From Maricaulis maris (GTDB lineage Bacteria; Pseudomonadota; Alphaproteobacteria; Caulobacterales; Maricaulaceae): a stretch of DNA of 64,000 bases. This document shows positions 1 to 64,000 of the stretch, one piece after another. Location of the stretch: assembly GCF_003634045.1 (NCBI RefSeq), contig NZ_RBIM01000005.1, positions 186,001-250,000 of the forward strand. Direction: 5' to 3'. Positions within the stretch are counted from its first letter, which is position 1. Each line of letters opens with the position of its first letter. The position numbers and the translations under genes were made by a program. Below the pieces are notes generated by a model. The model was not told the origin of the DNA and did no database searches. It was given only the letters and a program-made list of their open reading frames with translations.

Positions 1-2
1 AA

Positions 3-926
3 ACCGTCCAGAACCTCCTGATCCTGCGCTTTGCCAATTATCTTTTCGAGCCGATCTGGAATGCCAATGGCATCGACCATGTCCAGATCACGGTCGCGGA
101 GTCGTTGGGGGCGGGCAAGCGTGCGAGCTATTATGACCGCTCAGGCGCGCTGCGTGACATGGTCCAGAACCATTTGCTGCAATTGGCCTGCCTGGTCGCA
201 ATGGAGCCGCCGGCATCGCTTGATCCGGACGCGGTTCGAACCGAGAAGCTCAAGGTTCTCAAGGCACTGCGCCCGGTCAACGCGTCCAATGTGACGCAGG
301 ACGTGGTGCGCGGCCAGTACCAGGCTGGCGCTGTTGAGGGTGAGACGGTGCCCGGTTATGCCGAGGAAGTCGGACATGCGACGCAGACCGAGACCTTTGT
401 CGGCGTGCGGGCCCATGTCGACAATTGGCGCTGGGCCGGCGTGCCCTTCTATCTGCGCACCGGCAAGCGGATGGCGTCGCGGCGTTCGGAAATCATCGTC
501 CAGTTCAAGCCGATCCCGCACGATGTGGTGGGCGCGACCGAAGGTGCGATGCATCCCAACCGGCTGGTCATCCGGCTGCAACCGGATGAGGGCGTCAAGC
601 TGATGTTGATGACCAAGGATCCGGGACCGGGTGGCCTGCGCCTTCGGTATGTCCCGCTGAACTTGGCCTATGCCGAGCATTTCGATCACGATTACCCCGA
701 CGCCTATGAGCGCCTGTTGATGGCGGTCGTGCGCGGCAATCTCAGCCTCTTCATGCGCCGCGACGAGGTTGAGGCCGCCTGGCGCTGGGTTGATGGCATC
801 ATCCAGTCCTGGGACGACAGCCAGGCCAAACTCTACGGCTATCAGGCCGGCACCGACGGGCCGACCCAGTCCGCCCTTCTGCTCGCCCGCGAGGAAAGGG
901 AGTGGTTCGATGCCCTTGGCACCTAG
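3..926 (+). CDS. zwf: Glucose-6-phosphate 1-dehydrogenase, 3' part
   Basis: Cytosolic enzyme that oxidises glucose 6-phosphate to 6-phosphogluconolactone with NAD(P)+, the first step of the Entner-Doudoroff route. The frame is open from base 3, so the start lies outside the window; about 307 C-terminal residues are visible, roughly the last 60 percent of the usual 490. They carry conserved family segments, including RFANYLFEPIWN near the start, FYLRTGKRM about half way and the C-terminal WRWVDGI region. The stop overlaps the pgl start by 17 bases, which suggests translational coupling. Identity is firm from the sequence and from the pgl-edd neighbours. Confidence 0.96.
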   Translation, partial: TVQNLLILRFANYLFEPIWNANGIDHVQITVAESLGAGKRASYYDRSGALRDMVQNHLLQLACLVAMEPPASLDPDAVRTEKLKVLKALRPVNASNVTQDVVRGQYQAGAVEGETVPGYAEEVGHATQTETFVGVRAHVDNWRWAGVPFYLRTGKRMASRRSEIIVQFKPIPHDVVGATEGAMHPNRLVIRLQPDEGVKLMLMTKDPGPGGLRLRYVPLNLAYAEHFDHDYPDAYERLLMAVVRGNLSLFMRRDEVEAAWRWVDGIIQSWDDSQAKLYGYQAGTDGPTQSALLLAREEREWFDALGT

Positions 927-1638
927 CACCCTGCCGGCCGTGATCGAGCATGCCGACAAGTCGGCCATGGCCGAAGCGTTGAGCGGGCCGATCCGCGATG
1001 CCCTCACTGCGGCCATCGCGAGGCGCGGTCGGGCCGTGTTTGCGGTGTCGGGCGGATCAACGCCGGAAGCCCTCTACAAGCGCTTGGCGATGGTCGATCT
1101 CGATTGGGCAAAGGTTTCGGTCGTATTGGTCGATGAGCGCTGGGTTGAGCCGGGCGAGGCCGGATCGAATGAAAGTTTCCTGCGCGCGACGCTGATGACC
1201 GGCAAGGCTGCGGCAGCGCAGCTGGTCGGGCTCAAGGCGAGCGGCGATACGCCGATCGACGGCTTGTCGGCGGTGACCGAGCGTTTGGCCGCCATCGGGT
1301 TTCCGCCGGATGTGGTGATCCTTGGCATGGGCGAGGACGGGCACACCGCATCCTGGTTCCCGCGCGCTGACGGGCTGGACGTGGCGCTTGCCGAAGGCGG
1401 CGGGCCGGTCGCCGCCATTCGCGCCAAGCAAACTGCCGTGACCGGGGCGTTGACGGATCGCATCACGCTGACCCGATCGGCCCTCGCCGGGGCGGGGCTC
1501 AGCCTTCTCCTGCTGGCCGGGGATGGCAAGAAGGCCGCCCTGGACGCCGCCCTGGCCGACGGACCGGTCGCCGACATGCCGGTGCGCGCCCTGTTGCGGT
1601 CCCCCGACGACCGGCCTGAAATTCACTGGACGCGTTGA
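910..1638 (+). CDS. pgl: 6-phosphogluconolactonase
   Basis: Hydrolyses 6-phosphogluconolactone to 6-phosphogluconate, between Zwf and Edd. The 242-residue protein has the usual length for the DevB/SOL-type family. Visible motifs are AVSGGSTP near residue 43, VDERWV near 75 and GMGEDGHTASWFP near 139. I chose ATG 910, inside the end of zwf, because the protein then begins with the ordinary family N-terminus; the same frame is open further upstream but only as zwf antiframe. edd follows after 27 bases, so zwf-pgl-edd is very probably one operon. Confidence 0.95.
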   Translation: MPLAPSTLPAVIEHADKSAMAEALSGPIRDALTAAIARRGRAVFAVSGGSTPEALYKRLAMVDLDWAKVSVVLVDERWVEPGEAGSNESFLRATLMTGKAAAAQLVGLKASGDTPIDGLSAVTERLAAIGFPPDVVILGMGEDGHTASWFPRADGLDVALAEGGGPVAAIRAKQTAVTGALTDRITLTRSALAGAGLSLLLLAGDGKKAALDAALADGPVADMPVRALLRSPDDRPEIHWTR

Positions 1639-1665
1639 TCGCGCCCAAAGCAACGGAAGACGATC

Positions 1666-3522
1666 ATGACCCAGTCGATCCACGCGACCCTTCGCGCCGT
1701 CACCGACCGTATCCGCGAACGCAGTGCGCCGACCCGCGCCGCCTATCTGGCGCAGATCACCGGCGCCCGTGAAACCGGCCGCAACCGTTCGACGCTGTCC
1801 TGCGGCAACCTTGCCCACGGCTTTGCCGCTTGTGGCGGGGAAGACAAGCGGGCGCTCAAGGATGGCGGCTGGGTCAATGTCGGTATCGTCACGGCCTATA
1901 ACGACATGCTGTCGGCGCATCAGCCGTTCGAACCCTATCCCGGCCTGATCAAGAAGGCGCTCAACCAGGTCGGTGCCGTCGGCCAGGTCGCCGGCGGCGT
2001 GCCGGCGATGTGTGACGGTGTCACCCAAGGCCAGCCGGGCATGGAGCTGTCGCTCTTCTCACGCGACGTCATCGCGATGTCGACGGCGGTCGCCCTGTCG
2101 CACAACATGTTTGACGCGGCGCTGTGCCTGGGCGTCTGCGACAAGATCGTGCCGGGCCTGCTGATCGGGGCGCTGCGCTTTGGCCATCTGCCGGTGATCT
2201 TCGTGCCGGCTGGCCCGATGCGCTCCGGCCTGCCCAATCCGGAGAAGGCCAAGGTTCGTCAGCTCTATGCCGAGGGCAAGGTTGGTCGTGAGGCGCTGCT
2301 GGAGGCGGAAAGCAAGAGTTATCACTCGCCGGGCACTTGCACTTTCTACGGCACCGCCAATTCCAACCAGATGCTGATGGAGATCATGGGCCTGCACATT
2401 CCGGGGGCCGCCTTCGTCAATCCGGCCGATCCGATGCGCGAGGCATTCACGCGGCTTGCTGCCCAGCGGGCCGCTGCGATCACTGCCGACAAGGCCGAGT
2501 ATGCGCCGATGGGCGAGATCGTCGACGAGCGTGCCATCGTCAATGCGATTGTCGGCCTGCATGCCACCGGCGGCTCGACCAATCACACCATTCACCTGAT
2601 CGCGATTGCCCGCGCTGCCGGCATATTGGTCGACTGGAGCGATTTCGATGCCCTGGCCGACATCACGCCGCTTTTGTGCCGCGTCTATCCCAACGGTCCT
2701 GCCGATGTGAACCATTTCCACGCCGCTGGCGGGTTGGGTTATGTCATCCGCGAACTGCTGGATGCCGGCCTGCTGCATGAAGACGTCAAGACCGTCATGG
2801 GACAGGGATTGCGCGCCTATGCCACCGACGCCCTGCCGGACGGCGACGGCATCATGTGGCAAGCTTCTCCGGCGCAATCTGCTGATCTCGAGATTGTTCG
2901 CCCGGTGGCCAAGCCTTTCTCGGCCGATGGCGGACTGAAACTGCTGGATGGTGCCCTCGGTCGCGCCGTGATCAAGGTTTCGGCCGTGAAGGACGAGCAT
3001 CGCATCGTCGAGGCTCCGGCCATCGTATTTGAAAGCCAGGACAGCTTCCTTGACCGGTTCAAGGTCGGCGAGCTCGATCGTGATTTCATCGCCGTGCTGC
3101 GTTTCCAGGGGCCGCGCGCCAATGGCATGCCGGAACTGCACAAGCTGACCCCGGCCTTGGGGTCGTTGCAGGATCGCGGTTTCAAGGTGGCGCTGGTTAC
3201 CGATGGTCGGATGTCGGGCGCGTCGGGCAAGGTGCCGGCGGCCATCCATCTCAGCCCGGAAGCGGCGCTCGGCGGTCCGGTCGCGAAAGTGCGCGATGGC
3301 GATCTGATCCGGCTCGACGCTGTGACCGGGGATCTGGTGGTCACGGCTGAAGGCTTCGATGACCGCCCGCTCGCGACCGCGCCGTCGGTTGTGCAGGCCG
3401 GGATGGGCCGGGAGCTTTTCTCGGGCTTCCGTCAATTGGCCGGTCCGGCCGAGGAAGGCGCGCTGGCCATCCCTGATCTCGTCACCGCTTCACAGGCGGA
3501 TGCGGCATTGATTCCGGCCTGA
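1666..3522 (+). CDS. edd: Phosphogluconate dehydratase
   Basis: Dehydrates 6-phosphogluconate to 2-keto-3-deoxy-6-phosphogluconate, the signature step of the Entner-Doudoroff pathway; a [4Fe-4S] enzyme of the IlvD/Edd family. The 618 residues match the family length. Visible family segments are [17 protein letters not shown] near residue 45, [19 protein letters not shown] near 121 and GVCDKIVPG near 158, which supply the cluster cysteines, plus [17 protein letters not shown] in the C-terminal part. The pathway partners lie directly upstream. No eda or glk gene follows within the window; the next gene is a secreted protein. Confidence 0.96.
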
Positions 3523-3590
3523 CCTGCCATCATCCTGCCGCAGACAGGCGAGATGCTGCGGACCGTCCGGAAATGTGTGCCCGGACCTGA

Positions 3591-4424
3591 ATGGATTGCA
3601 GAATGCAGGTGCAAAGAATTTTGCTGACAGCCGGTCTCGCGCTGGCCTTGGCGACCGGTATGGCAAGCGGGACCGCCATTCCGGACGAGGCCGTCTGGCG
3701 CGCTCCGGCCGTGGCGGGCGAAACCCGGATCGAGGCTCGCTACGCCTCGTCCGTGTTGTTTTTCAAGGTCGGTGAAATCACGCTCAATGCAAGCTTCGGC
3801 GAGCAGGCGTACTCAGCCGGCAGCCATATCGAAGCCGCCGGTCTGGCGGCCTTGTTCGCCGATTTTGACATTCGCGCCGAGGTGTCCGGTGAAGGGGCCG
3901 CCGGTGCCCGGGAGCCGTCTCGCTATACACATGTTGAGCGTACGGGCGACAAGGTGCGGTCGGTTGCCGTCGATTTTGCCGGTCCGGTTGCCCGATCTGA
4001 TGTCGAACCGCCTTTCGGATCATGGGGCGTGCCGCCGGCCAGCGAATCCGACCGGACCGGTGTGATCGATCCGATGACCGCCTTCTTTGAATTGTCGCGC
4101 CGGCTTGAGGACGGGGAAGGTTGCCAGGGCCGATTGCCGGTCTTTGACGGCAAGGCGCGTTATGATCTCAGGCTCGAGACTGTTGGCCGGGATAATGTCC
4201 GGACCCGGGGTTGGCGCGGCGAAGCGCTTGTCTGCCACGCTTGGTATGAACCCATTGCCGGCTATGACCCGGAGGATTACCCGAGCGAGCGCGAGTTGCG
4301 GCATCCGCTGGTGCTGTGGTTGGCGCCGGTCGCGGGGGACGGGGCCTACTTGCCGGTTCGCCTGCACACGCGGGCCGGTTTTGGCGGTGTCACAATTGAG
4401 CTGATGGATCTCGCGGTCGGATGA
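3591..4424 (+). CDS. Secreted DUF3108-like protein
   Basis: A 277-residue protein with an N-terminal signal peptide (hydrophobic run ILLTAGLALALATG, then small residues), so probably periplasmic. The body resembles DUF3108 proteins: a repeated beta-rich fold with YASSVLFFKVGEI early, MTAFFELSRRL in the middle and a LPVRLHTRAGFG end. The function of that family is not known; it is often proposed to relate to the envelope. Start is uncertain: ATG 3591 gives MDCRMQ, and ATG 3603 gives a more ordinary signal peptide; neither has a clear ribosome binding site. It lies 68 bases after edd but has no obvious link to sugar breakdown. Confidence 0.7.
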   Translation: MDCRMQVQRILLTAGLALALATGMASGTAIPDEAVWRAPAVAGETRIEARYASSVLFFKVGEITLNASFGEQAYSAGSHIEAAGLAALFADFDIRAEVSGEGAAGAREPSRYTHVERTGDKVRSVAVDFAGPVARSDVEPPFGSWGVPPASESDRTGVIDPMTAFFELSRRLEDGEGCQGRLPVFDGKARYDLRLETVGRDNVRTRGWRGEALVCHAWYEPIAGYDPEDYPSERELRHPLVLWLAPVAGDGAYLPVRLHTRAGFGGVTIELMDLAVG

Positions 4425-4913
4425 CACGCTGCCTGATGGCGGGAATTTAATCTCGGACCGTGACCGGCATCACATGTTGCAGGGCAACATACTGCTAGAT
4501 TCGCAAGACCGCTCAACGAGCGGCCCCAAACTCCTGGCCGCAGTTCGCTGCGTCAGGATCGGCGGGGCGCAAGTCCTTGCCCATGCGAAGCCCCAACTTC
4601 GCCTTGCGTCCCGCCGCAATTGGGCCGATGCCGACCGAAAGTTGCGCGGGATGCGGGCTGGTTGGTGTCGAAATTTCACCACGGGAGTCTTCAGTCAGAC
4701 AGGGTGACAGCTGTCGCCGGACCCGACGCCGTTCGAGCGCAGCGACCGTGGTGCCCATGACGAAGTGCAGCACCATCCCGGTCAGGCGCAGCAGGCCCGG
4801 AGACACCGGAAACGTGTTGAAAGCTTTGTTTGTTGGCGTTTGTGGTGACGGCTACTGGTTGCACAGGGCGTGCGAACCGCCAATTATGTCGGTCTGCGAT
4901 TTGGGGGCCGGGC
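4425..4913. other. Gene-free stretch before the TIR gene
   Basis: About 490 bases between the DUF3108-like gene and the TIR gene. Short open frames exist on both strands (for example minus strand 4513-4806), but none has a recognisable domain, a convincing ribosome binding site or a family resemblance. I see no tRNA, terminator with a U-run, or transposase remnant. It presumably holds the promoter of the 4914 cassette, but no clear -35/-10 pair could be picked. Confidence 0.5.
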
Positions 4914-6962
4914 ATGAGTGTGGGCACACGCTACAGGGCATTCATCAGTTACAGCCATCGCGATCAGCAATTCGCCCGCTGGCTGCACCGACAGTTGGAA
5001 ACCTATAATATTCCGTCGCGCCTGGTCGGTCGAGAAACGAAGCAAGGCACGGTTCCGCGGCGCCTGACCCCGATTTTCCGGGATCGCGAAGATCTGGCTG
5101 CGACCGGAGACCTGACGGCCTCGGTGCGGGATGCGCTTGCCAATTCCGATGCCCTGATTGTGGTCTGTTCACCCGATGCGGTTGTTTCGCGTTGGGTCAA
5201 CGAGGAGATTCGCGCCTATCGACAGCTCAACCCGGGTGGTGTGGTGCTTGCGGCTGTTCTGGCCGGCAATCCCGACTCCGATCCGGAGGCGGAACCGGGC
5301 GAGACTTGCTTCCCGCCCGCCTTGTTGGAACCCGGTGTCGATGGTGCAACGGTGGCCGAACCGGTCGCGGCTGACATGCGTCGCAAGGCTGACGGACGTC
5401 GCATGGCCTTGCTCAAACTGGTCGCCGGACTGCTCGGAATCAGCCTCGATCAGCTGATCCAGCGGGATCTCCAGCGTCGCCATCGGCGTGTGACCGCCAT
5501 CACAGGCGCGTCCTTGTTGCTTTCGGCTATCATGGCGACACTGACGCTGCTGGCCGCCTCGGCCCGGTCCGAGGCAATCCGGCGCAAGGCTGAGGCCGAG
5601 GACCTCATTGAGTTTATGCTGAATGATCTGCGAGACAATCTGGAACCGGTGGGTCGGCTCGACGCGCTGGACGCTGTCGGGGCGAAGGTGATCGAATATT
5701 ATGATGGCCAGACCGATCGTGAAATGACCACAGACGAGCTTGGCCGCCGGGCGCGCGCATTCCATCTCCTTGGCGAGATCGACAGCGCCCAGGGTGATCT
5801 CGACAATGCCTATCAGCATTTCCGGATCGCCTATGAGTCGACCAGTCGCATCCTGGCGGTCGAACCGACCATGGCCGAGCGCATATATGAGCACGCCCAG
5901 AGTAGTTACTGGGTTGGCTATTTTGCTTGGCGCCGGGGTGATCTGGACATGGCCGAGCGCCGGTTTGTCGAATATCGCGACCTGGCCTATCGCCTTCTTG
6001 AGATCGATCCGGCCAATTCCGAATGGCAGGCTGAAGTCGCGTATGCGCATTCCAATATCGGTACGCTGCAGACGGCGCAGCGGAATTGGGATGGGGCGCT
6101 GGTCGCGGCCAGCGCTGCGCTCGAGCAATTTCGCATCATCGCCGACGGTCGGCCGGACAATGATCCCGCCTGGATGGAGGTCGCCGAAACGCTGGCCTGG
6201 GTCGCATCAATCTCGGAGATTACGGACGGGCGCGACGCGGCTATTGCCGTGATCGAAGAGCAATTGGCGCTGTATGACAGTGGTCGGGTTGATCCGACCG
6301 ATGACTGGCGTGTTCGCCGGGCTGTCATTGCTGCAGAATATGCGTTGGCCCGCCTGCTGATCGCTCCGGGTTGGCGCACTCCTGAGGCCGATCTTGAACG
6401 GGCTCTCCAAATTCTTGAACCGGCCTCCTTCGAGGCGGCGGCGCTGATCGCCCATGAGCCGGACAATCTGGAATGGCGGCTGATCGGCGTGCGCGAACGT
6501 CTCTGGCAGGCCCAGGCCGAATTGTATAACGGCCGGATTGAAGCGGCGCGCAATGCCTATGTGGCAGCGACCGGCTTTATGGCGCATGAGGCCTGGGGCG
6601 CGGCAGAAGGCGCCCGTTTTGCCATCACGCGTCTGCATGCCAGCCTGATCGAAGCGCGCATATTTGCGGCTCGCGAGGATTATGTTGCGGCGCAGACCTC
6701 GGTGGAGCACATGTTGACCACGCTGGGTCAGGTCGATGACTGGTCCGGCGCGTTGGAGCGCGCACCCTACTATTATTCCGCTGGAGCCAACACGTTGGCA
6801 GATGTGCTTGATGCACAGGGGGAAAGCGTGGAAGCGCGACGTATCCGTGAAGACATTGTGCGCCGCCTCGATCCCATTCGTGACCGGATTCGGACCGATT
6901 CCGCTGCCGAGCTAGAATATGCTCGGGAATCGCTCGAAGGCGCGCTCACGAGCGCGCAGTAA
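4914..6962 (+). CDS. TIR domain protein with one membrane segment and TPR-like repeats
   Basis: A 682-residue protein. Residues about 5-150 form a TIR_2-type domain (RAFISYSHRD near 6, FRDREDLAATGDL near 56, SRWVNEEI near 93). The WVxxE glutamate, E98, aligns by motif with the NADase glutamate of SARM1-type TIR domains, so NAD+ cleavage is possible. A hydrophobic segment at about 194-217 predicts an inner-membrane anchor. The rest is helical and TPR-like. ATG 4914, behind a GGGGGCC run, is preferred to the in-frame start at 4830, which would add 28 unrelated residues. It is first of three same-strand genes. TIR-TPR proteins serve in signalling or immunity; the role here is inferred, not shown. 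Confidence 0.82.
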   Translation: MSVGTRYRAFISYSHRDQQFARWLHRQLETYNIPSRLVGRETKQGTVPRRLTPIFRDREDLAATGDLTASVRDALANSDALIVVCSPDAVVSRWVNEEIRAYRQLNPGGVVLAAVLAGNPDSDPEAEPGETCFPPALLEPGVDGATVAEPVAADMRRKADGRRMALLKLVAGLLGISLDQLIQRDLQRRHRRVTAITGASLLLSAIMATLTLLAASARSEAIRRKAEAEDLIEFMLNDLRDNLEPVGRLDALDAVGAKVIEYYDGQTDREMTTDELGRRARAFHLLGEIDSAQGDLDNAYQHFRIAYESTSRILAVEPTMAERIYEHAQSSYWVGYFAWRRGDLDMAERRFVEYRDLAYRLLEIDPANSEWQAEVAYAHSNIGTLQTAQRNWDGALVAASAALEQFRIIADGRPDNDPAWMEVAETLAWVASISEITDGRDAAIAVIEEQLALYDSGRVDPTDDWRVRRAVIAAEYALARLLIAPGWRTPEADLERALQILEPASFEAAALIAHEPDNLEWRLIGVRERLWQAQAELYNGRIEAARNAYVAATGFMAHEAWGAAEGARFAITRLHASLIEARIFAAREDYVAAQTSVEHMLTTLGQVDDWSGALERAPYYYSAGANTLADVLDAQGESVEARRIREDIVRRLDPIRDRIRTDSAAELEYARESLEGALTSAQ

Positions 6963-7020
6963 ACTCTGCCGACCCTGCAGGCGGGTCGGGATTCGCGAAA
7001 TGCCAGAGGGGGACATCCAA

Positions 7021-7629
7021 ATGGCTGTGATCGACAAGGACGCGTTCGACGGGTCCATCGTCCAGGAAGAATTGTTGGGCGCGTGTGGCCTGACACCTAC
7101 GCAGACGCAGATCAGCCTGATCGCTCGGGCCAGCGACGGTTTCACCGTCATGAACGGTAGCGATGCCGGGCGGGAAATGTTTGACGATGCGGAGATCGCC
7201 CAGATCTTTGTGATCTTTGCGGAAACCGTGAATGACTTCGCCAATGCTGACAGCGCGACATTGCGCACGGCGGTGGCAGCGGCCCTGGCGGGCATGTGGA
7301 CGCCTTGTTCTGCTACCAATCCATGCCCCTTTGACCAGAATGTGCATGGCAACACCCGGATCATCTTCAATGTCCATATTCCGGGTTGGGGGTTTGAAGA
7401 GGCGCGCATCAAGTTCAAGGGGATCGACCCCTCGGGACAGTTCTGTGGGCTGGACTGGCTGACCCTGAATGGTGAAAACTGCAAGCCCTACAGTTTCCAG
7501 ATTCAGACCAAACCGGTTGAGGCGCCTGCCGACTATGAATACGCGCTCTTCATCACGGCGTCACAAGATGCCGGTGAGCAGAAAACACGGGTCATTATCG
7601 ATCCGTCGATCCGCCTCACGCCGCCCTGA
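7021..7629 (+). CDS. Unknown 202-residue protein in the TIR/cyclase cassette
   Basis: I do not recognise this family. The N-terminal third is acidic and helical (QEELLGACGLTPTQTQIS, then FDDAEIAQIFVIFAETVNDF). The C-terminal half looks beta-rich (TRIIFNVHIPGWGF, FKGIDPSGQFCGLDWLTL, YEYALFITAS), and four cysteines lie between residues about 95 and 155. There is no signal peptide or membrane segment. ATG 7021 follows an AGAGGGGG ribosome binding site by about eight bases, so it is preferred to the in-frame ATGs upstream. It lies 58 bases after the TIR gene and 23 before the cyclase-like gene, so co-transcription is likely; it could be an adaptor or ligand-binding partner. Confidence 0.72.
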   Translation: MAVIDKDAFDGSIVQEELLGACGLTPTQTQISLIARASDGFTVMNGSDAGREMFDDAEIAQIFVIFAETVNDFANADSATLRTAVAAALAGMWTPCSATNPCPFDQNVHGNTRIIFNVHIPGWGFEEARIKFKGIDPSGQFCGLDWLTLNGENCKPYSFQIQTKPVEAPADYEYALFITASQDAGEQKTRVIIDPSIRLTPP

Positions 7630-7652
7630 TCGGTGGCTTAGTCCGCCGGGTG

Positions 7653-9512
7653 ATGCCGTTAGCCCGGAGCGGGCGCGTGCGTGAGCGGATCATTGACCGT
7701 TTCAACCAGGGTGATCTCGCCCGGGCCTATGATCTTTGTCAGGACGGTCTTCGTGACCGTCCTGATGATTTTTGGCTCAAGCATCGCGCCGTGTTGTGTC
7801 TGATCCGCTCGGGGGCGCTCGAGCGAGCGTCCGCCGCCTATCATGAATACCGGCTCGCTGAAATTCGCCATGATGAGGACTGTCTCGCCGTCGGCGCACG
7901 TCTCCTCAAAGCGCTGGCACTCGAGTCGTCGGGTCAAGCTTTCGCCCGGTTCGCCCGTGAGAGTGCCCGCAATTACGCTGATGTGCACGCGCGGACCGGC
8001 GGCCACTACCCAGCGATCAACGCCGCCAGCATGTACATGCTGGCCGGAGATCCGGGGCCCGCTGAAATCTACGCCCGCAAGGTGCTCTACGGTAGTTTCG
8101 ATACCGCCACGGCGTCCCGCGAACAGGCATATTATCGACAAGCATCGCAGGCCGAAGCCTATCTCCTTCTTGGCGACCTCCCGACCGCCCGTTCGACGCT
8201 TCGCGAGGCCTTCCGGTTGGACCCCGACAATCATCTGGCACATGCCACGACCTTGCGGCAGTTAAGGTTGCTGGTCGCCGTCCTGGGACTCGATTCAGAT
8301 TGGCTTGCGCCGCTTGAGCCACCACGTCCGGCGCACTATGCAGGCCATATTTTCGGCTTGGGCGCGGGCGAGGGGCAACTGGACAAGGGCCAGGAAGGCC
8401 GGCTGCGTGATACGGTCGAGCTGATGTTGGCGCGCCATCATGTGGGGCCTGTCCACGGGGCGCTGGCTGCCGGCTCGGATATCGTTATCGCTGAAGCCGC
8501 CCTGGCGCGGGGTTGCGAGTTGAATGTGGTGCTGCCGGCCCCGGTTCCGGCGTTCTTGGACGCCTCGGTCCGGCCCTTCGGCGAGGCCTGGGTGCACCGC
8601 TTCGAGGCCTGTCTCGAACAGGCTGAAAAAGTGGTCGAACTGACGTCGGACCGCCGTATTGTTTCGGTTCAGACGCTGAACTTCGCCAGTCTTGTTGCCA
8701 TGGGCATGGCGCGTATGCGAGCGAGTGTCCTCGCCACCGAACCCTTGCAGATACTGGTGTCTGAAGCGGATGATGCCGAAACCCCGGCGGGTTTTGGCAC
8801 CTTGCATGACCGGGATGTCTGGAGCGTCTGCGGACTGGATCAGGTCCGTGTGCCCTATCCGGGCCAGCGATCATCGATCCGCACCAAGCCCGCTGCCGAT
8901 GAAAATCCCGAGCCCGGTTTTCGCCCGGCCATGCGGGCCATGCTTTTTCTTGATGTGGCCGGCTCGACTTCGGTGCCCGATGATCGCGTGCCGCATTTCG
9001 TGCAGGCGGTGCTCAAACCCCTTGCTGCGTGCTGCGATGCGCTGGCGGACCCACCGGTCCATGCCGATAGCTGGGGGGATGGCATGTTCCTGGCCTTTGA
9101 CCGGGTGGAAGACGCGGCGCGCGCAGCCGATACGCTGCGGCAGGCCTTTGCCGATATCGACATGGATGAACACGCCCTGCCGCCGTCGCTCGGCCTGCGG
9201 ATCGCCGGTCATTTCGGCCCCGTGCATGAAGGCGAGGACCCGTTGCAAAAAAGGCCATCCCTGTTTGGCGGACAGGTTGCGGTCGCGGCGCGGATCGAGG
9301 CGGTCACGGTTCCCGGGTCCATTTTCGTCAGCGAAGCCTTCGCGGCGGCACTCGCCATGTCGTCCTATGCGTTCCGAAGTGAATATGTCGGCCAGATCCG
9401 GATTGATGCAGTGATGCCCGACCAGCGGCTCTACGCATTGCGGGCCTTGCCGGCGAATGCAGCCGCCAATCTGCGTCGCAGCCGGTCAGCTCGATCCACG
9501 CAACCGGTCTAG
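7653..9512 (+). CDS. TRAFs-binding-like / TPR protein with C-terminal class III nucleotidyl cyclase-like domain
   Basis: A 619-residue soluble protein. Residues about 1-390 are helical repeats resembling the TRAFs-binding (DUF4071) region known from ASK-type kinases and some bacterial proteins. Residues about 425-590 resemble a class III adenylate/guanylate cyclase: MLFLDVAGST supplies the first metal aspartate (D434), DSWGDGM the second (D476), and AVAARIE the transition-state arginine (R547). The asparagine normally four residues before that arginine is alanine (A543), so activity may be altered or lost. A GTG at 7650 directly precedes the ATG and is an alternative start. Its 3' end overlaps the convergent Crp/Fnr gene by 27 bases. 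Confidence 0.78.
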   Translation: MPLARSGRVRERIIDRFNQGDLARAYDLCQDGLRDRPDDFWLKHRAVLCLIRSGALERASAAYHEYRLAEIRHDEDCLAVGARLLKALALESSGQAFARFARESARNYADVHARTGGHYPAINAASMYMLAGDPGPAEIYARKVLYGSFDTATASREQAYYRQASQAEAYLLLGDLPTARSTLREAFRLDPDNHLAHATTLRQLRLLVAVLGLDSDWLAPLEPPRPAHYAGHIFGLGAGEGQLDKGQEGRLRDTVELMLARHHVGPVHGALAAGSDIVIAEAALARGCELNVVLPAPVPAFLDASVRPFGEAWVHRFEACLEQAEKVVELTSDRRIVSVQTLNFASLVAMGMARMRASVLATEPLQILVSEADDAETPAGFGTLHDRDVWSVCGLDQVRVPYPGQRSSIRTKPAADENPEPGFRPAMRAMLFLDVAGSTSVPDDRVPHFVQAVLKPLAACCDALADPPVHADSWGDGMFLAFDRVEDAARAADTLRQAFADIDMDEHALPPSLGLRIAGHFGPVHEGEDPLQKRPSLFGGQVAVAARIEAVTVPGSIFVSEAFAAALAMSSYAFRSEYVGQIRIDAVMPDQRLYALRALPANAAANLRRSRSARSTQPV

Positions 9513-10172
9513 TTGGTCGGGGTCTACGAGTTCGATCCGGTCACGCAGTTTCTCAAGCAGGCCTTTTCGCTGCAGGTCATTGATGGTTCGCGAGGCAGTT
9601 TCGCGTGTGGAGTTCACACGCAAGGCCAGCTCCTTCATCGACGGAGCCGGTGCGATGACCCGGGCGCTGCCGTCGGATCCGACCGGTTTCGACATGCGCA
9701 GCAATTCGGCATAGATGCGGCCGGGCGCCGACAGGGCCGACAACTCGAACATGCGTTGGGTGGTGTGCTGGACCCGGCGCGCCAGAACGCGGGACAGGGC
9801 GAGGCCGATCTCGCCGTGACGACGTATCAGGCCGAAAAACGCCTCTCCGCTATAAATGGCCAGATCGCATTCGGTTTCCGCGATGATGCCGGAGATTCGC
9901 GGTTGCCCGGTCAGTGCGGCCAGCTCGCCAAACACAGCGCCGGCTTCGAAGGCATCGAGCCAGATTTCCTGCCCGTTTTCCGACAGCAACACGACCCGGG
10001 CGCGCCCGCCCAGCAACAGGAAGACCCGATCATCGGCTTCGTCCTGGGCAATAATGACAGTGCCTGCGGCCACACGGCTTCGTTCGGCCTGGCTCGCCAT
10101 GCCAAGGCATGCCGCCTCCTCGCGGATATCGAGATCCGTCAGGGCAAGGTTCCAGGCCGTGTCGAGCTTCAT
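9486..10172 (-). CDS. Crp/Fnr-family transcription regulator
   Basis: A 228-residue regulator: N-terminal cyclic-nucleotide-binding beta-barrel (about 25-130) and C-terminal winged helix (RVNSTRETASRTINDL near 170-190). The phosphate-cassette-like FGELAALTGQPRISG keeps a GE glutamate and a PR arginine at the places that hold cAMP in Crp. There is no N-terminal cysteine cluster as in Fnr. ATG 10172 has a GAGAGGA site five bases upstream; the longer frame to 10220 lacks one. It is convergent with the cyclase-like gene and divergent from the sulfatase gene, so it may respond to a cyclic nucleotide and control either neighbour; that is inference. Confidence 0.88.
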   Translation of the reverse strand: MKLDTAWNLALTDLDIREEAACLGMASQAERSRVAAGTVIIAQDEADDRVFLLLGGRARVVLLSENGQEIWLDAFEAGAVFGELAALTGQPRISGIIAETECDLAIYSGEAFFGLIRRHGEIGLALSRVLARRVQHTTQRMFELSALSAPGRIYAELLRMSKPVGSDGSARVIAPAPSMKELALRVNSTRETASRTINDLQRKGLLEKLRDRIELVDPDQLDRLRGSS

Positions 10173-10350
10173 GGGTCCTCTCGCGGGCCGACGCCGGGCG
10201 CGCGTCGCGATGCCCGACACCCGAAACTAGATATCTCACACGAAAATGCCAGCAAATTCGGTCGCTTGTCCTGCGCTCGCCCGGGATTGGAATCGCCATT
10301 TGCCGAAATGATGGCTAGCGTGGGTGAACACTGTTCTCTGGGAGGAGAAG

Positions 10351-12321
10351 ATGCGGTTATTCTTGGGTGCCCTGACCGGGCTTGCGTTGATATTGGTGGG
10401 GTGTGGCGAGCGTCAGGCAGCGGTCGATGTGACCTCAGGCTCGGATGCGGCGGGTTTCCTGCCGGCATCGGACGCAACGGCACAGGCCAATGCCCGCCTT
10501 GCCCGAACCCTTGACGGTCTGCCCTCCGAGGATGAGGCACTGGCCAATCGCGGTTTTGTCGCCAGCGACGAGAATTTGACAATCACCGACCCGGATGGCG
10601 CGGTCATCTGGCGCCCCGCAGATTATGGGTTTCTCGCCCCGGAGCCGGCGGCCAGTGTCCATCCCGGCCTTTGGCGCCAGGCCCGACTGAACCAGATCCA
10701 TGGATTGTTCGAGGTCGAGCCCGGCATCCATCAGGTGCGCGGATATGACCTCGCCAACATGTCGGTGATCACGGGTGAGACCGGCTGGATCATCATTGAT
10801 CCGCTGACCTCGGTCGAGACGGCCCGGGCGGCGCTCGATCTGGTCAATCGGGAATTGGGCGACCGCCCGGTCAGCGCGGTCATTCTGACCCATTCCCATA
10901 TCGATCATTTTGGCGGTATCGGCGCGGTCGCGGGGCCGGAGACGCCGATCATTGCCCCGGCCGGTTTCCTGGAGGCGGCGGTCAGCGAGAATGTCATGGC
11001 CGGGATCGTGATGGGGCGGCGGGCCGGCTACATGTATGGCACGCGCTTGCCGCGTACGCAGCGCGGTCATGTCGGATCGGGTCTGGGCAAGCATCCGGCA
11101 CTGGGAACCCACACGATTGCGACGCCGACCCATGTGATTGATGAGACCGGCCAGACCTTGGAAATTGACGGTGTCCGGATGGAATTCCAGTATGCACCGG
11201 AGACCGAGGCGCCGGCCGAGCTGACGGTGTTTTTCCCTGACCTCCGGGCCTGGTGCGGCGCCGAACTGGTCTCGCGCACCCTGCACAATCTCTACACGCT
11301 TCGCGGGGCCGAGGTGCGCGATGCCCTGGCTTGGTCGGCCGCCATTGCTGAGGCGCTGGACCGGTTCGGGCCGCGGACATCGGTCATTTTCAACAGCCAT
11401 CACTGGCCGGTCTGGGGCCAGTCCGAGAGCCGGGCGTTTCTGACCGCTCAGCGCGATGTCTATAAATACATCCATGACCAGACACTGCGACTGGCGGCGC
11501 AAGGGTTGGGTCCGGACGAGATCGCCGAGACCATCACCCTGCCCGAAAGCCTCGCCGGGGTGTTCGCGGTGCAGGGCTATTACGGCACGCTCAAGCACAA
11601 TTCGCGGGCGGTCTATCAGCGCTATTTCGGTTGGTTTGATGGCGTGCCCGCACATCTTGACCCGATACCGCGCGTTGAAGCGGCGCAGCGTTATGTTGAG
11701 GCTCTGGGCGGCGTTGATGCTGTCGTGATGCAGGCCAGCCAGGCACTCGATGCCGGCGAGTATCGCTGGTCGGCGGAGCTGGCCCAGCATGCGGTTTTCG
11801 CGGCGCCGCGCGAGGATGCGGCGCGTGAGGTGCTGGCCCGGGCCTATGAGCAATTGGGCTATGCCGCCGAATCCGCGCCCTGGCGTGATTTTTATCTGAC
11901 TGGAGCTTTTGAATTGCGTCACGGTGTCGAAGCGGTGGATGCGACGGCGGCGGGATCGGCCATCCTGCAATCCATCCCGCTGGACATGTTCTTTGCCGCC
12001 ATGGCGACCCGGCTCGACGGCAACCGGGCGGCCCGGCGTGACCGGGTGTTCAACTTTGTCTTCGCCGATGTTGGCGAGACCCATGTCATCCGTCTGTCCA
12101 ACGGCGTGATGCACCATCAACAGGCCGAAGCGGTTGCCGATGCCGATGCCAGTGTGACGCTGACACGAGCCTTCTGGCTGCGCCTGCTGCAGCAGGAGGC
12201 GGGGCTGATGGAGATGATCGGGTCGGACCAGTTTGCCATCACCGGTGACCGGTTGGCCCTGCTCGGATTTTTCGCCATGCTGGAACAGCCGCAACCGGAT
12301 TTTGCCATCGTCACACCGTGA
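10351..12321 (+). CDS. Alkyl sulfatase-like metallo-beta-lactamase-fold lipoprotein
   Basis: Probable alkylsulfatase of the SdsA1/BDS1 type, which cleaves sulfate from alkyl sulfate esters. The 656 residues begin with a lipoprotein signal (LILVGC, lipidated Cys18), so it should be membrane-anchored outside the cytoplasm. The metal motif THSHIDHFGG lies near residue 180 (H181, H183, D185, H186), followed by the dimerisation region and a C-terminal SCP2-like domain (about 530-655). ATG 10351 has GGAGGAG just upstream; the upstream in-frame start at 10324 would bury the signal. Sulfate released could feed the sulfur genes elsewhere in the window, but there is no linkage. Confidence 0.88.
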   Translation: MRLFLGALTGLALILVGCGERQAAVDVTSGSDAAGFLPASDATAQANARLARTLDGLPSEDEALANRGFVASDENLTITDPDGAVIWRPADYGFLAPEPAASVHPGLWRQARLNQIHGLFEVEPGIHQVRGYDLANMSVITGETGWIIIDPLTSVETARAALDLVNRELGDRPVSAVILTHSHIDHFGGIGAVAGPETPIIAPAGFLEAAVSENVMAGIVMGRRAGYMYGTRLPRTQRGHVGSGLGKHPALGTHTIATPTHVIDETGQTLEIDGVRMEFQYAPETEAPAELTVFFPDLRAWCGAELVSRTLHNLYTLRGAEVRDALAWSAAIAEALDRFGPRTSVIFNSHHWPVWGQSESRAFLTAQRDVYKYIHDQTLRLAAQGLGPDEIAETITLPESLAGVFAVQGYYGTLKHNSRAVYQRYFGWFDGVPAHLDPIPRVEAAQRYVEALGGVDAVVMQASQALDAGEYRWSAELAQHAVFAAPREDAAREVLARAYEQLGYAAESAPWRDFYLTGAFELRHGVEAVDATAAGSAILQSIPLDMFFAAMATRLDGNRAARRDRVFNFVFADVGETHVIRLSNGVMHHQQAEAVADADASVTLTRAFWLRLLQQEAGLMEMIGSDQFAITGDRLALLGFFAMLEQPQPDFAIVTP

Positions 12322-12334
12322 GCGGTGGACAGCA

Positions 12335-12360
12335 GGCTTTTCCCCGGACGGGAAAACCTG
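12335..12360 (+). terminator. Possible hairpin after the sulfatase gene
   Basis: Inverted repeat GGCTTTTCCC / GGGAAAACC with a short loop, about 15 bases after the sulfatase stop and about 35 before the next start. There is no U-run, so it may be a weak terminator or an mRNA-stabilising stem. Confidence 0.3.
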
Positions 12361-12394
12361 ATTAAGTGGAAGTTCAATGATCCCGGGGGGTTCC

Positions 12395-15058
12395 ATGTAC
12401 CGCGCCATTCTCGCTGCCAGCCTTGCCTTTTTCACCGTCAGCGGAGGCGCGTTCGCGCAGTCGACACCGTTCGAGACACGATACGACCCGGCGATTCCCG
12501 ATGCGCGGGCCGCTTTCGGCTATGAGTTCGGTGAAGAGATCACCCCGCCACAGGACGCGGTCGATTACCTCTATGCGCTCGAAGCCGCCGCGCCGGACCG
12601 GGTCGAGGTGGTGGAATATGCCCGCAGCTGGGAAGGCCGGCCGCTGGTCTATGCCGTCATCGCGGCCCCTGATGTCTTGGCGCGTGCCGACGAAATCCGG
12701 TCCGGTCTGGCCAGTCTGGCCGACCCGCGCGGACTGGACGCGGCCAGTCGGGACAGATTGATTGCGGATCTACCGGCGGTGGTCTGGCTGTCCTACGGCG
12801 TGCATGGCAATGAGATTTCGTCGACCGATGCCGGCCTTCGCACGGCTTATCACCTGGTGGCGGCGCAGGGTGATCCGATGGTCGAGAGTATTTTCGACAA
12901 CACCATCGTGGTGATCGACCCGACCCAGAATCCGGATGGTCGCAACCGTTTCATCCAGTCCTTCCGCGCCGCGCGTGGTCTCGAATTCAGTGGTGACCGT
13001 TATACCGCCGAACATGACGAGCCGTGGCCGGGCGGGCGCTATAATCACTATCTTTTCGACCTCAATCGCGACTGGTTTGCCCGCACCCAGCCGGAGACCC
13101 GTGGCCGCACCGATGCGATTCTCGACTGGCGCCCCGTCGTGGTCGTCGATGCCCATGAGATGAGCGGCGACAGCACCTATTTCTTCGCGCCCTCCGCCGA
13201 GCCCTTCAACCCGGAGATCGTGCAGTCGCAGCGCGATGCGCAAGCGCTGATCGGGCGTAATCACGGGACGTGGTTCGACCGCTTGGGCTATGCCTTCTTC
13301 ACCCGTGAAGTCTATGACGCCTTCTATCCCGGCTATGGCGACATGTGGCCGACCCTGCAGGGCGCGGTCGCCATGACCTATGAGCAGGCTTCGGCCCGTG
13401 GTCTGGCGTGGCGTCGCCGCGATGGCTCGATGCTGACCTATGCCGACGGCGTCAATCATCACTTCGTTGCCTCGCTCTCGACCGCCCAGGTGGTGGCCGA
13501 GAACCGCGAACGTTTCCTCACAGATTTCGTGGAATTCCGGGCCAGCGCCGCGGCGTCGGTCGATGACCCGCAGGCCATGGTCTTCTCGCTCAGCGGCAAT
13601 CGCTGGGGCGCCGAGCGCATGGCCCGCAATCTTGCCGCCCAGGGCATTGAAGTCGGTCGTATCGCCGCCGGCACATCGGTCTGTGGCGCCCGTTTTGAGG
13701 ATGGTGGTTTCCTGGTCCGTTTCGACCAGCCGGCCGGCCGGCTCGCCCGGACGCTGATGGAGCCAACCACTGATCTGCCCGCCGATTTCATGGCCGAGCA
13801 GGAACGTCGCCGTGCTGACGGTCTGGGGCATGAGCTTTACGACGTGACCGCATGGTCGCTGCCGTTGATGAACAATGTCGACGCCACGACCTGCCGCCGC
13901 ACGCCGTCGATCGCCGCCGAGCCGGTCGAGCCGGAAATGCCGATCGAACGGGTCACCACCACCGACAGTGCCGAATGGGGTTATGTCATTCCGTGGAGCG
14001 ATGCCGGTCAGGCCCGACTGGTCGCCGCCCTGGGGCAGGCCGGGATCGCCATGCGTACCTCCGGCCAACCCTTCCGCATCGGCGATCGGCGTTTCCCGAG
14101 CGGGTCCGTTGTGGTGCCGCGTTTTGGTGCGCCGGCTGATCTCGACGCGCTGGTCAACCGTCTGGCCGCCGAAAGCGGCGCCCGTTTCGAAGGCATGTCG
14201 TCGAGCTGGGTTGATGAAGGACCCAATCCGGGCAGTGACAATTTCCGCACGCTGCGGGCGCCGCGTGTCGCCATGCTGTGGGATGAGGGCACGGATCCGA
14301 CCTCGGCGGGAGCGACCCGCTATGTGCTGGAACGGCGCTATAATATTCCGGTTTCGGTGATCCGCACCGGCACGGTCGGGCGCGCCCGGCTGAGCAATTA
14401 TGATGTGCTCATCCTGCCCGAGCAGGGTTATGGTGGTCTGTCGGGCGCGTTGGGGAATTCCGGCGCATCGGCGATCCGTGACTTTGTCAGCGAGGGTGGT
14501 GTCGTCGTCGGTCTCGGCGATGCCACGCGTTGGCTGGCGTCGAGCGATGTCGGCCTGATCCCGGCGCAACGCGAGCGGGCCGCCGATACACCGCGCGACG
14601 GAGCGGCGGGAACCGGCCCGGTCGTCGACGGCACGGTCCTCGCCAATGAAGGCGAGCTGCGCGTGCTCGAAGCTGAAGCCGGTGCCTTGCCGGACTCGTC
14701 GCCGGGCGCCCTGGTGCAGGTTACGGCCAACCCCAATGCCTGGATGGCATCGGGATATGGCGGCGGCGCCGCGGCCCTGGTCACCGGTTCGGACATTTAC
14801 GCCCCGGTCTCGCTGGACGATGCCACCACGGCGCTGCGCTTTGCGGCCCGCGACGAGCTGATCGCCGGCGGCTATCTGTGGGACGAATATGCCGACCAGC
14901 TGGCCCTGAAACCCTTCGTGCTGTCGACCAGCCATGGGTCCGGCCAGGTCGTCGCCATCACCCAGTCACCGACCACGCGGGCCTATCTCGAAGGGCTGGA
15001 CCTGCTCTTGCTCAACGCGGTGTTGTTGGGGCCGGCGCATTCGCGGGCGCTGAGATAG
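12395..15058 (+). CDS. Secreted M14-family zinc carboxypeptidase
   Basis: Predicted exported metallopeptidase of 887 residues with a clear signal peptide (MYRAILAASLAFFTVSGGAF, then AQ). The catalytic M14 region covers about 50-400: the zinc pair is in YGVHGNEIS (H137, E140), followed by DLNRDWFARTQPETR and VVDAHEMSG. The C-terminal half is long, with no second catalytic motif that I recognise, as in other large bacterial M14 proteins. ATG 12395 is preferred because a GGGGGG run precedes it and the signal peptide then starts at once; ATG 12377 adds only six residues. It meets uup tail to tail with one base between the stops. Confidence 0.88.
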   Translation: MYRAILAASLAFFTVSGGAFAQSTPFETRYDPAIPDARAAFGYEFGEEITPPQDAVDYLYALEAAAPDRVEVVEYARSWEGRPLVYAVIAAPDVLARADEIRSGLASLADPRGLDAASRDRLIADLPAVVWLSYGVHGNEISSTDAGLRTAYHLVAAQGDPMVESIFDNTIVVIDPTQNPDGRNRFIQSFRAARGLEFSGDRYTAEHDEPWPGGRYNHYLFDLNRDWFARTQPETRGRTDAILDWRPVVVVDAHEMSGDSTYFFAPSAEPFNPEIVQSQRDAQALIGRNHGTWFDRLGYAFFTREVYDAFYPGYGDMWPTLQGAVAMTYEQASARGLAWRRRDGSMLTYADGVNHHFVASLSTAQVVAENRERFLTDFVEFRASAAASVDDPQAMVFSLSGNRWGAERMARNLAAQGIEVGRIAAGTSVCGARFEDGGFLVRFDQPAGRLARTLMEPTTDLPADFMAEQERRRADGLGHELYDVTAWSLPLMNNVDATTCRRTPSIAAEPVEPEMPIERVTTTDSAEWGYVIPWSDAGQARLVAALGQAGIAMRTSGQPFRIGDRRFPSGSVVVPRFGAPADLDALVNRLAAESGARFEGMSSSWVDEGPNPGSDNFRTLRAPRVAMLWDEGTDPTSAGATRYVLERRYNIPVSVIRTGTVGRARLSNYDVLILPEQGYGGLSGALGNSGASAIRDFVSEGGVVVGLGDATRWLASSDVGLIPAQRERAADTPRDGAAGTGPVVDGTVLANEGELRVLEAEAGALPDSSPGALVQVTANPNAWMASGYGGGAAALVTGSDIYAPVSLDDATTALRFAARDELIAGGYLWDEYADQLALKPFVLSTSHGSGQVVAITQSPTTRAYLEGLDLLLLNAVLLGPAHSRALR

Positions 15059-15059
15059 G

Positions 15060-16883
15060 TCAGCCCCCGCCCTCGATCTCCTCGCGCAGGGCTTCCAGCT
15101 CCAGCCAGCGGTCTTCCTTGTCGGCGCGTTCCTGCAGGGCTTCGCCGAGGCGTTTTGAGACCTGGGCGAAGCGGGCGCTGTCGGCGAAGAGAGCCGGGTC
15201 GGCCATGTCCGCTTCGAGCTTGGCGATCTCTTCGCTCAGCTTGTCGATCTCGGCGGGCAGGAGTTTGAGGGCGTAGCGGTCCTTGTTGGCCATGCGGCGG
15301 CGTTCCGGCTTGGCCTCGGCAGCAGAGGCAGGCTTTGCAGCGCCCTTTGCAGACCCGGATTGTTTGCCACCGGTCTTGTCGAGGGCGCTCACACCGGCGC
15401 CGCGCTGGGCGACCATGTCGGAATAGCCGCCGGCATATTCCTGCCAGACGCCATCGCCTTCCGCGATGAAGACGGCGCTGCAGCAGCGGTCGAGGAAGTC
15501 GCGGTCGTGCGACACCAGGAAGACCGTGCCGGCATAGTCCGCAATCAGGCCCTGCAGGAGATCGAGCGTCTCCAGGTCGAGATCATTGGTCGGTTCGTCG
15601 AGCACCAGCAGGTTGGACGGCAGGGCCAGCGCCCGCGCCAGCATGATCCGCGCCCGTTCCCCGCCGGAGAGGACATGGACCGGCGTGTTGGCCTGTTCCG
15701 GCGGGAAGAGAAAATCCTTCATGTAGGCGACGACATGCTTGGTCTTGCCGCCGACCTCGACCTGATTGCCGCTGCCTTGGGTCAGGGCTTCCGACAGGGT
15801 CCAATCGTCCTTCAGGGCGACGCGTTTTTGGTCGAGTGAGGCAATCTCCAGCTTGGTGCCAAGGCGGACAGTGCCGGCATCCGGTTCCAGCTGACCGGTG
15901 AGAATGTTCAACAGCGTTGTCTTGCCGGCGCCATTGGGTCCCACGAGGCCGATGCGGGCATTGCGGGCGATCTTGGTCGAGAAGTCCTTGACGATGGCGC
16001 GTTCGCCATAGCTCAGCGAGACGGATTTGGCCTCGGCGACCAGCTTGCCGCTTTCGCCGGCCTCGGATGTCTCCAGCTTGACGGTGCCTTGTGGGCCGCG
16101 ATGGTCGCGGCGTTGTTGTTTGAGGGCGTTGAGCTCGCCGAGGCGGCGGACATTGCGCTTCCGGCGGGCAGTCACGCCATAGCGCAGCCAGTCTTCCTCG
16201 CGAACGATCTTGCGGTCGAGCTTGTGCAACTCGTCCTGTTCCTGCTCCAGCACGGTGTCGCGCCAGCTCTCGAATTCGCCAAAGCCTCGGTCGAGCTGGC
16301 GGGTCTGGCCGCGATCGAGCCAGACGGTCTTGCGGGTCAGGTTTTCTAGGAAACGGCGGTCATGACTGATCAGGACAAGGGCCGAGCGACAGTGGCGTAG
16401 CTCCACTTCCAGCCATTCAATCGCCGGCAGGTCGAGATGGTTGGTCGGTTCGTCGAGCAGCAGGATGTCCGGGTCCGGTGCCAGGGCGCGGACCAGCGCG
16501 GCGCGGCGGGCCTCGCCGCCGGATACCTGTGCCGGCGTCTCGTCGCCGGTCAGGCCGAGGCGTTCCATCAGATAGTCGGCCCGATAGTCGGCATCGCCGG
16601 GCGCCAAGCCTGACATGACATAATCGCGGATCGTGGCGTGTGCGGACAGGTCTGGGTCCTGTTCGAGATAGCGCACGGTCGCGGACGGGTGGACGAAACG
16701 ATCGCCCTCATCGGCTTCGACAAGTCCGGCGGCGACTTTCAGGAGGGTGGACTTGCCTGACCCGTTGCGGCCGACAAGGCAGAGGCGTTCGCCTTCCTCA
16801 ACCTGCAGGTCGGCGCCGGCGAGCAGCGGTGTGACGCCGAAGGTCAGGTGGATATTCTGGAGGGTGAGAAGCGGTGGAGCCAT
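15060..16883 (-). CDS. uup: ABC-F family ATPase, Uup type
   Basis: Soluble protein with two ABC ATPase domains and no membrane part, as in ABC-F proteins that act on ribosomes or nucleic acids. First domain: Walker A GRNGSGKST near residue 38, signature VSGGEARR and LLLDEPTNHLD. Second domain: GPNGAGKTT, LSGGERARI and LVLDEPTNDLD. The C-terminal 80 residues are a charged, heptad-like coiled coil after a low-complexity lysine-rich linker, which is the Uup layout. At 607 residues it has the usual length. It is divergent from the ABC exporter gene at 17092, with about 200 bases between. Confidence 0.93.
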   Translation of the reverse strand: MAPPLLTLQNIHLTFGVTPLLAGADLQVEEGERLCLVGRNGSGKSTLLKVAAGLVEADEGDRFVHPSATVRYLEQDPDLSAHATIRDYVMSGLAPGDADYRADYLMERLGLTGDETPAQVSGGEARRAALVRALAPDPDILLLDEPTNHLDLPAIEWLEVELRHCRSALVLISHDRRFLENLTRKTVWLDRGQTRQLDRGFGEFESWRDTVLEQEQDELHKLDRKIVREEDWLRYGVTARRKRNVRRLGELNALKQQRRDHRGPQGTVKLETSEAGESGKLVAEAKSVSLSYGERAIVKDFSTKIARNARIGLVGPNGAGKTTLLNILTGQLEPDAGTVRLGTKLEIASLDQKRVALKDDWTLSEALTQGSGNQVEVGGKTKHVVAYMKDFLFPPEQANTPVHVLSGGERARIMLARALALPSNLLVLDEPTNDLDLETLDLLQGLIADYAGTVFLVSHDRDFLDRCCSAVFIAEGDGVWQEYAGGYSDMVAQRGAGVSALDKTGGKQSGSAKGAAKPASAAEAKPERRRMANKDRYALKLLPAEIDKLSEEIAKLEADMADPALFADSARFAQVSKRLGEALQERADKEDRWLELEALREEIEGGG

Positions 16884-17091
16884 GTGTCACCGCATACAAG
16901 TCCACGGCTTGCGGGTCACCCGTTTCCGGCAGGATTCCGGCTCGAAAACGGGAGGGGGGACAATCCGGGTCCAGCGTCCCCCTTTCGCCAATCCTGAACA
17001 AAGCCTCATTTGCGCCATAATGGGGCGCGGCCTAGGTTCTCGCCCAAAGGGACACAAGAGGGACGCCGGCGCGAGCGGGCGAGGGACAATC

Positions 17092-17979
17092 ATGCTGACG
17101 ATCAACAATCTCACCAAGACCTATGGCAATGGCGTACGCGCCATGGACGGGGTCACGCTGGACATTCCCAAGGGCATGTTCGGTCTGCTCGGCCCGAACG
17201 GTGCCGGCAAGTCGACACTGATGCGCACCCTGGCAACCCTGCAGGCGCCGGACAGCGGTACGGCGACCTTCGGTGAGATCGATATCGTCAAGGACCCTAA
17301 GGCACTACGCGCCACGCTGGGCTATCTGCCGCAGGACTTCGGCGTCTATCCGCGCATGTCGGCGCGGGCCATGCTTGACCATCTCGCCGTCCTCAAGGGA
17401 CTGACCAACGCCAAGGAACGCAAACAGGTCGTCGAAGCCCTGCTGGAACAGACCAATCTCTCCCAACATGCCAAGAAATCCGTCGCCTCCTATTCCGGCG
17501 GCATGCGCCAGCGCTTCGGCATCGCCCAGGCGCTCTTGGGTGACCCGCAACTGATCATCGTCGACGAGCCGACCGCCGGCCTCGACCCGGAAGAGCGCAA
17601 CCGCTTCCACAATCTCCTCTCGGAAATCGGCGAGAATGTCGTCGTCATCCTGTCGACCCATATCGTCGAGGACGTCGCCGATCTCTGCCCGAAAATGGCG
17701 ATCATGAACCAGGGCAAGATTGTTGCGGCGGGCGTGCCGGCCGATCTGGTGAAGGCGCTCGACGGCAAGGTCTGGTCGAAGACGGCCGCCAAGTCCGATC
17801 TGGCCGAATTGCGCACCCGCCACAACGTCATCTCCGAACGCCTGACCATGGGGCAGGTGATGATCCGTGTCCTGGCCGACAGCCAGCCGGGTGATGATTT
17901 CGCGACGGCGACGCCGGATCTGGAAGATGTGTATTTCTCGACCATCCGCGGCGGCCAGTCCGCTGCGGCGGCCGCTTAA
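17092..17979 (+). CDS. ABC transporter ATP-binding protein
   Basis: A 295-residue ABC ATPase with Walker A GPNGAGKST near residue 39, Q-loop PQDFGVYP, signature SYSGGMRQR and Walker B LIIVDEPTAGLD, plus a C-terminal extension typical of ABC-2 (drug or Nat-type) exporters. GAGGGA lies about six bases before ATG 17092; the same frame is open far upstream but through uup antisense. It is 28 bases from the next gene, which encodes ABC-2-like membrane segments fused to a peptidase, so the two should form one transporter. The substrate is unknown. Confidence 0.92.
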   Translation: MLTINNLTKTYGNGVRAMDGVTLDIPKGMFGLLGPNGAGKSTLMRTLATLQAPDSGTATFGEIDIVKDPKALRATLGYLPQDFGVYPRMSARAMLDHLAVLKGLTNAKERKQVVEALLEQTNLSQHAKKSVASYSGGMRQRFGIAQALLGDPQLIIVDEPTAGLDPEERNRFHNLLSEIGENVVVILSTHIVEDVADLCPKMAIMNQGKIVAAGVPADLVKALDGKVWSKTAAKSDLAELRTRHNVISERLTMGQVMIRVLADSQPGDDFATATPDLEDVYFSTIRGGQSAAAAA

Positions 17980-18007
17980 GTCTCAACCCAGCTGAAAGGA
18001 GCACATC

Positions 18008-21000
18008 ATGCTCTCCAAGATCGCCGGGTTCGAGATCCGCTATCAGATCTTCTCACCCGTATTCATCGCGGTTTTCGCGATCTTCTTCCTCCTCGTCTAT
18101 GGCGGGGTCACCATTGACAACATCCAGATCGGTGGCGGCGGCGCGACCAATATCAACTCGCCGAACGCCCTGACCATCAACGTCCTGGTCTTTTCGCTCT
18201 TTGGTGGGCTGATTCCGGTCGCTTTCCTGTCGTCCGGCGTGATCCGGGACAAGAGCTTCAAGACTGAAGAGCTTTTCTTCTCACGGCCCATCAAGGAATT
18301 CGACTTTGTCCTCGGCCGTTTCATCGGCGGATTCCTGGCGACCGGCCTGTGCTTCGCCAGTGTGCCACTGGCATTCCTGGTCGGCTCGGTGATGCCGTGG
18401 CTGGACCAGGAGTTGATCGGTCCGACACGGTTGGGCTGGTTCGTCTACGTCTATCTGGCTTTCGGTCTGGTCAATATGTGGGTGGTCGGCACAATCCTCT
18501 TCACGGTCGCCAATTTCACCCGCTCAACCATGCTGGTCTGGGCCGGCTTTGTTGGCCTTCTGGTGCTCTACTTCGTCGGCTCTGCCATTGCCGGTCAGGA
18601 ACCGGCCTTGCGCGAAACCCTCGCCCTGATCGATCCGTTCGGCTTCAACACTTTCGGTGAGGCGACCCGCTATTGGACGGCGTTCGAGCAGAACAGCCAG
18701 GTGGTCCCGTTCGAGGGCACCCTGTTGGCCAACCGCCTGCTCTGGATCGGTATTGGTCTGGCGCTGCTGGTTTTGAACCTGGTTACCTTCCGCTTCCGTC
18801 GCGGCAATGCCGGGGGCGGTGCCAAGCGCAAGTCGGCGGTCGCCGCCACCGGCGCCAATCATGCAATCATGGACATCAAACTGCCGCGGGCGACGCCGAA
18901 TCTCGGCGGTTCAGCCGCGCGTCAGCAATTTGCGGCACGGGTCGGCTTCGAGGTGAAGGGTGTTGTGTTCAACATCGCCTTCTGGATCATCCTGGCGCTG
19001 GGCCTGTTCAATACGATCCCGGGGTTTTTCTTCGCCAACGGGATTTACGGGACCGACAACTTCCCCGTCACCCGCGTGATCATGAACACGATCAACGGGG
19101 CCTATTCGATCATCCCGCTGGTCATCGTGATCTATTATGCGGCCGAGCTGATGTGGCGCGAGCGCCGTTTCGGCTTCAACGAGATCACCGACTCGACGCC
19201 GACGGAGAGCTGGGTCTTCATCACCGCGAAATACGTTTCGATGGCGGTCGTGATCACCTCTCTGGCCGTGGTGGCCATCCTGGCGGGCATGCTGTCCCAG
19301 CTGATCATGGGCTATCCCGTTCTGGAGATCGGCCAGTACGCCATTCGTGGCGTGATGGAGCTGATCATCCCGTTTGTTCTGTTGTCAGCCTTGGCGATCT
19401 TCTTCCAGGTCGTGTTCAACAATCGCTGGCTCGGCATGGCGGCCATGCTGGTCTATTTCGTGGCATCTCTGGTGATGAGCCAGGTCGGTTTCGACCATAA
19501 TCTCTACCAGTTCGGAGCCTCGCCGGGTGCGCCCTATTCCGATATGAACGGGTATGGCCATTTCCTCGGCATTTCGCTCTGGTTCACGGCCTATTGGGGC
19601 TTCTGGTCGCTGCTGCTGATGGTGTTTGCCTATCAGTTGTGGAGCCGGGGCGCACTCAGCTCGATCTGGCAGCGCATTGGCCGTCTGGTGTCGGGCTACT
19701 CGCCCGCCACAGGCCTGGTCGCCCTCATCGCCCTTGTCGGCGCCGTCGGCACCGGAGGCTGGATTTTCTACAATACCAACATCCTCAACACCTATATCTC
19801 GGGACCCGACCAGCGGGGCTTGGCGGCGGAGTATGAGCGTCAATATCTGCACCTGCAGGACGTGTTGCAGCCGACCATTGTCGAGACGGCGTATGACGTC
19901 GACATCTATCCGTCCGACCGCCGCTATACGGCCACCGGTCACTATGTACTGGAGAACAAGGAAGACACGGCGATCGACACGCTGTGGATTTCCTATGGAC
20001 AGGGCACGACCATCGTCTCGCAGGAGATCGAAGGTGGTTCACTGGCGACGTCAGATGAAGGTTTTTACCTCTATTCCTTCGATCTCGGCACGCCGCTCGA
20101 GCCCGGTGAAACCCGGCGTTTCGACTTCACGGTCGAGCGCAACAATCCGGGCTTCCGCAATTCCGGTAATGTCGGGACGGTCAATCACAACGGCACCTTC
20201 TTCAACAATAGCGAGTCGATGCCGATCATCGGCTTCAACAGCAATTGGCGCCTCACCGACCGACAGCAACGCCGCCGCGAAGGGATGGAGCCGATCGAGC
20301 GCGCCTTCCCGCTCGAGGACGAAAGCCATTGGTATGAGAACGGGATCACCAATTCCGACTATGTGACCTTCCGCTCGGAAGTCTGCACGTCGGCGGGTCA
20401 GACCGCGATCGCACCGGGCTATCTGGAGCGCCAGTGGGACGAAACGGATGAAAGCGGTCGCGACCGCGCCTGCTTCGAATACGTCATGGATCGCCCGATC
20501 CTGAACTTTTATTCGTGGCTGTCGGCGGACTATGAGATGGCCGAACGCGAGACCGACGGCATTCTCTATCAGGTCTTCTACCATCCCGATCATGCCTGGA
20601 ATGTGGAGCGGATGCTGGAAGCCGGTGAGGACTCGATCGGATATTTCTCCGAACATCTCTCGCCCTACCAGTATCGCCAGTACCGCATCCTGGAATTCCC
20701 GGCCTATGCGACATTCGCCCAGGCCTTCCCGAACACCATCCCGTTCTCGGAGGGCATCGGCTTCATCGCCGATCTCTCGGATCCGCAGGACATCGACTAT
20801 GTCTACTACGTGACCGCCCACGAAGCGGCACACCAGTGGTGGGCGCACCAGGTCATGTCGGCGAATGTCCAGGGCGGCACGATGCTGATCGAGACTTTCG
20901 CCCAGTATTCGGCCCTGATGATCATGCGCCAGGAATATGGCGAGGATCACATGCGTCGTTTCCTGAAGTTCGAACTCGACAGCTATCTGTCGGGCCGGGG

Positions 21001-21610
21001 CTCCGAAGCGATCGAGGAGCAGCCGCTTTATCGGGTCGAGAACCAGCAATACATCCATTACCGCAAGGGCGCGGTGATCATGTATGCGCTGCAGGACTAT
21101 ATCGGCGAGGAGACCGTCAACCGGGCCATGCAACGCCTGATCGACGAACGGGCCTACTCGTCCGAGCCCTATGCGACGACGCTGGATTTCCTGCGCATCC
21201 TGCGCGAGGAGGCCGGTCCCGAGCATGAGGCCATGATCCATGACTTCTTCGAGCGTATCGTCCTGTTTGATCTCAATGTGACCTCGGCCACGGCGAGCGA
21301 GCGGACGGATGGTCGCTGGGACTTGGTGCTGGAGATCGAGGCTCATAAATACGAGGCTGATGGCGCTGGCGAGCAGACCGAGGAGGCCATCGACTATCAG
21401 ATCGATATCGGCGTCTTCACGGAAAATCTCGATGATGCGTATGAGGGCACGGATCACGTGCTCTACATGGACAAGCACCGCATCAATGAGACCACGATGC
21501 GTATCGAGCTGATTGTGGACGAAGAGCCGCGCTATGCCGGCATCGACCCCTACAACAAGCTCATTGACCGCAATTCGGACGACAATCTGATGCCGGTCAC
21601 GATTGAATAG
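18008..21610 (+). CDS. ABC permease fused to M1-family aminopeptidase
   Basis: A 1200-residue fusion. Residues 1-600 hold more than ten hydrophobic segments in two ABC-2-like blocks, starting with SPVFIAVFAIFFLLVYGG near 16. The C-terminal half is an M1-type peptidase: HEAAHQWWAH (H938, E939, H942) with a glutamate at 962 in LIETFAQYSA. The spacing from the last histidine to that glutamate is X19 rather than the classic X18, as I recall for this subfamily. AAAGGAG precedes the ATG. Proteins of this type are known as ABC permease/M1 peptidases; coupling of transport to peptide cleavage is an inference. A terminator follows. Confidence 0.93.
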   Translation: MLSKIAGFEIRYQIFSPVFIAVFAIFFLLVYGGVTIDNIQIGGGGATNINSPNALTINVLVFSLFGGLIPVAFLSSGVIRDKSFKTEELFFSRPIKEFDFVLGRFIGGFLATGLCFASVPLAFLVGSVMPWLDQELIGPTRLGWFVYVYLAFGLVNMWVVGTILFTVANFTRSTMLVWAGFVGLLVLYFVGSAIAGQEPALRETLALIDPFGFNTFGEATRYWTAFEQNSQVVPFEGTLLANRLLWIGIGLALLVLNLVTFRFRRGNAGGGAKRKSAVAATGANHAIMDIKLPRATPNLGGSAARQQFAARVGFEVKGVVFNIAFWIILALGLFNTIPGFFFANGIYGTDNFPVTRVIMNTINGAYSIIPLVIVIYYAAELMWRERRFGFNEITDSTPTESWVFITAKYVSMAVVITSLAVVAILAGMLSQLIMGYPVLEIGQYAIRGVMELIIPFVLLSALAIFFQVVFNNRWLGMAAMLVYFVASLVMSQVGFDHNLYQFGASPGAPYSDMNGYGHFLGISLWFTAYWGFWSLLLMVFAYQLWSRGALSSIWQRIGRLVSGYSPATGLVALIALVGAVGTGGWIFYNTNILNTYISGPDQRGLAAEYERQYLHLQDVLQPTIVETAYDVDIYPSDRRYTATGHYVLENKEDTAIDTLWISYGQGTTIVSQEIEGGSLATSDEGFYLYSFDLGTPLEPGETRRFDFTVERNNPGFRNSGNVGTVNHNGTFFNNSESMPIIGFNSNWRLTDRQQRRREGMEPIERAFPLEDESHWYENGITNSDYVTFRSEVCTSAGQTAIAPGYLERQWDETDESGRDRACFEYVMDRPILNFYSWLSADYEMAERETDGILYQVFYHPDHAWNVERMLEAGEDSIGYFSEHLSPYQYRQYRILEFPAYATFAQAFPNTIPFSEGIGFIADLSDPQDIDYVYYVTAHEAAHQWWAHQVMSANVQGGTMLIETFAQYSALMIMRQEYGEDHMRRFLKFELDSYLSGRGSEAIEEQPLYRVENQQYIHYRKGAVIMYALQDYIGEETVNRAMQRLIDERAYSSEPYATTLDFLRILREEAGPEHEAMIHDFFERIVLFDLNVTSATASERTDGRWDLVLEIEAHKYEADGAGEQTEEAIDYQIDIGVFTENLDDAYEGTDHVLYMDKHRINETTMRIELIVDEEPRYAGIDPYNKLIDRNSDDNLMPVTIE

Positions 21611-21629
21611 GGTCGGCGAGCGTTGACGG

Positions 21630-21659
21630 AAAAGCCGGGCCTTCGGGTCCGGCTTTTTT
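21630..21659 (+). terminator. Rho-independent terminator after the ABC/M1 operon
   Basis: GC-rich stem AAAGCCGGGCC with loop TTCG and complementary arm, followed by a T6 run. It lies about 20 bases after the 18008 gene's stop. The preceding A-run on the other strand could also help stop the convergent gene that ends at 21677. Confidence 0.88.
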
Positions 21660-21676
21660 GTGCACTGCCGGCAAGG

Positions 21677-22807
21677 TCACTCCAGCAGGACTTTCGGCAC
21701 GCCATGGCCGCGATCACGCGTCAGGCTGCGCAGGAAGGAGGGGAAAACCTCCATCGCGTCACGTGCCGACAGCGAGCCGGGATCGCGATGCTGCCACCAG
21801 TAATCCCAATAGGAAGTCACATGGGTGAGCGCCGACAGGTCGCTGCCGAAATGGAAAAAATAGCCATCCGCCTTGAGCAGGAAATTACGGATGGTCGTGG
21901 CCTCGCCATTGGCACAAAAACGCTCGAACTCGTGATTGAAATCGTCGAGCACGGAGACCAGGGCAGCCCAGCGTTGCCGGGTTTCCGTGAGAATGTATCG
22001 GCGGATCTCGTTGATCTGCTGGCGCTCGTTTGCGGATGCGCCCCGGATGACCAGGTCATCCATGTCGATCACAAAGCGGCGCAGGCGATCGGTCACGTCG
22101 TTGAGCTTCCAGCGATAGTAAAGCACGCCCTTCCAGCCGAACATGCCCTTGACGAACTCGTCCCGGGTCATGCCCAGCGTCTGGCGCAGGGCGTTCATCT
22201 TCTCGGTTTCCTCGCCATTGATCAGCTCGATGGCGAATTTCAGTGCCCGCTCATCATCCTCGGCGAGGTTTTTTTGTCCGAAGGCCATAGCGACGACGCT
22301 GGCGATCTGGCGAGCGACATAGGCCTGCATGGCCTTGCGCTCTTTCGGGGCGATATCAAAATAGCGTGGATCGACCGGCCGTTCATGCTTGAGGAATCGG
22401 TCCGCAAGCAGAAATGGGTCGAAGGAGGGCAGGGCGGCGAGTTCCCGCAGACGGTCGATATCGGCATCAAGGCTGTCACCGCTTGATGATGCGAGATCGA
22501 GAAACTTGCGCAATTTGGGCAGGCCGCGACGCTCCTCGATGAACAGGGCGTGGCCCCCCATGCCGAGATCGTCAATGGATACCGGGATGATCAGCTTGGT
22601 GACCACCGCCAGTTCCGCCGGCAATATCGCCCGTTCGTGCGGACGAACCGTGTGCTTGATCAGGAAGGCGTGATTGAGCCGTCGATGCTGGAAAACCGGG
22701 CGTCGGTCAAAGTCGAAATCGTGTGCGTGCCGGCGGCTCGTCGACCAGAGATCGAAGATTCGGCTCGTCGTGCCGCCTTGCACCAGTCGTTTCAGATTAG
22801 AGTCCAT
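21677..22807 (-). CDS. Unknown protein, paralog of its upstream neighbour
   Basis: Family not recognised. The 376-residue protein has no signal peptide or membrane segment. It shares long blocks with the gene at 22975: GGTTSRIFDL near residue 10, KHTVRPHER near 50, DDLGMGGHALFIEE near 75, LRELAALPSFDPFLLA near 120, FGWKGVLYYRW near 225, ETRQRW near 280, and a tail with GSDLSALTHVTSYWDYWW. Conserved H, R, E and W residues suggest a real catalytic or binding domain. ATG 22807 has AAGGGCGGA just upstream; the longer frame to 22936 is compositionally unlike the paralog. The paralog's stop is 167 bases upstream. Confidence 0.8.
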   Translation of the reverse strand: MDSNLKRLVQGGTTSRIFDLWSTSRRHAHDFDFDRRPVFQHRRLNHAFLIKHTVRPHERAILPAELAVVTKLIIPVSIDDLGMGGHALFIEERRGLPKLRKFLDLASSSGDSLDADIDRLRELAALPSFDPFLLADRFLKHERPVDPRYFDIAPKERKAMQAYVARQIASVVAMAFGQKNLAEDDERALKFAIELINGEETEKMNALRQTLGMTRDEFVKGMFGWKGVLYYRWKLNDVTDRLRRFVIDMDDLVIRGASANERQQINEIRRYILTETRQRWAALVSVLDDFNHEFERFCANGEATTIRNFLLKADGYFFHFGSDLSALTHVTSYWDYWWQHRDPGSLSARDAMEVFPSFLRSLTRDRGHGVPKVLLE

Positions 22808-22974
22808 TTCCGCCCTTGCCCGGCCCAAATCCGGTAAACCGGCACAATAGCCGTCATATCTCTCCAAACCGTAATGATCGTGCACGGACGAACAGTGGTC
22901 GCGGCGTGTGGATCGGTGACCGGATGGACGCGACACCGTCGGCGCCGGCGCTTCGAGGGATGGTGGCCCGGGTG

Positions 22975-24180
22975 TCAGGCGACACCGATCGCCTGCACGA
23001 CAGGATGCGGGATCGGCGAGCGCGTCCGCCGTCGAGCGTCGTCAATCCGGGTTGCGCTACCCGGTGAGAAACGGGTCACGCTGGCGATGAAGTCCGAGAA
23101 CAACATCATGGCTTCCCGGGCCTGCAGGAAGCCTTTCGAGTTCTGCTTGGCCCAATAGCTCCAATAGCCCGGCACATGGCTGACGGCGGAGAGGTCGCTG
23201 CCGACATCATAGAACAGGGTCGGGGCCTTCAACAGGAAGTTCCGGAACCCATTGACATCTTCGCCGCGGCAGAAGCGGCCGAAGACGTGTTCATATTCGT
23301 CCATTACCGAGGTCAGATTCTTCCAGCGGTGCCGGGTTTCCTCGATGATCGAGCGGCGCATGTGCTGCAACTCGTTATACTCGTGGTCCGACGCGCCGAC
23401 GATGCTGACGGCCTTGAGCTGTGTGATGAAGGATTTGAGCGCACTGAGCGCTTCGCTCATGCACCAGCGATAATAGAGGACGCCCTTCCAGCCGAAAATG
23501 CCCGATTTGAACTCGATCTCGGTCATGTCGAGGGATTTGCGCAGGGCCTGCATGCGCCCGTCGAGATCGCCGGACAGGAGCTGGCGGGTGAACCGCATCG
23601 CGCGCTCATCGTCGCGCCCGCCATCCTCTTCGCCAAAGGCCAGGGCGACGACGGAGACGATTTGCTTGGCGACGGACTGCTCCATCCGTTCGACCTCGGC
23701 ATCGGTGATGTTGAAGTAACAATCATCGATCGGGCGGACATGATCGCGGAAGCGTTCGGCCAGAAGAAACGGGTCGAAGGACGGCAGGGCCGCGAGTTCG
23801 CGCAGGCGGATCAGGTCGAGATCGAGCAGGTGGGGCTCGTCCTTGCGCTCGAACAGGGTCCGCATCTTGCCGGCAAAACCGATTTCTTCGACGAAGACGG
23901 CGTGCCCGCCCAGCGCCAGGTCATCATGGGCCAACGGCACGAGAACCTTGGTCACCACAGGCTGGTTCGACATCACATAGGGGCGTTCATGGGCCCGCAC
24001 CGTGTGTTTGACTATGAAGCAGCGATTGAGCCGGCCATGCAGGAAAAATGGATTGTCGGCATGGGCGTCATACTCGCCATATCGACGGGCAATGGAATGC
24101 AGGTCGAGAATGCGTGACGTCGCACCGCCCTTGACGATGTTGCGCAGGTCAGACCGGACTGTTTCGCGGATACGGCTCAT
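22975..24180 (-). CDS. Unknown protein, paralog of its downstream neighbour
   Basis: Family not recognised. The 401-residue soluble protein shares the blocks listed for 21677-22807, such as GGATSRILDL, KHTVRAHERP, DDLALGGHAVFVEE, LRELAALPSFDPFLLAERF, FGWKGVLYYRW and GSDLSAVSHVPGYWSYW. It has an extra arginine-rich C-terminus of about 25 residues. ATG 24180 follows a GAGGTGACG ribosome binding site. The two genes look like an old tandem duplication; their identity seems moderate by eye, with near-perfect islands. Context gives no function: the next genes are a small membrane protein and a sugar dehydrogenase. Confidence 0.8.
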   Translation of the reverse strand: MSRIRETVRSDLRNIVKGGATSRILDLHSIARRYGEYDAHADNPFFLHGRLNRCFIVKHTVRAHERPYVMSNQPVVTKVLVPLAHDDLALGGHAVFVEEIGFAGKMRTLFERKDEPHLLDLDLIRLRELAALPSFDPFLLAERFRDHVRPIDDCYFNITDAEVERMEQSVAKQIVSVVALAFGEEDGGRDDERAMRFTRQLLSGDLDGRMQALRKSLDMTEIEFKSGIFGWKGVLYYRWCMSEALSALKSFITQLKAVSIVGASDHEYNELQHMRRSIIEETRHRWKNLTSVMDEYEHVFGRFCRGEDVNGFRNFLLKAPTLFYDVGSDLSAVSHVPGYWSYWAKQNSKGFLQAREAMMLFSDFIASVTRFSPGSATRIDDARRRTRSPIPHPVVQAIGVA

Positions 24181-24287
24181 CGTCACCTCGCTGTCGGAAT
24201 TCGAGGCTAGCCCAGCCGGATTTAAGGTTCGGTCTTTGCCGATGGCGGCATTCAAAACTCAATTGAATCGAATGCCGATTGATTAGG

Positions 24288-24749
24288 TTAACGTGACGCC
24301 GGCTTGAGCCAGGCGAACAGCAGGCCGGCGATCAATCCGCCTGCTGACAGCGTGACAAGTCCACCCAGTTCACGACTGGCGGCGATGGGTGTGATCGTCG
24401 AACCGAGAAGTTCGCGATAAACCAGCGTGATGCTGGTGATCATCACCATGACGGCCACTGCGCCGGCCAGTGAGAATCCGACCGGTCGCCAGATGCCGCC
24501 GCCCAACAGGGCGGCGATCCATCCGGCGGCCGGGAAGGCAATTGAAAACCCGACAAGCAGGAGCGCAAGCAGGGTCGGTGCAAAGCCCTGCAGGTCGCGC
24601 AGGCTGGCATCGAGACGAACCGCAAACGGAATCTCGGCGCCGATCCGGGCCAGGGCCTGCAGATCGACATGAGTGTTGGCGATGCTGACCAGCACGGTTC
24701 CGACCAGCACGGCCAGGAGATGGATCGCGATCATTCGCAACAAGGTCAT
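24288..24749 (-). CDS. Small four-helix membrane protein
   Basis: A 153-residue protein with four predicted membrane segments (about 5-25, 55-80, 83-105 and 127-148) and a conserved-looking glycine-rich stretch GFSIAFPAAGWIAALLGGG. No family is recognised. ATG 24749 has GGGAGACA upstream; a GTG at 24770 is an alternative. It is divergent from the dehydrogenase gene at 24831, with 81 bases between, and lies about 107 bases downstream of the unknown paralog pair on the same strand. Confidence 0.7.
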   Translation of the reverse strand: MTLLRMIAIHLLAVLVGTVLVSIANTHVDLQALARIGAEIPFAVRLDASLRDLQGFAPTLLALLLVGFSIAFPAAGWIAALLGGGIWRPVGFSLAGAVAVMVMITSITLVYRELLGSTITPIAASRELGGLVTLSAGGLIAGLLFAWLKPASR

Positions 24750-24830
24750 GCCAGCCTGTCTCCCGGACACTCTACAGCCGGCTGCAGAGCCTATAGTGTG
24801 GCGCTCAAGGCGACAATTCGGGAGTTGGAC

Positions 24831-25940
24831 ATGCGGTCAATCATATCGGTGATCATTGCGGGCATGCTGATGACGTCGGCGGCATCGGCACAGACCCTGG
24901 AGACCCGGGTTTCGGGGCTTGAATATCCGTGGAGCCTGGCCTTCCTGCCCGATGGCCGCATGCTGGTCACCGAGAAACCCGGCCGCTTGCGCATTGTTGA
25001 CGAGACCGGTCTGGTGGCCACCCCGGTGGGGGGCGTGCCGGACGTGTTGTGGTCGGGCCAGGGCGGGCTTCTGGACGTCGCCCTGTCGCCCGGTTTCGAG
25101 ACCGATCACCTGGTTTATCTGAGCTGGAGCGGTGGCAGCGTCGACGACAATACGCTCTATCTCGGGCGTGGTCGGCTGCAGGGCGGCACGTTGGTCGACT
25201 TCGAAATCGTGTTTGAAGCCATGCCGCACCGCCGGACCGATGTGCATTATGGTGGCCGCATCGCCATGATCCCGGCGGAGGCAGACGCGCCGCCGAGCCT
25301 GCTCATCGGCATCGGTGATGGTTTCGATTATCGCGAGGAAGCCCAGAATCCGGACACGCATTTCGGCACGTTCGTGCATCTCTTGCTGGACGGCCAACCG
25401 GTGCAGCGCACCTTCGAACAGGCAGCGCCCGGCGTGATCTCGATCGGTCACCGCAATCCGCAGGCGGTGGTCCATGATGCGGTCAACCGGGTCATCTATA
25501 GCCATGAGCACGGGCCACGCGGCGGTGACGAGATCAATATCCTGGAGGCATCCAGCAATTATGGCTGGCCGATCACCAGTCACGGCATCGACTATACCGG
25601 CGCATTGGTCACGCCGTTCGAGGCTTATGCCGGCATGGCCGAGCCGCTGCACGTCTGGGTGCCCTCGATCGCGCCGTCCGGCATGGCGCTTTATCAGGGC
25701 GAGATGTTTCCGGAATGGCACGGCGATCTGCTGGTCGCTGCCCTTATCCCTGGCGATGCCGGTGTGCCGTCAGGCCATGTCCGCCGGGTCGATCTGGACG
25801 ATGGCGACGTGGTCGGCGAGGAGATCCTGTTCGGCGAGGTCGGTGCGCGGATCCGCGATGTCCGGGTCGGGCCGGATGGCGCGGTCTGGCTGTTGACGGA
25901 CGAGGCCGATGGTCGCCTGATCCGTGTCAGCCGGGACTGA
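24831..25940 (+). CDS. PQQ-dependent soluble aldose dehydrogenase-like protein
   Basis: Periplasmic six-bladed propeller enzyme of the YliI/Asd (soluble glucose dehydrogenase) family, which oxidises sugars using pyrroloquinoline quinone. The 369 residues start with a signal peptide ending ASAQ. Family segments seen: LEYPWSLAFLPDGRMLVTEKPGRL, GQGGLLDVALSPGF, SIGHRNPQ, HEHGPRGGDEIN and YGWP. ATG 24831 sits just after GGGAGTTGG. The reading frame upstream is open but not coding-like. The stop TGA is directly followed by the reverse stop of the RND gene (TGATCA), so the two are exactly abutting and convergent. Confidence 0.9.
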   Translation: MRSIISVIIAGMLMTSAASAQTLETRVSGLEYPWSLAFLPDGRMLVTEKPGRLRIVDETGLVATPVGGVPDVLWSGQGGLLDVALSPGFETDHLVYLSWSGGSVDDNTLYLGRGRLQGGTLVDFEIVFEAMPHRRTDVHYGGRIAMIPAEADAPPSLLIGIGDGFDYREEAQNPDTHFGTFVHLLLDGQPVQRTFEQAAPGVISIGHRNPQAVVHDAVNRVIYSHEHGPRGGDEINILEASSNYGWPITSHGIDYTGALVTPFEAYAGMAEPLHVWVPSIAPSGMALYQGEMFPEWHGDLLVAALIPGDAGVPSGHVRRVDLDDGDVVGEEILFGEVGARIRDVRVGPDGAVWLLTDEADGRLIRVSRD

Positions 25941-28900
25941 TCATTCGGCCGGTTGGGCGTCGCCATTCTCGTCAGCGCTGGCATCGCGGCGTTCAAAGCC
26001 CAGCCAGCGGGCCAACCGTGACGGCGCGCCGAGCAGGACCGGGGTGAGGAGCAGGGTGAGCAGGGTTGAAAAACCCAGTCCCCACACCACCGCCGCCGAC
26101 AACTGAACCCACCACTCACTGGCCGGACCGCCGATGGACAGGGTTCCGTGCGCGAAATCGGCATTGATCTGGAACACCATTGGCAACAGACCGAAAATCG
26201 TCGTGATCGTGGTCAGCATGACCGGACGCAGGCGCTGGGCCGCGGTGCGGACAATCGCCTCATCAACCGGCATGCCCAGACCGCGCAGGCGCTGGAAAGT
26301 GTCGATCAGGACGATATTGTTGTTCACCACAATGCCGGCCAGCGTCACCACCCCCGTTCCCAAGAACAGGATGGAGATATAGGGGAAGGTCAGCATCACA
26401 CCGAGCAACACGCCGACGACCGACAGGACAACCGCCTGCAGCGTCAGCACGACATGCCAGAAATTATTGAACTGCCACAGCAGGATGACCGCCATCATGA
26501 AGAGCGAGGCCAGCATCGCGCCGCCGAAAAAGGCGCCGGCTTCGGCATTTTCTTCGTCGGCGCCGAGATAATTCACCTCGACCGAGCGGGGGATGCTGCC
26601 GTCGGCGACACGCTCATTGATCCAGCCGCGCAGCTCGGTCAGCAGGATATTGCCGGCATAACCCTCGGCGGCGTTGGCGCGCACGATCAGAACCCGCTTG
26701 CCGTCGCGGCGTGAGATTGAGTCAACGCGCTGACGGGCTTCGCGGGTGACGAAATTCGAGATCGGAACGGCACCGGTCGCGGTGTTCACGCGCAGGTCGT
26801 CGAGACGCGAGATATCGCGGTCGGCGGCCGGGAAGCGGACCCGGATATCGACTTCTTCATCGGCGTCATCGGGGCGATAGCGGCCGACGAGCGTGCCCGT
26901 GGTGACCAGCTGCACGGCGGCGCCCAGCTGGGTCACGTCGGCACCATAGCGACCGGCCTCTTCGCGATCGACATCAAGCCGCCATTCCACGCCCGGCAGC
27001 GGCAGTGTGTCGTCAATGTCGGCCAGCCCGTCCATCTGGTCGAGATATCCGCGGACCAGACGCGTCGCGGCCTCCAGCGCCGGGGCGTCATTCGAGCGCA
27101 GTTCAATCTGGATGTCCTTGCCGACCGGCGGCCCCTGTTGGAAGGGGCGCACCTCGATGATGACACCGGGAATGCCGGTCATGGCGTCGCGGATGCGGCG
27201 CTCGATGAGGCGACCATTGGGGCGCTGCCCGAACGGTTCGAACTCCACGAAGATGCGCGCAACACTGTCGGCGGGCGCGGCCCCGACCCCGTCGAAAGGC
27301 GAGGCGCCGGGCGGTGTGCCGGCGACGGTGTAATAGCCTTTGATGCCCTCAATCCCGGCCAGCCGGGTCTCGGCTTCCAGGGCCAGTTCATACTGTTCGG
27401 TCGGCGACATGTTGCCGCGGGCGCGGACGAAGACGTAGAGCTGCTCCGGTTCCGCATCGAGGAAAAACTCGGTGCGCATGTTGGATGCGGTCGCGCCGAA
27501 ACTCATCACGACACTGACGACGATCACCAGGGCCGCGACCGAGACCATGGCCGGTCGCTTGACCAGCCGGGCGATGGTGCGGGCATAGGCGCCGGTCAGG
27601 CCGGGCAGGTCGGTGGGATCACTGTCTTCCTGGGCGTTGAGATGGGCGACCGCGCTGTCGGGATCGACCACGCCGCCCTTGCGACCAAAGACCGAACCCA
27701 GGGTCGGCAGGAAGATCAGCGCCATGACCAGGGCAGACGTCAACACGAAGATCAGGGTCATCGGCAAGAAGGCCATGTATTGGCCGGGAATGGAATTCCA
27801 GAACAGGAAGGGCACAAAGGCGGCCAGCGTCGTGCCGGTCGACGACACGATCGGCCAGAACATGCGCTTGCCGGCGCTGGCATAGGCCTGTTTGCGGGTC
27901 TCGCCCTCGGCCAGTTTGCGGTCGGCATATTCGACCACGACGATGGCCCCGTCGACCAGCAGGCCGACGGCCAGGACCATCGCGAACATGACCATGAAAT
28001 TGACGGTCAGCCCGTACAGGTCGAGGAGCAGGAAGGAGAACAGGAAGCTCGACGGGATCGCGATGCCGACCAGCAGGGCCGAGCGCAGGCCGAGGGCGGC
28101 GACCACGATGATCAGGACCAGGATGATGGCCAGCATGATCGAGGAGGTCAGGCTCTGCAGGCTGTCGCGGACATAGGTCGACAGGTCGAGCGAGAAATCA
28201 TGCCGGATGGTTTCCGGCCAGGTCTCGGCAATCCCGTTGGTCAGCGCCCGCACGGCCGCTGCTGTCTCCATGATGTTCTCACCCGAACGGCGCACGACCT
28301 GCAGCGTATAGGCGGGCGCGCCGTTATAGCGGGCGAAACTGTCGGCATCCTTGAAGGTGCGGCGAACCGTGGCGACATCCTGCAGGGTGACGACCGTGTC
28401 GCCGGAGCGGGTCAGCGGCAGATTGAGGGCGTCGTCGGCCTCCTCGAACAGGCCGGGAACCTTGACCTGGAAACGGGCTTCACCGCTGTCGAGCGAGCCG
28501 GCGGCGATCAGGCGATTATTGGACTGAACGGCGTTGAACAGCTGCGCATAGGTGACGCCATAGGTTTCCAGCCGGGCCGGGTCGATGACGATTTCCAGCA
28601 CTTCCTCGCGCAGGCCCTGAATGTCGACCTGGAGGATTTGCGGCAGGGCCTCAAGCTCGTCCTCAAGCATGCGGGCGGTGCGATAGAGAGCCCGTTCCGG
28701 CGCTTCGCCATAGATTTGTACGGCGATGGTCGGTGCGAGGGCGGAGTTGAATTCCTGGATGACCGGTTCGCGCACATCCTCGGGATATTCCCGACGCGCC
28801 ATGTCGACCGCCTCGCGGACATCGAGGACCGACTGGTCGGCATCGAAGGGAACATCGAACTCGGCGACGAGTGTGCCGGCGCCGAGCGCAGCCGTTCCGT

Positions 28901-29144
28901 TCAGTTCTTCCAGCCCTTCAATGGCGCGCATCTCGGTCTCGGTCGGGCGCACGATCAGGCGCTCGGCGTCTTCCGGCGAGATGCCATCCAGCGGAACCGC
29001 GACGATGACGAAGGGGAAGGGGATGTCCGGATCGGCTTCGCGCGGCAGGGTGATAAAGGCCAACAGGCCGGCGAGCAGCGCGCACACGAAGATCGCCAGG
29101 ATCATGCGCGCCCGGCCGATCGCGAAGTCGACAATGCCGGTCAA
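25941..29144 (-). CDS. RND efflux pump inner-membrane subunit
   Basis: A 1067-residue resistance-nodulation-division transporter of the AcrB/HAE1 fold: N-terminal helix, large porter domain, five-helix block, second porter domain and second helix block. In the proton relay helix, VGLLVDGAIVVVE keeps the first aspartate of the AcrB pair but has glycine for the second. The start is TTG 29144, which overlaps the adaptor stop as TTGA; GGAGGG lies about nine bases upstream and the protein begins directly with the family N-terminus. It is downstream of its adaptor gene on the minus strand. No TolC-like gene is nearby, so a shared outer-membrane channel is likely. Substrates are unknown. Confidence 0.93.
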   Translation of the reverse strand: MTGIVDFAIGRARMILAIFVCALLAGLLAFITLPREADPDIPFPFVIVAVPLDGISPEDAERLIVRPTETEMRAIEGLEELNGTAALGAGTLVAEFDVPFDADQSVLDVREAVDMARREYPEDVREPVIQEFNSALAPTIAVQIYGEAPERALYRTARMLEDELEALPQILQVDIQGLREEVLEIVIDPARLETYGVTYAQLFNAVQSNNRLIAAGSLDSGEARFQVKVPGLFEEADDALNLPLTRSGDTVVTLQDVATVRRTFKDADSFARYNGAPAYTLQVVRRSGENIMETAAAVRALTNGIAETWPETIRHDFSLDLSTYVRDSLQSLTSSIMLAIILVLIIVVAALGLRSALLVGIAIPSSFLFSFLLLDLYGLTVNFMVMFAMVLAVGLLVDGAIVVVEYADRKLAEGETRKQAYASAGKRMFWPIVSSTGTTLAAFVPFLFWNSIPGQYMAFLPMTLIFVLTSALVMALIFLPTLGSVFGRKGGVVDPDSAVAHLNAQEDSDPTDLPGLTGAYARTIARLVKRPAMVSVAALVIVVSVVMSFGATASNMRTEFFLDAEPEQLYVFVRARGNMSPTEQYELALEAETRLAGIEGIKGYYTVAGTPPGASPFDGVGAAPADSVARIFVEFEPFGQRPNGRLIERRIRDAMTGIPGVIIEVRPFQQGPPVGKDIQIELRSNDAPALEAATRLVRGYLDQMDGLADIDDTLPLPGVEWRLDVDREEAGRYGADVTQLGAAVQLVTTGTLVGRYRPDDADEEVDIRVRFPAADRDISRLDDLRVNTATGAVPISNFVTREARQRVDSISRRDGKRVLIVRANAAEGYAGNILLTELRGWINERVADGSIPRSVEVNYLGADEENAEAGAFFGGAMLASLFMMAVILLWQFNNFWHVVLTLQAVVLSVVGVLLGVMLTFPYISILFLGTGVVTLAGIVVNNNIVLIDTFQRLRGLGMPVDEAIVRTAAQRLRPVMLTTITTIFGLLPMVFQINADFAHGTLSIGGPASEWWVQLSAAVVWGLGFSTLLTLLLTPVLLGAPSRLARWLGFERRDASADENGDAQPAE

Positions 29145-30214
29145 CGGCCTGCACCCTCCGGCCGCACCTCGACCCGGGTGCCATCGGACACGAAGTCCTG
29201 GCCCAGCACGATGACGTCCGCCGTCTCCGGCAGACCGCTGATCCAGACTTGCTCACCATCATCGCTCAAGAGCTCGATCGGCAGGAAGCGGACCGTGTCA
29301 CCATCCTCGATGATGCGAACACCCAGATCACCGTTGGAGTCGAGCGCCAGGATGGAGGCGGGCACGCGGTGCGCCGGTTCCGGTGCCAGGTTGAGGCGAA
29401 TTTCGGCGGTCACACCCGAGCGGATCGCGCCGTCCGGATTGGGCACTTCCAGTTCGACGCGGAAGGTGCGGGTTGCTGGATTGGCGCGTCGTTCGACGAA
29501 GCGGATAGTGCCGTCAACCTGTTGCCCGCTGAGCAGGCGCGCGGTGCCGGGCATGCCCGGTTGCAGCGAGCCGACATCGCGTTCGGCCACTTCGGCGATG
29601 ATCAGGATCGGATCGAGCTGCAGCACCGTGCCGCAAGCGTCGCCGGTGCGCAGGAAGTCGCCGATCTCGGCGTCGCGGCCATCGAAATATCCGTCGAAGG
29701 GGACGCGCAGTTCGATATTGGCCAATTCCTCGCGGGCGGCCCGCAGCTGCGCCCGGGCGGCATCGCGAACGGCTTCCGCCGCGGCGACCTGGTTGGCCGA
29801 GCGGTGGCCACGGGCCAGCAGTTCGGCGGCGGCATCATATTCCAGCTGCCGGGTGCGCAGTTCGGCTTCCGCCTGATCGACGGCGGCGCCGCGGGCATCG
29901 ACATCAAGCCGACACACCACATCGCCGGCCGAGACCGGGCTGCCTTCCAGAATGGGTGCTTCAACGACACGGCCACCGGTTTCAGCCCGCACGGTGACGG
30001 CGCGGATCGCTTCGGTCCGCCCACGCAGGCGCAATTCCGCTGGCCGCGGTGCTGCCGTGACGGTGCGGGTGACGACTTCGAACAGGGGCTGGTCACCGGC
30101 CGACGCATCGCTTTCGGTGACCGCATCACTGCGGAAGACAGTGCCAAGGGTAAAAAGCAGGACAACCGCGACAAAGATGCCTGCCGCAGAGAGGTAGGAG
30201 GTATTCAACTTCAT
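29141..30214 (-). CDS. RND efflux periplasmic adaptor (membrane fusion protein)
   Basis: A 357-residue adaptor that should link the RND pump to an outer-membrane channel. An N-terminal hydrophobic anchor (AAGIFVAVVLLFTLG) is followed by a barrel/lipoyl half (RAETGGRVVEAPILEGSPV), an alpha-helical hairpin rich in A, E and R at about 90-155, and the matching lipoyl half (LRVPFDGYFDGRDAEIGDFL). The in-frame TTG at 30220 is an alternative, but ATG 30214 is likelier. Its stop overlaps the pump's TTG start by four bases, showing an operon with coupled translation. Confidence 0.92.
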   Translation of the reverse strand: MKLNTSYLSAAGIFVAVVLLFTLGTVFRSDAVTESDASAGDQPLFEVVTRTVTAAPRPAELRLRGRTEAIRAVTVRAETGGRVVEAPILEGSPVSAGDVVCRLDVDARGAAVDQAEAELRTRQLEYDAAAELLARGHRSANQVAAAEAVRDAARAQLRAAREELANIELRVPFDGYFDGRDAEIGDFLRTGDACGTVLQLDPILIIAEVAERDVGSLQPGMPGTARLLSGQQVDGTIRFVERRANPATRTFRVELEVPNPDGAIRSGVTAEIRLNLAPEPAHRVPASILALDSNGDLGVRIIEDGDTVRFLPIELLSDDGEQVWISGLPETADVIVLGQDFVSDGTRVEVRPEGAGR

Positions 30215-30357
30215 GGCCAAAATGTTCTCGTCGGGTGTCGCTCGACGCGGCGCCGATCCGGCGAACGCCGTTTACCCACCAGAGATACCTCCCATCCCGT
30301 TTTGTGGCGAGAAGAAATCCGCGACAAATTTGTCGCGCCCTTCCGCTCGTTTGATTG

Positions 30358-31539
30358 TCAGGCGACCTGACCGGCACACCAGCCGGACGACCATGCCCAT
30401 TGAAAGTTGTATCCGCCAAGCCAACCCGTTACGTCAACAACTTCTCCGATGAAAAACAGCCCGGGCGCGGTGCGGGCTTGAAGGGTCCGGCTGTCCAGCG
30501 ATGCGGTGTCGACGCCGCCCAGCGTGACCTCGGCCGTGCGATAACCTTCCGACCCCGTCGGGGTGAGCGGCCAGGCGGCCAGACGGTCGGTGAAAGCCTG
30601 CAGTTTCTTGTCCGACTGGTCGGCGAGATTGCCGGCCAGGCCGGCCTCCTCAACCAGCATCTGGGCGAGGCGTTTGGGTATGTGTTCGGCCAGCGCGGTC
30701 TGTATTGCCTGGCGGCCATTGTGCTGACGGGCGGCGCGCAGCAGGGCGAAGAAATCCAGATCGGGCCGGATATGCAGCCGGATTTCCTCGCCTTCCCGCC
30801 AGTATGAGGAAATCTGCAGGATGGCCGGGCCGGACAGGCCGCGATGGGTGAACAGCATCGCCTCTTCAAAACGGGTTTTGCCGTGACAGGCCGCGCCGTC
30901 GACGGCAACCCCGGCAAGCGGCTTGAAACGGGTCAGCGTGTCGGGATCGAAAGTCAGCGGCACGAGGCCGGGCCGGGTCTCGACCAGGCCAAGGCCGAAC
31001 TGGCGGGCGACCTCATAGCCAAAGCCCGTGGCGCCCATTTTCGGGATCGATTTGCCACCCGAGGCGATGACAAGGGAGGCCGTATCCAGTGTCGATCCGT
31101 CAGACAGTGTGACGGCAAAGCCCTCGCCCTTGCGCTCGACGCCGGTCACCGATGTCGAAAGGCGCAGCTCGCCACCCGCCTTGCGAAGATCGGACAGCAG
31201 GGCGGCGATGATGTCCTTGGCGGAATGGTCGCAGAAGAGCTGGCCCAGCGTCTTTTCATGCCAGGCAATGCCATGGCGATTGACCCAGTCGATGAAATCC
31301 CACTGGGTGTAGCGCTTCAGCGCTGACTTGGCGAAATGCCGGTTCTGCGACAGGAAATTTTCCGGCGTGGCGTGCATATTGGTGAAATTGCAGCGCCCGC
31401 CGCCGGAGATGCGGATCTTCTCGCCCGGCGCCTTGGCGTGCTCGATCAGCGTGACCGAGCGCCCGCGCTTGCCCGCCTCGATGGCGCACATCAGACCGGC
31501 GGCGCCGGCGCCAATGATGACGACATCACGGGGTGGCAT
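30358..31539 (-). CDS. HI0933/YhiN-family flavoprotein (NAD(P)/FAD-dependent oxidoreductase)
   Basis: A 393-residue flavoprotein. It starts with an FAD-binding Rossmann motif VVIIGAGAAGLMCAI, then the family signature KIRISGGGRCNFTN near residue 45. The C-terminal part holds GLSGPAILQISSYW and a closing FAD segment FFIGEVVDVTGWLGGYNFQWAWSSG, of which GGYNFQWAW is characteristic. The reaction of the YhiN group is unknown. The hydrolase gene upstream ends three bases before this start, so the two are probably co-transcribed, without an obvious shared pathway. Confidence 0.9.
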   Translation of the reverse strand: MPPRDVVIIGAGAAGLMCAIEAGKRGRSVTLIEHAKAPGEKIRISGGGRCNFTNMHATPENFLSQNRHFAKSALKRYTQWDFIDWVNRHGIAWHEKTLGQLFCDHSAKDIIAALLSDLRKAGGELRLSTSVTGVERKGEGFAVTLSDGSTLDTASLVIASGGKSIPKMGATGFGYEVARQFGLGLVETRPGLVPLTFDPDTLTRFKPLAGVAVDGAACHGKTRFEEAMLFTHRGLSGPAILQISSYWREGEEIRLHIRPDLDFFALLRAARQHNGRQAIQTALAEHIPKRLAQMLVEEAGLAGNLADQSDKKLQAFTDRLAAWPLTPTGSEGYRTAEVTLGGVDTASLDSRTLQARTAPGLFFIGEVVDVTGWLGGYNFQWAWSSGWCAGQVA

Positions 31540-31542
31540 GGC

Positions 31543-32481
31543 TCAGCCGGTGACCCGGTCGAGCCAGTCGGCAAAGGCGTCGATCTGGGCGTCGCGGCCG
31601 ATCTCGTTCATCGTTTCGTGGCGGAAATTCTTGAGCACTTCCAGGCGAACATCGGTCAGCCCGGCCTTCTTCAGGCGTTTGGCCAGGGCCTGCATCGATT
31701 TGCCACCCTCGGTCGCCGGGTCTTTCGAGCCGGCTATCAGGTGCATCGGCAGGGCCTTGGGCAGGGCGGCCAGCTTGCTGTCATCCTCGGCATGGGCGAC
31801 GCCTGTGAGAAAATCGCGCCACAGGGAGACCGTCGAGGGCCATCCGCTCAGCGGATCATTGACGTAGGCATCGACCTCATCGGTATCGCGCGACAGCCAG
31901 TCGGCATCGCTGCGGCCTTCCGGGAAGCGCTTGTTCCAGGCCTTGAAGGTGAGCGTGTCCAGCGTGTGGCTGGTCGCCAGCTTGCCGCCGCCGAACAGGG
32001 CTTCAAAGAAGAGCACCAAGCGCATCACGCCCTTCAACGGGCCGAGCGCCATATTGCCGTTCCAGATCGCCGCCGCCGTGACGCTGTCGGGCGCGCGAAG
32101 AATGTGATTGAAGGCGATCACCGAGCCCATGGAATGGCCGAAAATCACCAGCGGCAGGCCCGGCCAGCGACGCCGGGCCTCGGTGTGGACGGCGGCGACG
32201 TCCTGCATCAACTTGTCCCAGCCATTCTCGTCGGCAAAGCGCCGTGGCCCGCCGTCGCTGGATGTCGTCGCGCCATGACCGCGATGGTCCTGGGCGATGA
32301 CGTGATAGCCGCGTCCCGCCAGCTGCGCCGCCATGCGGGCATAGCGTCCGGCATGTTCGGCGAGGCCGTGATTGATGTGGACGATGCCGCGCGGTGTGGC
32401 GGTCGCATCGTGGGTATGGATCGCCAGATCGGCCCCGCTGGGGCTGGCCAACCGTTCGAGCCGGAATTCAGTGTCGCTCAT
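31543..32481 (-). CDS. Alpha/beta hydrolase, lysophospholipase/monoglyceride lipase type
   Basis: A 312-residue cytosolic serine hydrolase of the Hydrolase_4 group. Visible features: HINHGLAEHAGRY oxyanion region near 34, DHRGHGAT near 65, and nucleophile elbow FGHSMGS near 115. A late aspartate is in GSKDPA, and the histidine is in FRHETMNE. That block order is that of PldB/monoacylglycerol lipase-like enzymes. The start ATG 32481 follows GGAGGA. It is divergent from glpK with 86 bases between, so a glycerolipid link (lipase releasing glycerol, kinase using it) is attractive but unproven. Confidence 0.88.
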   Translation of the reverse strand: MSDTEFRLERLASPSGADLAIHTHDATATPRGIVHINHGLAEHAGRYARMAAQLAGRGYHVIAQDHRGHGATTSSDGGPRRFADENGWDKLMQDVAAVHTEARRRWPGLPLVIFGHSMGSVIAFNHILRAPDSVTAAAIWNGNMALGPLKGVMRLVLFFEALFGGGKLATSHTLDTLTFKAWNKRFPEGRSDADWLSRDTDEVDAYVNDPLSGWPSTVSLWRDFLTGVAHAEDDSKLAALPKALPMHLIAGSKDPATEGGKSMQALAKRLKKAGLTDVRLEVLKNFRHETMNEIGRDAQIDAFADWLDRVTG

Positions 32482-32567
32482 GCATCCTCCCGTTTGGTCA
32501 TGAACCTAGCGCGTTTTCTCCGGCGCCGTCAGGGCTATAGTCACAGTCGCAATCGGGGAGGATGGCG

Positions 32568-34064
32568 ATGTTTTCCAAACGCAAGGCACTGCTGGCGATC
32601 GATCAGGGCACGACCAGTTCGCGGGCGGTGATCTTCAAGCCGGATGGCGATGTCGTGGCCACCGCCCAGCGTGAATTCCAGCAAATCTATCCCAAGCCGG
32701 GCTGGGTCGAGCATGACCCCGACGTGATCTGGGCCACCGTCCGGGCCACCGCCCGTGAAGCCCTGGCGGCGGCCGACAAGGCCGGTGTCCGCGCCGAAGC
32801 GATCGGCATCACCAATCAGCGCGAGACGACCCTGGTCTGGGATCGCGCGACGGGTGAAGCGATCCACAATGCCATTGTCTGGCAGGACCGGCGCACCGCC
32901 GAGCGCTGCGCGGCGCTGCGGGCTGAAGGTCATGAGGCGATGGTCACGCAAAAGACCGGCCTTGTTCTCGACCCCTATTTCTCGGCCACCAAGATCGCTT
33001 GGATACTTGATCGTGTCGACGGCGCCCGGGCTCGCGCCGAGGCGGGCGAGCTGGCTTTCGGCACGGTCGACAGCTGGTTGATCTGGAAGCTCACCGGTGG
33101 CGCCGTCCATGCCACCGATGCGACCAATGCCAGCCGCACGGCGCTCTATGACATTACCGCCAATCGCTGGGATGAAGACCTCTGCGCCCTGTTCGATGTG
33201 CCGCCTGCCCTGTTGCCCGAGGTGCGCGACAGCGCGGGTGATTTCGGGGTGGCGGACAAGTCGGTATTGGGACAGGCGCTGCCGATCACCGGGGTTGCTG
33301 GCGACCAGCAGGCGGCGGCCATCGGTCAGGTCTGCCTGGCGCCCGGTGAGATGAAATCAACCTATGGCACCGGCGCTTTCGTGTTGATCAATACCGGCGA
33401 CAAGCCGGTCCGCTCCGGCAAGAAACTCCTGGCCACGATCGCCTATCGCATCGGCGGAAAGACGACCTATGCCCTGGAAGGTTCGGTGCTGTCGGCGGGC
33501 GCCACGGTGCAATGGCTGCGTGATGGTCTCGGCCTGATCGCCAAGTCGTCGGAGATCGAGGCACTGGCCCTGAGTGCCGATCCCGATAGCGGCGTTTATC
33601 TGGTGCCGGCTTTCACTGGTCTTGGGGCGCCCTATTGGGATGCCGAGGCCCGCGGCGCGCTGGTCGGGCTGACCCGGGGCTCGGGCCGGGCCGAAATTGC
33701 CCGGGCGGCGCTCGACAGTTCGGTGCATCAGACTTGCGACCTGCTCGATGCGATGGCGGCCGATGGTGTTGAAGCGCTCAGCCTGCGGGTCGATGGCGGT
33801 ATGGCGGCCAATGACGCGTTTCTGCAACGCCTCGCCGACCTGACCGGGATCGAGGCGGTGCGGCCGGTCAGCATTGAGGCGACCGCCTGGGGCGCGGCCT
33901 TCCTGGCGGGCCTGGGCTGCGGCATGTTTTCCTCACTCGAGGATGGTCGCAAGCTGTGGGCGGCCGACCGCCGCTTTGCTCCGGAGACGGACGAGGACCG
34001 GCGGAGGGCAGACCGCAAGGGCTGGCATGAGGCCGTGGCCCGGGTCCGCTCCGACGCTGTGTGA
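32568..34064 (+). CDS. glpK: Glycerol kinase
   Basis: Phosphorylates glycerol to glycerol 3-phosphate with ATP. The 498-residue FGGY-family protein shows LLAIDQGTTSSRAV near the start, GITNQRETTLVWDR near 85, VWQDRRTA near 105, GVAGDQQAA near 245, KSTYGTGAFVLINTG near 263 and the closing LRVDGGMAANDAFLQ near 408. ATG 32568 is seven bases after GGGGAGG; ATG 32562 is too close to that site. No glpF, glpD or glpR lies nearby. It converges on metB with four bases between stops. Confidence 0.95.
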   Translation: MFSKRKALLAIDQGTTSSRAVIFKPDGDVVATAQREFQQIYPKPGWVEHDPDVIWATVRATAREALAAADKAGVRAEAIGITNQRETTLVWDRATGEAIHNAIVWQDRRTAERCAALRAEGHEAMVTQKTGLVLDPYFSATKIAWILDRVDGARARAEAGELAFGTVDSWLIWKLTGGAVHATDATNASRTALYDITANRWDEDLCALFDVPPALLPEVRDSAGDFGVADKSVLGQALPITGVAGDQQAAAIGQVCLAPGEMKSTYGTGAFVLINTGDKPVRSGKKLLATIAYRIGGKTTYALEGSVLSAGATVQWLRDGLGLIAKSSEIEALALSADPDSGVYLVPAFTGLGAPYWDAEARGALVGLTRGSGRAEIARAALDSSVHQTCDLLDAMAADGVEALSLRVDGGMAANDAFLQRLADLTGIEAVRPVSIEATAWGAAFLAGLGCGMFSSLEDGRKLWAADRRFAPETDEDRRRADRKGWHEAVARVRSDAV

Positions 34065-34068
34065 CAGG

Positions 34069-35214
34069 TCAGGCCGATAGCGCCCGGTCGAGATCGGCGA
34101 TCTGGTCGGCCGGACTTTCCAGCCCGATCGAGAGCCGGATCAGGCTGTCGGCGACACCGGCTTCGGCCCGGGCTTCCGGTGACATCGAGGCATGGGTCAT
34201 CAGGGCCGGAATGCAGCACAGGCTTTCCACCCCGCCCAGCGACTGGGCCAGCGTGAAAATCTCCAGCGACGAGACGACGTCGCGCGGAGCGGGCGCGCCC
34301 TTGGCCAGTTCGAGGCTGATCAGCTGGCCGAACCCGTCCTGCTGGCGCAGGGCGAGGGCGTGGCCGGGGTGGCTTTCCAGTCCGGGATAATCGACCCGGG
34401 CGACGCGCGGATCGGCGTCCAGCCATCTGGCGACCTGAAGCGCGCTCTCGCACTGGGCCTTGGCCCGCAGCGGCAGGGTGCGCAGGCCTCGCAGGGCGAG
34501 ATAGCTGTCGAAGGCGGCGGCGCCCGTGCCGACGCAATTGGCCCACCAGGTCAGCTCGGCGACCCGTTCCGGATCGGCGCAGCACACCACGCCACCCACC
34601 ATGTCGGAATGGCCGTTGAGGAGTTTGGTCACCGATTGCACGGAATAGTCCGCGCCCCAGTCGAGTGGCCGCTGCAGGACTGGCGACATCACCGTATTAT
34701 CGACGGCCAGCTCGGTGCCGGCATTGCGGGCCAGGCGCACCAGGCCCTTGATGTCGGTGATGCGCAGGCGGGGATTGGACGGGGTCTCGGCGATGATCAG
34801 GGCGGCGTCCTCGTTGAGGGCGTCGGCGACCTTGTCGAGATCGGTGGTGTCGACATAGACCGGCACCAGACGACCGCCGCGACCGCGGGCATCGAGCAGG
34901 CGCCGTGTGCCGCCATAGGCGTCGTGCGAACAGATCACCCGGGCGCCATGTGGCAGGTCGTGCAGCAAGAGGTCGATCGCTGCCATGCCTGATCCGGTGA
35001 CGATGGCCCCGGCGGCGTTTTCCAGCTCGGCGATGGCGTCGGCCAGCAGTGAACGGCCCGGATTGGCGGTACGGGCATAGTCGAAGGCCGGCTGGATCGC
35101 CGGGTCCTCGCGCCGATAGGCGGTCGACAGCGACAGCGGCGGGATGACGGCGTTCCAGCTCCGGTCGGTGTTCAGACCGGCCCGGATGGCCTTGGTGCGT
35201 TGATCGCTCGACAT
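34069..35214 (-). CDS. metB: Cystathionine gamma-synthase-like trans-sulfuration enzyme
   Basis: PLP enzyme expected to join an acyl-homoserine with cysteine to give cystathionine, the third step of this operon. The 381 residues show YARTANPGRSLLADAIAELE near 45, GSGMAAIDL near 75, the PLP lysine in SVTKLLNGHSDMVGG near 190 and LRGLRTLPLR near 242. ATG 35214 follows CGGGAGCTGA; the longer frame to 35286 runs inside metX. The metX stop is one base upstream. Specificity could be direct sulfhydrylation (MetZ/MetY-like) instead, since family members are hard to separate by eye; gene order supports a methionine role. Confidence 0.85.
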   Translation of the reverse strand: MSSDQRTKAIRAGLNTDRSWNAVIPPLSLSTAYRREDPAIQPAFDYARTANPGRSLLADAIAELENAAGAIVTGSGMAAIDLLLHDLPHGARVICSHDAYGGTRRLLDARGRGGRLVPVYVDTTDLDKVADALNEDAALIIAETPSNPRLRITDIKGLVRLARNAGTELAVDNTVMSPVLQRPLDWGADYSVQSVTKLLNGHSDMVGGVVCCADPERVAELTWWANCVGTGAAAFDSYLALRGLRTLPLRAKAQCESALQVARWLDADPRVARVDYPGLESHPGHALALRQQDGFGQLISLELAKGAPAPRDVVSSLEIFTLAQSLGGVESLCCIPALMTHASMSPEARAEAGVADSLIRLSIGLESPADQIADLDRALSA

Positions 35215-35215
35215 G

Positions 35216-36154
35216 TCAGCTCCCGAAAATCTCGTCCAGTGTGGCGCCGATGATAGCGTCTTCCTTGAGGAAGGCGTCATGGCCAAAGACAGAGCTGAGC
35301 GTGATCAGCCGGCTCCGCGGTGTCCGCTTGGCGGCGTCGGCAATCTGGTCGGCGGGCACAAGCCGGTCCTCAAGCGCTGCGATGTAGGTCACCCGGCATT
35401 TCAGACCGCCGACCTCGACCCGGTGTTCGTCCATCGACCGTGACAGGGCAAGGAAACGTTGCGGGTCGACCGTGTCGGCCCAGGCTTCGCCACGCGCCGC
35501 CAGATAGGTGGCGACACCGCCGGCATCGCGGCTGTCCGGATCAGGATCGGCGAAGCGGGCCTCGAATTCGTCCGGTGTGCGATAGGTCGTCATGGCGAGG
35601 CGGCGGGCCAGGTCGAGTCCGGCCTTGCCATCGCCCAGGCGCAGCGCCATTTCGACCGTGTCGCGCTGGATCGAACGCCAGGCCTTGGCCATCTCGCTCG
35701 AGCGGTCGGCGGCCGAGATCACCACCAGTTCGCGCACCCGCTCCGGGGCCAATTCGGCCAGCGCCAGCCCGATCATGCCGCCATAGGAGGAACCGACAAT
35801 CGCCAGGTCGCGAATATCGGCCGCGTCGGCCAGGGCGAGAATGGCGCGGGCCTGGTCCTGTGTGGTCGGGAAGGGATGGATGTCGGCGCCGATGAAATCA
35901 AAGGACAGGATGCGATGGCGATTGGTATCGATCGGCTTGCCGGGGCCGGCCTGTTGACGCCACCAGCCTTCGCCCTCGACCGTGTCGGAGACATGGCGGT
36001 CAGACGAGATGCCGCCGAGGACCAGCACGGCCGGTGCGCCGTCCGGGCCGGTGATGCGTCCTGTGATGCGGACCGGGGAACCGGTCGCGGTCAGGGCGAT
36101 GGTCGAGATGTCGCGACATCGCAAGGCGGGTGGATGTTCCAAGGTCACGCTCAT
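35216..36154 (-). CDS. metX: Homoserine O-acyltransferase, MetX fold
   Basis: Activates homoserine by O-acetylation or O-succinylation, first committed step of methionine synthesis. The 312-residue alpha/beta-hydrolase-fold protein has the nucleophile motif VGSSYGGMIGLALAE near 125, the acid in EDRLVPADQ near 265, and the family histidine in GHDAFLKE near 295. That GHDAFL end is a MetX hallmark; the MetA family has a different fold. The acyl donor is not settled, since some MetX proteins use succinyl-CoA. It overlaps hom by four bases (ATGA) and abuts metB, so the three are one operon. Confidence 0.9.
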   Translation of the reverse strand: MSVTLEHPPALRCRDISTIALTATGSPVRITGRITGPDGAPAVLVLGGISSDRHVSDTVEGEGWWRQQAGPGKPIDTNRHRILSFDFIGADIHPFPTTQDQARAILALADAADIRDLAIVGSSYGGMIGLALAELAPERVRELVVISAADRSSEMAKAWRSIQRDTVEMALRLGDGKAGLDLARRLAMTTYRTPDEFEARFADPDPDSRDAGGVATYLAARGEAWADTVDPQRFLALSRSMDEHRVEVGGLKCRVTYIAALEDRLVPADQIADAAKRTPRSRLITLSSVFGHDAFLKEDAIIGATLDEIFGS

Positions 36155-37104
36155 CGCGTCCCGACCCTGTCCAGCAGCGCCCGGACATCTGACAGCACCG
36201 AGCCGGCGGTCGGTGCCTGGCCGGCACCCTTGCCATTGAGCACGATGGTGGTGCCGCTGGCGCAGCGGATTTCGACGGCGTTTTCCTCATTTTCGACCCG
36301 CGCCAACGGGTGGTCTTCCGGCAGGGCGATCAGGCGGACACTGGCGCTGACCCCGTCCTCGCCGGCGACCAGTTCAGCGAGCTGGCGATAACGCAGCCCG
36401 TGTTCGCGGGCCCCCAGTATCTGGCCGACCGAGAGGTCGAACAGGCTGTCGGCCGGGATGGTATGGGCGTCCGGCGCGATATCGAAGGCGGTGCGGGCGA
36501 TCAGGGCCAGCTTTGCGGCGGCGTCCAGCCCGTCCAGATCGGCGCTGGGGTCTTCCTCGGCAAAACCGGCGGCCTGGGCGGCGGTTATGGCGTCGTCAAA
36601 GCCGATGCCGTTTTCCAGCAGGCCGAGTACAAAATTGGAGGTGCCATTCAACACGCCGCGAACCCGGGTGATGGTCTCGCCGGCAGCTTTCAGGCGGGCG
36701 ACGGTCTCCAGCACCGGCACGCCACCGCCAACCGCGGCGGAATAGGCAAAGCCGGTGCCGGCGCGGCGGGCGCGGGCTTCAAGGTCCGGGCGGCGGGCGA
36801 TGACAGCCTTGTTGGCAGAGATGACATGGATGCCGCGTTCGACCGCGAGGGCCAACGCTTTCTCGGCAGCGGCGCAATCGGGAAGGCCGTCAATGACCAG
36901 GTCCGGCCCGGTATCGAAAGCGGCGGCGAGATCGGTCAGCCAAGCATAACGCTCATCGCCCCTGCGGCGTGGCTTGCGGGTGACGATGGCGGCGATCTCG
37001 ACCTGGGCTTCCATGGCTTCCAGCCCGGCCAGGACACCGGCATTGACCGTGCCGCAGCCCAGCAGGACCACGCGCAAGCGTGGTGTCAGAGCCGTCGCCG
37101 GCAT
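36151..37104 (-). CDS. hom: Homoserine dehydrogenase without ACT domain
   Basis: Reduces aspartate semialdehyde to homoserine with NAD(P)H. Visible: Rossmann motif VVLLGCGTVNAG near residue 11, NKAVIARRP near 95, and the signature VLNGTSNFVLGLLE near 150 running into AEEDPSADLDGLDAAAKLAL. At about 317 residues it ends where the catalytic domain ends, so the C-terminal ACT domain of ordinary bacterial enzymes (about 430 residues) is missing. The start is uncertain: ATG 37104 fits the family, ATG 37143 adds 13 residues, and neither has a strong ribosome binding site. It is first gene after the SAM-II riboswitch, followed by metX and metB. Confidence 0.9.
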   Translation of the reverse strand: MPATALTPRLRVVLLGCGTVNAGVLAGLEAMEAQVEIAAIVTRKPRRRGDERYAWLTDLAAAFDTGPDLVIDGLPDCAAAEKALALAVERGIHVISANKAVIARRPDLEARARRAGTGFAYSAAVGGGVPVLETVARLKAAGETITRVRGVLNGTSNFVLGLLENGIGFDDAITAAQAAGFAEEDPSADLDGLDAAAKLALIARTAFDIAPDAHTIPADSLFDLSVGQILGAREHGLRYRQLAELVAGEDGVSASVRLIALPEDHPLARVENEENAVEIRCASGTTIVLNGKGAGQAPTAGSVLSDVRALLDRVGTR

Positions 37105-37239
37105 TGTGTGAAGGGGGTAATCAAGCGCCGCAACCAGGGACATCGAACCACAATCCGTCTGGGCGGATAGCGCGGCACGCCGATTGCGGGATGCTGCCGA
37201 GGCGAAAATATGCGTGGCGTTTGCCGGGCCTCGTCTGAT

Positions 37240-37295
37240 CCGCTTTAGCCGCACTTTTTCCGCGCCCGCAAGCTAGACATCAAATCGGCGCGACT
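37240..37295 (-). ncRNA. SAM-II riboswitch upstream of hom-metX-metB
   Basis: On the minus strand the leader reads CGCGCC-GAUUUG, a short loop with UAGCUUGC, then GGGCGCG, an A-rich linker and GCGGCUAAAGC. The CGCGCC and GGCGCG arms form a perfect six-base P1, and the loop UAGC can pair with the later GCUA as the pseudoknot. GAUUUG, GCUUGC and GCUAAA are the conserved positions I recall for the SAM-II (metA) motif of alphaproteobacteria. It should bind S-adenosylmethionine and lower expression of the methionine operon. The predicted transcription start falls at its 5' edge. Confidence 0.88.
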
Positions 37296-37298
37296 TCA

Positions 37299-37326
37299 CG
37301 TATAAAGATATGTTTATATGTGTCAA
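37299..37326 (-). promoter_or_regulatory. Promoter of the hom-metX-metB operon
   Basis: Minus strand: TTGACA (37321-37326) and TATACG (37299-37304), separated by 16 bases of AT-rich spacer. The expected start about seven bases downstream coincides with the first base of the SAM-II aptamer, which supports both calls. Confidence 0.75.
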
Positions 37327-37354
37327 GGGCGAGCTTGCATGGAGGCCGCCGCCT

Positions 37355-37427
37355 ACCGCCTTCCCGCCCGACTGGCGGCGCGGATGCGCCAGAGTGGAAA
37401 GCCCGGTCCGGCCGGCGGGAAGGCGGT
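37355..37427. repeat. Inverted repeat with 14-base perfect arms
   Basis: ACCGCCTTCCCGCC at 37355-37368 and its exact complement at 37414-37427, with a 45-base GC-rich spacer. It lies just upstream of the methionine operon promoter and could be a structured transcript end or a remnant of a mobile palindrome. Confidence 0.7.
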
Positions 37428-37517
37428 CTGTTTGACGGTCTCCTTTCCTGGATTTGAGTGATCGACAGGCCGGCCCGCGCCACGGCGCTTACGCCTGGCG
37501 GTTCGGGCAGTTGAGGG

Positions 37518-37583
37518 GTGCGAGGTGCCTTGCCGGTGCCTTGCTATGTAAGTTTTGTGTGTGGCGCCGGGGGCACCTCGCAC
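37518..37583. repeat. Inverted repeat with 12-base perfect arms
   Basis: GTGCGAGGTGCC at 37518-37529 and its exact complement at 37572-37583, with about 42 bases between. Part of the cluster of foldback sequences in this gap. Confidence 0.65.
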
Positions 37584-37834
37584 ACGGAGATTTGGTCAGG
37601 GCCGTTACCGGCCCCGTCTCGAAACCGACAGGAACAAACGGTCGAGCTTTGTGCCGCCGTCCTGCCGATGGCCACGCCGGGTTGGTCTGGCGGTGTTTCC
37701 AGGCAACCGGACGAGCTCCGTACTCCCAACGCCCCCGGATCACCAATCCGGGCCTCGAGTGACGCGGGACAACGGGGATTATCCGCCAGGTTTGACGGGC
37801 GGGGATAAGTTTTTTGAAATTTCCCGCCCCACAC

Positions 37835-37942
37835 ACCGTCATCCCGGCGCAAGCCGGGACCCAGTCTGCGAGACAAGCTATTGCCATGCTTGGCGAAAAC
37901 GCGTGTGCGAGACTGGGTCCTGACTTCCGTCAGGATGACGGT
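37835..37942. repeat. Foldback element with GTCATCC/GGATGAC ends, copy 1
   Basis: About 108 bases beginning ACCGTCATCC and ending GGATGACGGT, an exact inverted terminal match. Inner arms also pair: CCCAGTCTGCGAGA near 37860 with GAGACTGGG near 37910, plus local CCCGGCGCAAGCCGGG and CCTGACTTCCGTCAGG hairpins. Its ends match two other elements in the window. Confidence 0.75.
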
Positions 37943-38033
37943 TTTTGAAGCGCAGGGCGGGGATAAACGCCCACTTTTCTTCCCCACGTGTGGGGAAGGA
38001 GGGTCGATGGCGCCGAGCGAGTCTTATCCTGGT

Positions 38034-38165
38034 GTCATCCCGGACGCAGGCCCGGCCCCGAGCCGGGCGGAGATCCGGGACCCATTATCGCGAAAGCTGG
38101 CAGAACCGGGCTGATGGGTCCCGGGTCTTCGCCCTGATCAAGTCAGGGCTCCGCCCGGGATGACA
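38034..38165. repeat. Foldback element with GTCATC/GATGAC ends, copy 2
   Basis: About 132 bases, TGTCATC at the left and GATGACA at the right. Internal pairing includes GGGACCCAT near 38088 with ATGGGTCCC near 38114, and GATCAAGTCAGGGC near the right end resembles copy 1. Probably the same repeat family. Confidence 0.7.
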
Positions 38166-38485
38166 AGCACGTGGGTGTCGGCGGGCCTGTCCGCGCCGTC
38201 AGCGCCGGATTCTGCCAAGCCCCGACCCTTCACAAACCAAAGCACATTTCTCCCGGCCGCAGCCCCGCAAAAGCGGGGCGGAGAGCCGGGACCAACCAAT
38301 CTGTCCTGCAAGCGATGAGTCTCCCGTCGGTCCCGGATGGCGCGGCGCGCCTCCGGGAAAAATGCAAGGTGAGGGAAAACAACGTCCTGCCCCCGCTTGC
38401 GGGGGAAGGTGCCCCGGATCAAATCCGGGGCGGAAGGGGAAACGCGTCAGTGTCCCGCCGCCCATCACGGGCGAGGACCTCAAGA

Positions 38486-39313
38486 CTAGGTCGACACAAA
38501 CGCCTTCTCGACCACGAAATCCGCCGGGGCTGCATTTGAGCCTTCGATGAAATTGCGGTCGAGGCAGATTTGTTTGACGTCTTTCAGCAGGCCTTCCGAG
38601 CCGCAGATCATGACGCGGTCGACAGCTGGGTCGAGGGGCGGGACGCCGAGGCGGTCGAAGAGTTCGCCGCTTTCGATCATGTCGGTGACGCGGCCTTTCA
38701 CCGGGCCGTCCTCGCGGGTGACCGAGGTGAAGTGGACCAGCTTCTCGCGGGCAAATTCGCCGATCAGCTCGTCATCCTTGACCGCTTCGACCAGCTCGAC
38801 GCCATAGGTCAGCTCGGCGGACTGGCGGCAGGTATGAGTGAGGATGACCTCGTCGAATTTCTCATAGGTCTCGGGATCGCGGATCAGGCTGGCGAAGGGC
38901 GCGATGCCGGTGCCGGTCGAGATCATGTAGAGGCGTTTGCCGGGCTTCAAGGCATCGAGCACCAGCGTGCCGACCGGTTTGCGGCCCAAGAGGACTTCAT
39001 CGCCGGCCTTGATGTGCTGCAGGCGCGAGGTCAGCGGCCCGTCCGGCACCTTGATCGAGTAGAAATCGAGCGCCTCATCCCAGAACGGGCTGGCGACGGA
39101 ATAGGCGCGCAGCAGCGGTTTGCCGTCCTCCTTGGGCAGGCCGATCATGATGAATTCGCCCGAGCGGAAGCGGAACGTATCCGGCCGCGTGATGCGGAAA
39201 TGGAAAAGCTGGTCGGTGTAATGGCTCACCGACAGCACCGTCTCAACCGTATAGGGGCCGGGCTTGGCGGAGATCGCATTCTTCGGGGCAGGCGCGGTCG
39301 CGGTCATGGTCAT
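38486..39313 (-). CDS. fpr: Ferredoxin/flavodoxin-NADP reductase
   Basis: Flavoenzyme of 275 residues that moves electrons between NADPH and ferredoxin or flavodoxin. FAD motif RAYSVASP near 70, NADP motif STGTGIAPFASLIRDPETYEKF (beginning near 130), MICGSEGLLKD near 235 and the bacterial Fpr-type C-terminus VVEKAFVST. The start ATG 39313 gives a 15-residue leader before the conserved core. It is the last gene of the sulfur operon, 45 bases after cysK, so it probably supplies reduced ferredoxin for the sulfite reductase; I infer this from position. Confidence 0.92.
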   Translation of the reverse strand: MTMTATAPAPKNAISAKPGPYTVETVLSVSHYTDQLFHFRITRPDTFRFRSGEFIMIGLPKEDGKPLLRAYSVASPFWDEALDFYSIKVPDGPLTSRLQHIKAGDEVLLGRKPVGTLVLDALKPGKRLYMISTGTGIAPFASLIRDPETYEKFDEVILTHTCRQSAELTYGVELVEAVKDDELIGEFAREKLVHFTSVTREDGPVKGRVTDMIESGELFDRLGVPPLDPAVDRVMICGSEGLLKDVKQICLDRNFIEGSNAAPADFVVEKAFVST

Positions 39314-39358
39314 CGTCTCGTACTCGGTTTTGTCGGTGAGGTCTGTCTGGCTCAGCGG

Positions 39359-40381
39359 TCAGGCCGTCACGCGCGGCGCTTCGGTATCGGCCCAGGGCGG
39401 AACAGGCAAGCCCCGCGAGGACAGGAAGTCCGGGTTGAACAGCTTGCCAGCATAGCGCGCGCCGCTGTCGCACAACATGGTCACGATGGTCTTGCCGGGA
39501 CCGAGATCGCGGGCCAGGCGGATGGCACCGGCGATATTGATACCGGCCGAACCGCCCAGGGACAGGCCCTCGGTCTTCACCAGATCAAACAGGATGGGCA
39601 GCATTTCCGCGTCCTCGACCCGGTAGACATGGTCGACCTCAAGGCCTTCCAGATTGCCGGTGATGCGGTTGACGCCGATGCCCTCGGTGATCGAGGAGCC
39701 CTCGCCCTTCAGCTCGCCCTTGGTGTAGTAATTATAGAGCGCGGCGCCGGCCGGATCAGCGGCGCCAATGGCGATGTCGGGCCTTTGGGCGCGGAGGGCC
39801 TCGGCAACGCCGGCCAATGTGCCGCCGGAGCCGACGGCACAGATGAAACCGTCAATATTGCCGCCGGTCTGATCCCAGATTTCCGGGCCGGTGGTCAGCT
39901 TGTGGGCGCGCTTGTTGGCCAGATTGTCGAACTGGTTGGCCCAGATCGCCCCGTTTGGCTGGCTCTCATTGAGTTCTTCGGCCAAGCGGCGCGAATAATG
40001 GACGAAATGGTTCGGGCTGGAGAAGGGGGCGGCATCGACTTCGATCAGACGGGCGCCGAAGGAGCGGATTGCGGCCTTCTTTTCTTCCGACTGGGTGCGC
40101 GGCATGACGATGATGACGTCATAGCCCAGCGCGCCGCCGACCAGGGCGAGACCGATTCCGGTATTGCCGGCCGTGCCCTCGACGATGGTGCCGCCCGGTC
40201 TCAGCGAGCCGTCAGCCTCCGCCTCGCGCACGATATTGAGCGCGGCGCGGTCCTTCACGGAGCCGCCCGGATTGAGGAATTCGGCCTTGCCGAGGATTTC
40301 GCAGCCGGTCGCGTCGGACGGGCCGTCGAGCCGGATCAGCGGCGTATTGCCGATCAGGTCGAGCACATGTTTGGCAGACAC
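39359..40381 (-). CDS. cysK: Cysteine synthase A
   Basis: PLP enzyme that makes cysteine from O-acetylserine and sulfide. The 340-residue protein opens with HVLDLIGNTPLIRL, then the PLP lysine in NPGGSVKDRAAL near 45, the substrate loop EGTAGNTGIGLA near 73 and GSGGTLAGVAEAL near 180. The start is GTG 40381, nine bases after GAAAGGA; the track of the frame upstream runs through cysH antisense and is not coding. The tail beyond residue 310 is somewhat longer than in E. coli CysK. It lies 25 bases after cysH in the sulfur operon. Confidence 0.93.
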   Translation of the reverse strand: MSAKHVLDLIGNTPLIRLDGPSDATGCEILGKAEFLNPGGSVKDRAALNIVREAEADGSLRPGGTIVEGTAGNTGIGLALVGGALGYDVIIVMPRTQSEEKKAAIRSFGARLIEVDAAPFSSPNHFVHYSRRLAEELNESQPNGAIWANQFDNLANKRAHKLTTGPEIWDQTGGNIDGFICAVGSGGTLAGVAEALRAQRPDIAIGAADPAGAALYNYYTKGELKGEGSSITEGIGVNRITGNLEGLEVDHVYRVEDAEMLPILFDLVKTEGLSLGGSAGINIAGAIRLARDLGPGKTIVTMLCDSGARYAGKLFNPDFLSSRGLPVPPWADTEAPRVTA

Positions 40382-40406
40382 GGGCGGTGTCCTTTCGTCT
40401 GTTCTT

Positions 40407-41516
40407 TTATTCGGCGGCGACTTGCGCCGGGGTGTGGATACCGCATTCGGTCTTGGACTGGCCAAGCCAGCGGCCCGAGCGGATATCGCCATCGGCCTGC
40501 ACCGGCGCGGTGCAGGTCCAGCAACCGATCGAGGCATACCCCATATCGGTCAGCGGGTGTCGCGGCAAATCGAAGCGCTGGAAATAGTCCTCGATCGCGG
40601 CAGCGTCCCAATTGGCCAGCGGATTGACCCGGATGCGGCCATTGATGCGCTCGACAACGGGCAGGCTCATGCGGCCGCCGCCATGGAAGCGTTTCCGGCC
40701 GGTGATCAACGCGTCGTAGTCGCCGATGATTTCGTCCAGCGGGCGAACCTTGCGCAAGGCGCAGCAGGCGTCCGGGTCGCGGCGCCACAGGCGATCATCA
40801 CTGTCTTCGCTGGCAACCTCTTCGGCGTCCGGCTTGAGCAGGCGGATATTGCTCAGGCCAAGCTGTTCGGTCAGCTGGCGCTGGTATTGTTCGGTCTGGG
40901 CGAAGAGACGGCCGGTATCGAGGAAGATGACCGGGGTCGCCGGATCGATCTGGGCGATCATGTGCAGACCGACAGCGGCCTCGGCGCCGAAGGAGGACAT
41001 GATGGCGACCTTGCCGACCCACTCATTCCTGATGGCATCGCGCAGGATGTCCTGCGGGGTCATGTCGCGATAGCGGGCATTGAGCGCGGCGAGGTCGTCT
41101 TCCGGCCGTTTGTGGCGGTGGCGGAAGAGTGGTGTGACATTGCCCCGGCCCGGCTGGTAGGCGTGGGCAAAACGGGTGCGGGCGCGAGCCCAGTCGGCTT
41201 CCAGCCCTTTGCGATCGGGATCGACATCGTCAAAGCCGACGCGTATCAGGTGCTGGGCCTGGTCGGGAATGAGATCGCCGACGGCGCGCAGCTTGCCGGT
41301 GTAACCGGCCCGCTCGCGCAGCTGGGTCGCCAGGGAAAAGCCCCGGCCGTCATTGAATTTGGGAAAGCGGATATCGACCCGCACAGCCCCGGCGATCTCG
41401 GCCTCGGCCTCGCGCCAGTCGGCATCGCCGTCCAGCTCCACGATGCGTCCACCACCGGCGGCCAGTTGGGCGTCGGCGACATTGCGGGTTTCGGTCTTGC
41501 GATCAAGCGTCAGCAT
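40407..41516 (-). CDS. cysH: DUF934-CysH fusion: adenylylsulfate reductase
   Basis: A 369-residue fusion. Residues about 1-115 are a DUF934 domain (IRFPKFNDGRGFSLATQLRE and LIPDQAQHLIRVGFDDV). Residues about 135-369 are a PAPS/APS reductase: MSSFGAEAAVGLHM near 170, LDTGRLFAQT near 195, and ECGIH near the end with catalytic C358. It also keeps C251-C252 and C332-x2-C335, the CC/CxxC set that binds the [4Fe-4S] cluster in APS reductases and is absent from PAPS-only enzymes, so APS is the likely substrate. ATG 41516 follows AAGGAGG and overlaps the cysI end by 14 bases. DUF934 is usually a separate gene beside cysI. Confidence 0.92.
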   Translation of the reverse strand: MLTLDRKTETRNVADAQLAAGGGRIVELDGDADWREAEAEIAGAVRVDIRFPKFNDGRGFSLATQLRERAGYTGKLRAVGDLIPDQAQHLIRVGFDDVDPDRKGLEADWARARTRFAHAYQPGRGNVTPLFRHRHKRPEDDLAALNARYRDMTPQDILRDAIRNEWVGKVAIMSSFGAEAAVGLHMIAQIDPATPVIFLDTGRLFAQTEQYQRQLTEQLGLSNIRLLKPDAEEVASEDSDDRLWRRDPDACCALRKVRPLDEIIGDYDALITGRKRFHGGGRMSLPVVERINGRIRVNPLANWDAAAIEDYFQRFDLPRHPLTDMGYASIGCWTCTAPVQADGDIRSGRWLGQSKTECGIHTPAQVAAE

Positions 41517-43140
41517 AGATGGCCTCCTTGAAGGCGTCGGATCCGACACGGCGCAGCGTGTCGATGAAGCGCTCATTGTCGGCGCGAATGTCGAGATAGG
41601 TTTCCAGCGCGCGGGCGATCGCGGCGGGGACGTCCTCACCGGCCAGGCCCTTGCCGATGATCGAGCCGATGGCAGCATCGGCCCCGAAGGCCCCGCCCAG
41701 GGTGATCTGGTAGAATTCCTCACCGCGCTTGTCGACGCCGAGCACGCCGATATGGGCAACATGGTGGTGGCCGCAGGCATTGATGCAGCCATCAATCTTG
41801 ATGGTCACATCGCCGGCCTTCTCCGACAGGCCCTTTTCCTCCAGCAGGCTGGAAATCGCTTGGGCGATCGGGATCGAGCGGGCATTGGCGAGATTGCAAT
41901 AATCCAGGCCCGGGCAGGCGACGATATCGGTGGCGAGGCCGGCATTGGCAACGGCGAGACCGGCGTCGACCAGACCATTCCAGACGGCCTCGATGTCCTC
42001 ATTGCGGACATGCGGCAGGATCAGGTTCTGGTCCGGCGTGGCGCGGATTTCGTCAAAGCCAAAACGCTCGGCCAGATCGGCGACGGCGTCCATCTGCGTG
42101 TCGGTGATATCACCGGGCGTGCCGCCGATGGGTTTCAGCGAGATGACCAGCGAAGACAGGCCATCAACCGCATGGTCACGGCGATTGCGGTCGAGCCAGC
42201 GGGCGAAGGCACGGTTCTCCGTCACTGGAACGGGCGTCGGTTCGACCGCTTTCGGCTGGTCGAAAAAGCTGCGGATGCGGGCGATTTCCTCGGCCGGGAG
42301 TTTCAGCTCGCCATCCCGGATCACCGCCCATTCATCCTCGACCTGGCGGCTATATTCCTCGGCGCCCAGGGCTTCGACCAGGATCTTGATCCGGGCCTTG
42401 TAGAGATTGTCGCGGCGGCCGTGCTGATTGTACACGCGCAGGCAGGCGGTGAGGTAGGACAACAGGTCCTCCGGCGCCAGGAAGGGATTGATCAGCTGGG
42501 CCAGGCGCGGCGTGCGGCCCTGGCCGCCCCCGACCCAGACCTCAAATCCGGTTGTCCCGGCCTCGTTCCGGACGATCTGCAGGCCGATATCATGCACGCG
42601 GATGCCGGCGCGGTCGGCCTTGGCCCCGTTGACGGCGATCTTGAACTTGCGCGGCAGGAAGGTGAATTCCGGGTGGAAGCTCGACCATTGGCGCACGATT
42701 TCGGCCCAGGGGCGACCATCTTCCAGCTCGTCGGCGGCGGCACCGGCAAACGGGTCGGCGGTGACATTGCGGATGCAATTGCCCGAGGTCTGGATGGCGT
42801 GCATCTCGACGGCGGCGAGGCGGTCGAGAATGTCGGGAATGTCGACAAGGGCCGGCCAATTGTACTGGATATTGGTGCGCGTCGTGAAATGGCCATAGCC
42901 GCGGTCATAATCGCGGGCGATGCCGGCCAGGGTGCGCATCTGGGCGCTGTTGAAGGTCCCGTAGGGGATCGCCACCCGCAGCATGTAGGCGTGCAGCTGC
43001 AGATAGACGCCATTCATCAGGCGCAGCGGCTTGAACTGGTCCTCGGTCAGACGACCGTCCAGACGGCGTTCGACCTGGTCGCGGAATTCCGCGATCCGGT
43101 CCGCCACCATGGCGTGGTCGTAGCTGTCATACTTGTACAT
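41503..43140 (-). CDS. cysI: Sulfite reductase, siroheme/[4Fe-4S] hemoprotein
   Basis: Reduces sulfite to sulfide with six electrons. The 545-residue protein has the duplicated nitrite/sulfite reductase layout. Siroheme-cluster cysteines are C409-x5-C415 (CPGLDYCNLANA) and C452-x3-C456 (GCINACGHHHVAH). Other family segments are YGHFTTRTNIQYNWP near 78 and ASGNCIRNVT-like TSGNCIRNVT near 118. No CysJ flavoprotein is present, so ferredoxin reduced by the operon's own Fpr is the likely donor. It starts three bases after the DUF2849 gene. Confidence 0.95.
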   Translation of the reverse strand: MYKYDSYDHAMVADRIAEFRDQVERRLDGRLTEDQFKPLRLMNGVYLQLHAYMLRVAIPYGTFNSAQMRTLAGIARDYDRGYGHFTTRTNIQYNWPALVDIPDILDRLAAVEMHAIQTSGNCIRNVTADPFAGAAADELEDGRPWAEIVRQWSSFHPEFTFLPRKFKIAVNGAKADRAGIRVHDIGLQIVRNEAGTTGFEVWVGGGQGRTPRLAQLINPFLAPEDLLSYLTACLRVYNQHGRRDNLYKARIKILVEALGAEEYSRQVEDEWAVIRDGELKLPAEEIARIRSFFDQPKAVEPTPVPVTENRAFARWLDRNRRDHAVDGLSSLVISLKPIGGTPGDITDTQMDAVADLAERFGFDEIRATPDQNLILPHVRNEDIEAVWNGLVDAGLAVANAGLATDIVACPGLDYCNLANARSIPIAQAISSLLEEKGLSEKAGDVTIKIDGCINACGHHHVAHIGVLGVDKRGEEFYQITLGGAFGADAAIGSIIGKGLAGEDVPAAIARALETYLDIRADNERFIDTLRRVGSDAFKEAIYADA

Positions 43141-43143
43141 GGG

Positions 43144-43434
43144 TCACGCGGTCGCTTGTGTGTGGGTGGAGCCGGTGGTCGGGCCGGTCAGGCGGATGCC
43201 CTCGCGGCGCCATTTCTGGCCGCCGGGCCTGTGTGATCCCGGCACGTCATCCTCGAGATCAATCAGATAGGCGCCGACGGCGATGTGACTTTCATCCGAG
43301 GCGATTTCGAGCGTCGCATCGGCCTGATCCTCGTCGAGACGGGCGGCCTCGGCGAGATCGGTCGACCACTGGCCGGTGGCGGTGCGATAGATCACCCGGC
43401 CATCGGTGAGGCGGTTGGCGGTCACGGTCTTCAT
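43144..43434 (-). CDS. DUF2849 protein in the cys operon
   Basis: A 96-residue protein of the DUF2849 type, a family found beside sulfite reductase genes in alphaproteobacteria. Visible: VTANRLTDGRVIYRTATGQW at the start and VGAYLIDLEDD near 55. No cysteine or membrane segment. It overlaps cysG by four bases (ATGA) and ends three bases before cysI. Function unknown; position suggests help with siroheme handling or sulfite reductase assembly, but nothing in the sequence proves it. Confidence 0.88.
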   Translation of the reverse strand: MKTVTANRLTDGRVIYRTATGQWSTDLAEAARLDEDQADATLEIASDESHIAVGAYLIDLEDDVPGSHRPGGQKWRREGIRLTGPTTGSTHTQATA

Positions 43435-44828
43435 GCGAATTGCTCCCGCTCGGCCGGAGCCTTGGCACTGCCCGCCAGGGCGGCACCGGCAACCTCGCCG
43501 ACAATCATGATCGTGGGACCGGAAATAGCCTCGCGTTCGACCAGGGCGGCGAGATCGCCGAGCGTGCCGAAGACACGGCGCTCCGTGTCCAGCGTGCCGT
43601 TCTCGATAAGGGCGACCGGCGTGGAGGGATTCCGACCGGCCGCAACCATCTTCGCCTGGATGTCCGGCGCGGCGCCGACGCCCATGTAGAAGACCGTCGT
43701 GGAGTTGGGTGCTGACAGGGCCCGGTAATCGGCGTCCGGCCCGTCCTGCTTGACCACGCCCGAGGCAAACGTCACCGATTGAGCATGGTCGCGATGGGTC
43801 AGGGGAATTCCCGCGGACGCGGCGCAGGCGACGGCTGCGGTGATGCCCGGCGTCACTTCGACTGCGATACCGGCGGCGCGAACCACGTCCAGCTCTTCGC
43901 CGCCGCGCCCGAAGACAAACGGGTCGCCGCCCTTGATGCGGACCACGCGCTGACCCTTGCGGGCCTCGCGGACCAGAATCTGGCCGATCTCGTCCTGCGG
44001 GACGGGGTGATGACCCTTGGTCTTGCCGACATCGATGCGCAGCGCATCGCGGCGGGCCAGATCCATCACGCCTTGCGAAACCAGGCGATCATGCACGATC
44101 ACATCGGCCTCGCGCAGCAGGCGGGCGGCCTTGAGGGTGAGGAGGTCGGGATCGCCGGGACCGGCGCCGACCAGATGGACAATGCCGGTCTTGGCGGACG
44201 TCTCGCCGTTCAGCTCACGCAGCATTTCGCGGCGGGCGCCGATCTTGTCACCGGCGAGGGCGAGGTCGCGGGCCTTGCCGCGCAGGGCGCGTTCCCAGAA
44301 GGCGCGGCGGTCGTCGAATTTCGACAGGACAGACTTCACCGTGCCGCGCAGTTCGCGGGCGAGATCGGCAATGACGCCGATCCGTGCCGGCAGGACCTGT
44401 TCGATCGCGGCGCGGATATCGACCGAGAGGACCGGCGCGGCGCCGCCGGAGGCGATCGAAACGACAATGCCGTCGCGGTCGACAATGGCCGGGGTCTGGA
44501 AGTCGGAGGCGGCGGGGCTGTCGACGATATTGACCAGCGCGCCTTGGCTGCGGCCCCAACGGGCCAGCTTGGCCACGTCGCGGTCTTCACCGCCGGCCAG
44601 GAAAATCAATGTCGCGCCACGGAGGTCCCGCCGTGTCGGCACACGGCGGATTATCTTCGCATATTGGGCGATATCCGAAGCAACAGGATCATGGGTCTCA
44701 CCGGTGAACCAGAGCAACCGGGCTGGGGAAGACACGAACAGGCGTGCTTTCGGCTCGGCCATCGGGCCATGCCCGACAACGATCACCGTCTGTCCATCTA
44801 GGGGAATGGAGGCAGGAAATACACGCAT
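43431..44828 (-). CDS. cysG: Siroheme synthase (methyltransferase, dehydrogenase, ferrochelatase)
   Basis: Makes siroheme from uroporphyrinogen III for CysI. About 465 residues. N-terminal 200: Rossmann domain (VIVVGHGPMAEPKARLF near 17) for precorrin-2 oxidation and iron insertion. Residues 215-460: SUMT methyltransferase, with VHLVGAGPGDPDLLTLKA near 217, RIKGGDPFVFGRGGEE near 290, and GIPLTHRDHAQS near 340. The nucleotide motif is GHGPMA rather than the usual GGGxVA. ATG 44828 is chosen; GTG 44834 is an alternative. First gene of the six-gene sulfur operon and divergent from a LysR gene. Confidence 0.94.
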   Translation of the reverse strand: MRVFPASIPLDGQTVIVVGHGPMAEPKARLFVSSPARLLWFTGETHDPVASDIAQYAKIIRRVPTRRDLRGATLIFLAGGEDRDVAKLARWGRSQGALVNIVDSPAASDFQTPAIVDRDGIVVSIASGGAAPVLSVDIRAAIEQVLPARIGVIADLARELRGTVKSVLSKFDDRRAFWERALRGKARDLALAGDKIGARREMLRELNGETSAKTGIVHLVGAGPGDPDLLTLKAARLLREADVIVHDRLVSQGVMDLARRDALRIDVGKTKGHHPVPQDEIGQILVREARKGQRVVRIKGGDPFVFGRGGEELDVVRAAGIAVEVTPGITAAVACAASAGIPLTHRDHAQSVTFASGVVKQDGPDADYRALSAPNSTTVFYMGVGAAPDIQAKMVAAGRNPSTPVALIENGTLDTERRVFGTLGDLAALVEREAISGPTIMIVGEVAGAALAGSAKAPAEREQFA

Positions 44829-44922
44829 GCTCACTCGTCCGATCCTGCGCCTTCGTGGCGCGACGAGTTCAATATTTCTATTCGGTGCAGCGATTTCAAA
44901 CGACGATTATTGGCTTTTGACG

Positions 44923-44935
44923 TTAGAAAAACTAA
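44923..44935. promoter_or_regulatory. Possible LysR operator between cysG and the LysR gene
   Basis: Perfect inverted repeat TTAG-AAAAA-CTAA ten bases before the LysR start, inside the AT-rich 116-base divergent promoter region. Position suits autoregulation and control of cysG, but no binding data support it. Confidence 0.4.
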
Positions 44936-44944
44936 AGTGATGCC

Positions 44945-45880
44945 ATGGTCCAGACATCCCGCCTCCCGCCCCTCAATGCCCTGCGCGCCTTCGAGGCGGC
45001 TGCCCGGCTTGAGAGCTTTGCCCGCGCCGCCGATGAGTTGGCGGTGACGCCGGGGGCGATCAGTCAGCAAATCCGCCAGCTGGAAGAGCATGTCGGCGCG
45101 CCGCTTTTTGTCCGTCAGGGGCGTGGTTTGGGGCTGACCGAGGCGGGCCGTGCTGCAGCCGGCATCACGTCGGAAGCCTTCGAGACCCTGGAACGCGCCG
45201 TCTCCCTGATGCGCCAGCCCGTCCATCGCCGCGCGCTGACCGTCTCGGTCGCGCCCTCCTTTGCCGGCAAATGGCTGGCACCGCGCCTGTTCCGCTTCCA
45301 GGAGGAAGTGCCCGGCGTGGAAGTCTGGATTGCGGCAACGTCGGAACGGGTCGATCTGGCCGCCGGCGCCGCCGATCTGGGCATACGCTATGGCCCGGGC
45401 GGTGACATGACGCTGCACGAAGAGATGCTTCTGGCCGAGGAAGTCCTGCCGGTCTGCTCGCCCGATCTCCTGCGTGAGGGTCCGCCGCTCGCCCGGGCCC
45501 AGGACCTGCGCGGCCAGACCCTGCTGCACGATGCGTCACCGGAGACCGAGGTCGACGGCGCCGACTGGGCCTCCTGGCTCAAGGCCCGCAATGCACGCGG
45601 TGTCGACGTGTCCGGCGGCGTGCGCTTCAACCAGTCCGCCCTGGTGATTGATGCTGCCGTCGCCGGTCGCGGCGTCGCGCTGGCCAAGCGCGCTTTGGTG
45701 CAAAACGACCTCGCCAGTGGCCGCCTCGTCGCCCTCTTCGCTGACGGCACAACGCCGGTCCGCTCGGCCTATCACATCGTCACCGCGCGAAACCGGCCCC
45801 TGAGCCCGGACGCGCGGGCGTTTATCGCCTGGCTGAAGGCAGAGGCGCGGGTGCATGAGCATTCGGTGGATGAGCTTTAG
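44945..45880 (+). CDS. LysR-family regulator (GcvA-like)
   Basis: A 311-residue transcription factor. The N-terminal HTH (LPPLNALRAFEAAARLESF, then ADELAVTPGAISQQIRQLEE) and the effector domain (VSVAPSFAGKWLAPRLFRF, LGIRYGPGGD) follow the GcvA/AmpR branch rather than CysB. Divergence from the cysG-fpr operon makes it a candidate regulator of sulfur assimilation, a common arrangement for LysR genes; the effector is unknown. Confidence 0.9.
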   Translation: MVQTSRLPPLNALRAFEAAARLESFARAADELAVTPGAISQQIRQLEEHVGAPLFVRQGRGLGLTEAGRAAAGITSEAFETLERAVSLMRQPVHRRALTVSVAPSFAGKWLAPRLFRFQEEVPGVEVWIAATSERVDLAAGAADLGIRYGPGGDMTLHEEMLLAEEVLPVCSPDLLREGPPLARAQDLRGQTLLHDASPETEVDGADWASWLKARNARGVDVSGGVRFNQSALVIDAAVAGRGVALAKRALVQNDLASGRLVALFADGTTPVRSAYHIVTARNRPLSPDARAFIAWLKAEARVHEHSVDEL

Positions 45881-45920
45881 GGGCACGTGGACGAGGGCGC
45901 TTGCGCTCAGCTGCCCATTC

Positions 45921-46037
45921 ATCGCTTGCCGGGAGTTCGCGCTATCCGGATTTCAAGGTCAAGGGCGCGTACGCGCCGCTTCGCGGTTTCACCCTTGAGC
46001 TTGAAATCCGGATAGCGCCTGCTGGCTGACAAGCGAT
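45921..46037. repeat. Long inverted repeat, 29-base arms
   Basis: Arms 45939-45967 and 45990-46018 pair with only two mismatches (outer part GCGCTATCCGGATTTCAAG), around a 22-base GC-rich loop. Outer ATCGCTTG (45921) and CAAGCGAT (46030) extend the pairing. No terminal duplication or open frame was seen. Confidence 0.82.
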
Positions 46038-46088
46038 CTATGGGTATTTCCGCGCGTGGCGCCGAGTTCCAATAAATCTCCTTCCCCC

Positions 46089-46196
46089 GGCATCCCACGG
46101 TCGCGGCGCAGCCGCGATCCGGGGGATCTCAGCCAAACCGTCGACGGGGTAGCGCAGGTCCCCCGGATGCCCGCTTCGCGGTCCCCGTGGGATGGC
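46089..46196. repeat. Second foldback element after the LysR gene
   Basis: CATCCCACGG at 46091-46100 pairs with CCGTGGGATG at 46185-46194; inner ATCCGGGGGA near 46117 pairs with TCCCCCGGAT near 46159, and a local CGCGGCGCAGCCGCG hairpin is included. Confidence 0.7.
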
Positions 46197-46209
46197 GGTG
46201 GGAATGTGG

Positions 46210-46836
46210 CTATTGGGCAATACAGACGGGCATATAGCCCGCCACAATAGTCTTCACCGTCGGCGCCGGCGTCAGCACCTCAACCCGATCCGGCAAAGCG
46301 TCCGGCCCCGCCGCATAGCCCTCGAACGCCCAGGCCCACACACGTCCTTGCCAGCAAACCAGCGGCGCCCCGTCAGGCTCGGCGCGAAAAAAGACGCCCT
46401 CTGGCAGCTCCAACAGCTTCGCCTCAAACGTCACCTGCTTGCGTGACCGTGACATCACCCGCGCCTTGTGGAGGACTCGATCCATGTCCGGCGCGCGATG
46501 TGGCAAGTCGGGATGCGCCTTGGCAAAAGCCTCGCGAAACCGGTTGAAATCCTCTCGGCGGCATTCAGCGCAGGGACGATGTCCGGCGGCGAGTGCGACG
46601 GCTTCGTCGGTGAAAAAGAGCTCGGTATACCAGCCTGGGGCCATCAATTCGCGGCGGCGCGCCTTGAAGGCGAGGGTGCAGGTCACCCAGGCCTGGTGTT
46701 TCCAGCGCGCGGTGCCGAGTTGCTGGCGGTCATCATGCAGGATGCCGCGATTGCCCATCAGCGTGCCGCGGGCGCTGTGGGCGCAGATTTCGCCGGTGGG
46801 CGTGACGCGGTTTTGCAGCGGGGTGGTGCGTGTCAT
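46210..46836 (-). CDS. Unknown protein with Ada-like CxxC motif
   Basis: A 208-residue soluble protein of unknown family. It starts RTTPLQNRVTPTGEICAHSARGTLMGNRG, a conserved-looking block, then has ALAAGHRPCAECRRED near 95. That piece resembles the zinc-binding turn of Ada-type N-terminal domains (GYRPC..C), but the full four-cysteine pattern is not evident. The C-terminal half has VMSRSRKQVTFEAKL and aromatic stretch CWQGRVWAWAFEGY. ATG 46836 is chosen because the conserved block begins there; upstream bases to 46899 lie in a foldback repeat. No operon partner. Confidence 0.75.
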   Translation of the reverse strand: MTRTTPLQNRVTPTGEICAHSARGTLMGNRGILHDDRQQLGTARWKHQAWVTCTLAFKARRRELMAPGWYTELFFTDEAVALAAGHRPCAECRREDFNRFREAFAKAHPDLPHRAPDMDRVLHKARVMSRSRKQVTFEAKLLELPEGVFFRAEPDGAPLVCWQGRVWAWAFEGYAAGPDALPDRVEVLTPAPTVKTIVAGYMPVCIAQ

Positions 46837-46892
46837 GGGGTGAGGGTGGCGGTTGAGGCGGCGCAGGGCAATCCGGTTCTTGTGCCCCACAT

Positions 46893-47012
46893 TTGTCATC
46901 CCCGCCGGATGTCCCGCGCAGGCGGGACGAAGAGCGGGGGCCTAACTGGTTGCTACCAGCTAGGTCCCTGACTTTCGCCCGGCCTTCGCCGGGCTTCCAT
47001 CAGGGATGACAA
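46893..47012. repeat. Foldback element with GTCATC/GATGAC ends, copy 3
   Basis: About 120 bases from TTGTCATCCC to GGGATGACAA, exact inverted ends. Inner pairing includes CTAACTGGTTG with CTACCAGCTAG-like sequence and hairpins CCCGCGCAGGCGGG and CCCGGCCTTCGCCGGG. The TGACTTTCGCCCGG segment near the right half recalls TGACTTCCGTCAGG of copy 1. Confidence 0.72.
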
Positions 47013-47026
47013 TCAAGGGCCCGACT

Positions 47027-47065
47027 ACTTGCAACACGTCCCCGTTACCGCCAACATCTTGCAAC
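47027..47065 (+). promoter_or_regulatory. Direct repeat CTTGCAAC, 30 bases apart, upstream of the KOR operon
   Basis: ACTTGCAAC at 47027-47035 and TCTTGCAAC at 47057-47065; each holds the palindrome TTGCAA. The 30-base spacing is close to three helical turns. They lie about 160-195 bases before the first KOR gene in a 386-base gene-free stretch (46837-47222) whose left part is foldback copy 3. The TTGACC near 47122 could be a -35 box. Regulator unknown. Confidence 0.35.
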
Positions 47066-47222
47066 TCACTCGCACTAACAAACAAACCCGTTCGCAAACG
47101 GTCGCTTAAGGGGGAAATCGCTTGACCCTTGGCGCGTTCACCATGTGAGATTGGTTTCAATTCTGCGACCCTCGACGGTCGCCGGCCCATAACAGTACGG
47201 GCGAAAGCCCGGGGTGAGGAGC

Positions 47223-49019
47223 ATGAAGCCGACCGATACGCGCGATCCCGACTATTTTCACAAGGTCGTGGATTGCCAATGGGCATGCCCGGCACACACG
47301 CCGGTGCCTGAATATATCCGTCTGATTGCGCAAGGTGAATTCACCGAAGCCTATCTCGTCAATCGTCGTTCCAACGTCTTCCCGGGCATTCTCGGCCGGG
47401 TCTGCGACCGCCCCTGCGAGCCGGCTTGCCGGCGTGGCCGGGTCGAGGAGGAACCGGTCGCGATCTGCCGCTTGAAACGGGTCGCTGCCGACCATCGCGA
47501 CGAGGTGAAACATCTCGTGCCGCAAAAGCCGGCCAATACGAATGGCAAGAAGATCGCCCTGATCGGCGCCGGTCCGGCGTCCTTGACCGTGGCCAATGAT
47601 CTCGCCCCGCTGGGTTATGAGTGCACGATCTTTGAAGCGCATCACCGTCCCGGCGGGCTGATGATCTCCAACATCCCCTCCTTCCGCCTGCCGGAAGAAG
47701 TGCTGGACGAGGAGATCGGATACATTCTCGATCAGGGCGTCGAGCTGAAGACCGGTCACCGGATCGAGAGCCTCAAGGCCTTGAGCGAGAGCGGTTATGA
47801 CGCAGTTTTCATCGGCTCGGGTGCGCCCAAGGGCAAGGATCTGAAGATCGAGGGCCGCGACGAGGCCGACGCCAATATCCATATCGGTATTGACTGGCTG
47901 GAAAGCGTCGCCTTCGAGCATACCGACAAGATCGGCAAACAGGTCCTGATCATCGGTGTCGGCAATACGGCGATGGATTGTTGCCGCACCTCGCTGCGCC
48001 TCGGCGCCGATGATGTGAAGGTTATGGCCCGCAAGCCGCGGCAATTCTTCAAGGCTTCCCCCTGGGAGCTGGAAGATGCCGAGGACGAGAATGTCGAAAT
48101 CCTGGTCAATCACTCGCCCAAGCGTTTCGTGGTCGAGAATGGCAAGCTGACCGGCATGGAATTCGAGCTGATGGAGTACCAGCTCGATGAGGACGGCCAG
48201 ATCACCGACACCAGGATCGCCGGCACGACCATCATCCCCTGCACCGATGTCATCCTGGCCATCGGCCAGGAAAACGCCTTCCCCTGGATCGAGCGCGATA
48301 TCGGGATCGAGTTCGACAAATGGGGCGTGCCGATCGTTGACGAGAAGACCTTCGAGTCGACGAAGAAGGGCATCTTCTTCGGCGGCGACAGCGCCTTTGG
48401 ACCCAAGAATATCATCTGGGCGGTCGAGCATGGGCACCAGGCGGCAATCTCGATCCACAAGCATTGCGAGGCGACCGACCTCAAGCAGCGCCTGCCGCGC
48501 GGGGTCAATCTGCAATCCGCCAAGATGGGCGTGAATGAGTGGATGTATTCCAACAGCTATACCGGCGAGCATCGTCGGCAGATGCCGTTGGCCGAACTCA
48601 AGGCGCGCCTCTCCAATCGCAAGATGGAAGTCGAGACCGGCTATACCGCGGAGCAGATCGCGACCGAGGTCCAGCGCTGTCTCAATTGCGACGTGCAGAC
48701 CGTGTTCGAGGCACCGCTGTGCAAGGAATGCGATGCCTGCATGGATATCTGTCCGGTCGATTGCCTGTCGATCGTGCCGGTCGCAGAGGAAGCCGAGCTG
48801 CGCCAGTCGCTGCGGGTGCCGGCCAATAACAAGGACCAGGCCCTGTTTGTCTCCGAGCCGCTGAAGGATACCGGGCGGGTCATGGTGAAGGACGAAAATC
48901 TCTGCCTGCATTGTGGCCTGTGCGCCGAGCGTTGTCCGACCGCAGCGTGGGACATGCAGGACGCCGACATCTTCATTCCGCATGTCGACGATGAAACGAA
49001 GAAAGTGGCGGCCGAATGA
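47223..49019 (+). CDS. GltD-like FAD/NAD(P) oxidoreductase with ferredoxin domain, KOR-associated
   Basis: A 598-residue electron-transfer protein. Residues 1-105 are an Fer4_20 domain (CQWACPAHTPVPEYIRLI near 17, CDRPCEPACRRG near 60). Residues about 108-430 are the nucleotide-disulfide oxidoreductase core (IALIGAGPASLTVAND near 113, VLIIGVGNTAMDC near 240). The C-terminal third has two [4Fe-4S] ferredoxin motifs (CKECDACMDICPVDC and CLHCGLCAERCP). ATG 47223 follows GTGAGGA; GTG 47214 is less likely. It overlaps the alpha-subunit gene by four bases, so it probably passes electrons from 2-oxoacid oxidation to NAD(P)+ or the reverse. Confidence 0.88.
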   Translation: MKPTDTRDPDYFHKVVDCQWACPAHTPVPEYIRLIAQGEFTEAYLVNRRSNVFPGILGRVCDRPCEPACRRGRVEEEPVAICRLKRVAADHRDEVKHLVPQKPANTNGKKIALIGAGPASLTVANDLAPLGYECTIFEAHHRPGGLMISNIPSFRLPEEVLDEEIGYILDQGVELKTGHRIESLKALSESGYDAVFIGSGAPKGKDLKIEGRDEADANIHIGIDWLESVAFEHTDKIGKQVLIIGVGNTAMDCCRTSLRLGADDVKVMARKPRQFFKASPWELEDAEDENVEILVNHSPKRFVVENGKLTGMEFELMEYQLDEDGQITDTRIAGTTIIPCTDVILAIGQENAFPWIERDIGIEFDKWGVPIVDEKTFESTKKGIFFGGDSAFGPKNIIWAVEHGHQAAISIHKHCEATDLKQRLPRGVNLQSAKMGVNEWMYSNSYTGEHRRQMPLAELKARLSNRKMEVETGYTAEQIATEVQRCLNCDVQTVFEAPLCKECDACMDICPVDCLSIVPVAEEAELRQSLRVPANNKDQALFVSEPLKDTGRVMVKDENLCLHCGLCAERCPTAAWDMQDADIFIPHVDDETKKVAAE

Positions 49020-50851
49020 AGGATCTCGTGGACGTGTCAGGCGAAGTCCGGGTCAACGACTTCGTCATCAAGATCGGCAATGTGAACGGCACCGGTTCGG
49101 CCTCGGCCAATGGTCTTCTGATGAAGGCGATCTTCCGCATGGGCGTGCCGGTGGTGGGCAAGAACCTCTTCCCCTCCAACATCCAGGGTCTGCCGACCTG
49201 GTATGAGATCCGTCTCACCAAGGATGGCTATATGGCCCGCTCGGGCACGGCGGAATTCATCGTCGCCATGAATGCCGAGACCTATAAACAAGACCTCGCC
49301 GAGGTCTCACCGGGCGGCTTCCTGCTGTATGACTCGACCTGGCCGCGCCCGGACCTGCACGCGCGCGCCGACGTCACCGCGATCGGCGTGCCGCTGGCGC
49401 GCCTGGTCAACGCCGCCTTCGACAATGCCCGCACCCGCGTTCTGATGAAGAACATGGCCTATGTTGGAGCCGTCGCCGGCCTGACCGGGCTGGATGTCGA
49501 GGTCATCCGCAATCTGGTCAAGGAGATGTTCGGCACGAAAGAGCATCTTATCGACGCCAATATGAAGGCGATCGGGCTGGGTCTGGACTATGTCCGCGAA
49601 CATTTTTCCGAGCCGCTGCCGCTGCGCATCGAGCCGATGGACAAGACCGCCGGTCACATCATGATTGATGGCAATACGGCCGCCGCGCTGGGGTGTGTCT
49701 ATGCCGGGGCGACCTTTGGCGCCTGGTACCCGATCACGCCCTCGACCTCGTTGATGGATGGCTTCAAGGCGTTTTGTGAGAAATTCCGCGTCGATCCCGA
49801 CACGGGCGAGAAGAATTTCTGCATCATCCAGGGTGAGGACGAGCTGGCCTCGGTCGGCATGGCCATCGGCGCCGGCTGGAATGGTGCACGCGCCTTCACG
49901 CCGACCTCCGGTCCCGGCATCTCCCTGATGAGTGAATTCATCGGCTTTGCCTATTATGGCGAAGTGCCGGTGGTGTTGTTCGACGTCCAGCGCGCGGGGC
50001 CGTCGACCGGTCTGCCGACGCGGACCCAGCAGTGCGACATCACCCTGGCCGCCTATGCCAGCCATGGCGACACCAAGCATATCCTCCTCTTCCCGGCCAA
50101 TCCGAAGGAATGCTTCGAGATGGCGGTGCAGAGTTTCGACATTGCCGAACGCTTCCAGACCCCGGTCTTCTTCATGACCGATCTCGATATCGGCATGAAT
50201 GACTGGATGATCCCGGAGCTGGACTGGGATGACAGCTACCAGCCCGATCGCGGCAAGGTGCTGACCGCCGACCAGATTGAAAGCCTCGAGAAATTCTACC
50301 GTTACGAAGACCGTGACGGCGACGCCATCGCCTGGCGGACCCTGCCGGGCACGCACCCCAAGGGCGCCTATTTCACGCGTGGCTCCGGCCATAACTGGAA
50401 GGGCGGCTATACCGAGGATGCCGAGGAGTACAAGGTCGTGCTCGACCGGCTGACCACCAAGTGGAAGAATGCCGCCAATGCGGTCCCGGCACCGGTCATC
50501 ACACGCTGCGGGAAGGATGCCCGGCGGGCGATCATCTCGGTTGGCGGTTGTGACGGGGCTGTGCTGGAAGCGCTGGACCGTTTTGCCGAGAATGGCGTGA
50601 ACCTTGATTATCTGCGGGTTCGGGGTTTCCCCTTCAACGCTGAGGTCGACCAGTTCATTGACCAGTATGACGAGGTGTTCGTAGTCGAGCAGAACCGCGA
50701 CGGGCAATTGCGCTCGCTTCTGGTCAACGAGACCGAGGCGCCCAAGCACAAGCTGGTCTCGATCCTCGATTATGCCGGCATGGCCGCCAATCCGAAATTC
50801 ATCATCGAGGGCATTTCCGCCCATCTGGAAGCCCTGGGAGACGTCGCATGA
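49016..50851 (+). CDS. korA: 2-oxoacid:ferredoxin oxidoreductase, alpha (gamma-alpha fused) subunit
   Basis: A 611-residue subunit. Residues about 15-190 are the gamma domain (IGNVNGTGSASANGLLMKAI), and residues about 215-600 the alpha domain (WYPITPSTSLMDGF near 237, QGEDELASVGMAIGAGWNGA near 270, TSGPGISLMSEF near 295). With KorB it forms the thiamin-diphosphate enzyme that decarboxylates a 2-oxoacid, most likely 2-oxoglutarate, to the acyl-CoA. The substrate assignment is from family type and not certain. ATGA overlaps join it to genes on both sides. Confidence 0.9.
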   Translation: MKDLVDVSGEVRVNDFVIKIGNVNGTGSASANGLLMKAIFRMGVPVVGKNLFPSNIQGLPTWYEIRLTKDGYMARSGTAEFIVAMNAETYKQDLAEVSPGGFLLYDSTWPRPDLHARADVTAIGVPLARLVNAAFDNARTRVLMKNMAYVGAVAGLTGLDVEVIRNLVKEMFGTKEHLIDANMKAIGLGLDYVREHFSEPLPLRIEPMDKTAGHIMIDGNTAAALGCVYAGATFGAWYPITPSTSLMDGFKAFCEKFRVDPDTGEKNFCIIQGEDELASVGMAIGAGWNGARAFTPTSGPGISLMSEFIGFAYYGEVPVVLFDVQRAGPSTGLPTRTQQCDITLAAYASHGDTKHILLFPANPKECFEMAVQSFDIAERFQTPVFFMTDLDIGMNDWMIPELDWDDSYQPDRGKVLTADQIESLEKFYRYEDRDGDAIAWRTLPGTHPKGAYFTRGSGHNWKGGYTEDAEEYKVVLDRLTTKWKNAANAVPAPVITRCGKDARRAIISVGGCDGAVLEALDRFAENGVNLDYLRVRGFPFNAEVDQFIDQYDEVFVVEQNRDGQLRSLLVNETEAPKHKLVSILDYAGMAANPKFIIEGISAHLEALGDVA

Positions 50852-51900
50852 CCTCCATGAGCAAGCCCTTCATCGACAAGCACCTGCCGAAGAACAAGCT
50901 CGGCCTGTCGGTCAGGAATTATGAAGGCGTGATGTCGACCCTGTGTGCCGGTTGCGGCCACGACTCGGTCACTGCCGCCCTGGTCCAGGCCTTCTGGGAG
51001 CTGGACCTGGCACCCGAGAGCGCCGCCAAGGTGTCCGGCATTGGCTGTTCGTCCAAGACGACCGCCTATTTCATGGGGCAGTCCCACGGCATCAATTGCG
51101 TGCACGGGCGCATGCCGTCAGTGGCGACCGGTGCCAATGCGGCCAATGGCGATCTCAATTATATCGGCATTTCCGGTGACGGGGATTCCCTGTCGATCGG
51201 CTTCGGGCAATTTGCGCACGCCATCCGGCGAAATCTCAACATGCTGTATATCCTGGAGAATAACGGCGTGTACGGGCTGACCAAGGGGCAGTTCTCGGCG
51301 GCGGCCGATTATGGCTCGAAGTCGAAAAAGGGTTTGGCCAATGACCAGATGCCGATCGACCCCTGCGTTCAGGCGCTGACCTTGGGTGCGGGTTTCGTGG
51401 CGCGGGCCTTCTCCGGTGACAAGTCGCAGCTGATCCCGCTGATCAAGGCCGGTCTCAAGCACAAGGGCTTTGCCCTGATCGACGTCATTTCGCCCTGCGT
51501 GACCTTCAACGACCATGCCGGCTCGACCAAGAGTTATGCCCACACCTACAAATACTATCATCCGCTGGTGCACACGGATTTTGTTGCCCATGCCGATGAG
51601 ACCACCGGTGCCTATGACAAGGACGGGGCGATGCGGGTGACGATGGCTGATGGCGGCGAGCTTTTCCTGCGCAAGACGGCGGATGACTATGATCCGCGAG
51701 ATCGGGCGCAGGCGATCGAGACCTTGTTGATGAACAAGAGTGAGGGCGAGATCCGCACCGGTCTTTTGTATCTCAACAGCGATCTGCCCGACATGCAGGC
51801 CGCCAACAAGCTGCCGAAAATCCCGCTCAACCAGGTGCCCTATGAGCGTCTGACCCCGGGCAAGGCGGCGCTGGCCAAGCTGCAGTCGCGCTATCGCTAA
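50848..51900 (+). CDS. korB: 2-oxoacid:ferredoxin oxidoreductase, beta (TPP) subunit
   Basis: A 350-residue subunit binding thiamin diphosphate and a [4Fe-4S] cluster: CAGCGHDSVTAAL near 33, GIGCSSKT near 68 and the TPP motif GDGDSLSIGFGQFAHAIRRN near 110, then NNGVYGLTKGQ near 137. Completes the KorAB complex. Its TAA stop overlaps the stop of the convergent XRE gene (CTAA). Such enzymes are usual in anaerobes but occur in aerobic bacteria too. Confidence 0.92.
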   Translation: MTSMSKPFIDKHLPKNKLGLSVRNYEGVMSTLCAGCGHDSVTAALVQAFWELDLAPESAAKVSGIGCSSKTTAYFMGQSHGINCVHGRMPSVATGANAANGDLNYIGISGDGDSLSIGFGQFAHAIRRNLNMLYILENNGVYGLTKGQFSAAADYGSKSKKGLANDQMPIDPCVQALTLGAGFVARAFSGDKSQLIPLIKAGLKHKGFALIDVISPCVTFNDHAGSTKSYAHTYKYYHPLVHTDFVAHADETTGAYDKDGAMRVTMADGGELFLRKTADDYDPRDRAQAIETLLMNKSEGEIRTGLLYLNSDLPDMQAANKLPKIPLNQVPYERLTPGKAALAKLQSRYR

Positions 51901-52493
51901 GAGCCGTTGAAGCGCTCGATCCGCGGTGCCGCATCATTGGCGGCGGCGCGGGCGGCGGGACTGTCGGCCAGTCCGGCGAGGGTGATGTGGATGAAGCTGG
52001 CGCCGGTCTCATCGCGGATCGGCGTGTAGCGAACCTGCCAAAAACGATCCGAGCGGTAGCGGTCGACCCACACCGCGCTGGCGCCCAGTATATTGCCCTC
52101 GAGCAGGCCCTGCCGCGTCAGGGCGTCGAGATCGCTGATCAGGCGGTCGAGGGCCGGCGCGTCGTGGATCTGGCGATTGTTGGCCAGGAAGTCGCGCGCC
52201 ATGTCGGCGCTGGCCGCCTCGACGCTGGGGCCGTCCGGCCCGGTCTGCAGCAGCAGGCAGGGAAAGGGGCTGTGATCGACCGTTGCGCGTAGGTCATCGA
52301 ACAGCGAGCGCGTCCGTGGGTCCTCGGCCAGTCTCATGATCGCCTCGGCGACCGGCGCGGGAGGCAGGACAAGACCGGCCTCCAGGCGCGAGACATAGGT
52401 CTGGCTGACGCCGATGAGCTCGGCCATCGCGCCTTGTTTCAGCCTCAACCTCAGCCGAAGCGAGCGGACCGTCTTTGCCCAGTCGATTTCCAA
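51897..52493 (-). CDS. XRE-type HTH regulator with C-terminal PAS-like domain
   Basis: A 198-residue protein. Residues about 5-60 form an XRE HTH (LRLRLRLKQGAMAELIGVS, QTYVSRLEAG). Residues about 70-180 look like a small PAS sensor (FPCLLLQTGPDG, WVDRYRSDRFWQVRYTPIRDE). It is related in layout to the three tandem genes at 53965-55923 but more diverged. It ends overlapping the korB stop, so it is not part of that operon. An AT-rich palindrome 65 bases upstream could be its operator. Ligand unknown. Confidence 0.85.
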   Translation of the reverse strand: MEIDWAKTVRSLRLRLRLKQGAMAELIGVSQTYVSRLEAGLVLPPAPVAEAIMRLAEDPRTRSLFDDLRATVDHSPFPCLLLQTGPDGPSVEAASADMARDFLANNRQIHDAPALDRLISDLDALTRQGLLEGNILGASAVWVDRYRSDRFWQVRYTPIRDETGASFIHITLAGLADSPAARAAANDAAPRIERFNGS

Positions 52494-52557
52494 GACGGAA
52501 TTCTAACCCCTTTGAATCTTGGGATTATCTTGCCGCCCCACGGAGATGAATGAGCAC

Positions 52558-52570
52558 TCATAAAATATGA
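52558..52570 (-). promoter_or_regulatory. Palindrome TCATA-AAA-TATGA, possible operator
   Basis: Perfect 5+3+5 inverted repeat 65 bases upstream of the 52493 start. Its core ATAAAATAT is shared with the palindrome at 53903-53917 before the related XRE operon. A second short inverted repeat ATGAG-CA-CTCAT (52550-52561) partly overlaps it. The gap 52494-52602 otherwise shows nothing. Confidence 0.45.
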
Positions 52571-52602
52571 ATTATCCACGCCCGGATGGGTGATGGACGC
52601 GC

Positions 52603-53730
52603 CTAGAAACCCAGGGCCCGGCCAACATAACCGGGCAGGTCCGACATCAGGGCGCCGAGCTCTCCGCGGGCCCAGGCCGGCAGGAAAATCGCCAGCACGA
52701 CGCTGATGATCAGGCCGAGAAAGGCGCGCAACACGTCCGAGGTGACGTCCCACAGGGCGGCCATTTTCGAGCGCAAACCGGCAATATAGGCGATGGCGAT
52801 TTCGCGGCCGGCCAACATGCCGAGGAAGACCCAGGTCGTGCTCATCGGCACGTCATTGACCTCTTTGAAAATGTACAGGATGACGCCGTAAATCAGGTCG
52901 ATGGCGGTGGCGGCGCGGATATCGGTCGAATTGGTTTTCGACAGGACGATTTTCTGGATCTCGCCGCCGCGATTGCGGAAGATGATCGCGTGCAGGGCCA
53001 GCATCACGACGGTGGCGAATATCAGCAGGAATGGCGAGAAGGTCACCTGGGTCTGCATGACCGCGACACCTTCCTGCAGGACCGGCAGGCCGGCATCATC
53101 GAGCACGGGAACCAGCTCGGTCGTGCGCGGCAGGAAGATGAAGATATTGGCCAGATCCTGCATCAACCACTGCGCCCACAGGAAAGCGGTGGCGGCCCAT
53201 TGCGCGACATACCAGATCGGGTTGTGCGGTGCGTCCTTGGTGCGGTCGATCCAGCGCTCGAAAATCCGCGAAATGATCATGTAGACGAAGAAGGCGGCGC
53301 TGATCGCGACGATGTAGCCAAGCGCCGACTTGGTCAGCATTTTCGGCAGTACGCCCTCGGTGTTGGCGCCGCCGGTCAGGGCGAAGATGGTCAGGACCAG
53401 GAAGGTTGTCGAAACCGGGATGCCGTAGCGGGTCAGGATGAGCAGGAAAAGCGGTGGAATGGCGTGCCACCACTGAACGCCGCCATCAGGATAGGGCAGC
53501 GAGTTGAGCCGGTCGAAGGCGATGTCGCCATTGCCGCCGAAAAAGCCCCACAGCATGACCACGACGATGATCGAGCAGGCATAGGCCCACAATACATACC
53601 AAGGGCGTTTCGCGTTGGAGCTGAGGAAGGTGCCGAGCGTCTGGATCGCGTCATTGGCGACGATAGAGTAGGCGGCGATGAGAAATCCGATGATCGAGAA
53701 GATCCAGACCGCTGTGTTCAGATCGGCCAT
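52603..53730 (-). CDS. PiT-like membrane permease
   Basis: A 375-residue integral membrane protein with about nine hydrophobic segments. The repeated motifs IVANDAIQTLGTF near 24, YGIPVSTTFLVLTIF near 103 and DVPMSTTWVFLGMLAGRE near 310 resemble the duplicated ND / G-P-x-STT signatures of PiT inorganic phosphate permeases, but the protein is otherwise divergent, so the solute is open. ATG 53730 lies nine bases after AAAGGAG. It is flanked by XRE-PAS regulators on both sides, divergent from the three-gene set, which may control it. Confidence 0.75.
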   Translation of the reverse strand: MADLNTAVWIFSIIGFLIAAYSIVANDAIQTLGTFLSSNAKRPWYVLWAYACSIIVVVMLWGFFGGNGDIAFDRLNSLPYPDGGVQWWHAIPPLFLLILTRYGIPVSTTFLVLTIFALTGGANTEGVLPKMLTKSALGYIVAISAAFFVYMIISRIFERWIDRTKDAPHNPIWYVAQWAATAFLWAQWLMQDLANIFIFLPRTTELVPVLDDAGLPVLQEGVAVMQTQVTFSPFLLIFATVVMLALHAIIFRNRGGEIQKIVLSKTNSTDIRAATAIDLIYGVILYIFKEVNDVPMSTTWVFLGMLAGREIAIAYIAGLRSKMAALWDVTSDVLRAFLGLIISVVLAIFLPAWARGELGALMSDLPGYVGRALGF

Positions 53731-53902
53731 GGCCGGCACTCCTTTGGAGACAAAACGCCGGGGCAGGTAGCAAACCCGGGGGGTATCGATCAATCAGAGT
53801 CGCACCATCCTGCCGCAATTTCACACAAGTGTCGTAAATGCCTGCGCGTTTGCGTCTGATTGGTTGCTTTAAGCTCCAGTCTTCACAAAGCCACCAAAGT
53901 GA

Positions 53903-53917
53903 GTTATAAAATATAAC
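53903..53917 (+). promoter_or_regulatory. Palindrome GTTATA-AAA-TATAAC, possible operator of the XRE operon
   Basis: Perfect 6+3+6 inverted repeat 48 bases before the 53965 start, in the region divergent from the PiT-like gene. Same spacer and core as the palindrome at 52558-52570, which suggests binding by one XRE-PAS regulator. Confidence 0.5.
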
Positions 53918-53964
53918 CGCCGATGACCGGCACCGGCGCGCCCTCTCGCTCCGGAGATGCGCAC

Positions 53965-54609
53965 ATGTCCGACACGACTTTGAATCTTGATGTCCAGGCC
54001 ATTCACTGGCCGTCCGTGATCCGCCATTACCGACTGTCGAAAGGCCTGAAACAGGCCGCTATGGCGCATGATCTCGGTGTCACGCAGACCATGATCTCGC
54101 GCTGGGAATCCGGCGGCGCCATCCCGTCGCTCCGCATTCAGGAGCGGGTTTTCGACTTGTACTGGGCGTCGCAGACCTCGGTCTCGCGGTCAGCTTGGCT
54201 GGACCGTATCGGACGCCACCCCGCTGTGGTCGGGGTGATCAATGCAGACGGGCGCATCCTGCGCGCCAGTCGCGGCTTCCGGCGCAGCCTGGACTGTTCA
54301 CGCCATGCCCTGGAAGGACGCTATATCCACGAGGCATTTGAGGGCGACTGGCCGGCGCTTCATGAGGCGCTCGTCTCGTCGGGCCTGTTTGAGGGGCGCG
54401 TCGCGTCGGCCGAAAGCATCGACGCCATCACCTTCCTGGCGCCTGACGGTGAACGCCGTCGCCGCTTTGTTCATGGCCTGCATCGCCCGAGCTTCCTGCC
54501 GGGGCCGGAAATCGTATGGTTGTTATCGGGTGCCGATGTTTCCGAGCGGGTACATGCAGATGTCTCAGCCCGCCTCGGTGGATCGAAAGTCATCAGGAAG
54601 GCGATCTAG
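53965..54609 (+). CDS. XRE HTH / PAS-like regulator, tandem copy 1
   Basis: A 214-residue protein. The HTH is at residues about 15-65: WPSVIRHYRLSKGLKQAAMA, then DLGVTQTMISRWESGG. The PAS-like C-terminal part has VGVINADGRILRASRGFRRSL near 92 and ends in FLPGPEIVWLLSGADVS. ATG 53965 follows GGAG by about ten bases; the in-frame ATG at 53923 lies near the operator-like palindrome and adds an atypical leader. First of three tandem paralogs; the next start is four bases after its stop. Confidence 0.85.
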   Translation: MSDTTLNLDVQAIHWPSVIRHYRLSKGLKQAAMAHDLGVTQTMISRWESGGAIPSLRIQERVFDLYWASQTSVSRSAWLDRIGRHPAVVGVINADGRILRASRGFRRSLDCSRHALEGRYIHEAFEGDWPALHEALVSSGLFEGRVASAESIDAITFLAPDGERRRRFVHGLHRPSFLPGPEIVWLLSGADVSERVHADVSARLGGSKVIRKAI

Positions 54610-54612
54610 ACG

Positions 54613-55260
54613 ATGGCAGGTGCGGAGATTGTCAGCCGGGCCGATCCTGATTTCTGGCGTAATCTGCTGCGCCGCTACCGCTTCACAAACAACGTCAAAC
54701 AGGCTGCACTCGCTTATGATCTTGGCGTTACCCAAGCGATGGTGTCGCGCTGGGAATCCGGTGCGGTGCAACCGGCGGCCGACATGCAGGAACGCATACG
54801 GGCCCTGGCCGGTACACCCGAAGATATGGCGTCGCCGCTTGTGGGTTGGCGCAATCATGTTGCGTTCCAGCCAGGTATCGCTGCAGTCGTGGACCGCGAC
54901 GGGCTGATCGAAACCGTCAGTTCCGGCCTGCTCCGCGATGCCGAGATGGCGCGGCCGCAAATTGAAGGCAAGCAGCTCGAGGCGATATTCATTGGCGATG
55001 TGATCGAGCTCTTCAACACACTCATGGAAAAAGGTTTCTTTGACGGCGCGCAGGAAAGCGCCGAAAGTGCAGACCGGTATTGTTTTGCCAATTCACATGG
55101 TAAACGCGATATTGGGCCGGTGCATGGACTGCACTGGCCGCATGTGGCCGAAGATGGAACGGTCCGGTGGATGCTGACCGGGGCACGGGTCAGCGCCAAG
55201 GAGTTCGAGCTGCTGCGCGAGGAATTGGGCGGACAGGTCGCACTTTCCGGTGATGACTGA
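54613..55260 (+). CDS. XRE HTH / PAS-like regulator, tandem copy 2
   Basis: A 215-residue paralog of its neighbours. HTH: FWRNLLRRYRFTNNVKQAALA, then DLGVTQAMVSRWESGA at residues about 14-52. PAS-like region: GIAAVVDRDGLIETVSSGLL near 88, and LHWPHVAEDGTVRWMLTGARVS near the end. It starts four bases after copy 1 ends and is 18 bases from copy 3, so all three are co-transcribed. Its role beyond probable DNA binding and small-molecule or redox sensing cannot be read from sequence. Confidence 0.85.
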   Translation: MAGAEIVSRADPDFWRNLLRRYRFTNNVKQAALAYDLGVTQAMVSRWESGAVQPAADMQERIRALAGTPEDMASPLVGWRNHVAFQPGIAAVVDRDGLIETVSSGLLRDAEMARPQIEGKQLEAIFIGDVIELFNTLMEKGFFDGAQESAESADRYCFANSHGKRDIGPVHGLHWPHVAEDGTVRWMLTGARVSAKEFELLREELGGQVALSGDD

Positions 55261-55278
55261 ACCCGCAAGGGGGGCGGA

Positions 55279-55923
55279 GTGGTACAAGACATCAAGCTGT
55301 CGATGACGTCGAGCAAGGTCAATTGGCCGTCGGTCATTCGCAATTTCCGAATGTCGAAACGGCTCAAACAGGCTGCCCTGGCGGCAGACCTTGGCGTGAC
55401 CCAAGCCATGATCTCGCGCTGGGAAAACGGCGATAGTGAACCGCCCGAACGGATCAAGCGCCGGATGGCGGAACTGGTCCAGGATGCGTTCGTCATCGCG
55501 CCGGCGCCGACCTGGGTCGATCTGGTCTCGCTCAACCCGTCGATCGAATTCGTCACCGACTCCATGGGCATGATCAAGGCGATCTCACTCGGCGCGCTCG
55601 ACCTGTTCGGTATCAAGCGCAATGAGATCGAGGGCCGCAATATCCGTAATTTCCTGGGCGGCGATTTCTCCGCTGCGCTGGAGCAATTGCGTGCAGAGGG
55701 CATGTTTCAGAACAATCTCGCCTTTGCTCAGAGCATCGGCACGCTGGAAGTCAATGTGTCGGCTGGCATGCAGTCGCTGCTGTGTGACTTCATCCATTGG
55801 CCGCGGATTTCCGAGGCCCGCACCGTCTATTGCATCCATTCCGGCGCCACGCTTGACGAAAAGCGCTATGCCGCCCGGCTGGAAGAGCGCGGCGACAAGG
55901 TCGTGGTGCGTCGGACTTTTTAG
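55279..55923 (+). CDS. XRE HTH / PAS-like regulator, tandem copy 3
   Basis: A 214-residue paralog. HTH: WPSVIRNFRMSKRLKQAALA, then DLGVTQAMISRWENGD. PAS-like region: IEFVTDSMGMIKAISLGALDL near 94, and a C-terminus with FIHWPRISEARTVYCIHSGA. GTG 55279 follows AAGGGGGGCGGA; ATG 55303 is an alternative without that site. A strong terminator follows 20 bases later, ending the operon. Confidence 0.85.
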   Translation: MVQDIKLSMTSSKVNWPSVIRNFRMSKRLKQAALAADLGVTQAMISRWENGDSEPPERIKRRMAELVQDAFVIAPAPTWVDLVSLNPSIEFVTDSMGMIKAISLGALDLFGIKRNEIEGRNIRNFLGGDFSAALEQLRAEGMFQNNLAFAQSIGTLEVNVSAGMQSLLCDFIHWPRISEARTVYCIHSGATLDEKRYAARLEERGDKVVVRRTF

Positions 55924-55943
55924 GCGGGCGATACCCCGGACAC

Positions 55944-55976
55944 AAAAAAGGGCGGCTCCGACGAGCCGCCCTTTTT
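55944..55976. terminator. Bidirectional rho-independent terminator
   Basis: Stem GGGCGGCTC with loop CGAC and complementary arm, flanked by an A-run on the left and a T-run on the right. It serves the XRE operon from the left and the convergent M28 peptidase gene from the right. Confidence 0.92.
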
Positions 55977-55995
55977 CGTTGTGAAGCGCGGCCGA

Positions 55996-57699
55996 CTACT
56001 CGCCCAGCTGCGCATCCCGCAGGGCGCGGAACTCATTGCCCTCATACCAGTTCGGCCAGTCGTCCGAATTGGCCAGACGCGAGCCGACATTGAAGAACAG
56101 GGTCGTATCCTCGACCATGCCGGACATGTCCCAATCGGCAGAGTATTCATCCGCCGGGCCGTGATAGCGGTTGGCCCGATAATCCTCGCCCATGGCTTCG
56201 CCGGCTTCGCGGCCGCCATCACGCAGGTCAAACCCGCCATCGGCGTAGAGCATCGGCACGCCCTGCTTGGCCAGCGAGATATGGTCGGAACGATAGAAAT
56301 AGCCGGCTTCCGGATTGGGATCCGGCACGATGTAGCGATCCTGCTCGGCGGCGGCTTCGGTCAGGACATCTTCCAGTTCGGACGCACCGTGACCAACCAC
56401 GACCACGTCGCGGGACCGGCCCGAAGGCAGGATGGCGTCGATATTGATGCCGCCCACGGTCTGGCCGTAAGGCACGATCGGGTTTTCACCGTAATAAGCC
56501 GAACCCAGCAGGCCGGACTCTTCGGCCGTCACCGCCAGGATCATCACCGAACGCTCCGGCGGGTTGGCGACGAAGGCTTCGCCGATATCGAGAATGGCGG
56601 CGGTGCCGGTCGCATTGTCGACGGCGCCATTATAGATGCCGTCCTCGCCTGCTGGCACGTCGCGGATGCCGATATGATCCCAATGTGCCGTGTAGAGTAC
56701 GTACTCGTCCGGACGGGTCGTGCCGGGCACCAGGCCGACGACATTGCGCGAGTCCAGGGTTTCGGCGGAATTCACCAGATGGGCCGATGCCGTGAGGCCA
56801 GTCATCGGCACCGCTTCAAAGCCCGGCTCGGCGGCGGCGGCGGTCAGCGCGTCGAAATCCAGTCCGGCAAGGTCGAACAGTTCGCGGGCGCGCGGCTCGG
56901 TGATCCAGCTTTCGACATTGGCGAAAGTGCCCTCGCCGGGCTCGCGGGCGAGATCGAGCTGGGTGCCGGACCAGGACCCGGAGACCACATTCCAGCCATA
57001 GGAGGCGGGGGCGGTCTGGTGGATCAGGATGACGCCGGCCGCGCCCTGGCGGGCGGCTTCCTCATACTTGTAGGTCCAGCGGCCATAATAGGTCATGGCA
57101 TTGCCGTTGAAGAGCCCGCTGTCGGGATTGGTAAAGCCGGGATCATTGACCAGCATGACAACGGTGCGGCCCTCGACATCCAGGCCTTCATAGTCATTCC
57201 AGCCATATTCCGGTGCCACGACGCCATAGCCGACAAAGACCAGCTCGCTGGCGTCCAGTGAGATGTCGCTGGAATTGAGCTTGGACCAGTAAACGACATC
57301 CTCGCTCATCGAGAGGCCGAGCGGTTCGCCGTTGAAGGCGATATCGAAACTGGATTGTTCGGCGTCCAACGTCACGGCAAGCAGGGAGACAGGCTGGAAA
57401 TAGCTGCCCTCATAACCTGGCGCGAGGCCGATGCGGGCCATCTCGTCGGCGATCCACTGGCTGGCGGCAATGCCGCCGGGCGTGGCCGGGGCGCGGCCTT
57501 CGAAGGAATCATCGGCCAGCGTCGAAATGCGATGGCGCAGGTCGGCCTCGCTGATCGCAGCGCTGGTCATGCTTTCGGTATGGCTGGTGCCGGTGTCGGC
57601 CGCAGGCGCAGCGGCCGTTTCCGTATCGGTTTCACTTGCCGGCGAGCAGGCGGCAATGGTCAGGGCGACCAGCGCTGCGGGAAATCCGGTATGTTTCAT
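55996..57699 (-). CDS. M28-family metallopeptidase lipoprotein with PA domain
   Basis: A 567-residue lipoprotein (LTIAAC, Cys18) followed by an acidic, threonine-rich linker, so anchored outside the cytoplasm. Residues about 130-290 look like a PA insert; the M28 zinc region has AHWDHIG near 345, NGAVDNATGTAAILD near 362 (metal aspartate) and AVTAEESGLLGSAYY near 393 (catalytic glutamate pair), then SDHISLAKQGVP near 465. Probably an exported aminopeptidase. It shares a bidirectional terminator with the XRE operon and is divergent from the MFS gene. Confidence 0.92.
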   Translation of the reverse strand: MKHTGFPAALVALTIAACSPASETDTETAAAPAADTGTSHTESMTSAAISEADLRHRISTLADDSFEGRAPATPGGIAASQWIADEMARIGLAPGYEGSYFQPVSLLAVTLDAEQSSFDIAFNGEPLGLSMSEDVVYWSKLNSSDISLDASELVFVGYGVVAPEYGWNDYEGLDVEGRTVVMLVNDPGFTNPDSGLFNGNAMTYYGRWTYKYEEAARQGAAGVILIHQTAPASYGWNVVSGSWSGTQLDLAREPGEGTFANVESWITEPRARELFDLAGLDFDALTAAAAEPGFEAVPMTGLTASAHLVNSAETLDSRNVVGLVPGTTRPDEYVLYTAHWDHIGIRDVPAGEDGIYNGAVDNATGTAAILDIGEAFVANPPERSVMILAVTAEESGLLGSAYYGENPIVPYGQTVGGINIDAILPSGRSRDVVVVGHGASELEDVLTEAAAEQDRYIVPDPNPEAGYFYRSDHISLAKQGVPMLYADGGFDLRDGGREAGEAMGEDYRANRYHGPADEYSADWDMSGMVEDTTLFFNVGSRLANSDDWPNWYEGNEFRALRDAQLGE

Positions 57700-57902
57700 C
57701 TCAACCCCCTATCAATCATTGGGCAATGCCCATTTTCTGTGCAACATCGTGCCTGCGTCGCGGCGCGCTGCAAACTAGCGCAGGCAGGCGATCGATGGAA
57801 ATCGGGTTTGACCAAACCTGAATGACCATTCATGTTCGCGTCGATGGAGAGCGACGCATCGCACGGTCGGACAACGACCGGCAGGCCTTGAGGGGAGAGA
57901 TC

Positions 57903-59270
57903 ATGGCGAGTGAAAAGACCGTCGACGAGGGTCGGCAATCCGGAGGTGCGGGATACCGAACCTATGTCATGGTATTGCTGTTTCTGGTCTACACATTCAA
58001 CTTTCTGGATCGCCAGATCATTTCCATCCTTGGTGAGCCGATCAAAAATGAGTTTGATCTGACCGATGAGCAGCTCGGCGCCCTCGGCGGGTTTGCCTTC
58101 GCTTTTCTCTATTCAACATTCGGTGTCCCGATCGCTTGGTTGGCGGATCGCTGGAGCCGAACCTGGATCATGGCCATCTCGCTCACATTGTGGAGCGCTT
58201 TCACTGCGGTGAGCGGCCTGGTTCAAAATTATACCCAATTGTTCCTGGCGCGGATGGGCGTCGGTATTGGTGAGGCTGGCGGTGTTGCGCCCGCCTACTC
58301 GATCATCGCTGACTATTTTCCACCCGACCAGCGGGGACGGGCCCTTGCTTTTTACTCGCTGGGCATTCCTGTCGGCAGCGCATTTGGGGTCATCGCCGGG
58401 GCACTGATTGCCAGCGGAGCGATTGGCGACGGACTCGATTGGCGCGCAGCCTTCATCATTGTGGGTGTCGCGGGCGTCATTCTGGCACCGATTTTCCGGC
58501 TGACAGTCAAAGAGCCCAAGCGTGGCGTTTATGATGCGCCACGACCGGTCAGCGAAGGGACGAAGGCGCCTGGCCTCCCGACGGTTCTCGGCTTTCTTTC
58601 CAAGAAGCCAAGCTTTTGGTTCCTCGTTCTGGGCGCGTCCTGTTCGTCCATGATGGGATACGGGATTTTCTTCTGGATCCCGTCATTCCTCGCTCGCAGT
58701 TACGGGCTGGGCCTTGTCGATCGCGGCTGGCTATTCGGCGGCATCCTGTTCGTTGGTGGATGCATCGGAATTTTGATGGGGGGGGTTCTTGGGGACCGGC
58801 TCGGAAAAGCAAAGAAATCTGCCTATGCAAAGGTACCGGCATTCGCATTCCTGCTGACATTTCCATTTTACGTGGCAGCTGTATTGGCCCCGAATATCTA
58901 CATCGCCTCGGTTCTTTTCCTGGTGCCAACCGCTCTCGGTTTGATGTGGCTCGGACCGGTATTGTCCGCGTTCCAGCATCTGGTCCGCCCCAGCATGCGC
59001 GCGACTGCATCCTCGATTTTCCTGCTAATCAATAACCTGCTTGGCATCGGTGTCGGCGTTTACGTGCTCGGAAAATTGTCGACAATGCTCGAGCCGACCT
59101 TTGGGGAGGAGTCGCTCCGCTATTCCATTCTCCTAGGGTCGCTGCTCTATATCGTTGCGGCAATTTTGTTCTTCGTCGCCGCCCGCACGCTTGAGCGCGA
59201 CTGGGAAAAAGATCCAGACACGGTCCCCGTCCCGCAGGCCGAACTGCCGACGGAGGCTGAACCGTCCTGA
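57903..59270 (+). CDS. MFS transporter, spinster-like
   Basis: A 455-residue major facilitator with 12 predicted helices. YVMVLLFLVYTFNFLDRQIIS at the start, the loop 2-3 motif GVPIAWLADRWSR near 75, and helix 4-5 motif GIGEAGGVAPAYSIIADYFP fit the spinster-type (sphingolipid or organic-anion carrier) group. ATG 57903 follows AGGGGAGAGA; the in-frame ATG at 57822 gives a charged leader. Its stop overlaps the next start (TGATG), so carrier and hydrolase are coupled; together they may import and hydrolyse an ester. Substrate unknown. Confidence 0.9.
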   Translation: MASEKTVDEGRQSGGAGYRTYVMVLLFLVYTFNFLDRQIISILGEPIKNEFDLTDEQLGALGGFAFAFLYSTFGVPIAWLADRWSRTWIMAISLTLWSAFTAVSGLVQNYTQLFLARMGVGIGEAGGVAPAYSIIADYFPPDQRGRALAFYSLGIPVGSAFGVIAGALIASGAIGDGLDWRAAFIIVGVAGVILAPIFRLTVKEPKRGVYDAPRPVSEGTKAPGLPTVLGFLSKKPSFWFLVLGASCSSMMGYGIFFWIPSFLARSYGLGLVDRGWLFGGILFVGGCIGILMGGVLGDRLGKAKKSAYAKVPAFAFLLTFPFYVAAVLAPNIYIASVLFLVPTALGLMWLGPVLSAFQHLVRPSMRATASSIFLLINNLLGIGVGVYVLGKLSTMLEPTFGEESLRYSILLGSLLYIVAAILFFVAARTLERDWEKDPDTVPVPQAELPTEAEPS

Positions 59271-60142
59271 TGGCTGACGCGCACTTCACCGATCATTTCT
59301 TCGAGACTGCGGATGGTCCGCGCATTCACTGGCGCGACTATCCGGCCATGGGCGAGGAGACCGGCCTGCCGGTCATCTGCCTGCATGGTCTGACCCGCAA
59401 TGTCAGGGATTTCGAGGATTTCGCGCCGATGGTCGCGGCAACCGGCCGGCGGGTGATTTCGATCTCCTCGCGCGGTCGCGGCCAATCCGATCATGATCCG
59501 GTGGTCGCGCGGTACCAGCCACCGACCTATGCCGGGGACGTGATGGCACTGCTGGCTTCGATCGGCCTGTCGCGCGCGGTCTTTGTCGGGACGTCGATGG
59601 GCGGCTTGATGATCTTCATCATCGCCAGCCTGCAGCCAAGCTTGGTCGCTGCCGCCGTGATCAATGATATCGGTCCGGAAATCGCCACCGAAGGGCTCGA
59701 CCGGATCAAGTCGAATGTCTCGAGCCGCGATCCGGTCACGGACTGGGCGGATGCGGCGGCGCGCACACGTCTGTCCAACCTCGCGGCCTTTCCCAAGCGT
59801 GATGGCGATACGGCTTTCTGGGAAGACTTTGCCCGCAAGACCTGGGTCGAGCGGGAGGATGGCAGCATCGCGCTGGCCTATGACGGGGCGCTGGTCGGCC
59901 AGATGGATGAGGGCGGGCCGCTGCCCGATCTCTGGTCCTTCTGGGAACCCTTTGCCGACATACCGACCCTGGTCGTGCGCGGTGGCATATCCGATCTGCT
60001 GACGCCGGCAACCGTGGCTGAGATGAAGCGCCGCAAGCCTGACCTGGCGACGGTCGAGGTGCCCGATGTCGGGCATGCGCCTTTCATCACCGAGCCGGAA
60101 GCGTGGCAGGCGGTTGAAGCCTTCCTGGGTCAGGTCGACTGA
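59270..60142 (+). CDS. Alpha/beta-fold hydrolase
   Basis: A 290-residue serine hydrolase. ICLHGLTRNVRDFEDF near 36 (oxyanion region), SSRGRGQSDHD near 65, nucleophile VGTSMGGLM near 105, acid in RGGISDLLTPATV near 240 and histidine in DVGHAPFITEPE near 265. Substrate not evident; esterase or C-C hydrolase both fit. Co-translated with the MFS gene, and exactly abuts the convergent phosphatase gene (TGATCA). Confidence 0.88.
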   Translation: MADAHFTDHFFETADGPRIHWRDYPAMGEETGLPVICLHGLTRNVRDFEDFAPMVAATGRRVISISSRGRGQSDHDPVVARYQPPTYAGDVMALLASIGLSRAVFVGTSMGGLMIFIIASLQPSLVAAAVINDIGPEIATEGLDRIKSNVSSRDPVTDWADAAARTRLSNLAAFPKRDGDTAFWEDFARKTWVEREDGSIALAYDGALVGQMDEGGPLPDLWSFWEPFADIPTLVVRGGISDLLTPATVAEMKRRKPDLATVEVPDVGHAPFITEPEAWQAVEAFLGQVD

Positions 60143-60775
60143 TCAGCTGAAATGTCGGGTGATGAGGTCGGCGTCCGGCTTCTCGTTCCAGAACAGGCGT
60201 GATCCGGTCGCGCTGTCGAGTTCGGCGGCGCACAGATTGCCGGTCTTCACCTTGGCATTGCCATCATCGCCGCTCAGTGCCGCGTGCATGTAGCGCAAAA
60301 TGCCGTTCGAGGTGATCACCAGGGCGAGGCCCCTGGTTGATGCCGCGTCGGCCATGGCGGCGAGGGCGTTGGCCTTGAGCTCGGCATTTGACGGTGACCA
60401 GTCGACCCCGTCCGGGCGGGTGTGGCGCTTGTCCCAGCAATCCAGCGCTTCCTGGCCGAATTCGGCAATGATCTGATCATTCGACTTGCCGCCCCAGGAC
60501 CCGTAATCGATCTCGGTCAAGCGGGTGTCGATCTCGATTTCGCCGGCAAAGCCGGTCAGTCCGGCGACGATCTCTGCCGCCCGGCGGGTCCGCTTGAGGG
60601 GGCCGCAGATCAGGCGGGCCGGGATGGCGCCCGCCGCCTTCAGGGCCTCACCCAGCGCGCGGGCTTGCGCCTCACCGCTCTCGACCAGGGGCAGGTCTTC
60701 CTTTGCCCCGACCCAGACCGGTGTGTCGCCGGGGCCGAATGTATTGCCATGGCGGGCGAGCAGGATCCGTCCCAT
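60143..60775 (-). CDS. Histidine phosphatase family protein, variant active site
   Basis: A 210-residue phosphoglycerate mutase-like protein. The catalytic LARHGN motif (H9), the arginine in GPLKRTRRA and the acid in LTEIDYGSWGG are present. The second histidine, normally in a V-x-H-G motif, is replaced by asparagine: ITSNGILRY, N157, one base from a histidine codon. This may be a subfamily trait or a loss of activity. Its start overlaps the kdsB stop by one base (TGATG), so it may act in the same pathway, for instance as a sugar phosphate phosphatase; that is inference. Confidence 0.85.
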   Translation of the reverse strand: MGRILLARHGNTFGPGDTPVWVGAKEDLPLVESGEAQARALGEALKAAGAIPARLICGPLKRTRRAAEIVAGLTGFAGEIEIDTRLTEIDYGSWGGKSNDQIIAEFGQEALDCWDKRHTRPDGVDWSPSNAELKANALAAMADAASTRGLALVITSNGILRYMHAALSGDDGNAKVKTGNLCAAELDSATGSRLFWNEKPDADLITRHFS

Positions 60776-61554
60776 CAGACCAGCTCGCCTTCAGCGGCGA
60801 TTATGCCCTCGACCCGGACGGCGTCTTCCGGCGCGTCCACCGACCAGGCCGAACGGCCGCGATAGTCGGTCAGCACAACACGGATCGGGATGCCGTTCTC
60901 GAGCGCCCGCAACTGTTCCAGGCTCTCGGTCAGCTCGAACGGGGTCGGCTCCAGCGCCACCAGCTCTTCCAACGTATCGCGGCGATAGCCGTACAGGCCG
61001 ATATGCTGGTAGGTCGGCGCACCCTCGTTCGGTTTGCGGCGGAAGGGGATGACATTCTTGGAGAAATACATCGCATCCATCGCCTTGTTGAAGACGACGG
61101 TGGTGCCCGAGGCTGACCCGTTGGCCTTGTCGGCGCGCATGCGGGCCTCGGTCTCGGCGGGCAGGGCGATCGCAGGCGTTGCCATTTGCAGCGACGGGTC
61201 GGCGCGCAGGGTTTCGGCGACACCGCCGATCACCCAGGGCGGGATCAATGGCGCGTCGCCCTGGACGTTGATGACGATATCGGCGTCGCTGGTCAGACGC
61301 TTCACCGCGTCCAGCGCCCGTTCGGTGCCGTTGCGACAGTCCGGATCGGTCATGACGGCCTCGCCGCCGGCGGCTGCGACCGCGTCCATGATCCGCTGAT
61401 CGTCGGTGGCAACCACAACCCGGTCGACACCGGGCGCTGCCGCGGCGATGCGCCAGACGCGCTCGACCATCATCCGGCCGGCGATCATGGCCAGCGGCTT
61501 GCCGGGAAAACGGGTCGATCCGAAACGGGCGGGAATGACGGCGAGAACGGACAT
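60775..61554 (-). CDS. kdsB: 3-deoxy-manno-octulosonate cytidylyltransferase
   Basis: Activates KDO with CTP to CMP-KDO for lipopolysaccharide core synthesis. The 259-residue enzyme starts VIPARFGSTRFPGKPLAMIAG near 6 and has VVVATDDQRI near 45. The nucleotide-sugar loop reads VINVQGDAPLIPPWV near 94, with alanine where E. coli KdsB has glutamate (QGDEP); I recall this in a related subfamily, so activity on a KDO variant is possible. YGYRRDTLEEL near 175 and LEQLRALENGIPIRV near 200 complete the pattern. Confidence 0.9.
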   Translation of the reverse strand: MSVLAVIPARFGSTRFPGKPLAMIAGRMMVERVWRIAAAAPGVDRVVVATDDQRIMDAVAAAGGEAVMTDPDCRNGTERALDAVKRLTSDADIVINVQGDAPLIPPWVIGGVAETLRADPSLQMATPAIALPAETEARMRADKANGSASGTTVVFNKAMDAMYFSKNVIPFRRKPNEGAPTYQHIGLYGYRRDTLEELVALEPTPFELTESLEQLRALENGIPIRVVLTDYRGRSAWSVDAPEDAVRVEGIIAAEGELV

Positions 61555-61766
61555 GGCGAGCCTCAGATCCAGTGATCACCGGCTTGTTCCACAAGACGGG
61601 GCCAAAGGCCATATCTGCCCGGGCGCGACGTCAGACACAAAAATTACAATCGCGTAATGCTCAGCGGCGTGTCTTGGCAGTGTCGGTCAAATCTCTAATC
61701 TCGCGCGCTTTGTTGCCATGCCGTATCAGAGAAAAACGGGTGGCTTGGTGGTCAGGGGTATTCCAC

Positions 61767-61991
61767 ATGAAGCGTCTCGGTTTGATTTGCGTTCTCGCCT
61801 TGATGGCGTCCGGCTGTGCATCCTATGAGGGCACGGATTATGAGGGACAGTCTCCGCGCGAGCGTTTTCTCGAAACGGTCGCGCCGGAGGGTATGCGTCG
61901 CGTATGCACGTCGGAGCCGGTTCTGGGTACGAATCGTCGCGAACAAGTTTGCACCAATGTTCCCGAGGATGATGCCGACGAGACAAATTGA
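61767..61991 (+). CDS. Small lipoprotein, unknown function
   Basis: A 74-residue protein with a lipoprotein signal (ICVLALMASGC, Cys17), followed by a short charged mature part (SPRERFLETVAPEGMRRVCTSEP). AGGGG lies about nine bases before ATG 61767. Two mature cysteines (in RRVCTSEP and EQVCTNVP) could form a disulfide. No family is recognised. A hairpin terminator follows before the arginine genes, so it is probably a single-gene unit. Confidence 0.75.
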   Translation: MKRLGLICVLALMASGCASYEGTDYEGQSPRERFLETVAPEGMRRVCTSEPVLGTNRREQVCTNVPEDDADETN

Positions 61992-62045
61992 GGCTGATGC
62001 GAAGGGTCTTTTGCTTCGCTCGAAGATCAGGCATATGTCACGCAA

Positions 62046-62073
62046 TAACACCCGGCCCCTGGGCCGGGTGTTT
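62046..62073 (+). terminator. Hairpin terminator before the arginine genes
   Basis: AACACCCGGCCC-CT-GGGCCGGGTGTTT, a perfect GC-rich stem followed by a short T3. Lies about 55 bases after the small lipoprotein stop and 39 before the carbamoyltransferase start. Confidence 0.75.
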
Positions 62074-62111
62074 GCAATTTCATGCCTGCCAACCTTCGAA
62101 GAGACCCCGAC

Positions 62112-63125
62112 ATGCGCCATTTCCTTTCGACCGCAGATTGGACACGTAACGAACTTCAGGGCCTGCTCGACCGAGCCAGTGCTTTCAAGTCCGGGGCGGT
62201 GAGCCGATCGCTCGAAGGCAAGTCGGTGGCGCTGGTCTTCTTCAATCCGTCGCTGCGCACCCGGACGTCCTTCGACATCGGCACGCAGCGTCTGGGCGGC
62301 CACGCCATTGTGCTGGACGCCAAGGGCGCCACCTGGCCGATGGAATTCGGTGATGGCGCGGTGATGGATGGGGACAAGGAAGAGCATGTGCGCGAGGCGG
62401 CGCGTGTCCTGTCCTCCTATGTCGACCTGATTGCCATTCGCTGTTTTCCCGAGTTCAAGGACTGGCAGGCCGAGCGCGAGGACCCGCTGATCGAGGCGTT
62501 TGCCAAGCACGCGACCGTGCCGGTCATCAACATGGAAACCATCGTCCACCCCTGTCAGGAGCTGGCCCATATGCTGGCCCTGCAGGAGCGCATGGGACCG
62601 ATTGCCGGCAAGACTTATCTCCTGACCTGGGTGCCGCACCCCAAGCCGCTCAATACGGCGGTGGCCAATTCCTCCCTGCTGATCGCCTCCAAGTTCGGCG
62701 CCAATGTCCGCATCCTGGTGCCGGATGAGGCCTATCGCCTCGACGAGCGCTACATGTCGGCGGCAGAACGCTTTACCGCCGAGGGCGGCGGCTCGGTGAC
62801 GCTGACGACCGATGTCGAGGCGGCCTATGATGGCGCTGATATGGTCTATGCCAAGAGCTGGGGCGCGCTGCCGTTTTACGGCAATTGGGGCGACGAGGCG
62901 CCGCTGCGGGCCAAGGGCGCCGACTTCATGATCACGCCGGAGAAGATGGCGCTGACCAACAAGGCCGCCGTCAGCCACTGCCTGCCGATGCGCCGCAATG
63001 TGAAGATCGCCGATGCCGTCGTCGACAGTCCCGCCTTCATGGGGATCGAGGAGGCGGCCAATCGCCTGCCGGTGCAGATGGCGGTGATGGAAACCCTGGC
63101 GGCCCAAGCCGGAGGTGCAGAATGA
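62112..63125 (+). CDS. argF': N-acetylornithine carbamoyltransferase
   Basis: Makes N-acetylcitrulline from N-acetylornithine and carbamoyl phosphate, an arginine route that skips ornithine. The 337 residues match the Xanthomonas enzyme length. The carbamoyl phosphate loop reads FFNPSLRTRTSFDIG near 44 instead of the STRTR of ornithine enzymes. Other acetylornithine-type blocks are AKGATWPMEFGDGAVMDGD, INMETIVHPCQELAHMLALQ, KSWGALPFYGNW and HCLPMRRNVKIADAVVDSP. ATG 62112 is chosen over 62082 because the conserved core starts there. It overlaps the kinase gene by four bases (ATGA). Confidence 0.93.
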   Translation: MRHFLSTADWTRNELQGLLDRASAFKSGAVSRSLEGKSVALVFFNPSLRTRTSFDIGTQRLGGHAIVLDAKGATWPMEFGDGAVMDGDKEEHVREAARVLSSYVDLIAIRCFPEFKDWQAEREDPLIEAFAKHATVPVINMETIVHPCQELAHMLALQERMGPIAGKTYLLTWVPHPKPLNTAVANSSLLIASKFGANVRILVPDEAYRLDERYMSAAERFTAEGGGSVTLTTDVEAAYDGADMVYAKSWGALPFYGNWGDEAPLRAKGADFMITPEKMALTNKAAVSHCLPMRRNVKIADAVVDSPAFMGIEEAANRLPVQMAVMETLAAQAGGAE

Positions 63126-64000
63126 CGTCGAACGCACCCGGGGTTCGTCAAACGATTGTGCAATTGCTGTCGCACATGCGCGACGGCAAGGAGATCCGTG
63201 AATACCTGCACCGCTTCTCCGGCATCGACCAGGAGCGCTTTGCCGTCATCAAGGTCGGCGGTGCTGTCATCCAGGATGATCTGCACGGCCTCGCTTCGGC
63301 ACTGGCCTTCCTGCAGACGGTCGGCCTGACCCCGGTGGTGGTGCATGGCGGCGGTCCGCAGCTTGATGCGGCGCTCGCCGCCGCCGACATTCCCACGGAA
63401 CGGATCGACGGTTTGCGGGTGACCCGCGATGCCGCCATCCCGATCATTCGCGATACGCTGACACAGGCCAATCTGACCCTGGTCGATGCCATCCGCGATG
63501 CGGGTGGTCGTGCTGCGGCTGTGCCGCGCGGCGTGTTCGAAGCCGATATCGTCGATGCCGCCCGCCTCGGCCGGGTTGGAGAGCCCAGCCGCATCCATCT
63601 GGATCTGGTGGGGTCGGCGGCCCGCGCCGGCCAAGCCGCGATCCTGGCCTGTCTCGGCGAGACACCGGACGGCACGCTGGTCAACATCAATGCCGATGTC
63701 GCCGTGCGCGCTCTGGTCCATGCGCTGCAGCCCTACAAGGTGGTCTTCCTGACCGGCACCGGCGGCCTGCTGGACGAGGATGGCGATATCCTGTCCTCGA
63801 TCAATCTGGCGACTGATTTTGCCGACCTGATGCAGGCTGATTGGGTCAATGGCGGCATGCGGTTGAAGCTGGAGGAGATCAAGCGCCTGCTCGACGATCT
63901 GCCGCTCTCCTCCTCGGTCTCGATCACCCGTCCGGCGGAACTGGCCCGCGAACTCTTCACCCATGCGGGGGCCGGCACGCTGATCCGTCGCGGCGAGCGC
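63122..64000 (+). CDS. argB: Acetylglutamate kinase, probable N-part of bifunctional NAGS/K (cut by window end)
   Basis: Frame open to the last base, 293 residues visible. Amino acid kinase fold: RFAVIKVGGAVI near 40, VVVHGGGPQLDAALA near 75, RIDGLRVTRDAA near 95, NINADVAVRAL near 188 and VFLTGTGGLLDEDGDI near 208. The N-terminal extension (RQTIVQLLSHMRDGKEIREY) is like that of the Xanthomonas/Maricaulis kinase that carries a C-terminal acetyltransferase domain, rather than of E. coli ArgB. The acetyltransferase part would lie beyond the window, so bifunctionality is inferred. Overlaps the carbamoyltransferase gene by ATGA. Confidence 0.9.
   Translation, partial: MTSNAPGVRQTIVQLLSHMRDGKEIREYLHRFSGIDQERFAVIKVGGAVIQDDLHGLASALAFLQTVGLTPVVVHGGGPQLDAALAAADIPTERIDGLRVTRDAAIPIIRDTLTQANLTLVDAIRDAGGRAAAVPRGVFEADIVDAARLGRVGEPSRIHLDLVGSAARAGQAAILACLGETPDGTLVNINADVAVRALVHALQPYKVVFLTGTGGLLDEDGDILSSINLATDFADLMQADWVNGGMRLKLEEIKRLLDDLPLSSSVSITRPAELARELFTHAGAGTLIRRGER

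Follow-up and report, generated by a model that had tools for sequence, protein, structure and literature searches.

In a 64,000-nucleotide stretch of the Maricaulis maris genome (the window), four neighbouring genes probably make up a seemingly complete signalling chain, in which a membrane TIR NADase messages a nucleotide cyclase whose product drives the regulator next door (Table 1). The components had been catalogued earlier; what appears to be new is their wiring. The relay we have in mind would run from the TIR protein through an NAD-derived messenger to a SLOG/TPR-S protein, and from there through a cyclic mononucleotide (cNMP) to a Crp-type regulator and transcription, involving four genes and two messengers, and we judge its chances of being correct to be about even. 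A signalling system, one of the two readings offered by the first-pass annotation of this DNA, stays the best reading of the cluster.

Table 1. Features of the TIR/TPR-S/Crp module, in positions of the window.
Feature	Position	Strand	Remarks
CRP-type palindrome GTGACCGGCATCAC	4460..4473	.	between DUF3108 gene and TIR gene; candidate module Crp site
P0001	4914..6962	+	TIR residues 10-118, single TM helix, C-terminal TPR region
P0001 catalytic Glu98	5205-5207	+	WVxxE glutamate
P0001 TM helix	5499-5555	+	residues ~196-214; one hydrophobic helix
P0002 (X)	7021..7629	+	alpha/beta N-terminal part, beta-sandwich and short tail; DP-EP-like fold
P0002 Asp194-Pro195	7600-7605	+	end of beta-sandwich, before short tail
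P0003	7653..9512	+	
P0003 TPR-S / TRAFs-binding-like helical domain	7653..8330	+	residues 1-226; 5ulm (ASK1) Z 15.8
P0003 SLOG (YpsA-like) Rossmannoid domain	8319..8861	+	residues 223-403; 2nx2 Z 17.2, predicted model
P0003 class III nucleotide cyclase	8922..9449	+	residues 424-599; Pfam and structure match
P0003 cyclase metal Asp434, Asp476	8952-8954, 9078-9080	+	both metal-binding Asp kept
Crp-type regulator	9486..10220	-	cNMP-binding domain with Glu72/Arg82 equivalents, Crp HTH

The gene trio and its genomic site

The open reading frames for P0001, P0002 and P0003 (682, 202 and 619 residues) lie on one strand with gaps of 58 and 23 bases, and their coordinates confirm the trio as first described. 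In a homologue search, a P0001 relative was found within about 6 kb of the P0003 relative in 32 of the 34 genomes having the latter; one of the two exceptions is fragmented among short contigs, and in the other only the cyclase matches. This linkage exceeds chance, and the trio is genuine and inherited jointly. Homologues scattered over other genomes, which the first-pass annotation had named as a reason to give up the cassette, were not what we found, the genes remaining linked across genera. The trio is present in 18 of 19 Maricaulis genomes, where the module sits at a constant site between housekeeping genes (18/19). Plasmid records contained one apparently full module, from Novosphingobium, and one distant TPR-S/cyclase, from Caballeronia. 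A sigma-70 promoter scan gave scores not above those of shuffles.

Domain architecture of P0001 and P0003

Pfam assigns P0001 a TIR_2 domain (E 2.3e-14) and, weakly, TPR, and one hydrophobic helix is present. The glutamate of the WVxxE motif (E98) aligns and is invariant in 75 of 75 related TIR domains. The claim of a membrane-anchored TIR-TPR protein that keeps this residue held, and a failure to align at the catalytic glutamate, the other result named in advance as damaging, was not seen.

For P0003, an AF2 model with a pLDDT of 91.5 was compared with known structures. The earlier proposal that this protein combines a TPR domain of the ASK type with a class III cyclase was borne out by a match of the model to the central region of ASK1 (5ulm, Z 15.8, 212 residues) and by Pfam matches to Guanylate_cyc (3.6e-8) and TPR-S (PF20308, 1.5e-5). 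The TPR-S score, 26.0 bits, lies below the curated cut-off of 27.6, while relatives score 34.9-53.3 bits and match MAP3K_TRAF_bd as well. The cyclase matches 5d0e with Z 16.7. By eye, the substrate-specifying and transition-state positions read Asp, Ser and Ala in place of Lys, Asp and Asn, with the Arg (R547) kept; because these residues are non-canonical, the activity and the product of the putative cyclase are uncertain.

The segment between these two domains had been overlooked. Its sequence has no Pfam match, and the best PDB match, to DNPH1 (a DrHyd-type enzyme), is not significant (E 0.38); the top-ranked structural match of the model is YpsA (2nx2, Z 17.2, rmsd 2.5, 155 residues), and a GALAAG.D motif is invariant. 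We consider residues 223-403 to be a predicted SLOG domain, the Rossmannoid fold of the TIR-DrHyd-SLOG group.

The Crp-type regulator and its candidate site

Equally missing from the first inventory was the Crp-type gene, convergent with that of P0003 and overlapping its 3' end by 27 bases. Crp adjoins the module in 42 of 80 loci, and when the module occupies a different site in other genera, it is the sole shared neighbour; Crp travels with the module to other genera. It is not universal, since 38 of the 87 distinct TPR-S loci lack a Crp of this kind nearby. The palindrome upstream of the TIR gene is a perfect match to GTGAN6TCAC, the CRP box. Of the 2304 half-site/spacer combinations compared in the DNA upstream of the module, this one ranked highest, and it occurs there in 21 of 49 loci with a Crp partner vs 1 of 38 without; the box could also be used by other Crp-family proteins of the cell.

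The state of the Crp pocket follows that of the cyclase. Where the Asp pair of the cyclase is intact, Glu72 and Arg82 in the phosphate-ribose pocket of Crp are intact as well (24/24 loci), and where the cyclase is degenerate, Glu72/Arg82 are lost (25/25), a co-loss that traces back to no more than two independent events on the tree, too few for significance in an independent-pair test.

P0002 and the Asp-Pro self-cleaving proteins

P0002 taken alone gave nothing usable in Pfam, NCBIfam or PADLOC. Its best structural matches are the beta-sandwiches of DP-EP (Shewanella SO1698), MakD and PixA, with Z 9.2 against SO1698 (3njm), the tail ends of the two proteins being aligned to each other, and a lower Z of 7.7 against PixA; the PixA family (PF12306) had no members in 190 genomes, but the controls likewise gave no match, which makes this search uninformative. 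In profile-profile comparison the P0002 family scored 27.0 against DP-EP (shuffles 9.4 +/- 1.8, maximum 15.4). Since this score is far above the shuffles and X has no direct Pfam match to DP-EP (PF08985), we describe P0002 as DP-EP-like rather than as a member of the family. The most conserved polar residues of X are the Asp-Pro, kept in 40 of 43 sequences, and the Asp at the position of SO1698 D37, found in 30 of 43. The extents of SO1698 chains in the PDB suggest that K98A is still cleaved and that D37A, S114A, D116A and P117A are uncleaved. Lys98 was considered as a required residue and set aside, being not conserved in X and apparently dispensable for cleavage in K98A.

The Pfam name of PF20301 (pNTSase1, 'Predicted novel nucleotide synthetase'), which some P0002 counterparts match (L101 at 2.9e-68, L166 at 4.1e-7, L157 at 8.8e-7), would make P0002 a synthetase and the source of a further messenger. 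P0002 itself has no match to PF20301 at E 1, and the fold, the profile score and the identity of the conserved polar residues all speak against a synthetase, so that we think this role very improbable. P0002 appears instead to be a beta-sandwich related to the self-cleaving DP-EP, in which a nucleotide synthetase role is not obvious, and these results suggest that the Pfam family of predicted nucleotide synthetases may itself consist of Asp-Pro self-cleaving proteins.

Proposed relay and its alternatives

In our model, the membrane-anchored TIR-TPR protein would be the receptor, and a stimulus on its TPR part would activate the cytoplasmic TIR NADase to make an ADP-ribose-derived messenger. 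This messenger might be bound by the SLOG domain of P0003, carried on its TPR-S scaffold, in analogy with Thoeris, where the ThsA SLOG reads the ThsB-TIR product (PMC9503650); the YpsA-like SLOG clade is said to include cADPR sensors (PMC9503650), and it is from this analogy that we infer the TIR-to-SLOG link. The messenger-bound SLOG would then turn on the attached class III cyclase, and the cyclic mononucleotide made by this putative enzyme would bind the adjacent Crp-type regulator, which may act at the CRP box in front of the module, and probably at other sites too, letting the module regulate itself. As far as sequences can tell, the co-loss of cyclase active site and Crp pocket lends good support to the presumed cyclase-to-Crp link, and the enrichment of the motif supports self-regulation. 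P0002 would most likely be a sensor or gate on the TIR-TPR protein, perhaps through predicted Asp-Pro cleavage.

The first-pass annotation had the signal flow the other way, from the cyclase to the TIR protein, and a wiring in which cNMP switches on P0001, leaving Crp no more than a local regulatory role, can claim that the genes resemble a single operon and that in Pycsar and CBASS effectors are activated by cyclase-made messengers. However, Pfam finds no cNMP-binding domain in P0001, and the TIR glutamate is kept even by lineages with a dead cyclase, which argues that TIR is independent of cyclase output. Because the SLOG, a natural receiver for a TIR product, resides on the cyclase protein and the partner that co-varies with the cyclase is Crp, an order running from TIR to cyclase to Crp is the better fit; the direction first drawn is not supported and should probably be reversed, and we see little chance for cyclase-driven TIR activation. 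A messenger may also be dispensed with altogether if TIR, X and the TPR-S/SLOG protein form a complex directly, with the TPR-S protein switching Crp through physical contact and the cyclase as an optional addition. The ASK1 TPR region is a protein scaffold, and TIR, X and Crp mostly persist in the 25 loci with a degenerate cyclase; yet the other 24 loci retain both the cyclase metal residues and the nucleotide pocket of Crp, and the invariant TIR glutamate fits poorly with such an assembly, which we hold to be quite unlikely.

Defence was the other reading of the first-pass annotation. In a system like Thoeris, Pycsar or CBASS, infection would trigger the cyclase or TIR, and NAD+ depletion by the TIR would abort the infection. 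The invariance of the catalytic glutamate would suit this function, SLOG and TPR-S are conflict-system domains, and a trypsin-like protease belongs to the cluster in several relatives. Nevertheless, no PADLOC system was matched, P0001 had no match among 50,697 phage records, and the module is nearly fixed among the housekeeping genes of Maricaulis. The partner that co-varies with the cyclase is a transcription regulator, pointing to an output by transcription and not by killing. With the locus fixed, its inheritance vertical and a killing effector absent, defence is unsupported, and we regard it as unlikely.

Returning to the TIR-to-Crp relay, a fuller picture is possible, which we put forward tentatively and as rather short of probable: a two-messenger cascade in which a TIR NAD derivative acts on an ASK-like TPR-S/SLOG switch, this on the cyclase, and its cNMP on a dedicated Crp, the whole being gated by a self-cleaving Asp-Pro protein, having a transcriptional, non-lethal output, and representing an extant relative of the ASK signalosome's ancestor. 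TIR domains are commonly viewed either as death enzymes themselves or as suppliers to such enzymes. In this module a TIR appears to be coupled, by way of a second nucleotide messenger, to ordinary gene regulation, with an ASK1-scaffold domain at the centre; if true, it would connect TIR signalling with both cAMP-type control and the way ASK signalling arose.

Comparison with known systems

As in Thoeris, with its ThsB TIR and ThsA SLOG/Sir2, a TIR with its catalytic glutamate stands here beside a gene for a SLOG-domain protein, as judged from the predicted model. The SLOG is, however, joined to TPR-S and a cyclase instead of a Sir2 NADase (Pfam, NCBIfam and PADLOC found neither Sir2 nor another known ThsA effector domain in P0003), and the output is a transcription regulator. 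The module shares with Pycsar a nucleotide cyclase as presumed maker of the signal, but the cNMP-binding killing effector of Pycsar is absent and the cNMP domain sits on the Crp regulator. The cyclase of P0003 shows the class III fold and retains the two metal Asp, with no PADLOC match and no predictable base specificity. It differs from CBASS in that the cyclase is of class III, with no CD-NTase match in Pfam, NCBIfam or PADLOC. The TPR-S fold of P0003 resembles the central regulatory region of animal ASK1/MAP3K5, where P0003 continues into SLOG and cyclase without a kinase. X shares with DP-EP (PF08985) the beta-sandwich and the C-terminal Asp-Pro with a short tail after it, and differs in having Ile and similar residues for SO1698 Ser114.

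The statement that no described system holds this trio was too strong, TPR-S (PF20308) and pNTSase1 (PF20301) being already named in Pfam; Burroughs and Aravind reportedly presented them in 2020 as conflict-system components. An ASK-related TPR-S, a nearby TIR and P0002 counterparts in pNTSase1 are common to those components and this module. In the present case, however, TPR-S forms one protein with SLOG and cyclase and is accompanied by Crp and a CRP box, and X seems to be DP-EP-like. Finally, as in class III cyclase and CRP signalling, a cyclase adjoins a CRP-type regulator with cNMP-pocket residues and a GTGAN6TCAC box, but the cyclase is here part of a TPR-S/SLOG sensor inside a TIR operon.

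Gene layout and distribution of the module

The reading frames of the TIR-TPR protein P0001, the middle protein P0002 (X) and the cyclase protein P0003 lie where the first-pass annotation had placed them, separated by 58 and 23 bases, respectively. That inventory overlooked a Crp-type regulator gene, convergent with the P0003 gene and overlapping it by 27 bases, as well as one of three P0003 domains. The Entner-Doudoroff genes just upstream, recognized by eye, are ordinary housekeeping surroundings.

Features of the module and its surroundings (window positions)
Feature	Position	Strand	Remarks
Entner-Doudoroff genes	105-3522		glucose-6-phosphate dehydrogenase, 6-phosphogluconolactonase, edd
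Candidate CRP box	4460-4473		perfect GTGAN6TCAC, 454 bases ahead of TIR start
P0001	4914-6962		ORF, TIR protein
Further GTGAN6TCAC	5490-5503		perfect, within TIR gene
P0002	7021-7629		ORF, middle protein
P0003	7653-9512		ORF, cyclase protein
Crp-type gene	9486-10220	minus	cNMP_binding 7.3e-18, HTH_Crp_2 3.7e-13

Counting this genome, 18 of 19 Maricaulis genomes carry all three genes, and in the ten Maricaulis-group loci examined the trio and Crp sit between edd/DUF3108 genes and a gene for an MBL-fold hydrolase or M14 peptidase. The sole exception, genome G011, has the flanks and lacks the module; its slot (L194, G011:C17, 3462-7124) holds genes for an Lrp-type regulator, an OsmC-like protein and another, unrelated Crp-type protein, along with one for a membrane class III cyclase that is absent from every other Maricaulis. 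In other genera the module occupies a different site, accompanied, among the Maricaulis flanking genes tested, only by Crp. The proposed association of the genes was borne out in a search of 101 relatives, where 32 of the 34 genomes having a P0003 relative had a relative of P0001 no more than about 6 kb away.

Among 80 loci from GTDB genomes (Maricaulis, Kordiimonas, Phenylobacterium, Sphingomonas, Croceicoccus, Hellea, Robiginitomaculum and others), 68 contain a TIR gene, 42 a Crp-type gene within 3.5 kb, 38 an X-like protein with an Asp-Pro tail (background, 8 of 871 ORFs) and 8 a trypsin-like protease gene. In Phenylobacterium and its kin (L131, L134, L142, L143, L164, L169) the TIR gene converges with the TPR-S/cyclase gene, the two almost touching or overlapping, with neither X nor Crp nearby. 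The neighbour in Rhodospirillaceae MAGs (L123, 5463-5840; L127, 5177-5581) is a short cNMP-binding-domain protein of 125-134 aa, apparently without an HTH.

Domain composition of the three proteins

Profile searches matched the P0001 TIR domain to TIR_2 (2.3e-14) and ThsB_TIR (2.6e-10); the protein also shows a hydrophobic helix around residues 196-214, and its TPR matches are weak. The WVxxE NADase glutamate, noted in the first-pass annotation as retained, is E98 and is kept in 75 of 75 TIR domains, irrespective of cyclase loss. The TM-TPR half is also found with other heads (L200, 2135-5446; L196, L197, L199), of wHTH-STAND type in Niveispirillum and TIR-like but degenerate-looking in genomes of the same family, and this pairing with differing heads suggests a reusable receptor half.

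In P0003, profiles detected Guanylate_cyc (3.6e-8), with TPR-S slightly under the cut-off. An AF2 model built from 34 relatives (mean pLDDT 91.5, pTM 0.92) and compared with structures by VIA-align gave three separate matches: in this predicted model, residues 1-226 resemble the central regulatory region of ASK1 (5ulm, Z 15.8, 212 residues), residues 223-403 resemble YpsA of Bacillus subtilis, first in the list (2nx2, Z 17.2, 155 residues), and residues 424-599 resemble class III cyclases (5d0e, Z 16.7). YpsA being a SLOG-fold protein, the second segment is a predicted SLOG domain, which was overlooked because no Pfam model matches the region; its glycine-rich GALAAG.D motif is invariant in 14 diverse members. 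A survey assigned the cADPR-sensing SLOGs of conflict systems to a YpsA-like clade, and the SLOG of ThsA reads the product of the ThsB TIR (PMC9503650). The cyclase retains D434 and D476; its specificity and transition-state positions appear non-canonical by eye and so do not point to a particular product.

P0002 gave no family match at a useful E-value in profile searches, and its counterparts between TIR and TPR-S genes are barely similar (19-29% between families). Nearly all of them share a terminal strand and a tail like IDP-x-I-x-N. The best match of its AF2 model (pLDDT 81) was SO1698, a DP-EP 'aspartic peptidase' (3njm, Z 9.2), followed by MakD and PixA. SO1698 cuts its own Asp116-Pro117 bond. 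Since the last model residue (202) is aligned with SO1698 residue 124, D194-P195 of P0002 falls on D116-P117. Seven DP-EP relatives from genomes end in SxDP-x-[IVM]-x-N. The X and DP-EP profiles scored 27.0 against each other, compared with 9.4 +/- 1.8 (maximum 15.4) for column shuffles, and 20.0 against 8.6 +/- 1.6 with the tails removed. Among 43 X proteins, 40 keep Asp-Pro and 30 an Asp at the position of SO1698 D37; Ser114 is not kept. Some counterparts match Pfam pNTSase1 (PF20301, e.g., L101, 7398-7874), named as a predicted nucleotide synthetase; pNTSase1 and DP-EP proteins have the IDPxIxN tail in common, and this functional name may be wrong. A lipoprotein-type signal peptide on X in four Hellea-type loci (L085, L088, L130, L135) hints that X acts outside the cytoplasm; the P0001 TPR part may be located there too.

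Proposed link to Crp and direction of signalling

In many relatives the cyclase is a remnant lacking the metal aspartates. Over 49 distinct loci with a Crp neighbour, the Asp pair is intact at 24, all of which keep the equivalents of E. coli CRP Glu72 and Arg82 in Crp, and the cyclase is degenerate at 25, where every Crp is missing one or both of these residues. A Fisher value of 1.6e-14 for this pattern is too strong, because the tree of the TPR-S/SLOG part requires just two changes (one in a Robiginitomaculaceae clade, one in a mixed clade including Croceicoccus and Novosphingobium), with Crp changing both times. The evidence amounts to two joint changes out of two, along with prolonged retention of cyclase and Crp together.

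An unbiased motif test (256 half-sites x 9 spacers) of regions upstream of TIR and Crp genes ranked GTGAN6TCAC first; it was present at 21 of the 49 loci that have a Crp partner (runner-up 11, mean 0.63), compared with 1 of the 38 that have none. Of these 21, roughly half are Maricaulis-group loci related to one another; the others include Kordiimonas, Hellea and Novosphingobium, and the core six bases vary between loci. This enrichment suggests that Crp regulates the module, although other Crp proteins of the cell could also use the candidate box.

Considering the domains, co-location, catalytic glutamate, co-loss and box, all from sequence or structure comparison, we propose that the TIR would be an active NADase whose product is bound by the SLOG domain, turning on the cyclase, whose product would in turn be sensed by Crp; X may play some part. 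The first-pass annotation had the cyclase signal activating the TIR protein, a direction we consider less likely because P0001 lacks a cNMP domain and the TIR glutamate outlasts cyclase loss. It had also suggested defence, which is possible; however, the module occupies a stable chromosomal site and is near-universal in Maricaulis, and the searches gave no phage match, PADLOC system or killing effector, leaving that reading without direct support.

Comparison with known systems

TPR-S and pNTSase1 are already Pfam entries, and a 2021 paper, citing Burroughs and Aravind 2020, derives animal ASK signalosome components from bacterial conflict systems (PMC8195603). As far as could be established, the new elements here are the predicted SLOG domain of P0003, the tie to Crp seen in the co-loss and the box, and the DP-EP relationship of P0002.

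Follow-up and report, generated by a model that had tools for sequence, protein, structure and literature searches.

A likely SAM-II riboswitch at the transcript start of hom-metX-metB in Maricaulis maris, behind a promoter that probably contains a SahR operator

The SAM-II aptamer has been described as a SAM-binding RNA that discriminates against SAH (PMC1273637). As far as the consulted portion of this 2005 study reports, a promoter is located just before the P1 stem of the element, and Bordetella and Coxiella are named in the legend of the alignment. In a 2007 survey, terminators were reported together with SAM-II in alpha- and betaproteobacteria (PMC2258182, in the sections consulted). According to the consulted text of a study from 2014, SAM_alpha precedes hom-metXC in Hyphomonadaceae, and hom-metXC of Oceanicaulis alexandrii is under the joint control of SAM_alpha and SahR (PMC4239095). 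The same study describes metXZ, an orphan betaproteobacterial RNA with a pseudoknot, which is located before metX and, in Methylophilales, Nitrosospira and Thiobacillus, before metZ; in the consulted part of that paper the authors give no ligand for metXZ and do not call it SAM-II (PMC4239095). In addition, deletion of sahR is reported in the consulted excerpt of PMC8877191 to raise sahR expression in the alphaproteobacterium Ensifer aridi.

Here, we analysed a stretch of 64,000 nucleotides from Maricaulis maris (contig NZ_RBIM01000005.1, positions 186,001 to 250,000), hereafter the window, and found no paper on a riboswitch in Maricaulis. Going by what the consulted text of PMC4239095 says of Oceanicaulis alexandrii, the window is another case of the published SAM_alpha and SahR arrangement. 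An initial sequence-only reading had placed a SAM-II riboswitch before hom and had contrasted this with the usual location before metA or metX. The placement before hom holds; as a novelty it does not, since it was reported in 2014 (PMC4239095, in the part consulted). We consider it highly probable that a SAM-II riboswitch is located at the transcript start of hom-metX-metB, behind a promoter whose spacer and -10 box constitute a SahR operator. The aptamer, the operator, the regulator gene, their conservation and the gene order are the observations on which this reading is built, and the coordinates are given in Table 1.

Table 1. Features of the hom-metX-metB control region and operon (window coordinates)
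Feature	Position	Strand	Basis
-35 box TTGACA	37321..37326	-	sequence; many relatives have a TTGAC-like hexamer in this position
-10 box TATACG	37299..37304	-	sequence; 16 nt spacer from the -35 box
Probable SahR operator CATATAAACATATCTTTATACG, occupying the spacer and the -10 box	37299..37320	-	genome scan; family loci
SAM-II (SAM_alpha) aptamer	37239..37292	-	RF00521 30.7 bits; R1 69.6 bits (R1 training sequence); both helices covary
Leader from aptamer to hom, with the AATCGGCG block and a hairpin near the start codon	37144..37238	-	sequence, folding, complementarity
hom, 330-aa homoserine dehydrogenase	36151..37143	-	PF00742 158.5 bits, PF03447 41.1 bits; start by genus comparison
metX	35216..36154	-	PRK08775 homoserine O-succinyltransferase MetX, 377.9 bits (cut-off 296); 4-base overlap with hom
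metB, cystathionine gamma-synthase type	34069..35214	-	TIGR02080 444.1 bits, under the cut-off of 504.55

Covariance scanning (cmscan) with the SAM_alpha model RF00521 yielded a match at 37301-37224 on the minus strand that spans the full model, positions 1-79 of 79, with an E value of 2.9e-5 for a search space of 351 bases. Its 30.7 bits lie below the gathering score of 36 bits, and a default Rfam scan of the whole window therefore gives no match. Correspondingly, the Rfam check proposed by the sequence-only reading is answered positively at a sub-threshold setting and negatively at the default one. Within the whole 3.57 Mb genome the aptamer is nevertheless the best RF00521 match, the runner-up reaching 15.3 bits. 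P1 comprises six pairs (37292-37287 with 37266-37261), and the pseudoknot joins 37270-37273 with 37245-37242 and, after a bulged A, 37275-37277 with 37241-37239. The SAM-II signatures GATTTG (37286-37281), GCTTGC (37273-37268) and GCTAAA (37249-37244) can be read directly from the sequence. Thus, the SAM-II identity proposed beforehand is borne out by the genome-best though sub-threshold match, the signatures, covariation and conservation; likewise, the six-base P1 and the pseudoknot complementarity noticed at that stage can both be read in the sequence, and both covary. Among 32 distinct named loci with the window's aptamer core, hand-picked among the matches listed (L099 was scanned twice and counted once), 12 exceeded the RF00521 cut-off in a covariance scan. 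Because these 12 share their core with the loci that fail, the cut-off divides one aptamer group and does not exclude it. The remaining sub-threshold Rfam matches in 37100-37450 (Bp2_287 with 21.8 of 70 bits, mir-341, b55 and mir-2766) lie far under their cut-offs and were set aside as chance.

Covariation was assessed in alignment A1, which holds 70 of 139 distinct aptamers: the 128 below 80 nt were thinned by similarity to 70, and 11 aptamers with long inserts were omitted. As 60 of the 70 sequences stem from loci fetched by a pattern that fixed P1 and the loop core, the invariance of P1 in A1 is largely by construction. The unpaired core GATTTG, CTTGC and GCTAAA is conserved in A1 as well, in the other sequences again largely by construction; the window's own core was found by the sequence-only reading and by RF00521, and is not. 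Over 13 pairs, standard pairs fill 89.1% of the cells in the 70 sequences (94.3% in helix 1 and 84.7% in helix 2), and seven pairs show changes on both sides, four in helix 1 and three in helix 2. In a shuffle control, none of 500 alignments scored as high on any of five covariation measures. All slid structures were far lower both in the cells paired (at most 58.7%) and in the covariation score; on two of the five measures, slides +1 and +3 matched or surpassed the proposed structure, with as many pairs showing two-sided changes and slightly more pair types. None of the search steps fixed the pseudoknot pairs 21-67, 22-66 and 23-65. Pair 22-66 is present as UA (28), UG (11), CG (5), AU (4), GC (2) and GU (1) and is unpaired in 19 sequences, and at 21-67, 36 of 69 sequences form no pair. 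Taken together, the alignment argues for both P1 and the pseudoknot by covariation. A decayed or chance look-alike of SAM-II without function, to which the 30.7 bits below the Rfam cut-off would lend some colour, appears extremely improbable in view of the core conserved in 70 diverse sequences (partly owing to how these were fetched), the covariation beyond the fetched core and the genus-wide position before methionine genes.

The distribution of the aptamer was followed with RF00521 and with R1, a covariance model built from A1. At E <=0.01, RF00521 matched 27 of 61 relatives, at least three of them by chance; in G007, G013 and G035 the RF00521 locus is not the aptamer, and R1 places the aptamer elsewhere in all three. 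None of 14 control genomes was matched by RF00521 at E 0.01. Only 4 of the 61 relatives, all belonging to one neighbouring family, pass the RF00521 cut-off. All but one of the 19 genus genomes yield an R1 match for the aptamer, with E values running from 4e-16 to 2e-14; three of these 18 matches, in G000, G004 and G011, the window included, are R1 training sequences. The sole genus genome without a match is a 69%-complete assembly. Moreover, R1 matched 33 of the 61 relatives, 65 of 137 family genomes (E up to 0.01, some of them weak), 220 of 387 genomes of a class sample and 140 of 397 of a phylum sample, the two samples overlapping. All four canonical SAM-II loci that pass RF00521, two of which served as R1 training sequences, were recovered by R1 at the same places with 43.3-49.3 bits. 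A pattern scan of named genomes returned at least 118 loci, the taxa being a sample and no census. The default Rfam threshold overlooks a known riboswitch class in most of the bacterial family that carries the aptamer.

Several variants were observed among these loci. Two SAM-II aptamers of the same type are located within one locus in L089, L154, L187 and L151; in the first three, their starts are 118, 168 and 2034 bases apart, respectively, and the second aptamer has a different P1 sequence. Eleven aptamers (L094, L097, L098, L107, L110, L129, L132, L138, L144, L166 and L176) contain an extra insert between P1 and GCTAAA, several of these being hairpin-like by eye. The aptamer core was also seen before metK in L187; in L094 it is followed by a MetN-like gene and in L160 by a MetA gene, each of which scores below its family cut-off. 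In three records labelled Acidimicrobiia (L113, with 44.3 bits on RF00521, L125 and L182), the proteobacterial aptamer core precedes a protein that clusters with an apparent methionine synthase (as judged by eye), which points to either mis-binning or transfer. In the window itself, a GC-rich inverted repeat with 27-base arms (78%) is located at 37355-37427, some 30 bases in front of the promoter; 37825-37952 and 38033-38165 hold additional repeats. Farther upstream, 38486-44834 comprises a sulfur-assimilation neighbourhood with ferredoxin-NADP reductase-like and cysteine synthase-type proteins, in which frames for PAPS reductase, sulfite reductase and siroheme synthase were recognised by eye.

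Six bases separate the -10 box from P1, and the predicted transcription start at approximately 37292 is the first base of P1. A strict sigma-70 scan, which accepts only -10 boxes ending in T, lists no promoter here. Conservation in relatives supports a putative promoter at the start of the aptamer, and the aligned TTGACA/TATACG promoter of the sequence-only reading is supported by the conserved hexamers, its start being a prediction. Moreover, the promoter spacer and the -10 box together form a near-palindrome, CATATAAACATATCTTTATACG. Two operator-like sites with up to three mismatches are present in the genome, the window's and one between metK and metF, and the reversed-pattern control gave no site in the genome at the same limit. 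Scoring covered 47 of 48 R1 loci (L200-L247), 42 of them from family f1. In 40 of the 42 family loci with the aptamer, the operator was found with 1-4 mismatches, 6-8 bases upstream of the P1 sequence GCGCC, and the minimum in 2595 random 70-base windows from the same loci was eight mismatches. The two family loci without the operator are those of G020 and G036; L224 (G017) was excluded from the count by the position filter, and the operator is visible in the same genome as L033. No operator within six mismatches was found in 58 elements from the 57 best class- or phylum-level loci, two elements reaching seven. Among the matches listed for named genomes, where 118 of 119 elements were scored (one being too close to a contig end), only those of Oceanicaulis HTCC2633 (L142) and L192 lay within six mismatches, both with three; the L192 element is identical to that of G004 and hence not independent. 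Judged by the description and not by a motif logo, these sites agree with what is expected of the SahR regulon in alphaproteobacteria, namely a palindrome of some 20 bp next to genes of the SAM cycle (metK, metF, sahR). The promoter core is therefore probably also a SahR operator, which the sequence-only reading had overlooked.

The strongest of 16 ArsR-type HTH matches in this genome is a frame of 345 codons that encodes an HTH_5 and a Methyltransf_11 domain. Its orthologues occur in 58 of 61 relatives and are missing from G018, G020 and G028. We fetched 30 regulator loci, 18 from the window's genus and 12 from other genera. In 10 of these 12, the regulator gene lies beside metF with the operator just upstream at 0-5 mismatches, and in the other two (L276 and L277) the regulator gene has neither metF adjacency nor the operator. 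In the 18 window-genus loci, the regulator gene has neither metF as a neighbour nor the operator (best 8-10 mismatches), so the link between regulator and site is drawn from the other genera. Since 10 of the 12 loci there pair the two beside metF, the operator can be tied to the ArsR-methyltransferase regulator, which probably is SahR. G020 has neither the operator nor a regulator match, G018 (89% complete) has the operator and no regulator match at E 1e-30, and G036 has the aptamer and the regulator and lacks the operator. The coincidence of the site with the -10 box and the window-genus regulator gene without such an operator could also be explained by a riboswitch acting alone, the palindrome being a mere AT-rich promoter core read by no protein. 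This explanation seems to us improbable: 22 bases are kept at few mismatches and near-fixed spacing throughout the family loci and are absent from the 58 outside elements, the operator recurs in the genome itself only between metK and metF, and in 10 of the 12 loci from other genera it immediately precedes the ArsR-methyltransferase gene that adjoins metF.

In line with the SAM-II class, the aptamer is located before methionine-synthesis genes, and the hom-metX-metB operon postulated behind it is supported by Pfam and NCBIfam matches and by the gene order. The hom product contains the NAD-binding and catalytic domains, and no further Pfam domain was matched; the start of metB at 35214 was read by eye, the mechanical open reading frame beginning at 35286. 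The riboswitch together with the probable repressor site very likely controls this three-gene methionine operon. In the 42 family loci, the first of these genes behind the aptamer is hom in 33 and metX in 9. The genome harbors a second hom in the form of an aspartokinase-type domain fusion, followed by the homoserine kinase gene thrB. Within the genus, the 12 hom-first genomes have two hom genes each and the 6 metX-first genomes one each, and for this reason the switched hom appears to be an isozyme of the methionine branch. Of the 22 hom-first genomes outside the genus, 20 were searched, and 16 of these contain two or more hom genes; the switched copy thus appears to be mostly an extra one on the methionine side. 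The sequence-only reading had extended control by the riboswitch to threonine flux, a claim that fails in the window's genome because of the second, aspartokinase-fused hom and the adjacent thrB. In the near-complete genomes G022, G115 and G125, as well as in the incomplete G081, the switched hom is the only one found, and threonine gating could hold in the first three. Two copies of the aptamer are present in G065 (C1:496298 and 538671), each near a hom match. In L100, and in L153 by BLAST cluster only, the aptamer core precedes a Hom whose N-terminal extension resembles the one in the aspartokinase-Hom fusion.

How binding of SAM would be relayed to the operon was approached through the leader. 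Its block AATCGGCG is complementary to CGCCGATT in the aptamer. In 7 of the 11 hom-first leaders of the genus, AATCGGCG is the longest aptamer-complementary stretch, in L207 it lies inside a longer one, and L202, L210 and L217 have other longest stretches. Over 41 family loci, the longest complementarity between aptamer and leader averaged 7.66 vs. 6.40 in shuffles, a modest excess, with 8 of the 41 at p <=0.05. When the aptamer was held bound in 10 leaders, the predicted accessibility of the ribosome site fell by more than 0.04 in four, rose clearly in L214 and was approximately unchanged in five, so that no consistent effect emerged. Alternatively, the aptamer may act via transcription termination, as inferred for many alpha- and betaproteobacterial SAM-II elements. 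Many of the latter are followed by terminators (PMC1273637 and PMC2258182, in the portions consulted), and many named copies among the matches listed have a hairpin and a U-run downstream (by eye, uncounted). No intrinsic terminator-like site was found in 37050-37450, which leaves room for Rho-dependent termination, and, by eye, no hairpin with a following U-run is seen in the 106 bases that separate GCTAAA from the hom ATG. We therefore rate termination as rather unlikely, though clearly less so than the riboswitch acting alone. As no terminator was found between the aptamer and hom, control of translation or later folding of the leader is more likely than simple attenuation.

Taken together, the SAM-II and SahR reading suggests the following scheme. 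Its effectors, SAM and SAH, are taken from characterised family members; we also infer that the response is an OFF response, and by what step it follows the binding of SAM. At low SAH, SahR would cover the -10 box and block initiation, and SAH would release it from the operator. When SAM is high, P1 and the pseudoknot would form around the ligand in the nascent leader, and the operon would be shut off. The operon is thus probably subject to two controls, a repression relieved by SAH and a shut-off triggered by SAM. The gated hom would serve the methionine branch, threonine being supplied via the aspartokinase-Hom fusion and thrB. This would represent a compact natural device that possibly senses SAM and SAH together, and it would link the capture of a gene, here an additional hom, with that gene coming under the control of SAM.

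Among the matches listed, the window's aptamer core is followed by metX in Ralstonia, Cupriavidus and Herminiimonas; in Nitrosospira and Methylophilales HTCC2181, the gene behind it is metZ. As far as PMC4239095 describes metXZ outside its Figure S2, the two share conserved blocks, the pseudoknot, target genes and distribution, and the degenerate M (A or C) of the metXZ consensus could correspond to A1 column 64, which is C in 53 of 70 sequences and otherwise mostly A by eye. As the gene targets of the core match the distribution given for metXZ and 12 of 32 named loci exceed the RF00521 cut-off, metXZ is very probably a SAM-II element and looks like the same subtype as the window's, judging from the sequences and the consulted text. 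We found no paper that equates metXZ with SAM-II, supplementary Figure S2 of the 2014 study aside. The unassigned betaproteobacterial metXZ element could hence be filed under SAM-II. We dropped the idea that betaproteobacterial SAM-II as such is new, given Bordetella in 2005 (PMC1273637) and the terminators in 2007 (PMC2258182), both in the parts consulted. On a broader view, the arrangement would constitute a 90-bp gate of fixed geometry for the SAM:SAH ratio, with the operator in the promoter core and the aptamer at +1, in much of the family and often before a duplicated, methionine-only hom, and the same subtype would explain metXZ as a SAM riboswitch; the chances of this view being right or wrong appear to us evenly balanced.

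Compared with the SAM-II metA element as described in the consulted part of PMC1273637, the window's element likewise has one P1, an H-type pseudoknot, the GATTTG, CTTGC and GCTAAA blocks, a putative promoter before P1 and methionine genes downstream. It differs from that element in scoring under the Rfam cut-off and in the probable SahR-type operator that overlaps its promoter, and from the RF00521 consensus in its P1, GCGCC with GGCGC, and in its short distal pseudoknot (C-G, U-A/U-G, where the consensus has CGGCC with GGCCg). SAM-II long loops (RF01726) belongs to the same class and is a different family; with 13.3 bits against a cut-off of 44, it was rejected as the family of the window's aptamer. 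Oceanicaulis sp. HTCC2633 (L142) has the window's aptamer core, with the operator at the same place; NCBIfam returned nothing at E 1e-60 for the frame downstream of the aptamer there, which was grouped with Hom proteins only by BLAST clustering. The closest described system is hom-metXC of Oceanicaulis alexandrii, which the window matches in gene order and in the pair of controls, as far as PMC4239095 reports them in the part consulted. Unlike that case, the present one concerns another genome, and here the geometry of the control region is given in full and traced through the family.
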